41,622 bases of DNA from assembly GCA_017452475.1 (NCBI GenBank), contig JAFTMJ010000090.1:1-41622 (forward strand), read 5' to 3'. Made by a program: the position numbers and the translations under genes. The stretch's first letter is position 1; the number at the start of each line of letters is the position of its first letter. Positions 1-41,622 of this stretch are shown here, in pieces. The notes beneath the pieces were generated by a model. It was not told the origin of the DNA and did not search any database. It saw nothing but the letters and a program-made list of their open reading frames with translations. Source of the stretch: Clostridia bacterium (GTDB lineage Bacteria > Bacillota > Clostridia > Oscillospirales > CAG-272).

Positions 1-100
1 AGTGAAGTTAAGTTTGCCCATCACTTCGCCATCAGGCGAAACTTCACTCACAAAGTGAACTTCACTATCGAAGATAACTTCACTTGCCCGTAAGGGCAAA
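1..100. repeat. Array of small hairpins joined by a constant 9-bp linker
   Basis: The linker AACTTCACT occurs at 40-48, 58-66 and 76-84, an exact 18-bp period, and its complement AGTGAAGTT is at 1-9. Between the linkers lie different short palindromes: TCGCCATCAGGCGA (26-39), CACAAAGTG (49-57), ATCGAAGAT (67-75) and TGCCCGTAAGGGCA (85-98). Each would form its own mini-hairpin. AGTTTGCCC at 11-19 can pair with GGGCAAACT at 94-102, which would close the whole array. The window starts at or inside the element, so the left boundary is unknown. I cannot name a family for it. Confidence 0.8.
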
Positions 101-105
101 CTTAG

Positions 106-140
106 TTAGCGTGAATACTCCGTTAAGAGTATCACGCTAA
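106..140. repeat. Inverted repeat next to the hairpin array
   Basis: TTAGCGTGA-A-TACTC pairs with GAGTA-TCACGCTAA across a CGTTAA loop, a 14-bp stem with one bulged A. On the plus strand it is followed within about 10 bases by a T-rich stretch (150-159), so it could terminate transcription reading rightward out of the array. It probably belongs to the same element as the preceding hairpins. Confidence 0.6.
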
Positions 141-192
141 TTAAAGCGGATTTTTGTTTTTATGTTAAAATGGTTAATTGCTTACATGTTTT

Positions 193-300
193 TCAATATT
201 AGCAGTTGTATAATTGGTAACTGTATGCTCGCCCCATGCGTTAGGAGTTGAAAGGAAGACAAGGGTCGTTAGTCAAGGCACATCACCGTTTCCTGTCTCC
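193..300 (-). pseudogene. RHS core fragment, copy 1, with short hairpin element
   Basis: On the minus strand 193-240 reads NAWGEHTVTNYTTANI, the segment that precedes the YRGYYYD signature at the end of RHS/YD-repeat core domains. It is almost identical to 6859-6906. About 15 bases beyond the Asn codon, 250-300 repeats a second shared block containing TTGACTAACGACCC between two imperfectly complementary arms (GGAGACAGG and CTTGTCTTCC). Similarity to copy 2 stops at the ANI codons, where unrelated sequence begins. There is no open frame and no start codon, so this is a scrap left by recombination, not a gene. It lies a few bases downstream of the stop of the leucine-rich repeat gene. Confidence 0.65.
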
Positions 301-307
301 TCATATT

Positions 308-2179
308 TCATTGTACTACCTCTGCATTCGCCGGTTGTTTTCCTATTATATCATTAAATGAAACGAAGCAATATTTCTCGTTTTCGTTAGGTGTGCCGGA
401 CTGGAGATAGGAATGTTTTGTTGTTTCGCCATCTGTTACAGCCACATATGCACCCATAGCAAGCTTTATGTCTTTGTATTCATCTGTAAAGCCTACTATC
501 TTTAGTTCAAATAATGCGAACTCATAACTTGTGATGTCAGCGTTGATAGCACCCTCTGCTACTGTGCCATCCTCTGCAAATACATCATTATCACCAAGTC
601 GACTTTGTAGTACTGCAAACACACCGTATTTTAAGGTTTTGCCTGTTACCTCTTCATATTCTGCAATAGCTTCATTGTTTACAGTAAAGCCGATTGCAAT
701 TCCACCGTTGCCATTTTCAGGGGCTGAATAGCCAAGGCAGGTAAAGAGGGGCAACGCAGATTCCTGCACGTTTTCCTCGCATCTTTGACAAAAATAAGTC
801 TTGATACCGTCCTTATCAAAGCTTGTGTATGCAATACCAATTATCTGCGCTCCGTCCTTTTGATGACCTAATCCTGTACCATTTTCTACAATGCTCTCTA
901 CAAGCTCACCACAGTAGCAGTAGGTAGTTTTACTTGCGTCTTTGCAGGAAGCCGCCGTTTCAACTGTCCTAATTTGCTCTACAAAGTGAACTGTGCCCTC
1001 TGTCCAAGAGGACTCGCCAAAATTCTTATAAGTGTTAAGCTTGCACAGATAAATTCCGCCTACAGATGAGTCTGGTACGGTTACAGTCGGCTCAGTTGTT
1101 GTATTAGGCAAAATTACATTTAAGCCATTGCTTGGCACCTGCTTTAATTCAAGGGCTGTGACGTTTCCAAGGTAAACGACCGTTTTTACGCCTGAGCCTC
1201 CGTAAACGCTCGTTGAATGTGATGTAACTCCGCTTCCTATTACTACGGTTTCGTTACTGTTTTCGTAGAAAATCGGAACGGTTGTCAATCCGCTTGGCAA
1301 ATAATATGTATCCGGCTTTTGCGGAACCCGAGACACAGAGTTCATAACAAATGGCTCGTTAACAAAATACATATCATTGCAACCAATGAATGAAAACGAA
1401 CTACTGTCTAAGTTGATTTTTGTAAGTGTGCCGGGAAGGTAAACAGCATTCAGCGAGCTGCAATTTTGAAATGCTCCGCCACCGATTGTGGTTATGCCTT
1501 CGGGAATAGAAATTGCTTTTAATGATGTGCAAAGTGTAAATGCACCTCTATTTATTGTATTATCACTAAGTGCGGTGTCCTTATGAAACTCAACATATTC
1601 AAGGGCAGTGCAATTGTTAAAGCTGTAAAACGCTGTATTGTCAGCTCTTACATATGTTTTATTATCCTGCCAGCCTATAAGCTTTAACGTTTCAGGCAGA
1701 AACACAGCCTTCAATACGTTATTTTCGTTGTAAGAATTATAAATGTTTGATTCCGAGCTTGTATTTGTGTGGAACGCCTTAAAGTGAATGTACTTAAGGT
1801 CATACGGTTTGTTATTATATGTTAGTCCAACTCCTGTAAAGTTTACAATAACGAAGGATGTATCGCTTGTGTATTTTTCCCCATCTGCCTCGTACACTGT
1901 CATTTTAGTAAGCTGGTTTTCATAACAGCCCAGTGACATATATGTACCACTTGCATTAACCTGACCGTCAGTCCATACACTGCACATTTCCTTGTCAGAA
2001 TTTAAGTACCAAGTAAGTGGGTGGTAATTTCCATCCTCTCCCAATTCCCACAAGTTATAGCTCTTTCCGTTAAGAGTGTAGGTTGAATCATAGTCCGAGC
2101 CTGCTGCATTTACAAAAGCCGCTAAAGCGAATACCAATGTAAGTGTCATTAAAAGAGTCAAAAGTAATTTCTTTTTCAT
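308..2179 (-). CDS. Secreted BspA-type leucine-rich repeat protein
   Basis: A 623-residue exported protein. Residues 1-26 are a signal peptide (MKKK, then a long Leu/Thr/Ala core ending near VNAAG). Residues about 140-380 carry irregular BspA-like (LRR_5) repeats, seen as AF..C.SL..I.IPEGI..IG..AF..C.SL. A Cys-rich segment follows near 410-470 with C-Y-C and C-Q-R-C pairs that look like a zinc-ribbon-style site. The C-terminal 150 residues are an unrecognised acidic beta-rich region. There is no LPXTG motif, repeat anchor or transmembrane tail, so it is probably released or held non-covalently. The start is supported by GGAGG about nine bases upstream. It is transcribed away from the AraC regulator at 2368. 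Proteins of this class bind host or polymer surfaces, but no ligand can be inferred here. Confidence 0.8.
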   Translation of the reverse strand: MKKKLLLTLLMTLTLVFALAAFVNAAGSDYDSTYTLNGKSYNLWELGEDGNYHPLTWYLNSDKEMCSVWTDGQVNASGTYMSLGCYENQLTKMTVYEADGEKYTSDTSFVIVNFTGVGLTYNNKPYDLKYIHFKAFHTNTSSESNIYNSYNENNVLKAVFLPETLKLIGWQDNKTYVRADNTAFYSFNNCTALEYVEFHKDTALSDNTINRGAFTLCTSLKAISIPEGITTIGGGAFQNCSSLNAVYLPGTLTKINLDSSSFSFIGCNDMYFVNEPFVMNSVSRVPQKPDTYYLPSGLTTVPIFYENSNETVVIGSGVTSHSTSVYGGSGVKTVVYLGNVTALELKQVPSNGLNVILPNTTTEPTVTVPDSSVGGIYLCKLNTYKNFGESSWTEGTVHFVEQIRTVETAASCKDASKTTYCYCGELVESIVENGTGLGHQKDGAQIIGIAYTSFDKDGIKTYFCQRCEENVQESALPLFTCLGYSAPENGNGGIAIGFTVNNEAIAEYEEVTGKTLKYGVFAVLQSRLGDNDVFAEDGTVAEGAINADITSYEFALFELKIVGFTDEYKDIKLAMGAYVAVTDGETTKHSYLQSGTPNENEKYCFVSFNDIIGKQPANAEVVQ

Positions 2180-2185
2180 ATTTAT

Positions 2186-2225
2186 ATTTCCTCCGTTTGA
2201 AATGCATTTTCTCCGTTTGAGATGC
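2186..2225 (-). repeat. 20-bp tandem duplication of the ribosome binding site region
   Basis: Two adjacent 20-bp units, 2186-2205 and 2206-2225, differ at two positions only. Each contains the Shine-Dalgarno core, CGGAGG in the unit next to the start and CGGAGA in the upstream one. The leucine-rich repeat gene therefore has a functional and a decoy-like copy of its ribosome binding site in the leader. Confidence 0.85.
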
Positions 2226-2232
2226 TATATAT

Positions 2233-2261
2233 AAGATAAAATCATACTGAATTTATTTCAA
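2233..2261 (-). promoter_or_regulatory. Candidate sigma-A promoter for the leucine-rich repeat gene
   Basis: On the minus strand TTGAAA (2256-2261) is separated by 17 bp from TATCTT (2233-2238). Transcription would start a few bases before the duplicated ribosome binding site region. Confidence 0.5.
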
Positions 2262-2321
2262 TGCACATTTCAGCGTTTTTGTACTTTTTGACACTGTTTC
2301 TCACAATTTTTTTTGATTATG

Positions 2322-2350
2322 TTGCAATTGAAGAGAAAATATTATATAAT
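2322..2350 (+). promoter_or_regulatory. Candidate sigma-A promoter for the araC-GH10 operon
   Basis: TTGCAA (2322-2327), a 17-bp spacer and a perfect TATAAT (2345-2350). The predicted transcript start, near 2357, falls after the upstream ATG at 2356 and only about ten bases before the ATG at 2368. This supports 2368 as the real start of the regulator. Confidence 0.6.
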
Positions 2351-2367
2351 TCTGAATGGTGATTTAT

Positions 2368-3141
2368 ATGAAAATGGATTTTTTGATTACTAAAATTGAT
2401 AATGTAATGCTATTTAAAAAGCAAGCACTATCGGAAAAATATTCAGGTAATTTGCATAGTAATGAGCTTGTTTTTGACTTTTCCGGCGTATATACAGTTT
2501 ACTTTGGCGACATGGTTTTGAATGTTGCACCCAACACTATTCGCTTTTTCCCACGTGGCACCGTAGCTAAATACGAAATAGAACGTGCAACCTTAGGTGA
2601 AAATATAGATGTATCCTTTCAAACGGACAAGCCTATATCAGAATGTGCTTTTGCACTTAATGCTTCTAACAAGGAGCACATCGGTACGCTGTTCAAAAAA
2701 ATGTTTTTTATTTGGAACAGTAAAAGCGAGGGGTATTATTTTGAATGTATGTCCTTGCTTTACAAGATATTTTCCGAAATTCAAAAAAACAATTATCTGC
2801 CATACGATCAATACATAAAAATAAAGCCCGCCATTGATGAAATTAACGATAAATTTCTGAGTGCGCAGCTTTCGAGCAGTCATTTAGCAGCCATTTGCGG
2901 TATTAGCGAATCCTATTTAAAAAAACTGTTCAAGAAACGTTTTGGTCAGCCGCCCAAAAGGTACATAATTCAAAAAAAGCTGAGCTACGCTTGCGAGCTT
3001 TTGCAGTTAAATAAATACTCCGTTAGTGAAATATCGGAATTGTGCGGCTTTTCAGATGTGTATTTTTTCAGCAGACTGTTTAAAAATCACACAGGAGTTA
3101 CACCCACAGAATACACCAAAAAGCATAACCCACAAGAATAA
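2368..3141 (+). CDS. AraC-family transcriptional regulator
   Basis: A 257-residue regulator. The last 100 residues are a canonical AraC/XylS double helix-turn-helix: LAAICGISESYLKKLFKKRFG is the first unit, and ISELCGFSDVYFFSRLFKNHTG with the closing P-T-E-Y is the second. The N-terminal 150 residues look like a cupin-type effector-binding domain (beta-strand rich, PNTIRFFPRGT). An in-frame ATG exists at 2356, but the ATG at 2368 has a GGTGAT ribosome binding site and fits the promoter better. The glycosidase gene begins 15 bases after the stop, so the two are probably cotranscribed and the regulator likely senses a sugar. Target sites are unknown. The divergent leucine-rich repeat gene could be a second target. 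Confidence 0.85.
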   Translation: MKMDFLITKIDNVMLFKKQALSEKYSGNLHSNELVFDFSGVYTVYFGDMVLNVAPNTIRFFPRGTVAKYEIERATLGENIDVSFQTDKPISECAFALNASNKEHIGTLFKKMFFIWNSKSEGYYFECMSLLYKIFSEIQKNNYLPYDQYIKIKPAIDEINDKFLSAQLSSSHLAAICGISESYLKKLFKKRFGQPPKRYIIQKKLSYACELLQLNKYSVSEISELCGFSDVYFFSRLFKNHTGVTPTEYTKKHNPQE

Positions 3142-3156
3142 AACGAGGCTATTATA

Positions 3157-4509
3157 ATGGAAAGAAAAGAAGTACTTAAAAAATTTGAGAATAACAAGGA
3201 GTTTTTTGAAGGTACCGTTTATCCTAATATTGAAAAATACCGTAAGGGAAATGTGAAAATCACCGTAGTAGACAAAAACGGTTGTCCTGTTGGCAATGCA
3301 AAAATACGGGTTGCTCAAAAAAGTCATCAATTCAGATTTGGCGCTAATTTGTTTTTGTTAGACGAGCTTGAAACAAGCGAAAAAAATGAGGTCTACAAGG
3401 AGAGCTTTAAAAGGGTTTTCAATATGGCTACCCTGCCGTTTTATTGGAATTCCACAGAAGAAATCAAGGGGAAGCTACGCTACGCAAAGGATTCATATAA
3501 ATTCTATCGTCGTCCTCCTATTGACCTGTGTATGGAATTTTGCGAGAAACACGGAATTGAACCAAGGGAGCATTCCTTGGCTTACGACCAAACCTTCCCT
3601 CTTTGGCTAAAGGGTGCACCCATTGAAACGGTAAAGTCCGAGCTTGAAAGACGGTATAAGGAAATTGCCGAAAGGTACAAAGATAAAATTAGGACCATTG
3701 AGGTTACAAACGAAATGTGCTTTGGCACAGGTGTTACTGACTTTTATTCTCAACCCGATTTTTTAGAATGGACCTTTAAAACAGCTGATAAGTATTTCCC
3801 AAACAATCAGCTCGTTGTAAATGAGGGGACTGAGGAATGCTGGAATGATATTTGCAGATACGTGTGCAAATACTATGCATACACCGAGGCAACTATTTTA
3901 AAGGGTGCAAGAATCGACGCTATGGGAATGCAATTCCATATGTTTTATCCACGAAACGAGGAACTTAAAAAGGCAGAAAGGCTTTATAACCCTATAAACC
4001 TTTACAATCATATGGATTTGTACTCAAATTTGGTTAAGAATTTACAGGTTACGGAAATAACTATACCTGCTTACTCAAATGATGCAGAGGACGAGGAAAT
4101 ACAGGCAAGGCTGATAGAATATCTCTACACTTTATGGTTTTCACATCCTAATATGGAGCAAATTATTTATTGGAATTTGGTAGATGGATATACATATGTT
4201 TATAATCCTGACAAGCTCCCCGAGGTTATAAGGCAATCTCAGGGAAATATGACTGTTGGTGAGAATGTTTATTATGGTGGCTTGTTAAGATTTGATATGA
4301 CACCTAAGCCTGCGTATAATGTAATTTATGATTTAATTCATAACAAATGGAATACCAAGTTGGATTTAAAGTCAAACTCTCAAGGATGTGTCGATTTTAG
4401 AGGCTTCTACGGTGATTATGAAATCGAAATTACAAAAGACGGAAGGACAGTAAGCAAAACATTTACATTATCAAGCAAAAAGGGTAATAATTTAACTATT
4501 GCTATTTGA
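3157..4509 (+). CDS. Glycoside hydrolase family 10 enzyme (xylanase-like), cytoplasmic
   Basis: A 450-residue GH10-type glycosidase, expected to cleave beta-1,4-xylan or xylo-oligosaccharides by retention. The acid/base Glu lies in VTNE (E186), the nucleophile Glu in QVTE (E300), and the conserved MQFH element at 258-261. The GH10 entry motif FGAN is at 61-64 and W339 sits in the strand near the C-terminal side of the barrel. Residues 1-50 form an N-terminal beta module and about 400-450 a small beta domain. There is no signal peptide, which suggests action on imported oligosaccharides, or a specificity other than polymeric xylan. It is the middle gene of an operon with an AraC regulator and a permease whose start region touches its stop codon. 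Family assignment is firm; substrate is inferred. Confidence 0.85.
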   Translation: MERKEVLKKFENNKEFFEGTVYPNIEKYRKGNVKITVVDKNGCPVGNAKIRVAQKSHQFRFGANLFLLDELETSEKNEVYKESFKRVFNMATLPFYWNSTEEIKGKLRYAKDSYKFYRRPPIDLCMEFCEKHGIEPREHSLAYDQTFPLWLKGAPIETVKSELERRYKEIAERYKDKIRTIEVTNEMCFGTGVTDFYSQPDFLEWTFKTADKYFPNNQLVVNEGTEECWNDICRYVCKYYAYTEATILKGARIDAMGMQFHMFYPRNEELKKAERLYNPINLYNHMDLYSNLVKNLQVTEITIPAYSNDAEDEEIQARLIEYLYTLWFSHPNMEQIIYWNLVDGYTYVYNPDKLPEVIRQSQGNMTVGENVYYGGLLRFDMTPKPAYNVIYDLIHNKWNTKLDLKSNSQGCVDFRGFYGDYEIEITKDGRTVSKTFTLSSKKGNNLTIAI

Positions 4510-4511
4510 TT

Positions 4512-5369
4512 ATGAAGGAAATCCTTATAATTTTAGCTTGTGTGCCTCTTTATGTAGCAAATGCCTTCTGCGATAAGTATGCATCAATGAAAAATGGCAC
4601 ACGAATGAATGCATTTTATAATGCTTTGAAGTTTTTTATCGGTAGCGTTTTCTTTATTCCATTAGTTATTTTAGACGATGCTCCCAAATTCGGTTGGGGT
4701 GCAATTATTTGCGGTATTGTATGCGGTATTATGTATGCAATTAGCAAGACACTAATAATGACGGGATATGAAAAAACATCAGTTGCCTTTATGTCCTTGT
4801 GCCACACCTCTGGTATGATTGTACCTTGTGTTATAGGACACTTCCTATGGAATGAAAGATTAAGCCTTGTGTCCGTAATCGGTATAATTTTGGCTATTTG
4901 CTCTATTGTACTTTTAAAGGATTCTAAGGGAGAAGCAAAGAAATATGAAGCTTGGGGAATTATAATAGGTATTATAATTTTCTTGACAAGTGGCACAGTT
5001 ATGGTAATGCAAAAAATGATGTCACTATACTTTAAGGACCAGAGCGTAAGTGCTTACAATTATTACTCGTTTGTTGCTGCATTTTTGATTTTAGTGGTAA
5101 TATCAAAGCCACACAAGGAGCTGAAAGCGAGGACTAAGGCAGTTTATCCCTTTGCTATCGGCAGTGCGTTATCATTATGTATTATAAGCATGGTAATGAC
5201 TACGCTTGCAGGAAAGGTGCCATCCGTTGTTTTATTCCCACTATTTAACGGTCTTGGCATTATTTTAGTTTGCTTTGGCTCAATATTCTTATTTAAAGAA
5301 AAATTGACTGTAAAAAAGCTGATTGGAATAATAATCGGTGTGCTGGGACTTTGCTTGGTGAATTTATAA
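4512..5369 (+). CDS. DMT-superfamily (EamA-like) permease
   Basis: A 286-residue integral membrane protein with about ten hydrophobic segments in two similar halves, the pattern of drug/metabolite transporters with paired EamA repeats. Each half ends with the usual helix after a Glu-Arg-Leu or Glu-Lys-Leu turn (WNERLSLVSVIGI near 115-125, FKEKLTVKKLIGI near 262-275). The ATG at 4512 is preferred to a TTG at 4506. Either start lies within a few bases of the stop of the glycosidase gene, so translation is probably coupled. Substrates in this family include sugars, nucleotide sugars and amino acids. The context suggests a pentose or oligosaccharide product, but direction and substrate are not shown by the sequence. 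Confidence 0.75.
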   Translation: MKEILIILACVPLYVANAFCDKYASMKNGTRMNAFYNALKFFIGSVFFIPLVILDDAPKFGWGAIICGIVCGIMYAISKTLIMTGYEKTSVAFMSLCHTSGMIVPCVIGHFLWNERLSLVSVIGIILAICSIVLLKDSKGEAKKYEAWGIIIGIIIFLTSGTVMVMQKMMSLYFKDQSVSAYNYYSFVAAFLILVVISKPHKELKARTKAVYPFAIGSALSLCIISMVMTTLAGKVPSVVLFPLFNGLGIILVCFGSIFLFKEKLTVKKLIGIIIGVLGLCLVNL

Positions 5370-5416
5370 TTATCCTTTAAAAATAATCGTAAGGTTTTTT
5401 ATGTTATAACTATTAC

Positions 5417-5448
5417 AAAGTGCAAATTTTACTTTAATTTGCACTTTT
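5417..5448 (+). terminator. Rho-independent terminator of the araC-GH10-permease operon
   Basis: AAAGTGCAAATT pairs with AATTTGCACTTT across a short AT loop, a 12-bp stem followed by TTCTT. It lies about 50 bases after the permease stop. Confidence 0.75.
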
Positions 5449-5471
5449 CTTGTACATATCAAAGCAAAACT

Positions 5472-5499
5472 CAAAGCCGTTATTTTTCAAACGGCTTTG
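5472..5499 (-). terminator. Hairpin terminator of the HTH/unknown operon
   Basis: CAAAGCCGTT pairs with AACGGCTTTG across an eight-base loop, just past the stop of the minus-strand HTH gene. The T-run after the stem is weak (GAGTTTTG). Confidence 0.65.
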
Positions 5500-5512
5500 A
5501 AGTATTAGTTAA

Positions 5513-6175
5513 TTAGTAAACATAACTTTCATAAGGTAAGCCAAACACCTTGATGTATTTCTTTCTTACCTGTTTTACACGGGCATAGATGGCTACATTG
5601 CTGACTTTTAAGTGCTTGGACACTTGGTATGGGTTCATTCCTCCCATAATCAAATTTATGGCTTGCTTTTGCTTCTGTGTCATATTGAGCTTACGCATAA
5701 TTTTATTAACGTCAACATCCTTTTCTTTAACACTTTCTGCTTCAAAGGGTACACTCATTTGTATTATGTTTGGATGTCCAAAATCAATAGTATATTCCTC
5801 GTGTTGCATATTTTTGTTTATGTATCTGAATACCACTTTAAAGCAAGCATATCTTACATCAATGTTTTGCCCTAAATTTTCAACAGAACAAATATCTCCA
5901 AGTGATTTACCGATGAATTCACATAGAAAGCAAGTTGCCTCACGGGCTATATCGTAACCGTCGCTATATGTTTCATTTGCTCCTTTCTTGTAAAGTATAT
6001 CTCTGATTAAACCATTATACAGTTGATATCCTCTTTCTCCGTGATAGTGCATAACTCTTTTAATAGCAAGTAATGCAATAAATTTTCCCAATGCTTGTAC
6101 ATTGTCATAAGTGATTACTACATCATCCTTTAATGATAAATCACATTTTTGGACATATCTTTCAAAATCATTCAT
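5513..6175 (-). CDS. Unknown protein with C-terminal helix-turn-helix
   Basis: A 220-residue protein that I cannot assign to a named family. Residues 1-150 are mixed alpha/beta with several Cys (C11, C82, C85, C96, C111) and no known motif. Residues 165-206, beginning MTQKQKQAINLIMGG, resemble the sigma-70 region 4 / LuxR-like helix-turn-helix: QVSKHLKVSNVAIYARVKQVRKKY would supply the recognition helix. It probably binds DNA. It starts one base after the stop of the upstream 89-residue gene, whose last codons (GAGGGGGTAAAG) supply the ribosome binding site, so the two are one translationally coupled operon. Such small HTH genes are common on integrated elements, but no integrase or relaxase is next to it. 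Confidence 0.6.
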   Translation of the reverse strand: MNDFERYVQKCDLSLKDDVVITYDNVQALGKFIALLAIKRVMHYHGERGYQLYNGLIRDILYKKGANETYSDGYDIAREATCFLCEFIGKSLGDICSVENLGQNIDVRYACFKVVFRYINKNMQHEEYTIDFGHPNIIQMSVPFEAESVKEKDVDVNKIMRKLNMTQKQKQAINLIMGGMNPYQVSKHLKVSNVAIYARVKQVRKKYIKVFGLPYESYVY

Positions 6176-6176
6176 A

Positions 6177-6446
6177 TTACTTTACCCCCTCAAAATCATT
6201 CACATTAATCTTTTCGTAATTGATACCATACTCGAAATAAAAAGAACCGTTGCTGTCAGTTAAGAGGTCATAAGTTGTAACGCTTATTCTACCTCTATTG
6301 CTAATAGCAACGGTAATTTCATTTTTGCTTGTATCAATGGCTACGATATTGAAGGTAATGAGTACCTCTCCATCATAGAGTTGAAATTCAGAAAGATAAT
6401 ATTTCTTGAATTCCATTGATTTTTCAATTTTCTTTTGCTTTTTCAT
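6177..6446 (-). CDS. Small unknown protein, first gene of the HTH operon
   Basis: An 89-residue, Lys-rich-start protein with alternating beta pattern (VLITFNIVAIDTSKNEITVAISNRGRISVTTYDLL) ending in FEYGINYEKINVNDFEG. I do not recognise it as a characterised family. No signal peptide or membrane segment is present. The ribosome binding site is weak (AAAGGTAGG about ten bases upstream). The gene precedes the HTH protein by one base and lies 55 bases downstream, in transcriptional direction, of the long nested hairpin at 6501-6643. This raises the possibility of control by RNA structure in its leader. Confidence 0.6.
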   Translation of the reverse strand: MKKQKKIEKSMEFKKYYLSEFQLYDGEVLITFNIVAIDTSKNEITVAISNRGRISVTTYDLLTDSNGSFYFEYGINYEKINVNDFEGVK

Positions 6447-6500
6447 AGGACTTTACCTACCTTTCATATTTATTTTTTACCTTTCGGCAGAGTCAAAAAA

Positions 6501-6643
6501 GCACAGGTGGAGTTTATATGCCTATCCCTTAAAAATACAAAAACAGATGTCAACAGAAAAAAGAAAAAATATTGCACTAAATCCTTATGTTTCAAAGGCT
6601 TAATGCAATATTTTTACGCTGTTTACATCTGCGACACCTGTGC
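6501..6643. repeat. Long nested inverted repeat (three stems)
   Basis: Three arm pairs nest inside one another. GCACAGGTG (6501-6509) pairs with CACCTGTGC (6635-6643). CAGATGTCAACAG (6544-6556) pairs with CTGTTTACATCTG (6619-6631) with one mismatch. AAAAATATTGCACTAA (6565-6580) pairs with TTAATGCAATATTTTT (6600-6615) with one G-T-type mismatch. The apical loop adds CCTT/AAGG. The left arms are spread out (34 unpaired bases between the first two) while the right arms are nearly contiguous. It lies upstream of the 89-residue gene. It could be a structured leader, a small RNA, or a MITE or recombination site; no flanking target duplication is obvious. Confidence 0.7.
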
Positions 6644-6649
6644 TAAAAT

Positions 6650-6752
6650 AGACTCGGGCGGAAGGTAAATATGATAGATAGATTGTATAATGAAATAGAG
6701 ATTAGCAAAATAGAGCCTGATTTTTCACATCAAGCTCTATCTCATTTACTAT
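6650..6752. other. Short intergenic stretch with a small hairpin
   Basis: No gene is seen here. ATAGAGCCTGA (6711-6721) and TCAAGCTCTAT (about 6731-6741) form an imperfect stem, possibly a terminator for the RHS remnant reading leftward. Confidence 0.35.
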
Positions 6753-7000
6753 TCACACCTCGAATATCGGCTGCTGTTTCTTTAATTTTTTCGGGTACAC
6801 AATTTCGAGATACATCGATGTCGAAGTAATATCCTCTGTAACGGAATGGGTTAATGTTGCCAATATTAGCGGTTGTATAATTGGTAACTGTATGCTCGCC
6901 CCATGCGTTGTAGGTATAGGATGCACACAGGTGCCTGTGGAATCGTTAGAAAGACAGGGGTCATTAGTCAAAGCACACAACTGCGTCCTGTCTTCACCAT
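6753..7000 (-). pseudogene. RHS core fragment, copy 2, frameshifted, with hairpin element
   Basis: Reading leftward from about 6945, the minus strand encodes NDSTGT in one frame and, after a +1 shift, SYTYNAWGEHTVTNY followed by TTANIGNINPFRYRGYYFD. This is the hallmark end of an RHS/YD-repeat core, where the variable toxin tip normally begins. The frame then runs on for about 35 residues without a recognisable tip and stops near 6753. Upstream, GAAGACAGG and CCTGTCTTTC (about 6950-6996) can pair around TTGACTAATGACCC, a block shared with copy 1. No start codon or upstream repeats remain. It is a relic of an RHS polymorphic toxin gene, immediately downstream of the lipoprotein at 6994-7608. 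Confidence 0.75.
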
Positions 7001-7608
7001 TCGCCATTGCAAGACCTTCCAACCGTTTTCACAAATGTTTCCTCACTTATTTCACTTGCATTTGCATCATACAAATAAATGTACCTTATTGCTTTTTCAT
7101 CGTCGTTTAAGCCTATAGCACAAATACGTGTTGGATAGCTGTCATTTTCTGCACCCTCGGTAATAATTTTCACCAAATAATCTCCCACTTGAAACTCAGG
7201 CGCAGGCATCGAAAATCCTATTCCGTCATCATCTCTTACGCGTTTTTCCAAAAACGTATAATTTGAAACAATATCGGCTTTTGCTTTTTCATATGTGCTT
7301 GCGTCGTCAAAACTCATCTCTAAAATCAATGCTACATCCACAAAAACAACCTTGTGATTATAGGTATATACAAAGAAATTTATAGTTGAATACTCATACT
7401 CAATTTCCTCGTATTTTGGGAAAAACTCTTTAGCATATACTCCTGCCTTTTGTTTCCACCACGAACTCTCATCATTTTCAGAGTATACAGCATATCCTTC
7501 ACTTATAAAGAGATTCAAGTCGGTCATTTGTTCAGCCTCAGGGTCATCGTGACAGGACGTTAGCAAAAACACAGTTAGTATCACCAAAAATGATACTATT
7601 CTTTTCAT
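6994..7608 (-). CDS. Putative lipoprotein, paralogue A
   Basis: A 204-residue predicted lipoprotein. The signal peptide MKRIVSFLVILTVFLLTSC ends in a lipobox with the acylated Cys at 19. The ATG at 7608 is chosen over a start 45 bases earlier because GAGGTG precedes it directly. The mature part shares blocks with its neighbour at 7706-8293: D-L-N-L-F-I near the N-terminus, FFP.Y.EIEY.Y..INF, YEKAKADI, LVKI.TEGA and IRYIYLYD. No known domain is recognised. The gene ends against an RHS remnant. Small proteins beside RHS tips are often immunity proteins, but here that role is only a guess. Confidence 0.7.
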   Translation of the reverse strand: MKRIVSFLVILTVFLLTSCHDDPEAEQMTDLNLFISEGYAVYSENDESSWWKQKAGVYAKEFFPKYEEIEYEYSTINFFVYTYNHKVVFVDVALILEMSFDDASTYEKAKADIVSNYTFLEKRVRDDDGIGFSMPAPEFQVGDYLVKIITEGAENDSYPTRICAIGLNDDEKAIRYIYLYDANASEISEETFVKTVGRSCNGEW

Positions 7609-7705
7609 GTTTTTCACCTCACTCAAGCAAAATTGACTATTGCTGTTTTGCATAACGCTTTCAATAGGATTATACCATGCGTTACTTATCGTTTGGTCGA
7701 AAATC

Positions 7706-8293
7706 CTACCAAGTACAGCTTGTATACCGCACTACTGCTTCGGCAAAATCGGATATGACTAATATATCGTGGTCTATGTCGTACAGGTATAAGTATCGAA
7801 TAACGTGTTCTTTATCGTTTTCGCATATAGCATAGACACTATGTGGAAAATTGTCATCTGCACCCTCGGTTAGTATTTTCACTAAAAACTTATTAATTTG
7901 ATATTCACACGCAGGCATTTCGCTTTTATTTGCTATCGGCTCTTGCAGAAAATCATAGATTGAATGTATGTCTGCTTTGGCTTTTTCGTACTCTGTCTCA
8001 TCATTAAAAACAAGCTCTAACACATACGTATAATCGGGATATACAAAGAAGTCAGCACACGCATAGGTATAAAAATTAATTTCAGTATATTTATACTCTA
8101 TCTCGTTATACGGTGGAAAGAAATCTTGTGCATTTTTTCCCGCAATCGATTTATAGTAATCATCCGTTTCTTTGGCATACTCCTCGTTAATAAACAAGTT
8201 TATATCACTTGTTCGAGTTGTATATTCTTCTCCACTACATGAAGGTAATATCAAAACTAAAAAAACCGCAACAATAGATAATACTATTTTCAT
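7706..8293 (-). CDS. Putative lipoprotein, paralogue B
   Basis: A 195-residue predicted lipoprotein related to the next gene downstream. MKIVLSIVAVFLVLILPSC is a signal peptide with the lipobox Cys at 19. The ATG at 8293 has GGGGTG at good spacing; the in-frame GTG at 8302 would use the ribosome binding site itself. Conserved blocks with paralogue A are listed there, and YEKAKADI and RYLYLYDI are the clearest. The 97-base gap between the two genes and the same orientation suggest a tandem duplication that has diverged. It ends in a hydrophobic SCTW tail of unknown meaning. Function unknown. Confidence 0.7.
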   Translation of the reverse strand: MKIVLSIVAVFLVLILPSCSGEEYTTRTSDINLFINEEYAKETDDYYKSIAGKNAQDFFPPYNEIEYKYTEINFYTYACADFFVYPDYTYVLELVFNDETEYEKAKADIHSIYDFLQEPIANKSEMPACEYQINKFLVKILTEGADDNFPHSVYAICENDKEHVIRYLYLYDIDHDILVISDFAEAVVRYTSCTW

Positions 8294-8425
8294 CTTAGTC
8301 ACCCCATTTCAAGCAAGATATTGGGTGCTGTCGCACTTGATTTTGTCCTTTTCTATTTTTATTCTACAATAATTTCCATTAAATATCAATGATTTCAATA
8401 TGCAAGTAAGGCTTATTAGTGTGCT

Positions 8426-8647
8426 TTAAATATTTAGTATTGCGTCCTCTACCACGTCTTTAATGTGGATGATGGACACTTGGAGGCGGCTGCAGGTGGC
8501 GGCAAGCTGCTGCGCTTGCGCTTCTGATGTGAAAATGTTTTCTATTACCTCTTCACTGCCTGTTTGGCTATCCACTGCCTTAATTCCAAAAGCATCTTTG
8601 CTTTCCCCGTTTAGCTTGCTTTTTGTTACCTCATAGATGTATCTCAT
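8426..8647 (-). CDS. Small unknown protein (tentatively DUF6514-like)
   Basis: A 73-residue soluble protein beginning MRYIYEVTKSKL with a good ribosome binding site (GGAGGG) eight bases upstream. The C-terminal part, EAQAQQLAATCSRLQVSIIHIKDVVEDAI, resembles the conserved end of short clostridial proteins classed as DUF6514 (pattern: helix, then H-L/I-x-D-V-V/I-E-D). I am recalling that family from memory and cannot confirm it. The gene is between the lipoprotein pair and a small exported protein, all in the same direction. No function can be given. Confidence 0.6.
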   Translation of the reverse strand: MRYIYEVTKSKLNGESKDAFGIKAVDSQTGSEEVIENIFTSEAQAQQLAATCSRLQVSIIHIKDVVEDAILNI

Positions 8648-8765
8648 TTTTCCCTCCGTTTTTTAAACAGCTTTTCCTTCAATTTTTTCTTTGTAATCTA
8701 TAGTAAAGCCTTCAAGGCTTGCTAATCCTCATAAAATCGCAAATAATAAAGTAGGCTTTGATGGA

Positions 8766-8794
8766 CATTTGGCTGCTTTTTCGGCAGCCAAATG
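8766..8794 (-). terminator. Hairpin after the small exported protein gene
   Basis: CATTTGGCTGC and GCAGCCAAATG form a perfect 11-bp stem with a seven-base loop, 11 bases after the stop. No T-run follows on the minus strand, so termination would be weak; it may instead stabilise the mRNA end. Confidence 0.5.
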
Positions 8795-8804
8795 CCGCAT
8801 TACA

Positions 8805-9227
8805 TCAATATGTTCTTTCTAACTCTCTTGTAATTACATCAGCATCGCCGCCGCTTCCTGTAACTGTAAATGTTACGGTTGCCTTATAGGTTCCTGTCTG
8901 TGTTAGCTCTACTGAATGAGATTGAGAACAATAGTAAAGTGTTGATTCATCCGCCCAGGATGCACCTTCCACCTCTACCCAGGATGTGCCAACCTGCCTT
9001 TCAATCTTTGTATCTACCTCGATTTTGCTGGTTGTACCCCTGTAACCTCTACATGTAAAGGCTATTGTTGCCAAGCCGTTTTCATCAATGGTAAAGGTTG
9101 CCTCTGTGCTTGCTGTGTTGTTATAGTACGGTGTTATTCCGTTTTCAACTGCAAATACGGGCAATGCCATTGCAAGCATTAATGCCACTACTGCCATTAA
9201 TGAAATCACTTTATTACGCATTTTCAT
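8805..9227 (-). CDS. Small exported protein of unknown function
   Basis: A 140-residue protein with a clear signal peptide (MKMRNKVISLMAVVALMLAMALPVFA) cleaved near residue 26. The mature 114 residues begin VENGITPYYNN and look like a single beta-sandwich: alternating strands such as ATIAFTCRGYRGTTSKIEVDT and KATVTFTVTGSGG, with one Cys pair (C58, C99) that could form a disulfide. The ribosome binding site is very strong (AGGAGGTG). Similar short exported proteins are common in gut Clostridia, but I know no function. It is transcribed divergently from the ECF sigma factor gene at 9385, and its promoter lies within the same 157-base gap, so it is a reasonable candidate target. Confidence 0.7.
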   Translation of the reverse strand: MKMRNKVISLMAVVALMLAMALPVFAVENGITPYYNNTASTEATFTIDENGLATIAFTCRGYRGTTSKIEVDTKIERQVGTSWVEVEGASWADESTLYYCSQSHSVELTQTGTYKATVTFTVTGSGGDADVITRELERTY

Positions 9228-9330
9228 TTTTTCACCTCCTTTCGCTTTCCTATTATTAAAGAGTCTTTTTTCGAGGAAAAACCTTCAAATTTTTTAAGAA
9301 TTTACATTTTATTAACATTTTTCTCCCCTA

Positions 9331-9359
9331 TTGACTTGTCATATTTTGTGTGATATACT
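9331..9359 (+). promoter_or_regulatory. Sigma-A-type promoter of the ECF sigma operon
   Basis: TTGACT (9331-9336), a 17-bp spacer and TATACT (9354-9359). The start codon at 9385 follows about 19 bases after the expected transcript start. The match to the housekeeping consensus suggests constitutive transcription, with control exercised through the anti-sigma protein. Confidence 0.75.
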
Positions 9360-9384
9360 TTTAAAAAAACCTAAGGGAGCTACA

Positions 9385-9915
9385 ATGCTACTATTTTATT
9401 TATCATTAATCGAAAGTGAGGACGACAGGGCAAGCATTACAAGAATTTACGAAAGCTATCTTGATTGGATGCTTAAAATGGCGTTTTACTACCTAAAAAA
9501 CGAAAGCGATGCAGAGGACACTGTTAACGATGTTTTCTTGAATATAATCCGTTCCAACACATCTATTCCATTGGATGACGAGCGCAGGACAAAGGCTTAT
9601 CTTTTCATTTGCATTAAAAACTCCGCACTAAAGCTGAAAAGAAAGCGCAACAAGCACAGAACGGTTAATTTGAACGAGCTTTTAAACATTTCAGCCGAGT
9701 ATAACATTGAAGCAGGGCTTATACAAAACGAGCTTTTAAAATTTATCGACACTATGCCCGACATATACAAAAATGTATTAGCTTTGAAAATTGTGTTTAA
9801 CAAATCCGCTAAGGAAATTGCCGATGTGCTGCACTTGCCGCTAAAAACAACGGAGTCAAGAATTCAGCGCGGAACATCATTATTAAAGGAAAGGTTTGGT
9901 GATATTGACATATGA
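9385..9915 (+). CDS. ECF-type RNA polymerase sigma factor
   Basis: A 176-residue sigma factor with regions 2 and 4 only. Region 2 covers about 20-75 (YESYLDWMLKMAFYYLKNES, then the acidic DAEDTVNDVF helix). Region 4 covers about 115-170, with the helix-turn-helix KSAKEIADVLHLPLKTTESRI followed by RGTSLLKERFG. The ATG at 9385 has AAGGGAG at good spacing; an earlier in-frame ATG at 9331 overlaps the promoter and is rejected. The stop overlaps the start of the next gene by four bases (ATGA), typical of a sigma / anti-sigma pair. Promoters recognised by this factor cannot be read off the sequence. Confidence 0.85.
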   Translation: MLLFYLSLIESEDDRASITRIYESYLDWMLKMAFYYLKNESDAEDTVNDVFLNIIRSNTSIPLDDERRTKAYLFICIKNSALKLKRKRNKHRTVNLNELLNISAEYNIEAGLIQNELLKFIDTMPDIYKNVLALKIVFNKSAKEIADVLHLPLKTTESRIQRGTSLLKERFGDIDI

Positions 9916-10628
9916 GTAACATTGACAGCTTAACGCTTAAGGGTTGCTTTTTAACAAGCACCTTGAAGGAAATCGAGCAAATTGAAGCCTTGGACTGTTC
10001 AAGCATAACCGCCTCCCCCGAGTTTAAGGAAAGAATACACAGCACGATTGCACCTAAGCCAACCCCCAAAAGGGTTCACTTTCCAAAAAGATTTACCGTC
10101 ATTTTTGTGGCGGCTATCATAGTTAGCCTTACTATAATGTTTGCCGCCTCCGCTACGGTGCGCAATGCTGTGGTTGACTTTTTTGTTACCGTTTATGACA
10201 CGTTTTCAGAGCTTGTAATAACAAAGGAGGAGCCAAAAGAAACCGAAACAGCTCCTTCACAAAATGACATTTACCCTTCAACCATAGAGGTTGAATATAA
10301 GCCTGCGTACATAGACGAAAACGGCTTCACCCAGCTTGACAAAATCGCTGACCGAATTCATATTTTTGCAGTATGGACAAACGGTACGGAAATTATTGAT
10401 ATGACCCAGAGCATTATCGACGCAAACGACGTCACCTTAGACACGGAAAGCTCAAGCCTTAAAACCGCAACCATTGACGGGGTGTCTGCATATTATATGC
10501 ATAAAAACGGCATTTATCTTGTTTATTGGTATGAGCACGGTTATTTTTTCAGCATTAGCTGCGACGACAGCTTAGGCTGGGAGGAAGTAGAAAAAATAGT
10601 TTCAAGCATTTCCCCTGTCACAAATTAA
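9912..10628 (+). CDS. Membrane anti-sigma-like protein with DUF4367-like domain
   Basis: A 238-residue single-pass membrane protein. A cytoplasmic N-terminus of about 60 residues is followed by one transmembrane helix (about 62-82, FTVIFVAAIIVSLTIMFAAS) and an extracellular part. The region around 100-122 is acidic and Pro/Thr-rich, like a linker. The last 100 residues (GVSAYYMHKNGIYLVYWYEHGYFFSISC ... EEVEKIVSSI) resemble the DUF4367 domain often found in clostridial anti-sigma proteins. Its start overlaps the sigma stop by four bases. It likely holds the sigma factor at the membrane until an extracellular signal is sensed. There is no zinc-binding HxxxCxxC motif in the N-terminus, so this is not a ZAS-type anti-sigma. 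Confidence 0.75.
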   Translation: MSNIDSLTLKGCFLTSTLKEIEQIEALDCSSITASPEFKERIHSTIAPKPTPKRVHFPKRFTVIFVAAIIVSLTIMFAASATVRNAVVDFFVTVYDTFSELVITKEEPKETETAPSQNDIYPSTIEVEYKPAYIDENGFTQLDKIADRIHIFAVWTNGTEIIDMTQSIIDANDVTLDTESSSLKTATIDGVSAYYMHKNGIYLVYWYEHGYFFSISCDDSLGWEEVEKIVSSISPVTN

Positions 10629-10666
10629 TTGCAAGCGGAGCGCCGCATTGCAATTCACTCAACAGA

Positions 10667-10698
10667 AAACCGCCGCCAAGGTAACCTTGGCGGCGGTT
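10667..10698. terminator. Bidirectional terminator between anti-sigma and ridA
   Basis: AAACCGCCGCCAAGG and CCTTGGCGGCGGTTT form a 15-bp GC-rich stem with a TAA loop. T-rich sequence follows on both strands (TTGTTGTTT rightward, TTTTCTGTT leftward). It closes both the sigma operon and the branched-chain amino acid operon. Confidence 0.85.
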
Positions 10699-10704
10699 TG
10701 TTGT

Positions 10705-11079
10705 TTATATTTCTGCGATAACCTCGACCTCAACCAAGGCGCCCTTGGGTAGATCCTTAACCGCAACACAGCTCCTTGCGGGCTTTTCGGTGAAGTATTT
10801 TGCGTACACCTCATTGAAGGCGGCAAAATCACTGATGTTTGCAAGGAAGCAGGTGGTTTTGATTGCACGCTCAAAGCTTGTGCCTGCCTCGGACAAAACT
10901 GCACCGAGGTTTTTCATAACCTGCTCGGTTTGCTCACCTATGGTTGTGGCTTCTATATTTCCTGTTTCGGGGTTTATGGGAATTTGACCCGAGGTGAAAA
11001 GCATATTGCCAAAAACGATTGCCTGTGAATAGGGTCCTATTGCAGACGGCGCTTTATCGGTTGCTATTTTCTTTAACAT
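10705..11079 (-). CDS. ridA: RidA family enamine/imine deaminase
   Basis: A 124-residue RidA/YjgF protein. It hydrolyses the reactive 2-aminoacrylate and 2-aminocrotonate enamines released by PLP enzymes. Family marks are IGPYSQA (14-20), SGQIP (30-34) and the substrate-carboxylate-binding Arg in ARSCVAV (R102), followed by LPKGALVEVE. Length matches the usual 120-130 residues. The start at 11079 is preferred to an upstream in-frame TTG. It has AAGGAGG, and that ribosome binding site overlaps the stop codon of ilvA, so synthesis is coupled to that of the enzyme whose intermediate it clears. It is the last gene of the branched-chain amino acid operon. Confidence 0.95.
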   Translation of the reverse strand: MLKKIATDKAPSAIGPYSQAIVFGNMLFTSGQIPINPETGNIEATTIGEQTEQVMKNLGAVLSEAGTSFERAIKTTCFLANISDFAAFNEVYAKYFTEKPARSCVAVKDLPKGALVEVEVIAEI

Positions 11080-11089
11080 AATGTCCTCC

Positions 11090-12283
11090 TTAGACAAGCT
11101 TGAAGCCAAAGTCGGTCAAGCCCTTTTTGATTTCTGCTATATGCTCGTAGTTTCTTGTTTCCATAACTATCCTTAGGTAGCAGCCTGTAACATCGGAGCC
11201 CTCGTTTGCCCTTTCGTGGTGAACGGAGGTAACATTACCGCCAAGGTCCGCAATGATACGGGAAACATTTTTAAGCTGACCCGGCTTGTCGGCAAGCTCG
11301 ATTGTAAACTGACAGGTTCTGCCCGACATCAAAAGTCCGCGCTTGATTACACGGGACAAAATTGTAACATCGATATTACCGCCTGAAAGGAGGCAAACAA
11401 CCTTTTTGCCCTTTATGTCAACCTTATTGAACATTGCCGCCGCAACTGCGGTTGCTCCTGCGCCCTCGGTAACCAGCTTTTGCTGCTCCATAAGGGCTAA
11501 GATAGCGGCTGAAATTTCATCATCGGTTACGGTAACTATTTTGTCAACATACTTTTTGCAAAGCTCATATGTAAGGTCACCCGGCTTCTTAACCGCGATA
11601 CCGTCGGCAATGGTGGCAACGCTTGAAAGCTCCTCAATTTCGCCGTCATTGATGGAATTTGCCATAGATGGAGCGCCGCTTGCCTGCACACCGTAAACCT
11701 TAACATTTGGGTTGAGCATCTTTATTGTGTATGCAACGCCCGAGATTAGTCCGCCGCCGCCAATTGGCACGATAACCGCGTCCATATCAGCGATTTGCTC
11801 CATTAGCTCCAAGGCGATTGTACCTTGACCTGCGATAACATCGGGGTCGTTGAAGGGGTGAATAAAGGAGTAGCCGCACTCGTCACGAAGCTGCAATGCC
11901 TTTTTATAGGCATCATCGTAAACGCCCTCAACCAAGCATACCTCGGCGCCGTAGCTTTTGGTTGCCTCGATTTTGGAAATGGGCGCGCCGTCAGGCAAGC
12001 AAATTACCGCCTTGATGCCATTCTTTTGTGCCGCAAGCGCAACGCCCTGTGCGTGGTTGCCCGCTGAGCAGGCTATAACGCCCTTCGCCTTTTCCTCGGC
12101 GCTTAGAGTGGTCATCTTATAGTATGCACCACGAACCTTAAAGGAGCCTGTGATTTGCAGGTTCTCAGTTTTTAAGTAGATATCTGCGTCCTTATTCAGC
12201 TTTGGGGCACGGATTACGTCTGTTTTGCGAATTACGCCCTTCAAGGCGTAGCTTGCACGATATACATTATCAAGTGTTAACAT
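11090..12283 (-). CDS. ilvA: Threonine ammonia-lyase (threonine dehydratase)
   Basis: A 397-residue PLP enzyme that converts threonine to 2-oxobutyrate and ammonia, the entry to isoleucine. The PLP lysine is in ITGSFKVRGA (K49), and GGGGLISG near 174-181 binds the cofactor phosphate. Residues about 325-397 form one ACT domain (FTIELADKPGQLKNVSRIIADLGGN), the short or medium form rather than the two-ACT biosynthetic type of E. coli. Its place in a leu-ilv operon argues for a biosynthetic role all the same. AAAGGAG overlaps the stop of the upstream ATPase gene. Regulation by valine or isoleucine through the ACT domain is possible but not shown. Confidence 0.93.
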   Translation of the reverse strand: MLTLDNVYRASYALKGVIRKTDVIRAPKLNKDADIYLKTENLQITGSFKVRGAYYKMTTLSAEEKAKGVIACSAGNHAQGVALAAQKNGIKAVICLPDGAPISKIEATKSYGAEVCLVEGVYDDAYKKALQLRDECGYSFIHPFNDPDVIAGQGTIALELMEQIADMDAVIVPIGGGGLISGVAYTIKMLNPNVKVYGVQASGAPSMANSINDGEIEELSSVATIADGIAVKKPGDLTYELCKKYVDKIVTVTDDEISAAILALMEQQKLVTEGAGATAVAAAMFNKVDIKGKKVVCLLSGGNIDVTILSRVIKRGLLMSGRTCQFTIELADKPGQLKNVSRIIADLGGNVTSVHHERANEGSDVTGCYLRIVMETRNYEHIAEIKKGLTDFGFKLV

Positions 12284-12293
12284 AATAACTCCT

Positions 12294-13469
12294 TTAGAGT
12301 AAACTATTTATAAATTGCTCTGCGCAACGGGCAGAACGGTAGCCACGGGAAAGGGCAAAAGCCTCTGCCTTAATTTCAAGCTCATTCTTATCCATTGTTA
12401 CGCCATGTCTGCTTGCAAGCTCGTGAACGATTTCAAGGTAAAGTGGCTTGTTTGGCTTTTCAAAGCGAATTGTTAAGCCGAAGCGCTCAGACAGAGACAG
12501 CGTTTCCTGCACGGTGTCGTTACGGTGGATATCATTACCCTCCCTGTCCCCAAAGCTTTCCTTAATGATGTGGCGGCGGTTGCTTGTTGCGTATATAACC
12601 GCATTTTTCGCTTTAGCGCTTGCAGAGCCCTCAAGGGTTGCCTTGAGCATACTGAAGTTGTCATCATTTTGGTTAAAGGACAGGTCATCAATAAAGATTA
12701 TAAACTTTAGCGGGTTTTTGCTGATTTCCGCCATCACCTTAGGAAGGAGCAAAAGTTGGGTTTTCCTAATTTCAACAAGGCGCAAGCCCTCATCAAAGAA
12801 GTGGTTTGCAACCGCCTTGACTGTGGAGGATTTACCTGTGCCCGCATCGCCGTAAAGCAAAATGTTTGATGCGCTGCGACCCTCGATAAAGGACAGGGTA
12901 TTGTCAATAACCCTTTGCCTCTCCTCACGGTAGCCGATGAAGTCTGCAATGGTGGTTTCATCCGCGGTTACAACAGGAACAACGGACCCTGTGTCTGTAA
13001 CTGAGAACATACAGTTGGCGGTGAAGATGCCATAGCCGTACTTTTCAATGCTCTTCAGCCTTGTTTGATACTCACTGTAAAGGTCGATTTTGCAGCTGTC
13101 AAAGGAGGGCAAAAAGCCATCGTATTCCATGTCGGCGGCAAAGTCAGCCATTGTAAGAGAGGCAAACTCAGACAAAATGTCAAGCTCGTGCTTAACTGCG
13201 TTTTCAATATTTGGGTTGATGGGCTTTTTTGCACTGACCGCCTTTACATACACGTTGGCATCCTCAAAGGCAATACGCTTAATGTATGCTGTCAGGTCTG
13301 CACCGTGGGTGTAAAGATTGTTTACAAGCTCACCGTATTTTTTAATCTTTTCATCGCCCTTATTCTCTTTTACATATTCACGGAGCTTTTTGAAGATAGT
13401 CTTCATAAAAATGCCGTTGAAAACTGAAAAAGTGCCGAGGCGTGTGTATAATTCACTGATTTTTGACAT
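12294..13469 (-). CDS. DUF815-type AAA ATPase inside the amino acid operon
   Basis: A 391-residue P-loop ATPase. Walker A is GDAGTGKS (207-214), Walker B is FIIFIDD (256-262), and a sensor-type TSNRRH follows near 300. FIGYREERQRVIDNTLSFIEG just before the P-loop and the C-terminal small helical domain are typical of DUF815 proteins. Residues 1-150 are a helical region of unknown role. No membrane segment. The biochemical role of the family is unknown to me. It begins five bases after the leuB stop with no clear ribosome binding site, and ilvA follows 10 bases after its own stop, so it is fully embedded in the operon. A chaperone- or remodelling-type role is possible but purely inferred. Confidence 0.85.
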   Translation of the reverse strand: MSKISELYTRLGTFSVFNGIFMKTIFKKLREYVKENKGDEKIKKYGELVNNLYTHGADLTAYIKRIAFEDANVYVKAVSAKKPINPNIENAVKHELDILSEFASLTMADFAADMEYDGFLPSFDSCKIDLYSEYQTRLKSIEKYGYGIFTANCMFSVTDTGSVVPVVTADETTIADFIGYREERQRVIDNTLSFIEGRSASNILLYGDAGTGKSSTVKAVANHFFDEGLRLVEIRKTQLLLLPKVMAEISKNPLKFIIFIDDLSFNQNDDNFSMLKATLEGSASAKAKNAVIYATSNRRHIIKESFGDREGNDIHRNDTVQETLSLSERFGLTIRFEKPNKPLYLEIVHELASRHGVTMDKNELEIKAEAFALSRGYRSARCAEQFINSLL

Positions 13470-13474
13470 AGCAA

Positions 13475-14542
13475 TTAAAGATTTTCGATTATCTTATCTG
13501 TGATTTCTGTGGTTGAAAGTGACGGTTCGCCGTGGGCAAGGTCTGCGGTTCTGTAGCCTGCCTCAAGCACCTTGTCAACCGCGTTTACGATTGCTTCGCT
13601 TTCCGCCTTCAAATTAAAGGAGTAAAGAAGCATCATAGCCGCGGACAAAATGGTTGCAATTGGGTTGGCAATGTTCTTGCCTGCAATATCGGGGGCGGAG
13701 CCGTGGATTGGCTCATACAAGCCCCTTGTTGTGTTGCCAAGGGATGCAGATGGGAGCATACCGATGGAGCCTGTGATTTGGGAAGCCTCATCGGACAAGA
13801 TGTCGCCAAACATATTGGTTGTAACGATTACATCAAACTGGGCGGGGTTGCGCACAAGCTGCATTGCCGCATTGTCGACAAGCATATCCGCAACGATAAC
13901 ATCGGGGTACTGCTCTTCCATTTCGTGTACGATTTTCCTCCACAAGCGAGAGGAGTCAAGCACGTTCGCCTTATCTATACTTATAAGCCTTTTATTTCTC
14001 TTTTGCGCGGTTTCGTAAGCAACCTTACAAATTCTTTCAATTTCCATACGGGAGTAGCACTCTGTATCGTATGCCTCCTCGCCGTACTTTCCTTCCCTCA
14101 TTCCGCGCTCACCGAAGTAAATGCCGCCTGTAAGCTCACGTACGATCATAATGTCAAAGCCGTTTGCAACAATATCCTCACGAAGAGGGCAGTCCCCCTT
14201 TAATGCAGGGTAAAGCTTTGCGGGGCGGAGATTGGTGAAAAGCTCCATTGCGGCACGGATGCCAAGGAGCGCCTTTTCGGGGCGCATATTACCCGGTAGG
14301 GTGTCCCACTTTGGTCCGCCAACGGCGCCGAGTAAAACACTGTCTGACGCCAAGCAGCCCTCAACCGTTTCCTTTGGAAGCGGCTCACCTGTTGCGTCAA
14401 TTGCGCAGCCGCCTATTAAATAAGGTGTAAAATTAAACACGTGTCCGTACTTTTTGCCGATTTTTTCTAAAACTCTTACGGCACTGTCAACTATTTCGGG
14501 TCCTATTCCGTCGCCCTTTAATAATGCTATATTGTAATTCAT
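13475..14542 (-). CDS. leuB: 3-isopropylmalate dehydrogenase
   Basis: A 355-residue enzyme that oxidises and decarboxylates 3-isopropylmalate with NAD to give 4-methyl-2-oxopentanoate. Family features: GDGIGPE at 10-16, the substrate-binding Arg in NLRPAKL, the active-site Tyr in [22 protein letters not shown], and the metal-binding [12 protein letters not shown]. The NAD-type end motif [14 protein letters not shown] is present. Length is normal for LeuB. GAGG lies upstream of the ATG. The gene sits between leuD and the AAA ATPase with gaps of 10 and 5 bases. Confidence 0.96.
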
Positions 14543-14552
14543 TTTTAACCTC

Positions 14553-15047
14553 TTATTTTAACTCGCCTTTTTTAATGGTTTCGATAAGACCGCCGTTTTC
14601 GATTATCTTTTGAATGAAGGCGGGGAATGGCTGAGTCTTAAACTCCTTGCCTGTTGTGCGGTTATAGATAATACCGTTATCAAGGTCAGCCTCTACTGTG
14701 TCACCGTCACTGATATTGGCAACCGCCTCGGGACACTCAAGAATTGCAAGACCGATATTGATTGAGTTACGGTAGAAAATTCTTGCAAAGGTATTAGCTA
14801 TTACCAGGGAAATACCGCTTGCCTTAATGGCAATTGGCGCATGCTCTCTTGAGGAGCCGCAACCAAAGTTGTCACCTGCTACCATGATATCACCCTTGCT
14901 TACTCTCTTTGTAAAGTCCTTATCCAAGTCCTCCATACAGTGGGAGGCAAGCTCGGCGTGGTCACTTGTGTTAAGATATCTTGCGGGGATAATTACATCC
15001 GTATCTACATTATCACCGTATTTAATTACTTTTCCTGTATATACCAT
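14553..15047 (-). CDS. leuD: 3-isopropylmalate dehydratase small subunit
   Basis: A 164-residue swivel-domain subunit that pairs with LeuC to isomerise 2- to 3-isopropylmalate. The signature [16 protein letters not shown] is clear near residues 58-73, and [16 protein letters not shown] near the start is typical. The short length fits the LeuCD type with 160-170 residue small subunits rather than the 200-residue proteobacterial form. AGGGGA precedes the ATG. It lies 16 bases after leuC in transcriptional order. Confidence 0.96.
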
Positions 15048-15063
15048 TTCATTTTCCCCTTTC

Positions 15064-16323
15064 TTATATTTTTGCAGGATCTGCTATTTTTCCTGCAATT
15101 GCGCTTGCGGCAGCTACCGCAGGGCTTGCAAGATATACCTCTGAGGTTACATCGCCCATACGGCCTACAAAGTTACGGTTTGTGGTGGCAACTGCGCGCT
15201 CGCCTGCTGCCAAGATGCCCATATAGCCGCCAAGGCAAGGACCGCAGGTCGGTGTGGAAACTACACAGCCAGCCTCGATAAATATTTTAACCAAGCCGTT
15301 TTCTATGGCTTTCAAGTATATATCCTGTGTTGCAGGGATAATGATTGTGCGAACATTCTTTGCAACCTTTCTACCCTTTAGTATCATTGCGGCTTCCTCA
15401 ATGTCCTTATACTGACCGTTTGTGCAGGAGCCTATAACAACCTGGTCGATTGCGATATCGCCGATTTCATCAAAGGTCTTTGTATTCTCGGGCAAATGTG
15501 GGAAGGCAACGGTGGACTTAATTTCTGACAAGTCTATTTCATAAACCTCATCGTATTTTGCATCCTCGTCTGCCTCGTAGGCAACGATTTCACGGTCGCT
15601 TCTCTCTTTAATATAAGCAACGGTTTGCTCATCGACAGGGAAAATGCCGTTCTTTGCGCCTGCCTCAATTGCCATATTGCAAATGGTCAAGCGGTCATAG
15701 ATTGTGAGGGAGGAAACACCCTCGCCACAGAACTCCATAGAACGGTAAAGAGCGCCGTCAACACCGATTTTTCCGATAATGTGAAGGATAACATCCTTAC
15801 CCGACACGTATTTGTTAAGCTTGCCCTTAAGAATAAACTTGATAGCGGAGGGCACCTTAAACCAAGCCTTGCCTGTTGCCATACCGCAAGCCATATCCGT
15901 TGAGCCAACGCCTGTGGAAAATGCGCCCAAGGCACCGTATGTACAGGTGTGGGAGTCTGCGCCGATAACAACATCTCCGCTGACAACTAAGCCCTTTTCG
16001 GGAAGCAAAGCATGCTCAATTCCCATCCTTCCAACATCGTAGAAGTGGGTAATTTCCTTATCGTTACAGAATTCACGGCACATTTTGCACTGTACCGCCG
16101 CCTTTATATCTTTGTTAGGTGCAAAATGGTCCATTACCATTGTCACCTTTTCCTTGTCGTAAACACCGTCTACGCCGATTTTATTAAATTCCTTAATAGC
16201 AACAGGGGATGTAATATCGTTACCCAAAACTCTGTCAAGGTTAACGAGTATAAGCTGTCCTGCCTCTACTTTATCAAGTCCTGCGTGAGCCGCAAGAATT
16301 TTTTGTGTCATTGTCATTGACAT
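15064..16323 (-). CDS. leuC: 3-isopropylmalate dehydratase large subunit
   Basis: A 419-residue aconitase-superfamily subunit carrying a 4Fe-4S cluster. Cluster ligands are C300 (IGSCTNG) and C360 with C363 (TCGPCLGG); [15 protein letters not shown] near 121-135 is the conserved substrate region. The length fits the shorter LeuC/HacA-like group (about 420 residues), consistent with the short LeuD. I take the ATG at 16323, which has AAGGAAG upstream, and not an earlier in-frame start that would add 35 untypical residues. Downstream it is followed closely by leuD. Upstream it is separated from ilvD by about 200 bases rich in hairpins. Confidence 0.95.
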
Positions 16324-16346
16324 AATATTTCTTCCTTTCCGTTTTA

Positions 16347-16522
16347 GCATACCAAAAAGCACCAAATATTTAATGCTTTTTGGTATGCCCACCACACAAA
16401 AGGTGGTGGGTAAATTGTTTAAATTCAAGTAATGAACGCTCCATCAGCCGATGGAGGCTGGGGTTGGTTGCGTACTTTGCGTACGCAGAGGTCGCTGTCG
16501 AGGAGCAACACAGAATCTCGAC
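16347..16522 (-). repeat. Series of five hairpins between ilvD and leuC
   Basis: This gap inside the operon has no gene but five possible stems: GCATACCAAAAAGCA with TGCTTTTTGGTATGC (16347-16388), CCCACCAC with GTGGTGGG (16388-16410), CTCCATC with GATGGAG (16439-16457), GTAC/GCGTAC around 16470-16486, and GTCGAG with CTCGAC (16497-16522). None is followed by a T-run on the minus strand that would make a strong terminator. The segment 16431-16458 matches the dispersed repeat also found at 38995-39150 and 41354-41413. Confidence 0.7.
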
Positions 16523-16527
16523 GCTTA

Positions 16528-18192
16528 TTAGTTTTTATTGATGATTGCGCCCTTGTCGGCGGAGGATACCATCTGAGCATATCTCTTAAGATAGCCTGTG
16601 ATGTTCTCTTTTCTCTTAATTGGCATTTCAGCTTTTCTCTTAGCCAATTCCTCATCGGACACCTTAAGCTCAATCTTATACTCGGGGATATTGATTGAAA
16701 TAATATCGCCGTCCTTAACATAAGCTATTGTGCCGCCGCTTACCGCCTCGGGAGAAACGTGACCGATTGATGCGCCTCTTGTAGCACCCGAGAAGCGACC
16801 GTCGGTAATAAGAGCCACGTCCTTATCAAGACCCATACCTGCAATTGCAGAGGTTGGTGAAAGCATTTCTCTCATACCCGGACCTCCGCTTGGTCCCTCA
16901 TAGCGAATAACAACAACGTCACCCTTAACTATCTTGCCTGCGTAGATTGCGGCAATTGCCTCCTCCTCGCTCTCGTAAACCTTTGCAGGTCCCTCGTGAA
17001 CGAGCATCTCGGGAGCAACAGCGCTTCTCTTTACTACGCAGCCGTCGGGAGCTAAGTTACCCTTAAGCACTGCGATACCGCCTGTTTTTGTAAATGGATT
17101 ATCAACAGGTCTTATGGTTTGCGGGTCGCGGTTATATGCGTTTGCAATATTCTCTGCCATTGTTTTGCCTGTTACGGTCATAACGCTTGTGTCAAGAAGC
17201 CCAAGCTTGTCAATTTCCTTAAGCACTGCATAAACACCGCCAGCCTGGTACAAGTCCTCCATATATGTAGGTCCGGCAGGGGCAAGATGGCAAAGGTTTG
17301 GTGTTTTCTCACTTATCCTGTTAACCTCCTCAAGGTCAAACTCAACGCCACACTCATTTGCTATTGCAGGCAAGTGAAGCATACTGTTTGTTGAGCAGCC
17401 GAGTGCCATATCCGCAGTGATTGCGTTCTTAATTGCTGAAGCAGTCATAATATCCCTTGGTCTTATGTTCTTGCGAACAAGCTCCATAACCTGCATGCCT
17501 GCATGCTTTGCAAGCTCTATTCTCGCAGAATATACAGCGGGAATTGTGCCGTTGCCCTGCAAGCCCATACCGAGAACCTCGGTCAAGCAGTTCATAGAGT
17601 TAGCCGTGTACATACCTGAGCAGGAGCCGCAGGTTGGGCACGCCTTGTTTTCGAACTCGCAAAGACCGCACTCGTCAAGTGTGCCCGCCTTATAAGAGCC
17701 AACCGCCTCAAACATACTGGAAAGGCTTGTTTTGTGTCCGTCAACTCTGCCCGCAAGCATCGGTCCGCCGCTTACAAACACGGTTGGAATATTAAGCCTT
17801 GCCGCAGCCATTAAAAGACCGGGCACGTTTTTGTCACAGTTTGGAATCATAACAAGGCCGTCAAAGCCGTGAGCCATTACCATAGCCTCGGTTGAGTCGG
17901 CAATCAAATCTCTTGTTACAAGAGAGTACTTCATACCAACGTGACCCATAGCAATTCCGTCGCAAACGGCGATTGCAGGGAACATAATAGGAGTTCCGCC
18001 TGCCATTGCAACGCCAAGCTTAACTGCTTCTGTTATTTTATCAAGGTTCATATGCCCGGGAACTATTTCGTTATAAGAGCTTACAATACCGATCAAGGGT
18101 CTGTCCAGCTCCTCCCTTGTTAAGCCCAAAGCCTTGTAAAGGGAACGGTGGGGGGCATTGTGTGAACCGTTTACAATTGTATCTTTAACCAT
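16528..18192 (-). CDS. ilvD: Dihydroxy-acid dehydratase
   Basis: A 554-residue iron-sulfur enzyme that dehydrates 2,3-dihydroxy-isovalerate and 2,3-dihydroxy-methylvalerate, the third common step of valine and isoleucine synthesis. Motifs: [12 protein letters not shown] (12-23), CDGIAMGH with the metal-binding Asp (near 77-84), [10 protein letters not shown] (C119), [16 protein letters not shown] (C185-C191), and [19 protein letters not shown] near the C-terminus. Length matches the family. A weak GAAGG ribosome binding site precedes the ATG. In transcription order it follows ilvC after 68 bases that contain a stable hairpin. Confidence 0.96.
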
Positions 18193-18213
18193 TTGGATTT
18201 ACCTTCTTCAATG

Positions 18214-18244
18214 TGTAGCGGGAGGGTAAACCCCTCCCCTACAT
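18214..18244. repeat. Hairpin between ilvC and ilvD
   Basis: TGTAG-CGGGAGGG pairs with CCCCTCCC-CTACA around a TAAA loop, a nearly perfect 13-bp stem. There is no T-run, so a processing or mRNA-stability site, or a dispersed palindrome, is more likely than a terminator. Confidence 0.65.
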
Positions 18245-18260
18245 AGTATCGTGATTAAAA

Positions 18261-19843
<1,583 letters not shown>

Positions 19844-19851
<8 letters not shown>

Positions 19852-21538
19852 TGTTGTCCCCTCCCTTTTCTACGATAATATCATCAATGGAGCCGCCCGG
19901 CGGGAGCATTGGAAGAACGAACTCATCCTTATCGATAAGAGTATCAATTACAACAGGGCCGTTTATTGTAAGCGCCTTTTTAAAGGCTTCTTCAAACTCG
20001 CCAATTGTATTTGCCCTCATACCAACTGCGCCGAAGGCCTCAGCAAGCTTAACAAAATCTGTCTTTCTTTCAAGAACGGTGTTTGAAAACCTCTTGCCGA
20101 AGAACAGGTTTTGCCACTGGCGAACCATACCGAGAACGCCATTGTTTGCAAGAACTATTACAAGCGGAATGTTATATGTAACAGCGGTAGCAAGCTCATT
20201 TAGGTTCATACCGAAGCTACCGTCACCTGTAATCAAAATTGTTGGGTCATTTGTTGCAACACGGGCACCCATAGCAGCGCCCAAGCCAAAGCCCATTGTG
20301 CCAAGACCGCCGCTGGAAACGAAGCGCCTTGTTGTGTCAAACTTGGAGTACTGCGCCGCCCACATTTGATGCTGACCAACATCGGTTGTGATAATGGTGC
20401 GTGGGAGCTTGTACTTGTTAATAACATCAAACACCTGCTTAGGTGTCATCCTATCCCCTGCCATTTTAGCAGCCTTAGCCGCGATTGCCTCTTCCTTTTC
20501 CTTAAGAGATTCAACCCGGGCAACCCACTCGGGCTTCTTGCTTTCTTCAACCTTTTTTGCAATTCTTGTAAAGGAATCGTAAACATCGGCAACTATGCCA
20601 AGGTCAACATTAACATTCTTGTTAATTTCAGCAAAGTCAGGGTCAAGCTGCAAAATCTTTGTGCCTTTAGCAAACTTTGCAACATTACCTGTAGCTCTGT
20701 CACTGAAGCGGACACCCACGCCGATAATTAAGTCAGCGTGCTTTTGCGCCATGGAGGAAGCGAAGTGACCGTGCATACCTTGCATACCGAGGAACCTGTC
20801 GCATCCGTCGGGAACAGCGGACAAGCCCATAAAGGAGCAACCGATGCAAGCATCAATCTTGTTTGCAAGGTCAATAATGTCCTTACCCATACCAAGTCCT
20901 GCAGCACCGCCGCCAATGTAGATGTATGGGCGCTTTGACTCGCTAATAAGCTTAACAGCCTCCTCAATCAACTCCTCGTCTGCCTTTGGCAAAGGAATTT
21001 TGGGAACTATAGGCTGCGGCTCATACTCATAGGTTGCAACCTGGACATCCTTTGGAACGTCAATGAGGACAGGACCCGGACGGCCTGATTTTGCAATTTG
21101 GAACGCCTCACGAATGGAGGGTGCCAAATCCTCAATCCTGTTTACAAAGTAATTATGCTTTGTAATCGGAAGTGTGATACCTGTAATATCAATCTCCTGG
21201 AAGCTATCCTTACCGATTAGGCTACAAGGAACGTTACCTGTAACCGCAACCATCGGGATAGAGTCAAGCATTGCGGTTGCAATACCTGTAACCAAGTTGG
21301 TAGCACCGGGACCCGAGGTGGCAATGCAAACGCCAACCTTGCCCGTAGCTCTTGAATAACCATCTGCCGCGTGGGCTGCGCCCTGCTCGTGGGCGGTTAG
21401 GATGTGATTGATTTCATCCTTGTATTTGTATAATGCATCATAAATGTTTATAACCTGTCCGCCGGGATAACCGAAAACATCGGTTGTGCCCTGCTCTATC
21501 AAGGTCCTTATGATAATTTCTGCACCTGTTAATTTCAT
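19844..21538 (-). CDS. ilvB: Acetolactate synthase large (catalytic) subunit
   Basis: A 564-residue thiamine-diphosphate enzyme joining pyruvate with pyruvate or 2-oxobutyrate. The catalytic Glu is in TAHEQGAAHAADGY (E51). SGPGATN, the FAD-binding middle domain, and the cofactor and metal motif GDGSFGMNLNEL...NN near 440-470 are all present, as is RQWQNLFF in the C-terminal active-site region. The ATG at 21538 with AAGGAG eight bases upstream is preferred to a TTG at 21544. It follows leuA by 18 bases and overlaps ilvN. Confidence 0.96.
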
Positions 21539-21556
21539 AGGCAAATCTCCTTTTGA

Positions 21557-23218
21557 TTATTTGGAAAGCATAATGTTAATGGCACTGACAAGGGCCTTGA
21601 TGGAGGCAACGATAATATCGCTGTCCACGCCCGCGCCGAAATATGTTTTGCCATTTGAGGAAATGCTTACATAGGATGCCGCCTGCGAGGTTGTCTTCCC
21701 CTCTAAGGCGTGCTGAGTGTAATTATCGAGAACATAATCAATTCCCGTCAAGCTCTTAATTGCGTTAGACACGGCATCAAGCCTGCCGTTACCCGTTGCC
21801 ACAACGGTTTCTTGCTTGCCGTTATAGACAATTTGGCACTCTGCCTCTCTGCCGCCCTCTATTGATTTGAAGGTTGCATTTTCAACATCTATTACTGTTG
21901 CCAAGTTAACAAAATCACGCATAAAAATTTCGTAAACCTCTTTTGGCTGAAGCTCCCTATGCTCGTGGTCGGAAATGCTTTTGACGTGGTAGCCGAATGC
22001 CTCACGCATTTTCGGTGGGAGGTTGTGGTTAAACTGAGTTTCAAGAATATAACCGATACCGCCCTTGCCTGACTGAGAGTTAATACGGATAACATCCGCC
22101 TCGTAAACCCTGCCCACATCTGTCGGGTCGATTGGAAGATACGGCACGTCCCAGACTCGCCTGCCCTCCTGCCTAAACCTCATACCCTTTGCAATAGCAT
22201 CCTGGTGGGAGCCGCTGAATGCGGCAAAGACGAGCTGACCGCTATATGGCTGCCTTTCGTAAACGTGCATCCTTGTAACCTTTTCATAAACCTCAGTAAT
22301 TTCGGGAAGGTTGGAAAAGTCAAGACCCGGGTCAACACCCTGGGAGTACATATTGAGTGCCAAGGTAATTATGTCAACATTACCCGTTCTTTCGCCGTTG
22401 CCGAAAAGAGTACCCTCAATACGGTCACCGCCTGCCAAAAGTCCCATCTCACTGTCTGCCACGGCACAGCCACGGTCATTGTGGGGATGAAGTGAAATTA
22501 TTATGTTTTCTCTATTCTTTAAGTTTTTGCACATATATTCAACCTGGTTTGCGTACACGTGTGGCATAGAATGTGACACGGTAACGGGCAGGTTGATAAT
22601 CACCTTATTATCGGGTGTCGGCTGCCAAATTTCGATAACCTCGTTGCAAATTTCAGCGGCAAACTCCGGCTCTGTACCCGTAAAGCTCTCGGGAGAGTAC
22701 TCAAAGGTAACCTTGCCCTTTGCCTTTGCCTTATACTTGTTGCAAAGGTTAGCGCCGAACTTGGCAATTTCTATAATTTCCTCCTTGCTCTTTCTGAACA
22801 CCTGCTCACGCTGAGCAACGGAGGTGGAGTTGTATAGGTGAACAACTGCGTGCTTTGCACCGTCAATAGCCTCGAAGGTCTTTGCGATAATATGCTCCCT
22901 TGACTGGGTAAGCACCTGTATTGTAACATCATCGGGAATTAGGTTTTCCTCAATAAGCTTACGGCAAAACTCATATTCGGTTTCGGATGCTGCGGGAAAG
23001 CCGATTTCAATTTCCTTAAAGCCCACCTTGCAAAGAAGCTTAAAAAACTCCAGCTTTTCCTCAAGGCTCATAGGGATAATAAGGGCTTGGTTACCGTCGC
23101 GCAAATCCACGCTGCACCAAATCGGCGGCTTGTCAATGCTCTCCTTCTTCACCCAATCCATCGTTACGCCGCAGGGGGTAAAAAATTGCTTAGAGTATTT
23201 TTCACAGTTTTTCATCAT
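21557..23218 (-). CDS. leuA: 2-isopropylmalate synthase, long form
   Basis: A 553-residue enzyme that condenses acetyl-CoA with 2-oxoisovalerate, the committed step of leucine synthesis. The active-site SVDLRDGNQ is at 36-44, the metal-binding HPHNDRG near 250, and GNGERTGNVDI near 285. Residues about 410-553 are the LeuA allosteric domain, ending with the loop used for leucine feedback. The N-terminal FTPCGVTMDWVKKESIDKPP and the overall length fit the fungal/actinobacterial-like long form (TIGR00970-type) rather than the 510-residue form. It is the first gene of the operon, behind the T-box leader. AAGGAAAC precedes the ATG. Confidence 0.94.
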   Translation of the reverse strand: MMKNCEKYSKQFFTPCGVTMDWVKKESIDKPPIWCSVDLRDGNQALIIPMSLEEKLEFFKLLCKVGFKEIEIGFPAASETEYEFCRKLIEENLIPDDVTIQVLTQSREHIIAKTFEAIDGAKHAVVHLYNSTSVAQREQVFRKSKEEIIEIAKFGANLCNKYKAKAKGKVTFEYSPESFTGTEPEFAAEICNEVIEIWQPTPDNKVIINLPVTVSHSMPHVYANQVEYMCKNLKNRENIIISLHPHNDRGCAVADSEMGLLAGGDRIEGTLFGNGERTGNVDIITLALNMYSQGVDPGLDFSNLPEITEVYEKVTRMHVYERQPYSGQLVFAAFSGSHQDAIAKGMRFRQEGRRVWDVPYLPIDPTDVGRVYEADVIRINSQSGKGGIGYILETQFNHNLPPKMREAFGYHVKSISDHEHRELQPKEVYEIFMRDFVNLATVIDVENATFKSIEGGREAECQIVYNGKQETVVATGNGRLDAVSNAIKSLTGIDYVLDNYTQHALEGKTTSQAASYVSISSNGKTYFGAGVDSDIIVASIKALVSAINIMLSK

Positions 23219-23255
23219 TTTGTTTCCTTTCCTTGGGGATAAATTCGTTTCGCCT

Positions 23256-23535
23256 AAAAATAAAAATAGCCTCTTTCACACACAAGCCGCAAAAGCCCGT
23301 GCATAAAGAGACGAAGAATTCTCCGTGGTACCACCCTTACTTGACGAAAACGCCCACTCAATTTCTGTCAATCAACAGAATAGCCCTGTAACGGGAGCAC
23401 CCGACTAAGCCTACTGAAATTCGGTTAGCGACTCCGAGATGAGTTAGCCCTGCACCGCATACTGCCTTACACCACCCGACAGCTCTCTAAAATGCTCCTC
23501 AAAGCCTGTTTCTCTTCAACGTCTTTATAATATAT
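23256..23535 (-). promoter_or_regulatory. T-box riboswitch leader, probably sensing tRNA-Leu
   Basis: On the minus strand 23323-23338 reads AAGGGTGGTACCACGG, the conserved T-box that binds the tRNA acceptor end. Upstream are Stem I features (AGAGAGCTG near 23485, then GGGTGGTG), and a candidate specifier codon CTC at 23441-23443 in the context AACTCATC, giving leucine. Downstream a terminator stem, GTCTCTTT (23305-23312) with AAAGAGGC (23269-23276), is followed by TATTTTTATTTTT. Uncharged tRNA-Leu would favour the antiterminator and allow transcription of leuA and the genes behind it. The specifier choice is by pattern; ATC (Ile) two codons later is the main alternative. Confidence 0.9.
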
Positions 23536-23540
23536 TAAGT

Positions 23541-23569
23541 ATTTTATTATATTTATCCTTATTTGTCAA
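23541..23569 (-). promoter_or_regulatory. Sigma-A promoter of the branched-chain amino acid operon
   Basis: TTGACA (23564-23569 on the complement), 17-bp spacer, TAAAAT (23541-23546). The expected transcript start near 23534 lies just before the T-box Stem I. Confidence 0.75.
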
Positions 23570-23630
23570 TAGTTTTTTCAAAAAAAATGAATATTTTTTA
23601 AGGATTTATGCAGTATTTCCCGAAATACAT

Positions 23631-23659
23631 AGAAAAGCGGGCAAAATGCCCGCTTTTCT
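23631..23659. terminator. Terminator after the isomerase-thioredoxin lipoprotein
   Basis: AGAAAAGCGGGCA and TGCCCGCTTTTCT form a perfect 13-bp stem with an AAA loop, 17 bases after the lipoprotein stop. The T-rich 3' side of the stem replaces a separate T-run, and by symmetry it works on both strands. Confidence 0.75.
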
Positions 23660-23676
23660 TAAGCTTATTGGTTTGA

Positions 23677-25473
23677 TTATTCTTCCTTGCTTTCCGTGTT
23701 TTGGCTCTCAGAGCCTCCCGATATTCCGTCAAGCTTATCCTCTAAATCGCCAATTATATCTCCCATATTTTCCTTGTCCTCATTGGTTAGCCCAAGGCTA
23801 CCGTACACCCTATCAAGAGGAAGGTTGCTCTCAATTGCCTCCACTAACTCCTCATAGGTCATAGCGCCCACCTTTTTGTATACGATTAAGCCGTTTTCAT
23901 CAAGGATAACCGTGTACGGATAGTAGCCTGCACCGCCAAGCAGGTTATAGTACATATCCGTGCTATACGGATCATTTTTATCCTTTGGATAATCCTTTAG
24001 GAATATCATATCGGAGCTTGCAAAATTGTTCTCGACATATTGAGCCGCTGTACCGTAGCCGTTTGTGGAGTGAACAGCAAAAACGGTTAATTTATCCTTG
24101 TATTCGGTTGCCACCCTATCAAAGTACGGTAGCTCAACAAGGCAGTAAGGACACCAGGTACCCCAAAAGTTAATTACTGTCAGCTTGCCCACATTCCTTA
24201 CAGGGTCGATAATACTGCCCGATGCGCCAAGCTCATCAAAAATTTCAAGGTCAAGGCTTGGGCAAAGGTTGCCGAAGCTGCTTCCCTCCTCCAGCTTTTC
24301 CCTTTCCGCAAGGACTGTGCTGATAGACTTATAGGTTGCAGCGCGCTCACTGATTTTAATTGCGCCTGCAATACACTTGTCAACTAATTCAAAAAGAACA
24401 TTTTCGTACACATAGGAATAGCCCAAATCATCCACAAGCTCCTTTGCCCTTTGCATAGCAACGGCGGATGAAGCACCCAAGCCCATATAGTAGTCCTTAT
24501 AGTATGCAAGGAGCCTGCCTGTTTCCTCCTTTAGCTGCTCCTCTGTAACGGCAATGCCCTCTGCCTGGGCGATGGCATAATAAACCATATCGGTTTTAAG
24601 GGTTTGCTTAATATATTCCTCCCTTGTCATATTGTAGTTACGCAATATGTACTCATCAAGGGTCATAGAATACTTCTTTTCAAAGTCATCCTCCATAGCA
24701 AGAAGCTCTGCTGCCAAATCATTATACTCCCTCTCGGGGTAGCTTGCAAAAACAGCATTTTCCTTTATATAGTCAATGAGCTTGGAAAACGCAATACTGC
24801 TCTTAACGGAAGCTTCAAATTCCTTGGCTGTCTTATATTCGGTATATTTTTCCACAAAGCTGTCCCCATATATCGGGGTATCAAAAATAGACATAAGAGC
24901 TATTTCAAACATTACGGTTTTGCCTGCCAAATCCTTCGCAAAATAGTCCTTCGGGAAGGTGGCGTACACCTCCTTAAGCTCACCGATTGACATACCCACA
25001 ATACCTGTTTCAAACTCGGAAATGGAAAGACCTGCGCCTAAGAAAACGCCGTAGCTATCGTTTTCATCAAATGTTACCGCCCTGCCCTCCTCATCGAGCA
25101 AAACATCGTTGCTTTCATCAAGCATATAGCCAACATAAGAAACGGTTACAACATCGCCCACAACGCACTTTAACCTCTTAGACTTAACCGCCTTAGACAT
25201 TATAAAATTGTCGATTTGGCGCTGAACATCGTCAAGCTCCACGCCCACACTATAGTCATTGTAGCTTGGCAGGGTAACATAGTCACTCATATTGTATTGG
25301 TAGTCACCCTCGCCTGCGGGCACTTGAACATCCGTAATACCTCCGCCCTGTGCTGAGGAGCCTGTGCTACTCGGTGCACTACTGCTTGAGGACGGTGTTT
25401 CATCCCCGCCGCAGGATGCCAAAAGACACACTGCAAACAATATAGATAAAATTAATATTAAAACTTTTTTCAT
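23677..25473 (-). CDS. Lipoprotein fusing a trigger-factor/FKBP-like isomerase to a TlpA-type thioredoxin
   Basis: A 598-residue surface lipoprotein. Residues 1-21 are a signal peptide with lipobox LLASC (C21), then a Ser-rich linker to about 45. Residues 105-198 (VGDVVTVSYVGYMLDE ... AGKTVMFEIALMSI) match the FKBP-type isomerase domain in the form seen in trigger factor. Residues 205-375 are a long helical arm like the trigger factor C-terminal chaperone domain. Residues 400-555 are a thioredoxin fold with WGTWCPYC (C441, C444) and a cis-Pro-type GYYPYTVILDENG, as in TlpA/ResA. It could fold and redox-process exported proteins. The Cys pair CPYC, rather than the CEPC or CGHC types, is noted. 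AGGAGG-like CGGAGG precedes the ATG. The reading frame is continuous. Confidence 0.85.
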   Translation of the reverse strand: MKKVLILILSILFAVCLLASCGGDETPSSSSSAPSSTGSSAQGGGITDVQVPAGEGDYQYNMSDYVTLPSYNDYSVGVELDDVQRQIDNFIMSKAVKSKRLKCVVGDVVTVSYVGYMLDESNDVLLDEEGRAVTFDENDSYGVFLGAGLSISEFETGIVGMSIGELKEVYATFPKDYFAKDLAGKTVMFEIALMSIFDTPIYGDSFVEKYTEYKTAKEFEASVKSSIAFSKLIDYIKENAVFASYPEREYNDLAAELLAMEDDFEKKYSMTLDEYILRNYNMTREEYIKQTLKTDMVYYAIAQAEGIAVTEEQLKEETGRLLAYYKDYYMGLGASSAVAMQRAKELVDDLGYSYVYENVLFELVDKCIAGAIKISERAATYKSISTVLAEREKLEEGSSFGNLCPSLDLEIFDELGASGSIIDPVRNVGKLTVINFWGTWCPYCLVELPYFDRVATEYKDKLTVFAVHSTNGYGTAAQYVENNFASSDMIFLKDYPKDKNDPYSTDMYYNLLGGAGYYPYTVILDENGLIVYKKVGAMTYEELVEAIESNLPLDRVYGSLGLTNEDKENMGDIIGDLEDKLDGISGGSESQNTESKEE

Positions 25474-25495
25474 TTTTTATTCCTCCGTTTTATTT

Positions 25496-25524
25496 ATTTT
25501 ATCATACATAACGCTTTTTTGCAA
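25496..25524 (-). promoter_or_regulatory. Candidate promoter of the isomerase-thioredoxin lipoprotein
   Basis: On the minus strand TTGCAA (25519-25524), 17-bp spacer, TAAAAT (25496-25501). The start codon follows about 15 bases after the expected transcript start. Confidence 0.55.
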
Positions 25525-25540
25525 CACATTTTAAATATAT

Positions 25541-25566
25541 AAAAAAGGGTGAGATTGCTCCCACCC
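25541..25566 (-). terminator. Terminator after the phosphoglucomutase gene
   Basis: On the minus strand GGGTG-GGAG pairs back to CTC-ACCC (25547-25566) and is followed directly by TTTTTT (25541-25546), six bases after the stop at 25572. Confidence 0.8.
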
Positions 25567-25571
25567 TGTTG

Positions 25572-27248
25572 TTAAGCGTTAATTATCGAATTAATGATAT
25601 CCTGACGCGCCTTTAGCACCATTTCAGCCTCAGCCTTATTTTCACCCTTTACGGAGTAGTAAACCTTAATCTTTGGCTCTGTGCCCGAGGGACGAATAGC
25701 AATCCAAGAGGAGTCCTCAAACACGAACTTTAGCACATCAGCCTTAGGTAGGTCACCAATGCCAACGGTATAATCGTTTACAACTGCAATATTCGGCATT
25801 AGGCTCTTGCCCTTTTCCCTCATTTCCTTCATAATTGCCTGTATCCTCTCAACACCGTCAATTCCCTTAAGTGTGTAAGAGTCAAGCTTATCAAGGAAGT
25901 AGCCGTATTTTGCGTAAATCTCCTCCATTACATCAACCAAGGTCTTACCCTGATTCTTGTAATAGCTTGCCATTTCGCAAATGAGCATCGATGCAACAAC
26001 CGCATCCTTATCCCTTGCGTGGTTGCCCACTAAGTAGCCGTAGCTTTCCTCGTAGCCGATTACGAACTCGCCATTACCCTTTGTATCAAATTGGTTCATA
26101 ATATCGCCGATAAACTTAAAGCCTGTAAGAACCTCGCAAACCTTTAAGCCGTTCATCTTGGCAATGATTGCGCCAAGCTCGCTTGTTACAATTGTCTTAA
26201 TAACCGTGGATTTTTCGTTAAGCTTTGCCTTGTTCATCTTAATAACATAATCAACAAGCAAGGCGCCAACCTGGTTACCTGTAAAGAGCTTCATACCGTC
26301 CTTGGTGTTTACCGCAATTCCAACACGGTCACAGTCAGGGTCGGTACCTAAGATAAGGTCAGCATTTTGCTCCCGGCAAAGCTTAATTCCAATGCTTAAA
26401 GCCTCCGCATTTTCGGGGTTTGGAGAAACTACCGTTGGGAAATCACCGTTCTTCTCCTCCTGCTCCTTAACAACCGTAACATTGTAGCCAAGGTCGGAAA
26501 GGACACGCCTAACAGGCTTGTTGCCTGTACCGTGAAGTGGAGTATATACTATTTTTGCGCTCTTTTCGCCAATGTCGTGAGCCTGCTTTTTAACATTTGC
26601 AATAAAGCTCTCGTAAACCTCGTTTGGCACGCTCTTCAAAAGTCCGCAAGCTCTTGCCTCATTTTCATCCATAACCTCGATGGCAGGAATGTCTGTAATT
26701 GCGTTTACATAGCCGATAATCGCATTTGCATCATCAATCAAAACCTGGCAGCCTGTTTCGTCATAAACCTTATAGCCGTTATACTCCCTTGGGTTGTGGC
26801 TGGCAGTAACAACTATACCGCCAACGCAGTTAAGCTCCCTTACTGTAAAGGAAAGGGTCGGGGTTGGCATAAGCTCATCGTACAAAAATGCGGGGATGCC
26901 GCTTTTTGCCATAACAAGCGCCGCTTCCTTTGCAAAGGTATCGGAATTATTACGGGAGTCGTAGCCGATGGCAACGCCGCGCTTAACCTCCGCCCCGTAC
27001 TTATCAAGAAGATAGTTTGCAAAGCCCTGTGTAGCTTTTCTTATGATATATTTATTCATTCTGTTGGTGCCTGCACCCATAACGCCGCGCAAGCCGCCTG
27101 TGCCGAACTCAAGATCTCTCCAGAAGCGATCCTCTATTTCCTCGTTTGAAAGGTCTGCCCCGAGCTCAAGCCTTGTTGCCTCATCAAACCTTTTGTCCTC
27201 TTTCCAAAGCTTATAAGTGTTAAGAATTTCCTGTGATAGCTGCTTCAT
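25572..27248 (-). CDS. pgcA: Phospho-sugar mutase (alpha-phosphoglucomutase type)
   Basis: A 558-residue member of the alpha-D-phosphohexomutase superfamily, expected to interconvert glucose 1- and 6-phosphate for glycogen, cell-wall and exopolysaccharide precursors. The phosphoserine is in TASHNPREYNGYK (S150). The metal-binding loop is GTDPDCDR (D303, D305, D307), a sugar-binding GYEESYGY follows near 390, and the phosphate-binding RPSGTEPKIKVYY is near the C-terminus. The length and GTGGLRG at 49-55 fit the PgcA/phosphoglucomutase-2-like branch. GGAG precedes the ATG at 27248; an earlier start would add 14 residues with no ribosome binding site. Mannose specificity cannot be excluded. Confidence 0.9.
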   Translation of the reverse strand: MKQLSQEILNTYKLWKEDKRFDEATRLELGADLSNEEIEDRFWRDLEFGTGGLRGVMGAGTNRMNKYIIRKATQGFANYLLDKYGAEVKRGVAIGYDSRNNSDTFAKEAALVMAKSGIPAFLYDELMPTPTLSFTVRELNCVGGIVVTASHNPREYNGYKVYDETGCQVLIDDANAIIGYVNAITDIPAIEVMDENEARACGLLKSVPNEVYESFIANVKKQAHDIGEKSAKIVYTPLHGTGNKPVRRVLSDLGYNVTVVKEQEEKNGDFPTVVSPNPENAEALSIGIKLCREQNADLILGTDPDCDRVGIAVNTKDGMKLFTGNQVGALLVDYVIKMNKAKLNEKSTVIKTIVTSELGAIIAKMNGLKVCEVLTGFKFIGDIMNQFDTKGNGEFVIGYEESYGYLVGNHARDKDAVVASMLICEMASYYKNQGKTLVDVMEEIYAKYGYFLDKLDSYTLKGIDGVERIQAIMKEMREKGKSLMPNIAVVNDYTVGIGDLPKADVLKFVFEDSSWIAIRPSGTEPKIKVYYSVKGENKAEAEMVLKARQDIINSIINA

Positions 27249-27276
27249 TTCAAAATCTCCTTCTTTTATCAAAATA

Positions 27277-27304
27277 AGGGGCAGGGGCATCTATGCCCGC
27301 CCCT
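27277..27304 (-). terminator. Terminator after the aconitase gene
   Basis: AGGGGC-GGGCAT pairs with ATGCCC-CTGCCCCT (27277-27304) and is followed on the minus strand by TATTTT. It lies about 40 bases after the aconitase stop. Confidence 0.75.
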
Positions 27305-27346
27305 CATTTAATTATATAACAAATTAAGCAAAATTACAACTGCTTT

Positions 27347-29266
27347 TTATTCGCCCTTTGTATAGGCTAAAAGTCCGCCTGCCTTAAGGATGTTAATTTG
27401 GCGCTTTGTGTAGCTGCAAACAAGGGGAATTTTTTCGCCGTTTACATTAAGGATAATTTCGCCCTTTTCCATACCTTCAAACACATTTTCCAAGGATAAT
27501 GTGTCACCCTGTGTACATTTTTCGTAATCATCGGGGTTTTTAAAGGTGAGTGGCAATATTCCTGCGTTAACAAGGTTTGCCGCGTGAATTCTTGCAAAGC
27601 TCTTTGCGACAACCGCCTTAACGCCTAAGTAAAGAGGAACAAGGGCGGCGTGCTCTCTTGATGAGCCCTGACCGTAGTTGGAGCCGCCAACGATTATTGT
27701 TGATTTATTCTCAAGAGCCCTTTGCGCAAAGGTTTCATCGCAAACCGCAAAGCAGAACTTGGACAGGAACGGAATATTTGAACGGTAAGGCAATATCTTA
27801 GCGCCGGCAGGCATAATGTGGTCGGTGGTGATATTGTCCCCAACCTTCAAGGTCAATTTTGCCTCAATGTTATTTTCAAGGGGATATGTTGTTGGGAATG
27901 GCTTAATGTTAGGACCTCTCAAAATTTCCAAGTCCTTTGCCTCCTCCTCGGTAGCGGGCATTACAACTGCGCTGTCATCAATCTTAAATGCCTCGGGCAT
28001 TTCGATTTCCTTGTATTCGCCAAGAGTGCGTGGGTCGGTGATGTAGCCTGTTAATGCGGAAGCAACCGCAACCTCGGGAGATACCAAATAAACCTGGGCA
28101 TCCTTTGTGCCGCTTCTGCCCTCAAAGTTCCTGTTAAAGGTACGCAAGGATACGCCTGCTGAATTAGGTGAAAAGCCCATACCGATGCAAGGTCCGCAAG
28201 CACACTCAAGCACACGGGCGCCTGATGCCAAAATGTCGGACAATGCGCCACAGTCAGCAAGCATAGAAAGAACCTGCTTAGAGCCGGGGGAAACAGACAA
28301 GCTAACGCTATCGTCTATCTTTTTACCCTTAAGCATGCTTGCAACCCTTAGCATATCGCGAAGGGATGAGTTTGTGCAAGAGCCGATGCAAACCTGGTCA
28401 ACCTTAATGCTGCTAAGCTCCTCGGCAGTTTTAATATTATCAGGGCTGTGCGGGCAAGCCAAAAGTGGCTTAAGCTCGCTTAGGTTAATGTCAATAATTC
28501 TGTCATATTCAGCATCCGGGTCGCTTTCAAGCGGAACATAATCCTTTTCTCTGCCCTGCGCCTTCAAAAACTCTCTTGTTGTTTCATCGGATGGGAAAAT
28601 GGAGGTTGTTGCGCCAAGCTCGGTGCCCATATTTGTAATGGTTGCTCTTTCGGGCACGGAAAGTGTCTTTAACCCCTCTCCACCCCATTCGATAATAGCT
28701 CCCACGCCGCCCTTAACGGACAGAATACGCAAAATTTCCAAGCTGACATCCTTAGCACTAACCCAAGGCTGAAGCTTGCCTGTTAAGTTAACCTTGAACA
28801 TTTTTGGCATTGTGATGTAGTACTCACCGCCGCCCATAGCAACTGCAACATCAAGTCCGCCTGCGCCAAATGCAAGCATACCTATGCCGCCTGCGGTTGG
28901 GGTGTGGCTGTCAGAGCCGATAAGAGTCATGCCCGGCACGCCGAAGCGCTCCAAGTGAACCTGGTGGCAAATACCGTTGCCCGGACGGGAAAATCTTAAG
29001 CCGAACTTCTTTGCAACTGACTGAATATATCTGTGGTCATCTGCGTTTTCAAAGCCTGACTGTAATGTGTTGTGATCTATGTATGCAACGGACAGCTTTG
29101 TTCTTACTCTCGGAATACCGATAGCCTCAAACTCAAGGTATGCCATTGTGCCGGTTGCGTCCTGTGTCAAGGTTTGGTCTATGCGGAGGGCGATTTCCTC
29201 ACCCACCTTCATTTCTCCTGACACTAAGTGATTTTTTATAATTTTCTGTGCAAGTGTAAGTCCCAT
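27347..29266 (-). CDS. Aconitate hydratase
   Basis: A 639-residue aconitase carrying a 4Fe-4S cluster, converting citrate to isocitrate. Cluster-binding motifs are CIGSCTNSS (near 293-301) and CACGPCIG (near 354-361). GSDSHTPTAGGIGMLAFGAGG near 117-137 and the swivel-domain YGQGSSREHAALVP near 533-546 are diagnostic. It is shorter than AcnA (about 890) or the mitochondrial form (about 780) and matches the compact form typical of Clostridia. It starts one base after the stop of the Re-citrate synthase gene, with the ribosome binding site inside that gene, so the two enzymes are made together. Confidence 0.93.
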   Translation of the reverse strand: MGLTLAQKIIKNHLVSGEMKVGEEIALRIDQTLTQDATGTMAYLEFEAIGIPRVRTKLSVAYIDHNTLQSGFENADDHRYIQSVAKKFGLRFSRPGNGICHQVHLERFGVPGMTLIGSDSHTPTAGGIGMLAFGAGGLDVAVAMGGGEYYITMPKMFKVNLTGKLQPWVSAKDVSLEILRILSVKGGVGAIIEWGGEGLKTLSVPERATITNMGTELGATTSIFPSDETTREFLKAQGREKDYVPLESDPDAEYDRIIDINLSELKPLLACPHSPDNIKTAEELSSIKVDQVCIGSCTNSSLRDMLRVASMLKGKKIDDSVSLSVSPGSKQVLSMLADCGALSDILASGARVLECACGPCIGMGFSPNSAGVSLRTFNRNFEGRSGTKDAQVYLVSPEVAVASALTGYITDPRTLGEYKEIEMPEAFKIDDSAVVMPATEEEAKDLEILRGPNIKPFPTTYPLENNIEAKLTLKVGDNITTDHIMPAGAKILPYRSNIPFLSKFCFAVCDETFAQRALENKSTIIVGGSNYGQGSSREHAALVPLYLGVKAVVAKSFARIHAANLVNAGILPLTFKNPDDYEKCTQGDTLSLENVFEGMEKGEIILNVNGEKIPLVCSYTKRQINILKAGGLLAYTKGE

Positions 29267-29267
29267 A

Positions 29268-30641
29268 TTAGTTTCCTTTCAGCATAATGCTAATTTCCTT
29301 TAGCTTTTCCTCAAGCTCGCCTTCTGTAATTGAGCTTTGCCTGCCCGCCTCGTATTGGTCATCAACCCAAGATTTAAGAGCTATTACATGCGGGTTCTGC
29401 TTTGTTACAGCCTTATCCCCCTCAAGCCCGTAGTGGCTGTTTATCCAATACGCAATTCCTGCAAGGCCTGAGGTCTTCGAAACCATAACGCCTGCGGGAC
29501 GGTTAAGAAGCTTTTTGGTGTTGAAAATATTGTAAATTTCCTCATCCTTCATAAGTCCGTCAGCGTGGATGCCTGCACGGGTAAGGTTGAAGTTGTTGCC
29601 CACAAACGGTGTCATCGGTGGGATGTTGTAGCCCATTTTATCACGGAAGAAGTGGGCAATTTCAGTAATTACTGTTGGGTCCATACCGTCCATTGAGCCA
29701 CGGAGTGAGGCATACTCAAAAACCATAGCCTCAAGAGGAATGTTACCTGTACGCTCACCGATACCGAGGAGTGAGCAGTTAACGGCAGAGGCACCGTAGA
29801 GCCAAGCGGTTGTTGCGTTGGCAACTGCCTTGTAAAAGTCATTATGCCCGTGCCACTCAAGCATCTCGCTTGGAATGTCGGAATAATGCTGCAAGCCGTA
29901 GATAATGCCCGGCACACTTCGAGGCAAGGCAACCTCGGTATAAGGAACGCCATAGCCCATTGTGTCACAAGCGCGGATTTTAACAGGGATTTTTGCATCC
30001 TGTGACATCCTTTGAAGCTCGTTAACAAAGGGAACAACAAAGCCGTAAAAGTCCGCCCTTGTAATATCCTCCAAGTGGCAACGGGGACGGATGCCCGCCT
30101 CGAATGCGTCGTGAACAGAGGAAAGATAGAGGTTTAATGCCTCTTTTCTTGTCATCTTAAGCTTTTTGAAAATGTGATAGTCAGAGGCAGAAACAAGAAT
30201 ACCCGTTTCCCTAATACCCAAGTCGCGAACAAGCTTAAAATCCTGCTTGTTTGCCCTTATCCATGTGGTGATTTCGGGGAACTTCAAGCCAAGCTCCTGG
30301 CACTTCTCTACCGCACGCCTATCCTTTTCACTGTATATAAAAAACTCTGTTTGACGAATGATACCTTTTGGACCGCCAAGGCGGGAAAGATACTTATATA
30401 TTTCCACAATATCCTCAACGGAATAGGGCTCCATAGACTGCTGACCGTCACGCAGGGTGGTATCGGTTATCCAGATTTCCTCCGGCATTCCGATTGGCAC
30501 ACGGCGGTGGTTAAATGGAATTTTCGGCACCTCGTCATAAGGATATATATCTCTATACAAATTTGGCTCTGCCACATCCTGCAACTGATATTTGTAGGAT
30601 TTCTGCTCAAGCAAATTGGTTTTGTTTGATATTTCAAGCAT
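29268..30641 (-). CDS. Re-citrate synthase (isopropylmalate synthase family)
   Basis: A 457-residue DRE-TIM metallolyase: DTTLRDGQQ near 59-67 and EWHGHNDFYKAVANATTAWLYG near 260 carry the metal and active-site residues. The N-terminal NLYRDIYPYDEVPKIPFNHR, HLEDITRAD and NFNLTRAGIHADG segments are those of Re-citrate synthases such as the C. kluyveri enzyme, and differ from LeuA, homocitrate and citramalate synthases. It condenses acetyl-CoA with oxaloacetate with Re-face stereochemistry. The cotranscribed aconitase supports this. The ATG at 30641 follows AGAGGTG; a GTG at 30650 overlaps that site. A separate LeuA is present at 21557, so this gene is not needed for leucine. Confidence 0.88.
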   Translation of the reverse strand: MLEISNKTNLLEQKSYKYQLQDVAEPNLYRDIYPYDEVPKIPFNHRRVPIGMPEEIWITDTTLRDGQQSMEPYSVEDIVEIYKYLSRLGGPKGIIRQTEFFIYSEKDRRAVEKCQELGLKFPEITTWIRANKQDFKLVRDLGIRETGILVSASDYHIFKKLKMTRKEALNLYLSSVHDAFEAGIRPRCHLEDITRADFYGFVVPFVNELQRMSQDAKIPVKIRACDTMGYGVPYTEVALPRSVPGIIYGLQHYSDIPSEMLEWHGHNDFYKAVANATTAWLYGASAVNCSLLGIGERTGNIPLEAMVFEYASLRGSMDGMDPTVITEIAHFFRDKMGYNIPPMTPFVGNNFNLTRAGIHADGLMKDEEIYNIFNTKKLLNRPAGVMVSKTSGLAGIAYWINSHYGLEGDKAVTKQNPHVIALKSWVDDQYEAGRQSSITEGELEEKLKEISIMLKGN

Positions 30642-30683
30642 TTTATTCACCTCTTAACACTTTAGTCAATTAAAATATTTTTC

Positions 30684-30712
30684 ATTATATACTATACATT
30701 ACAAAATGTCAA
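30684..30712 (-). promoter_or_regulatory. Consensus sigma-A promoter of the citrate operon
   Basis: TTGACA (30707-30712 on the complement), exactly 17 bp, TATAAT (30684-30689). Both hexamers match the consensus perfectly, so strong transcription of Re-citrate synthase and aconitase is expected. Confidence 0.85.
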
Positions 30713-30863
30713 GAAATTTGTAAATATTTTTTTGAATATTTTTTCGCATATGGCTATTTTAACAAAAAGACCTGTTTTTCCTTGTTTATATTTGAATATT
30801 TTGTTTTAATCTCCTTGTTTTGGATGAATATTTTATGAATATTTTTTCACCGTATTCACAAAA

Positions 30864-30896
30864 AAGGAGACCCGAGCCAATGCTAAGGTCTTCCTT
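30864..30896 (-). terminator. Terminator after the CvpA-like gene
   Basis: On the minus strand AAGGAAGACC pairs with GGTCTCCTT around a 14-base loop and is followed by TTTTTTG. It begins eight bases after the stop at 30904. Confidence 0.75.
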
Positions 30897-30903
30897 ATTT
30901 TAA

Positions 30904-33129
30904 TTATTCGCCAAGGGTAATACCAAATACGGTTGCAATATTCAAAACTGCGGTCCTGTTTGCGCCTGTTGCGTACTCGTTTTCAAGTGCCGCCTGCAAG
31001 GAAGCCTTGTCTGAGTCGGTAAGCTCGCTTTGAATTCCGTATGGGTCTTCACTGTTGTTTTCAACCGCATTTCCAATCATTTCGGTTGCGATTGAGGAAT
31101 CTAAAATATTGCTAATAAGCTGCTCGGCGGTTTCACCTGTTTTGGAGTCGCCTGTGCCGTTGTCAAACAAATTCTCGCTTGTTGAGTCGTGTGCAGAAGC
31201 GATTGTTGTTAGGATATGGGCTGTTTTTGCAGCCTCATCCGCCTTTTCATCCTCAACTGAGCCGTCCCCATTTTCATCCTCGTACTCGTGGTTATAAATT
31301 GTATCAACCAAGGATTGAGAAATTGAAGAAACGGTTTCGCCCTTTTCGCCCTTTACGCCGTAGCGGTTAAGGTTTTCAATCTGGGCAAGCTCCATAAGAG
31401 CCTCCGCCTCAAGCCTTGCATTTGGGTCATCCTTTTCATATTTACCAAACTCGGCAATAAGTGCTGCCAAGTGGTCCTCCTGCAACGCCTTGTCGCCATC
31501 CCAAATTGCCATTGTAAGTGTGGCAAGCTTTTGCCTTGAAACAAGGAGCTGTACCATATCAACACCCGGCTTTGTTGCATTTTCTACAAAATTACTGTCG
31601 AAAATACCAAGCTTTGCGCACGCCTCGGAATGAAGAATGGAGTCAAGAAGGAATTTGTATGAATTACCAAAGAAAATACTGTCACGGATTTGATTTAAGC
31701 CCGTGCCGAGAGCAACAAAGTCACCCGCCTTAACTATATCGTCAACATATTCAATATCTGCAATTGTATCGGAGAAAATGCGTATTTCCTTAATCGCTAA
31801 GGCTATCCTTGCGCCCTCTTGATCAAGAGAGCCTTGGTTGATTTTACCCTCATCAACCTTTATAATTTCGCCATAGGGCTCACCGTTGATTTCCTCATAA
31901 ACCTCGTAAAGATAGCTCTGCATTGCGTTTGCAACTGTTGGAACTGTGGGTCTTGTGTTGGGGTTTACATACAGACTTACCAAAATTTCACTGTAAAACT
32001 TGCCGTCCTCGAGAACCTTGTAAATATCGCCGTTTTCGGAGTTTAGTTCTCTAAACAAGCCCCTGTTCACCGTTGTCTTGAAAATTGAGGAATAGGTTCT
32101 TAGGTCTGTTACCAAGCCCTTTCCCGTCATGCCCGACATAACCTCCAAGAGCTTATCAACCACAGGGTCGAAGCTTTTGCCAAAGGATGGAAGCTCAAAG
32201 GTAAAGAACTTGTCGTGCTCCTTCAGCTCCGTTGCGGTTTGAGAAAGCAGGTTTGCAATAAGCGCGGTTAAATATTCCGATTTTGAAATTTCATTTATCG
32301 CGTTGTCAACAAGCTGCGTTTCCTTAGATGTAAACTCAGCAGAATCAATTTCTGTCAAAGGAACGATTGACTTATAAATGTTAATAACATTATCTGTTTC
32401 GTCAACTAAAGAAACCTCAACATCATCAACATCTGTTGTTGTCAGTACCTCAAAGAGCCATTGACCGCCGCAGGTGCTTATTGCACCAATGGCACCGCCA
32501 TCCACAATTTCCTCAAACTCTGAGGTGCCCGTTACAACCGCCTCGCCGCTATCGCTTTCAATAGTTTCATTAACCTTACTGATTGTATTTACACCATAGG
32601 TTGCAAAGCCCACCAGAGGAACTAAGAAAATTGCCAGAGCAAGCACGCTTCTTACAATACCGAAAAAGCCACCCAAAAGCTTCTGCCATACCTTTTTGCT
32701 CTTTGGGATGAAGCACTTCTGAATAATTGTCTTAACTATTTTGAATATAATGCCTATGATAAGGTACACTGCCATATAAATAATAGGCACTAAAACCGTT
32801 ACAAAAATAGCAAAAACCAAATCTAAGTTTGCTCTTTCGAAAAAGCCGTCATTTATATACGCTTCCATTGAACCCATAATTTCCGCAAGAGCACCCTCTT
32901 GGGCGCCGCCGTTTATGCTTTCAAGGGCGCTATATATGTTTTCCGGGTCAACAATAGCACCCGCTATTGCTTCAGCAATGAAAATTGAAATCAAAGCATT
33001 TAACAAAACGAACCCCACATCCGTCAAGGAACGGAAGGTACCCTTAAAAAAGCCGCGAATAAAGCCGACAATGGCAACGATGGCAAACAAGCCAATCGAG
33101 GATAGGGTTACTATAGTAGTAATATCCAT
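30904..33129 (-). CDS. Large CvpA-like membrane protein with extracytoplasmic domain
   Basis: A 741-residue protein. The first 190 residues have four hydrophobic helices and the two Gly/Arg motifs of the CvpA family: GFIRGFFKG near 21-29 and LLGGFFGIVRSVL near 150-162. The remaining 550 residues are acidic and hydrophilic, without recognised domain, and probably lie outside the membrane. DENGDGSVEDE near 640 matches a calcium-binding EF-hand or dockerin-like loop. Classical CvpA (colicin V production) is about 160-180 residues, so this one has a long extension. The ATG at 33129 has AGGAG eight bases upstream; an earlier start 42 bases upstream lacks one. No neighbour in the same direction helps with function. 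Confidence 0.7.
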   Translation of the reverse strand: MDITTIVTLSSIGLFAIVAIVGFIRGFFKGTFRSLTDVGFVLLNALISIFIAEAIAGAIVDPENIYSALESINGGAQEGALAEIMGSMEAYINDGFFERANLDLVFAIFVTVLVPIIYMAVYLIIGIIFKIVKTIIQKCFIPKSKKVWQKLLGGFFGIVRSVLALAIFLVPLVGFATYGVNTISKVNETIESDSGEAVVTGTSEFEEIVDGGAIGAISTCGGQWLFEVLTTTDVDDVEVSLVDETDNVINIYKSIVPLTEIDSAEFTSKETQLVDNAINEISKSEYLTALIANLLSQTATELKEHDKFFTFELPSFGKSFDPVVDKLLEVMSGMTGKGLVTDLRTYSSIFKTTVNRGLFRELNSENGDIYKVLEDGKFYSEILVSLYVNPNTRPTVPTVANAMQSYLYEVYEEINGEPYGEIIKVDEGKINQGSLDQEGARIALAIKEIRIFSDTIADIEYVDDIVKAGDFVALGTGLNQIRDSIFFGNSYKFLLDSILHSEACAKLGIFDSNFVENATKPGVDMVQLLVSRQKLATLTMAIWDGDKALQEDHLAALIAEFGKYEKDDPNARLEAEALMELAQIENLNRYGVKGEKGETVSSISQSLVDTIYNHEYEDENGDGSVEDEKADEAAKTAHILTTIASAHDSTSENLFDNGTGDSKTGETAEQLISNILDSSIATEMIGNAVENNSEDPYGIQSELTDSDKASLQAALENEYATGANRTAVLNIATVFGITLGE

Positions 33130-33350
33130 TATTTTCTCCTTTAAATAAGTAATATGTATGTCCTTTTGCATAAGCTAACGAACAAGGTATATTTGTCTAT
33201 ACATATTCTATGATATCACAAATTGTTTACATTTTCAATAGATTTTTATTATTTAGGCTTTTTAAGGTTTTTTGACCTTTTACTGCATAATCTAAAAATA
33301 CTTACAAACAATATGTAGGCAACGACAAAATTTAAAGGAGATTTTTTACT

Positions 33351-33896
33351 ATGAAGGCTACAGGAATTGTACGCAGGATTGATGACCTCGGTCGTGTTGT
33401 TATACCAAAGGAAATCAGAAGAACCATGAGAATACGGGAGGGCAGCCCCCTTGAAATTTATACTGACAGGGAGGGTGAGGTTATTTTTAAAAAGTACTCC
33501 CCTGTTGGAGAAATGTCCTCCTTTGCCTACCAATATGTTGACACCTTGAACAAGGTATGTCAAATGAGTGTGGCAGTAACGGACAGGGACACAATTATTG
33601 CCTGCGCAGGTGTACCAAGGAAGGAATATGCAGACAAAAAGCTAACCGAGGATTACGAGGTAACAATTGAGTCACGAAATATGTATATTTACAAAAACGG
33701 CGGACCCCGTGTGCTGATTTGTGACGGTGGCAACGCATTTGTTAAGTATGCAATGCCCATAATTTCAGAGGGGGATATTGTTGGCAGCATTGCCTGCATT
33801 TCCACTGATGAAGGCACCGTTGCCGACCCAAACAGCACGGAGGCAAAATTAATCCAAACCGCGGCGACCTTTTTAGGCAGACAATTCGAGGGATAA
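33351..33896 (+). CDS. spoVT: Stage V sporulation protein T
   Basis: A 181-residue regulator that in Bacillus acts with sigma-G in the forespore. The N-terminal AbrB swapped-hairpin domain MKATGIVRRIDDLGRVVIPKEIRRT is nearly invariant; residues about 57-178 form the GAF-like domain (VCQMSVAVTDRDTII, GDIVGSIACIS). Length matches B. subtilis SpoVT (178). AAAGGAG lies 11 bases before the ATG. It supports an endospore-forming host. It is alone, between the divergent CvpA-like gene and the convergent amidase gene. Confidence 0.95.
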   Translation: MKATGIVRRIDDLGRVVIPKEIRRTMRIREGSPLEIYTDREGEVIFKKYSPVGEMSSFAYQYVDTLNKVCQMSVAVTDRDTIIACAGVPRKEYADKKLTEDYEVTIESRNMYIYKNGGPRVLICDGGNAFVKYAMPIISEGDIVGSIACISTDEGTVADPNSTEAKLIQTAATFLGRQFEG

Positions 33897-33909
33897 ATAT
33901 AAAAAAAGT

Positions 33910-33950
33910 GGCACAGAGTGTACGATTTTTACACTTTGTGCCTGTTTTTT
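33910..33950. terminator. Bidirectional terminator between spoVT and the amidase gene
   Basis: GGCACAGAGTGTA pairs with TACACTTTGTGCC (33910-33942) with one mismatch. TTTTTT follows on the plus strand and a seven-T run on the minus strand, so it can stop both convergent genes. Confidence 0.85.
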
Positions 33951-33978
33951 GTAAAATTGTATTGAAGTCGATTTTAAT

Positions 33979-34545
33979 TTATGATAAACTTAAATAGTCA
34001 AGCAAGCCCCGGTATATGCCGCTTGCAAAAAGGGCGGGATTTTCCGCCATAAAGCGCGCCTCATAGGGGTTAGAAATAAAGCCAAGCTCAACTAAAATCG
34101 CAGGCATTGCCGTGCGCCTTAAAACATATAGCCCCGGGCGGAGTTTTACGCCACGTGAGGGGAAGCCTGTAATTTCTGTCACCTCACGGAGTACATCCTC
34201 CGCTAAGGAGGCGGAACGGGAGGGTGAGGAATAAACAAGAACCTCCGTGCCGTTTGCGTTTTGTGAAACCGAGGCGTTTGTATGGATGCTTATAAAGTAA
34301 TCTGCCCCCCAGCTGTTTGCATCATTAACTCTTACACGCAGGCTTGATGCGTTTGATGTGCCAAGCTGAGTTTGGGGTGTGGGGCGAGAAAGCCGCACCT
34401 CAAAGCGGCTGTCCCCTCTTAGCAAATCCGCGAGGCGCTGACCCACCTGATATGTTATATCCTGCTCTCTGTAGCCGTTGCCCTCTGCCCCTGTGTTGGG
34501 CGGGCTTGGGTTGTGCCCCTGGTCTATGTATATTTTAATTGCCAT
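33979..34545 (-). CDS. N-acetylmuramoyl-L-alanine amidase (Amidase_3)
   Basis: A 188-residue zinc amidase that cleaves the bond between muramic acid and L-alanine in peptidoglycan. Zinc ligands H11 (DQGHNPS), E27 (GYREQD) and H88 (FISIHTNA), and the catalytic Glu E153 (ILVELGF), are all present. It is the bare catalytic domain: no signal peptide, no cell-wall-binding or SPOR repeats. Possible roles are mother-cell or forespore work during sporulation, or lysis. AGGGAG lies eight bases before the ATG. Its convergent neighbour is spoVT, and ttcA-like is divergent. CwlD-type amidases usually have an N-terminal membrane anchor, which is missing here. Confidence 0.88.
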   Translation of the reverse strand: MAIKIYIDQGHNPSPPNTGAEGNGYREQDITYQVGQRLADLLRGDSRFEVRLSRPTPQTQLGTSNASSLRVRVNDANSWGADYFISIHTNASVSQNANGTEVLVYSSPSRSASLAEDVLREVTEITGFPSRGVKLRPGLYVLRRTAMPAILVELGFISNPYEARFMAENPALFASGIYRGLLDYLSLS

Positions 34546-34609
34546 AGCTATGCTCCCTTAATATTTCTTTATTAGTATGCTATGCAAATTTTATCGAAAG
34601 GTTAACAAT

Positions 34610-35407
34610 ATGAAGGAATTTAGCAATATTGAGCATATCCTTAGCTACACCCGCAAGGCGGTTGAGGAATACGATATGATACAAGGCGGGGACAAAATCG
34701 CCGTTGGGGTTTCGGGTGGGAAGGACTCCTTAACACTTTTGTGCGCCCTTGCAAAGCTGAAAAGGGTTTTGCCCATTAATTATGAGGTTATTGCCGTCAC
34801 TATTAATATGGGTATGCCTGACAGTGATTTTTCCAAAATTGCGGAGCTGTGCGCGGAGCTTGAAATCCCCTACCATATAATTGACACGCAGATTTACGAA
34901 ATTATATTTAATGTAAGGAAGGAAAAAAATCCCTGCGCACTGTGCGCAAGGATGAGGCGCGGCGCATTACACGATGCAATAAAGGAGTTAGGCTGTAACA
35001 AGCTTGCCCTCGGTCACCACTACGATGATGTGATTGAAACATTTATGCTTAACCTTTTCTTTGAGGGACGCATTGGCGCCTTCCGCCCCGTTACATATCT
35101 TTCCCGCAAGGATATCACAATGATACGCCCGCTTATTTACACGCAGGAAAAGTACATAAAAGCCTTTGCAAACGGCGCTTGCCTGCCTGTAACCGAGGTG
35201 AAATGCCCTGCTGACGGAAACACGGAAAGAGCCAAAATGAAGGAATATTTGGATATTTTCGACCGCGAGCATAGAGGACTTTACCACCGAATAATGGGCG
35301 CTATTCAAAGGGGAGAGGTTGACGGCTTCCATGTTGACTTAATTGACGCGGAGGAAAAGAAGCGCCGAAAGGAGCTATATAAAAAAGTCGATGACAGCCA
35401 AGATTAA
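34610..35407 (+). CDS. TtcA-like tRNA 2-thiolation ATPase
   Basis: A 265-residue PP-loop ATPase of the TtcA/TtuA group. The ATP-binding SGGKDSL is at 35-41. C109 and C112 (CALC) with C199 (VKCP) can hold an iron-sulfur cluster as in TtcA, and GHHYDDVIETFMLNLFFEGR is the second conserved nucleotide-binding region. E. coli TtcA is about 310 residues and thiolates C32 of some tRNAs; this protein is slightly shorter and its exact tRNA target is unknown. AAAGG precedes the ATG at 34610; an earlier in-frame ATG at 34577 is less likely. The amidase gene is divergent. Confidence 0.82.
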   Translation: MKEFSNIEHILSYTRKAVEEYDMIQGGDKIAVGVSGGKDSLTLLCALAKLKRVLPINYEVIAVTINMGMPDSDFSKIAELCAELEIPYHIIDTQIYEIIFNVRKEKNPCALCARMRRGALHDAIKELGCNKLALGHHYDDVIETFMLNLFFEGRIGAFRPVTYLSRKDITMIRPLIYTQEKYIKAFANGACLPVTEVKCPADGNTERAKMKEYLDIFDREHRGLYHRIMGAIQRGEVDGFHVDLIDAEEKKRRKELYKKVDDSQD

Positions 35408-35760
35408 TCATAACCACCAGTGCAACTGGTGGTATGCACACCCCTAGAAGGGGTCATTACAGGCTTAACCTCTCAAGAGGTGCCGAAATTCTATCATAGC
35501 ATTACACGCACAGCACTCCGTAAAACGGACTGGTTTTAGGCTCCTTTGTGTAAAGGGAGCTGTCGCAAAGCGACTGAGGGATTGTTCCTCATAATCTTAC
35601 AACCCTTCCGTCTTGCTTCGCAATCCACCTCCCCTTACACAGGGGAGGCTTTCTTTTTTATGGGCTTGCGTTAAGCTCGCCCGAATTCATTGCAGTTCCT
35701 CGCGTCTTTTTCCCCTAGTAGAACTAGGGGTTTATTTCCACGCCTAAAAGGTACCAAGTA
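35408..35760. repeat. Non-coding cluster of palindromes, including a MITE-like element
   Basis: No gene is seen in this 380-base gap. From left to right: ACCACCAGTGCAACTGGTGGT (about 35413-35433), CCCCTAGAAGGGG, CCTCTCAAGAGG, and TCCGTAAAACGGA. Next is a 115-bp element, 35538-35652, whose ends AGGCTCCTTTGTGTAAAGGGAG and the complement of CTCCCCTTACACAGGGGAGGCT are imperfect terminal inverted repeats. Then come GGGCTTGCG..GCTCGCCC and CCCCTAG..CTAGGGG. The first three resemble the palindromes at ends of IS200/IS605-type elements; no transposase is present. Confidence 0.65.
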
Positions 35761-35768
35761 AAAAAAAA

Positions 35769-35787
35769 CACCGTGGGTGACACGGTG
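35769..35787 (-). terminator. Terminator after the CofE-like gene
   Basis: CACCGTG pairs with CACGGTG around a five-base loop and is followed on the minus strand by eight or more T (35761-35768). It starts ten bases after the stop. Confidence 0.85.
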
Positions 35788-35796
35788 AATTTTTTA

Positions 35797-36990
35797 TTAT
35801 TCTGTTGTGTAGTTATCGAAATAGCCCTGGATATAAACGATAGGTGTGCCCTTATCGCCTGAGCCGGAGGTAAGGTCGCAAAGTGAACCGATAAGGTCAG
35901 TTAAGCGCCTTGGGGTTGTACCCTCGGATGCCATTTGACCAACAAGGTTGCCGTCCTTTTCCTGTATCTTACCCTTAATAGCCTCCTTAAGCGCATCGCC
36001 TGAAAGGGCTGCAAACTCATTATCAGCCAAATACTTGAGCTTAAGCTCGTTTGGTGTGCCCTCAAGACCGCTTGTGTATGCAGGGGAAACGATTGGGTCA
36101 GCAAGCTCCCAAATCTTACCCACGGGGTCCTTAAACGCACCGTCACCGTAAACCATTACCTCAACAGTTTTGCCTGTTGCCTCATAAAGCTTCTTTTGAA
36201 TAGCCTCAACAAATGGCTGGCAATCCCTTGGGAAAAGCTTAACAGAATCCTCTGTTGCCTTGTTGGAGCCCAAAAGACCGTAGTCTGCATTGAAGCCGCT
36301 GCCGTTTACAGAGTGATTCAAGATTTCATCAAGACCGTAGTTGATTTCAACACCTGCGTTCTTAAGAAGCCTCTTTGTGCGGAAGCGAGAATGAATGTCA
36401 CAGTTAAGAACATTCTTTGTATACTTAAGGATTGCCCTTGGGTCATTAGCAAAGATAATCTCCACCTCTGCGCCGCACTCCTTAATTAAGCCTTCGTAAT
36501 ATTCAACGTAGTCAACACCGGTAAACGGGTGCTTTTCATAACCGAAAAGCTCTCTATATGTCTTAAGATCAAGAACATCTGTATATGGGTTTACACCCTT
36601 TTCATCAAGCGTATCAAGGCTGATTAAGTGGTTACCAACCTCATCAGACGGGTAGGAAAGCATAAGCACAATTTTCTTTGCGCCCTTCGCAATACCGCGC
36701 AGGCAGATGGCAAAGCGGTTACGGGAAAGGATTGGGAAAATAACGCCAACGGTTTCTCCGCCAAACTTCTCCTTAACATCTGCTGCAATATCGTCAACAG
36801 TTGCGTAGTTACCCTGCGCCCTTGCAACGATCGCCTCTGTCATAGCCACAACATCACGGTCGTGTATAGCAAAACCATCCTCTTTTGATGCCTCAAGAAC
36901 TGAATTTGTAACAATATCTACGAGATTATCACCCTTACGGATAATAGGAGCACGAAGACCTCTTGATACAGTGCCGACCATACGACTCAT
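35797..36990 (-). CDS. CofE-like (F420-0:gamma-glutamyl ligase family) protein
   Basis: A 397-residue protein resembling the F420-0 ligase family (PF01996-type). The N-terminal PIIRKGDNLVDIVTNSVLEA.KEDGFAIHDRDVVAMTEAIVARAQGN is the characteristic block, and VMVYGDGAFKDPVGKIWELADP matches the C-terminal GTP/metal region. CofE adds glutamates to F420, but no cofC, cofD, cofG, cofH or F420-dependent enzyme is in the window and Clostridia are not known to use F420. The true substrate may be another carboxylate cofactor such as a folate. The ATG at 36990 has AAGGAG 11 bases upstream; a GTG at 37002 would lie on top of that site. Confidence 0.75.
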   Translation of the reverse strand: MSRMVGTVSRGLRAPIIRKGDNLVDIVTNSVLEASKEDGFAIHDRDVVAMTEAIVARAQGNYATVDDIAADVKEKFGGETVGVIFPILSRNRFAICLRGIAKGAKKIVLMLSYPSDEVGNHLISLDTLDEKGVNPYTDVLDLKTYRELFGYEKHPFTGVDYVEYYEGLIKECGAEVEIIFANDPRAILKYTKNVLNCDIHSRFRTKRLLKNAGVEINYGLDEILNHSVNGSGFNADYGLLGSNKATEDSVKLFPRDCQPFVEAIQKKLYEATGKTVEVMVYGDGAFKDPVGKIWELADPIVSPAYTSGLEGTPNELKLKYLADNEFAALSGDALKEAIKGKIQEKDGNLVGQMASEGTTPRRLTDLIGSLCDLTSGSGDKGTPIVYIQGYFDNYTTE

Positions 36991-37071
36991 AAAATTTAAC
37001 ACTCCTTTTTAACGCCCAAATGCACGGGCAAAAACAATTTGTCAAAAACTAACACGTTTTTTAACGTAAAT

Positions 37072-37100
37072 AGTATATCAAAAAAAATGTCAAATGTAAA
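37072..37100 (-). promoter_or_regulatory. Candidate promoter of the CofE-like gene
   Basis: On the minus strand TTTACA (37095-37100), 17-bp spacer, TATACT (37072-37077). Confidence 0.5.
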
Positions 37101-37264
37101 GAATAAATTTACATAAATTTGAATTTTTTTATATTATGCCATATATAGGGGGCTTTAATCGCAATTTTTTGTATATTTTTCACTTTTGTGTTATTATATG
37201 TACAGATGTTCATTCGATAATAAATATGTTTTTTTCAAAAAATGACCGTATGTGCAACAAATAA

Positions 37265-37293
37265 TTGACTTTTTTGACTGTATGTGATATTAT
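37265..37293 (+). promoter_or_regulatory. Candidate promoter of the Lrp-aminotransferase operon
   Basis: TTGACT (37265-37270), 17-bp spacer, TATTAT (37288-37293), about 30 bases before the Lrp-family start. An overlapping TTGACT at 37274 is an alternative. The very AT-rich stretch 37040-37320 between this operon and the CofE-like gene contains no other feature I can support. Confidence 0.55.
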
Positions 37294-37322
37294 ATATTAT
37301 ATTCATTTTTTGAGGTGATATT

Positions 37323-37799
37323 ATGGATAAGCTTTTAAAATTAATCGAGGAAGACGCAACACTTACAACCGAGCAGCTTGCACTAATGCTTTCGATGGAG
37401 GCTGACGAGGTTAAAAGCACCATTGACAGATATGAGAGTGAGGGCGTTATCCTTGGCAGAAAAACCATAATCGACTGGGATAAGACAGACAGTGAAACAA
37501 TAAACGCAATTATCGAGGTTAAGGTTACCCCACAAAGGGACCGTGGCTTTGACAGGATTGCTGAAAAGATTTATAACTACCCTGAGGTTAAGTCCCTTTA
37601 TTTAATGTCCTCAGGCGGCTTTGACTTTACCCTTTTAATTGAAGGCAAGACAATGAGGGAGGTTGCCCTTTTTGTAACACAAAAGCTTGCACCAATTGAG
37701 TCCGTTACTGCCACCGCCACCCACTTTGTGCTAAGGAAGTACAAGGACAAGGGCGTAATTTACGGTGCTAACGAAACAGACGAAAGAGGAAACGAATAA
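37323..37799 (+). CDS. Lrp/AsnC-family transcriptional regulator
   Basis: A 158-residue regulator of the feast/famine type. Residues 1-50 hold the winged helix-turn-helix (TLTTEQLALMLSMEADEVKSTIDRYESEGVI), and about 62-145 hold the ligand-binding RAM domain (AIIEVKVTPQRDRGFDRIAEKIYNYPEVKSLYLMSSGGFDFTLLIEG). Such proteins form octamers and usually sense an amino acid. TTGAGGTG lies before the ATG. The aminotransferase gene begins one base after its stop, so it probably controls that operon in response to the amino acid handled by the enzyme. Confidence 0.9.
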   Translation: MDKLLKLIEEDATLTTEQLALMLSMEADEVKSTIDRYESEGVILGRKTIIDWDKTDSETINAIIEVKVTPQRDRGFDRIAEKIYNYPEVKSLYLMSSGGFDFTLLIEGKTMREVALFVTQKLAPIESVTATATHFVLRKYKDKGVIYGANETDERGNE

Positions 37800-37800
37800 A

Positions 37801-38979
37801 ATGCTTGATTACCAAAGGATGCTGAACAAAACGGTAACGGAGATGAAGCCCTCCGGCATACGAAAGTTTTTTGATATGCTAAGCGGAATGAAGGACGTTG
37901 TTGCCTTAACCGTTGGTCAGCCTGATTTTATAACGCCTTGGCATATCCGTGAGGCTGCCATTGAGAGTATTGAAAAGGGCAAAACCTACTATACCTCAAA
38001 TGCGGGCACCCCTGAGCTAAGGCTGGAAATTTCCAAATATATGAAAAGGAAATTTAACCTAAGCTACAACCCACAGGAGGAAATTTTTGTTACTGTTGGC
38101 GGTAGCGAGGCTATTGATGTGGCTATGCGCGCAATTTTAGAGCCGGGGGATGAGGTTATTTTGCCTCAGCCTGCGTTCGTGTGCTATGAGCCTATTGCAA
38201 ATATGCAGGGCGCTAAGGTTGTACATATTAACACAAGGCTTGAAAACAAGTTCAAGGTAACGGCAGAGGAAATCAAAAATGCCATTACCGACAAGACAAA
38301 AATGCTGATTTTGCCATTCCCCAACAACCCCACAGGCGCTATTTTGACCCGTGAGGAGCTGACGGAGATTGCCGAGGTTTTGCGCGGCACCAACATTTGT
38401 GTCCTTTCCGATGAAATTTATGCGGAGCTAACCTACGGCAGAAAGCATGTTTCAATTGCTGAAATTGACGGAATGTGGGAAAGAACTATTATTGCAAGCG
38501 GCTTTGCAAAGGCGTATGCGATGACGGGCTGGCGTATGGGCTATGTTTGCGCCCCTGCCCCACTGCTGAAGGAAATGCTAAAGATACATCAGTATGCCAT
38601 TATGTGCGCCTCCACCGCATCCCAATTTGCGGCGGTTGAGGCAATGCGCAACGGTGATGAGGATGTGGAATATATGAGGGCGGAATATAACCGCAGGCGT
38701 GTGTTCCTGCTTGATGGCTTACGCAAGATAGGCATTGATTGCTTTGAGCCGGAGGGCGCCTTCTACCTTTACCCCAACATTGGTAAATTTGGGCTATCCA
38801 GTGAGGAGTTTGCAGAAAGGCTTTTATACGAGCATAAGTGCGCAATTGTTCCCGGCACCGCCTTTGGCGAAAGCGGCGAGGGCTTTGCAAGAATTTCCTA
38901 TGCTTATTCCTTAAAGCACTTAAGCCAAGCGCTTGAAAGAATTGAGGCGTTTGTTAAAAAGCTAAAAAGCGAAAAATAA
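37801..38979 (+). CDS. PLP-dependent aminotransferase, class I/II
   Basis: A 392-residue fold-type I aminotransferase. The PLP lysine is in SGFAKAYAMTGWR (K237), with PNNPTGA at 174-180 (N176), the pyridine-binding D204 in LSDEIY, and the C-terminal substrate Arg in FARISYA. GQPDF at 39-43 and TSNAGTPELR are typical of the aspartate/aromatic/alanine aminotransferase (AspC/PatA-like) group. It is probably coexpressed with the Lrp regulator, one base upstream. GAGG precedes the ATG at 37801; an out-of-frame-looking extension from 37765 overlaps the regulator and is rejected. Substrate cannot be fixed; branched-chain, aromatic or aspartate/alanine are all possible. Its last codons are copied in the tandem duplication that follows. 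Confidence 0.88.
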   Translation: MLDYQRMLNKTVTEMKPSGIRKFFDMLSGMKDVVALTVGQPDFITPWHIREAAIESIEKGKTYYTSNAGTPELRLEISKYMKRKFNLSYNPQEEIFVTVGGSEAIDVAMRAILEPGDEVILPQPAFVCYEPIANMQGAKVVHINTRLENKFKVTAEEIKNAITDKTKMLILPFPNNPTGAILTREELTEIAEVLRGTNICVLSDEIYAELTYGRKHVSIAEIDGMWERTIIASGFAKAYAMTGWRMGYVCAPAPLLKEMLKIHQYAIMCASTASQFAAVEAMRNGDEDVEYMRAEYNRRRVFLLDGLRKIGIDCFEPEGAFYLYPNIGKFGLSSEEFAERLLYEHKCAIVPGTAFGESGEGFARISYAYSLKHLSQALERIEAFVKKLKSEK

Positions 38980-39157
38980 CGGTGTTGCTTCAATAATGAA
39001 CGCTCCCTCCGTCACGCAAGCGTGCCACCTCCCTCCACCGATGGAGGCGATTGTGAAATGCTAAAAAGCGAAAAATAACGGTGCTGCTTCAATAATGAAC
39101 GCTCCCTCCGTCACGCAAGCGTGCCACCTCCCTCCACCGATGGAGGCGATTATGAAA
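38961..39157. repeat. 99-bp tandem duplication covering the aminotransferase 3' end
   Basis: Copy 1 (38961-39059) and copy 2 (39060-39157) match at all but two positions (T/C in GTGTTGC versus GTGCTGC, and G/A in ATTGTG versus ATTATG). Each copy contains the last six codons and stop of the aminotransferase, then the element AATGAACGCTCCCTCCGTCAC followed by a palindrome ACGCAAGCGT and CTCCACCGATGGAG. The same element occurs, without duplication, at 16431 and 41354. Confidence 0.9.
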
Positions 39158-39167
39158 AAATAACAGT

Positions 39168-39203
39168 AAAACCGCTTCTCAAAATTGAGAAGCGGTTTTG
39201 TTT
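39168..39203 (+). terminator. Terminator of the Lrp-aminotransferase operon
   Basis: AAAACCGCTTCTCAA pairs with TTGAGAAGCGGTTTT (39168-39199) and is followed by GTTTTG. It lies after both copies of the tandem duplication, so both would be in the transcript. Confidence 0.85.
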
Positions 39204-39299
39204 TGCGAAATGTATTTAGAAGGAGTTTTTCTTCTGCTTTTATTTTACATTAATACAAAAGCATTGTCAACATACCTTTAGTTGAATGCTTCTCTACTG

Positions 39300-39641
39300 T
39301 TAGTTGTAATACTTGAAAATATCATCATATCTGCTTGCTATATCATACCTTTTAACAATGTCCACCAGCTGATATGCCTCGGGCTCATACGCATCAATGA
39401 CCTCAACAGGATTGCTTCGCAAAATGCTTTCCACATCAAACAAATAGAATTTTTCTATCAAATCTATGCTTTTATCGTGGAAGTACCTTTTTATATAAGC
39501 ATCCTTGGCTATCTTATAGGCGCAGTCAAAATTGGGGTCTTTTAAAAGCTCTTTATGAATTTCAAAGTACATTAGCACCCCTGTACCTATTTTTTCCACA
39601 ACATATTCAAAATTAATTCTATTTGCCTTTTTTTCTTCCAT
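39300..39641 (-). CDS. Unknown small protein, divergent from an HTH gene
   Basis: A 113-residue helical protein, Lys- and Tyr-rich, with repeated short aromatic and acidic clusters (FEYVVEKIGTGVLMYFEIHKELL, AYIKRYFHDKSIDLIEKFYLF). I do not recognise a family; there is no signal peptide, membrane segment or metal motif. The ATG at 39641 has AGAGG close upstream; a GTG two codons earlier is the alternative. It has a perfect sigma-A promoter and faces the Xre-type gene at 39779 across a 137-base gap that contains repeated ACTTTGT motifs. This could be a small effector or toxin with its regulator, but nothing in the protein shows it. Confidence 0.6.
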   Translation of the reverse strand: MEEKKANRINFEYVVEKIGTGVLMYFEIHKELLKDPNFDCAYKIAKDAYIKRYFHDKSIDLIEKFYLFDVESILRSNPVEVIDAYEPEAYQLVDIVKRYDIASRYDDIFKYYN

Positions 39642-39677
39642 AAGCACCTCTACAACTTTGTTTTGTGTATTAATTTA

Positions 39678-39706
39678 ATTATACACTTTTTAACTTTGTG
39701 TGTCAA
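39678..39706 (-). promoter_or_regulatory. Consensus promoter of the 113-residue unknown gene
   Basis: TTGACA (39701-39706 on the complement), 17-bp spacer, TATAAT (39678-39683): both hexamers perfect. Confidence 0.8.
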
Positions 39707-39720
39707 CATACATATTATAT

Positions 39721-39749
39721 TTGACTTTGTATAATTCAAATAATAGTAT
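39721..39749 (+). promoter_or_regulatory. Promoter of the Xre-type gene, with possible operators
   Basis: TTGACT (39721-39726), 17-bp spacer, TAGTAT (39744-39749). ACTTTGT occurs at 39655-39661, 39693-39699 and 39724-39730, overlapping both this promoter and the divergent one, and is a candidate operator half-site. Confidence 0.55.
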
Positions 39750-39778
39750 GATAAAATTAGTACAAAGGTGGTGAGTGT

Positions 39779-40087
39779 ATGTTTAATGAAGAGTTATTCT
39801 ACAAAAGATTAACTGAATTAAGATTATCGAAAAATGTTTCTGCGAGAGATATGAGTCTTTCCTTGGGTCAATGTGAAAATTACATCAACAACATTGAAAA
39901 CAAGCATAACTTTCCATCTATGCAGGTGTTTTTCTATATTTGCGACTACTTTGACATCACTCCTATGGAATTCTTTGATATGGAGGCGCGTAACCCCTCA
40001 AAGCTTAAGGATATAACCGACAAGATGAAATCCTTAAATGACAACCAGCTATCATTAATCGAAAATATGATAGATAATATGAAATAA
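39779..40087 (+). CDS. Xre-family helix-turn-helix regulator
   Basis: A 102-residue DNA-binding protein. Residues 5-65 are an HTH_3-type domain (LTELRLSKNVSARDMSLSLGQCENYINNIENKHNFPSMQVFFYICDYFDITPMEFF). The remaining 35 residues are a helical tail likely used in dimerisation. AAAGGTGGTGAG precedes the ATG. It most likely represses its own gene and the divergent unknown gene. A hairpin terminator at 40102-40127 follows directly. Confidence 0.88.
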   Translation: MFNEELFYKRLTELRLSKNVSARDMSLSLGQCENYINNIENKHNFPSMQVFFYICDYFDITPMEFFDMEARNPSKLKDITDKMKSLNDNQLSLIENMIDNMK

Positions 40088-40101
40088 GCTTTTCTATGAA
40101 C

Positions 40102-40131
40102 AACCACCGTAAATGCTACGGTGGTTTATTT
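40102..40131 (+). terminator. Terminator after the Xre-type gene
   Basis: AACCACCGTA pairs with TACGGTGGTT (40102-40126) around a five-base loop and is followed by TATTTT. Confidence 0.8.
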
Positions 40132-40157
40132 TATGTAGGCTATTTGAATGAAAGGGG

Positions 40158-40186
40158 TTGACGGGAAAGGGAAAAAGGAGTAAAAT
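40158..40186 (+). promoter_or_regulatory. Promoter of azlCD
   Basis: TTGACG (40158-40163), 17-bp purine-rich spacer, TAAAAT (40181-40186), 30 bases before the azlC start. Confidence 0.65.
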
Positions 40187-40216
40187 AGTCAATATCATAT
40201 ATTTGAAGGGTTTATT

Positions 40217-40942
40217 ATGCTATCACGCAGAGGATATTTTTTTCGCGGTGTGCGTGACGGTGTTCCCATTGCTTTAGGCTATTTTGCGGTTTCCTTCGCC
40301 TTGGGTATCAAGGCAACGGAGGCAGGGATTTCACCGTTTTTTGCCGCCCTTATGTCCCTTTTGAATGTCACCTCGGCAGGAGAGGCGGCGGCTATTGCGC
40401 TTTTGGGTGTGGGGACAACATATTTTGAAATAGGCTTTACTCAGCTTGTTATTAACATCCGTTATCTTTTAATGTCCTGCGCATTATCGCAAAAGCTTTC
40501 CCCAAAGACGGGATTTTTGCACCGTATGCTTGTTGGCTACGGCGTAACCGATGAAATTTTCGGCATTTCCGCCGCATTGGATGAGGAGCTTTCGCCATAC
40601 TACAGCTACGGCGCCATTGCCGTTAGTGTGCCCGGCTGGACCTTAGGCACATTGCTTGGCGCACTTATGGGTAATTTACTGCCTGCAAGGGTTACTGTTG
40701 CCCTAAGTGTGGCACTGTACGCAATGTTTATTGCCATTATTTTGCCCCCTGCCAAGAAAAGCCGTGTTATTGCAGGCTTGGTGGCGGTATCTATGCTTGC
40801 AAGCGCCGGTCTTACTTACCTTTGCTCCGTTTTGGAGCTGACTTGGTTTACAGAGGGCTTCCGCATTGTGGCGCTGACCGTCGTAATTTCCTTGGCTGCC
40901 GCCATACTGTTTCCTGTTAAGGACAAGGAGGTGGCAGAATGA
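40217..40942 (+). CDS. azlC: AzlC-family branched-chain amino acid exporter, large subunit
   Basis: A 241-residue membrane protein with five or more transmembrane helices. GVRDGVPIALGYFAVSFALGI near the start, and NIRYLLMSCALSQKL with the following GYGVTDEIF, are the family marks. With AzlD it exports branched-chain amino acids (BrnFE-like in Corynebacterium, azaleucine resistance in Bacillus). The stop overlaps the azlD start by four bases. An otherwise unlinked leu-ilv operon lies 17 kb away in the same window, so the pair may relieve overproduction of those products. AzlB-type Lrp regulators often control this operon; an Lrp-family gene is 2.4 kb upstream but not adjacent. Confidence 0.9.
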   Translation: MLSRRGYFFRGVRDGVPIALGYFAVSFALGIKATEAGISPFFAALMSLLNVTSAGEAAAIALLGVGTTYFEIGFTQLVINIRYLLMSCALSQKLSPKTGFLHRMLVGYGVTDEIFGISAALDEELSPYYSYGAIAVSVPGWTLGTLLGALMGNLLPARVTVALSVALYAMFIAIILPPAKKSRVIAGLVAVSMLASAGLTYLCSVLELTWFTEGFRIVALTVVISLAAAILFPVKDKEVAE

Positions 40943-41247
40943 GTGTGAACATCCTTGTTGCCATTTTGCTTATGGCAGGAATAACCTACCTTATCCGTGT
41001 GTTGCCCTTGGTGCTTATCAGGCGAGAGATTAAAAACCCGATTATCCGTTCATTTTTGCACTATGTTCCTTATGTGACCCTTTCGGTTATGACATTCCCT
41101 GCAATTCTAAGCGCAACTACGGTTATTTGGTCTGCTTTAGCCGCACTTATTGTTGCGGTGCTGCTATCCTTGAAGGGCTGTAAGCTGCCAATTGTTGCGG
41201 CGGCTGCTTGCGTAACTGTATTTTTAGTTGAGCTAATACCATTTTAA
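40939..41247 (+). CDS. azlD: AzlD-family exporter small subunit
   Basis: A 102-residue, four-helix membrane protein: MAGITYLIRVLPLVLIRREI near the start, then SFLHYVPYVTLSVMTFPAIL, are typical of AzlD. It is the obligate partner of AzlC, and the ATGA overlap with that gene indicates translational coupling. The length is normal. AGGAGG lies ahead of the ATG, inside the end of azlC. Confidence 0.92.
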   Translation: MSVNILVAILLMAGITYLIRVLPLVLIRREIKNPIIRSFLHYVPYVTLSVMTFPAILSATTVIWSALAALIVAVLLSLKGCKLPIVAAAACVTVFLVELIPF

Positions 41248-41258
41248 AAAGGCTTTCA

Positions 41259-41290
41259 TTGGGCGACCTGCTTTACAGTAGGTCGCCCAA
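41259..41290 (+). terminator. Hairpin after azlD
   Basis: TTGGGCGACCT pairs with AGGTCGCCCAA around CTG..TAC, a strong stem starting 12 bases after the stop. A clear T-run does not follow, so it may be a repeat used as an mRNA end. Confidence 0.6.
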
Positions 41291-41299
41291 CTAAGTTTT

Positions 41300-41622
41300 C
41301 CATTGTGGGACCGTACAAAATGGGACGTCGAGGCGCCGTCCCCTACAAATGGAATGAATAATGGACGCTCCCTCCACCGCAAGCGGTCCCCCTCCCCCCA
41401 CCGGTGGAGGCAAAAGCGGGAGGGCGATAAGGGTCCTCAAAAATTCTTGTGATTTTTGGGGTTTGCGTGGGACCCCTCCCCTAGCAGAGAGAGACCCAGT
41501 TGAACCCCGATTTTATACGGTAAATCTCGTCTTACTCTGTGTTAAAAAAACTTGAAAATTTTTTAATTGTCTGCGTTTTTTTGCCTTGATTAAGCCAAGA
41601 TTTACTCGTCTAAAATTGCGAG
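41300..41622. repeat. Repeat-rich non-coding right end
   Basis: No gene is supported in this stretch. GGGACG..CGTCCC occurs near 41324-41343. The dispersed element AATGGACGCTCCCTCC, with the palindrome CCACCGGTGG, follows at 41354-41413. A nested structure at 41418-41480 pairs GGGAGGG with CCCTCCC, GGGTCC with GGACCC, and CCTCAAAAAT with ATTTTTGGGG. The last 100 bases are AT-rich with no recognised feature. An open frame of 64 codons here is composed of repeat sequence and is not believed. Confidence 0.6.

Follow-up and report, generated by a model that had tools for sequence, protein, structure and literature searches.

ResA, StoA, TlpA and Etrx thioredoxins are single-domain reductases, and many of them are fed by donors of the CcdA type. 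In the pneumococcus, the Etrx lipoproteins are reported to serve MsrAB2 (PMC3914529). A different kind of lipid-anchored protein is PrsA, described in one account as ubiquitous in gram-positive bacteria, which combines an isomerase with a chaperone region for exported proteins (PMC12445088). In the window, by which we mean the whole stretch of 41,622 nucleotides that was analysed, one gene encodes a predicted lipoprotein that joins a trigger-factor-like half to a thioredoxin. From the amino terminus, the order is a signal peptide with lipobox, an FKBP-type isomerase, a trigger-factor (TF) arm, a linker and a TlpA/ResA-like thioredoxin with the active site CPYC:

23677..25473, minus strand: TF-thioredoxin fusion lipoprotein, 598 aa (open reading frame with ATG start; matches in Pfam, in NCBIfam and to PDB sequences; both halves also present in relatives from G204, G214 and G196)
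25411..25473, minus strand: signal peptide with lipobox LASC (residues 18-21) and predicted lipidated Cys21 (read from the sequence)
24886..25167, minus strand: FKBP/trigger-factor-type PPIase domain, residues 103-196 (Pfam FKBP_C; model against 1t11 and FKBPs; invariant aromatics)
24340..24864, minus strand: trigger-factor arm, the helical chaperone region, residues 204-378 (matched by the tig model as far as residue 325; pLDDT; 1w26 alignment)
23815..24285, minus strand: TlpA/ResA-like thioredoxin domain, residues 397-553 (Pfam Redoxin; fit to ResA 4nmu)
24142..24153, minus strand: CXXC active site CPYC, residues 441-444 (read from the sequence; both cysteines invariant in all four fusions, middle dipeptide variable)
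23680..23814, minus strand: charged, low-confidence C-terminal tail, residues 554-598 (absent from the other three fusions in the alignment; block-mean pLDDT 52-75)

The first-pass annotation had seen an FKBP-type isomerase, a helical arm and a CPYC thioredoxin on one lipobox chain, and Pfam, NCBIfam and the structure models confirm this. The signal peptide carries a lipobox cysteine, and S20 and C21 are invariant in an alignment of the four fusions with an unfused protein from G218 (the window's genome is G000; other G numbers such as these denote further genomes of the same genus). An outer-face location in a monoderm host is predicted on the strength of the lipobox and of relatives among the Clostridia. 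The best supported of the functional readings, which we somewhat favour on balance, is that of a foldase anchored by lipid on the outer face, which would hold exported chains, act as a prolyl isomerase on them and reduce or shuffle disulfides, with electrons probably supplied by a polyferredoxin.

A database search for the same architecture, which had been proposed as a check, found three other genomes of the genus (G204, G214 and G196) that keep the order of lipobox, isomerase, arm and thioredoxin, and the fusion is therefore neither a chance product nor the result of a chimaeric contig. An assembly chimaera or a frameshift was considered and ruled out, as the order recurs in three other assemblies at about 50% identity; the individual proteins are 49-51% identical to that of the window. 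In the G196 copy the first residues are missing because the contig begins there. A literature search covering titles and the starts of abstracts, with subscription journals mostly outside it, found no description of the TF-thioredoxin combination or of exported trigger factors, in line with the first-pass annotation, which knew no characterised protein with this order. The fusion is real and conserved in a small clade, and its pairing of two known families is new as far as searched.

The clade is indeed small. Of the 29 genomes analysed in the genus, 4 have the fusion. The search did not find it in the remaining 25, which include 9 of the 11 most complete (mean completeness is about 83% without the fusion and 81% for the four with it), and the genus can therefore do without it. 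Among the matches listed for 196 genomes of the family, 394 of the order and 398 of the phylum, none outside the window's genome spans both halves; these sets are samples of larger groups, with 6 candidates scored per genome in the family and 3 in the order and phylum, and the genus contributes 4 of its 29 genomes to the family sample, where the window's is the sole one with the fusion. A contig search with exact peptide patterns, which gives a lower bound, found at least one fusion (L064, which is the G196 copy) among 80 of 315 loci. Viral contigs searched for trigger-factor-like sequences gave 121 pattern matches and no relative, and plasmids gave 22 records with partial matches, none at 80% coverage. 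Of the 8 plasmid matches listed, the annotation is tig in 4 and an unnamed protein of Eubacterium/Lachnospira eligens in 2, while the last 2 have none.

In the trigger-factor half, Pfam FKBP_C matches residues 105-193 (E 1.1e-8, above the cut-off) and Trigger_C matches residues 251-325 (E 0.007, below the cut-off). The NCBIfam trigger factor model TIGR00115 covers residues 75-325 (E 9e-25), scoring 87 bits against an equivalog cut-off of 180, and the fusion protein is therefore called trigger-factor-like and not a trigger factor. The match starts at position 119 of the 410 in the profile; the ribosome-binding N-terminal domain is absent, and the lipobox signal peptide stands there instead. Both profile and model give an FKBP-type isomerase followed by a helical arm, in the order of trigger factor. 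When a profile made from 14 isomerase-plus-arm sequences was compared with the PDB, it matched nine distinct sequences at E up to 0.01, of which seven are named trigger factor, one is 7zgi (an entry titled as a chloroplast trigger factor), and one is FKBP14 at E 0.007. The whole-chain model was built from 33 alignment rows with a mean pLDDT of 73.5 and a pTM of only 0.47, a value at which the model does not fix how thioredoxin and arm are placed with respect to each other. Here, block-mean pLDDT is 85-94 for arm residues 221-370, while the isomerase is weak, with block means of 31-70 and just two alignment rows covering it. As the VIA-align rows for the whole chain covered the thioredoxin only, the TF half was folded and searched alone. 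This run used 3 alignment rows and gave one usable model of five, with a mean pLDDT of 65.9 and isomerase blocks of 50-84 (the remaining four had mean pLDDT of 43-46). With this model, the best eight Foldseek chains are all trigger factors, with 1w26 at E 7e-11. In VIA-align, model residues 44-365 fit the E. coli trigger factor 1w26 with Z 11.8 over 259 residues and an rmsd of 13.9 A, a large value that presumably comes from differently placed domains; the fit to 1t11 has Z 11.1, and to FKBPs about Z 10. The tool cautions that for helical parts a Z under about 13 may be nothing unusual, and because 11.8 lies in that range, the profile evidence matters for this half. The earlier reading of the middle part as a trigger-factor arm has thus held up, since it is both matched by profile and modelled as such.

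For the thioredoxin half, Pfam Redoxin matches residues 429-539 (E 1.8e-10, above the cut-off), and a thioredoxin fold with CXXC and cis-proline, as in TlpA and ResA, is found. Block-mean pLDDT in the whole-chain model is 85-98. The domain fits 4nmu, the Bacillus thiol-disulfide oxidoreductase ResA, with Z 19.9 and an rmsd of 1.7 A over 139 residues, and Etrx1 and Etrx2 are also among its structural matches. The NCBIfam ResA model covers residues 381-549 with 44 of the 170 bits needed, and the other curated cut-offs are missed as well (StoA 39 of 210, dsbE 36 of 123, TlpA 23 of 230 bits), which makes the domain a fold-level relative without a named subfamily. The CPYC motif that the first-pass annotation had singled out is real in the window's protein and does not extend to the family, as the corresponding motifs of the three relatives are CVPC, CGPC and CTPC; for the same reason its use as an oxidase signature was dropped.

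The active site of DsbA is CPHC. CPYC resembles it, and the fusion could accordingly be imagined as a DsbA-like oxidase whose thioredoxin makes disulfides in exported proteins while the TF half isomerises prolines. This is improbable given a fold of the ResA/TlpA kind, the variable dipeptide of the other fusions, and a search for VKOR that gave no match in the window's genome. Because CPYC varies among the fusions and the fold is ResA/TlpA-like, reduction or shuffling of disulfides is more likely than oxidation.

It is worth looking at what the four fusions have kept. Invariant columns number 171 of 524 gap-free ones (33%), with the isomerase the most conserved domain (48/96) and the arm the least (40/175); the thioredoxin has 57/156. 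The aromatics Y113, F135, F154, Y177 and F189, assigned to the isomerase pocket on the basis of the FKBP and trigger-factor literature, are all five invariant in all four fusions (within-domain chance 0.028), and so are all four of the thioredoxin residues W440, C441, C444 and P519 (within-domain chance 0.017). The conservation of these chosen pocket and active-site positions gives the foldase reading modest support. C103 and C404 are likewise invariant in the four fusions. Cys103 was considered as a fusion-specific redox link and dropped, as 7 of 33 unfused TF rows share it (one row starts too late).

The same counts bear on another explanation, in which the thioredoxin would be the working part, a surface thiol reductase for particular redox partners on the model of the pneumococcal Etrx lipoproteins, and the TF half a spacer or docking arm. 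The least conserved part is indeed the arm, when its 40/175 is set against 57/156 in the thioredoxin, and the structural matches include Etrx1 and Etrx2. In the tree, the four thioredoxin halves form one clade (support 100/97), which adjoins polyferredoxin-borne and stand-alone thioredoxins at 89/92, below the starred level, and this grouping also speaks for a surface reductase. We nevertheless consider it rather unlikely, as a mere spacer would have no need of an isomerase that is the most conserved domain and keeps its pocket aromatics.

The surroundings of the gene in the window are as follows:

25572..27290, minus strand: phosphoglucomutase-like gene (pgm), upstream neighbour (the same neighbour in G204 and G214)
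25546..25567, minus strand: terminator-like hairpin after pgm, between pgm and the fusion gene (consensus scan)
25496..25524, minus strand: promoter-like site TTGCAA-17-TAAAAT just upstream of the fusion gene (consensus scan only)
23631..23659, minus strand: terminator-like hairpin of 13 pairs after the fusion gene (consensus scan)
21557..23218, minus strand: leuA-like gene, downstream neighbour (the same in G204, G214 and G196; also in G218 with an unfused gene)

The two neighbours are what we take to be pgm and leuA from their sequences. Ahead of leuA there is a T-box leader (window 23304-23528, Rfam RF00230, 112 bits). The fusion gene looks monocistronic, because a hairpin parts it from pgm, a promoter-like site lies upstream, and a hairpin and then the T-box leader follow it; the consensus scan finds 17 such promoter-like sites in the stretch against a mean of 5.4 in shuffles. 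The order pgm-fusion-leuA-ilvB is shared by the window's genome, G204 and G214, and in G196 leuA follows the fusion while the pgm contig stops shortly after pgm. In these three genomes, pgm is 90-93% and leuA 93-96% identical to that of the window (leuA of G196 is partial). By pgm, they are the nearest of 25 genomes with a close match (93, 91 and 90%, the next 87%); by leuA, they have 93-96%, the next being 92% for a G217 fragment, whose pgm is only 81%, and then 89% in G211. With its own 49-51% beside these values, the fusion is evolving fast.

Fast evolution and presence in just four genomes of the genus would both be expected of a functionally unimportant gene fusion that awaits removal by drift. 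Such an explanation is very improbable, as four lineages in which about half of the residues have diverged keep one frame, both active sites and the linker.

How the fusion arose is suggested by the region upstream of leuA. Among 27 such places, the fusion is found in 4, an unfused trigger-factor-like gene in 2 (G218 and G199), a gene that is presumably ilvE-like in 14, and other genes in 4, with 3 unreadable. The second leuA copy of G204 (L206, G204:C68), which is 87% identical to the window's leuA, has an ilvE-like gene upstream. The unfused TF lipoprotein of G218 (L041) is 511 aa long, with two InlB-type (List_Bact) repeats, one isomerase and the arm, and is 40-44% identical to the fusions. 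As this protein lies upstream of leuA and terminates where the linker of the fusion starts, it suggests that the thioredoxin was added onto an existing exported trigger-factor protein. In the tree of the TF halves, the four fusions form one clade (99/99), and G218 is not firmly joined to them.

Both halves also exist as separate genes in the window's genome. There is a canonical-looking cytosolic trigger factor of 426 aa without a signal peptide (L004), a separate trigger-factor lipoprotein (L002), and a NapH-like polyferredoxin that ends in a sister thioredoxin (L003). In each of the four fusion genomes there is a TF lipoprotein besides the fusion, and also a polyferredoxin-thioredoxin. In the genus, TF-like lipoproteins with an arm are found in 28 of 29 genomes (the exception is G200; in G203, L061 is truncated by its contig), and polyferredoxin-thioredoxins in at least 16 of 29 among the loci examined. 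In the window's genome, the fusion and the polyferredoxin-thioredoxin are on different contigs, and their thioredoxin domains are 50% identical. DsbD_TM, the domain of DsbD/CcdA, was found in none of the 29 genomes of the genus, and so in none of its 11 most complete ones; the control was positive in 10 of 14 genomes. Since the search for CcdA/DsbD gave no match in the genus, the NapH-like polyferredoxin is proposed as the probable electron donor of the fusion thioredoxin, the whole basis of this link being thioredoxin-domain similarity and co-presence. The polyferredoxin-thioredoxin is thereby a possible substitute for CcdA/DsbD, and the literature search found no description of it.

Genes for a NapH-like polyferredoxin with a TlpA-like thioredoxin (L003 382-1986; L146 2913-4517) are frequent in related Clostridia, and polyferredoxins with two thioredoxins occur in L066, L073 and L080. 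Just upstream of one polyferredoxin-thioredoxin (L146 1956-2906) is a gene for a 316-aa protein with a C-terminal CD1871A-family CXXC motif domain. Large proteins of 930-1100 aa with a thioredoxin-like stretch in the first third are also encoded near polyferredoxin-thioredoxins (L146 9267-12569, L069, L075, L078, L096, L134, L139); that of L146 9267-12569 has a Pfam redoxin match and a lipobox-like signal at its start.

Taken as a foldase, the fusion would work as follows. An exported trigger-factor-like lipoprotein would have gained a TlpA/ResA-type thioredoxin at its C-terminus. The TF half, consisting of isomerase and arm without the ribosome-binding domain, would bind unfolded exported chains and isomerise their prolyl bonds. 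The tethered thioredoxin would then reduce or shuffle wrong disulfides of the same captured clients, and would itself probably be re-reduced by the NapH-like polyferredoxin that carries the sister thioredoxin at its own end. With predicted isomerase, holdase and reductase activities at a predicted surface location, the protein could be what the first-pass annotation called an all-in-one folding factor, and we infer the same. If this is true, a single extracytoplasmic chaperone would combine proline isomerisation with disulfide chemistry, and the fusion points to the polyferredoxin as a possible alternative to CcdA/DsbD.

The genus has a further peculiarity. Parvulin (PF00639) was found in 0 of its 29 genomes, the window's included, with the control positive in 8 of 14. 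The search does work on close relatives, since it finds parvulin in 158 of the 196 genomes of the family sample, from 62 of 71 genera; the 38 genomes without it include this genus's 4. Some genomes of the family, for example G159, have both this kind of trigger-factor-like gene and parvulin, which counts against a simple replacement. In other genera of the family, two or three trigger-factor-like genes can be adjacent (L021, L025, L029, L030). A tentative and rather doubtful proposal is that the genus swapped PrsA for exported TF lipoproteins and that one clade went on to make a PDI-like foldase on one chain (holdase, prolyl isomerase and disulfide reductase), fed by a polyferredoxin and not by CcdA/DsbD. 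A genus that gave no parvulin match and is rich in exported TF lipoproteins would be a natural test of whether the TF arm can do the job of PrsA outside the cell, and this may be a more important point than the fusion itself.

Compared with known systems, the fusion takes something from each. With trigger factor (TIGR00115; E. coli 1w26) it shares, colinearly by profile and model, the FKBP-type isomerase followed by C-terminal helical arms, but it has no ribosome-binding N-terminal domain and instead has a signal peptide, a lipobox and a trailing thioredoxin. The unfused TF-like lipoproteins of the genus (L002, L041) have the lipobox, isomerase and arm, and L041 also lies upstream of leuA, but they are without the thioredoxin, and 21 of 33 rows have a second FKBP-like match in front. 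Like PrsA, the fusion is predicted to be a lipid-anchored isomerase with a chaperone region, whereas PrsA has a parvulin (Rotamase) domain in place of FKBP, and PF00639 is not among the Pfam matches of the fusion. NapH-like polyferredoxin-thioredoxins resemble it in a thioredoxin that is 50% identical in the same genome, and in many cases in an extra Cys ahead of the domain, but their thioredoxin is carried by a membrane 4Fe-4S protein and not by a foldase. Finally, the fold, the WCxxC, the cis-proline and the extracytoplasmic anchoring (predicted here) are those of ResA, StoA, TlpA and Etrx; unlike in these, the thioredoxin of the fusion comes from a genus with no DsbD_TM match and is attached to a chaperone.
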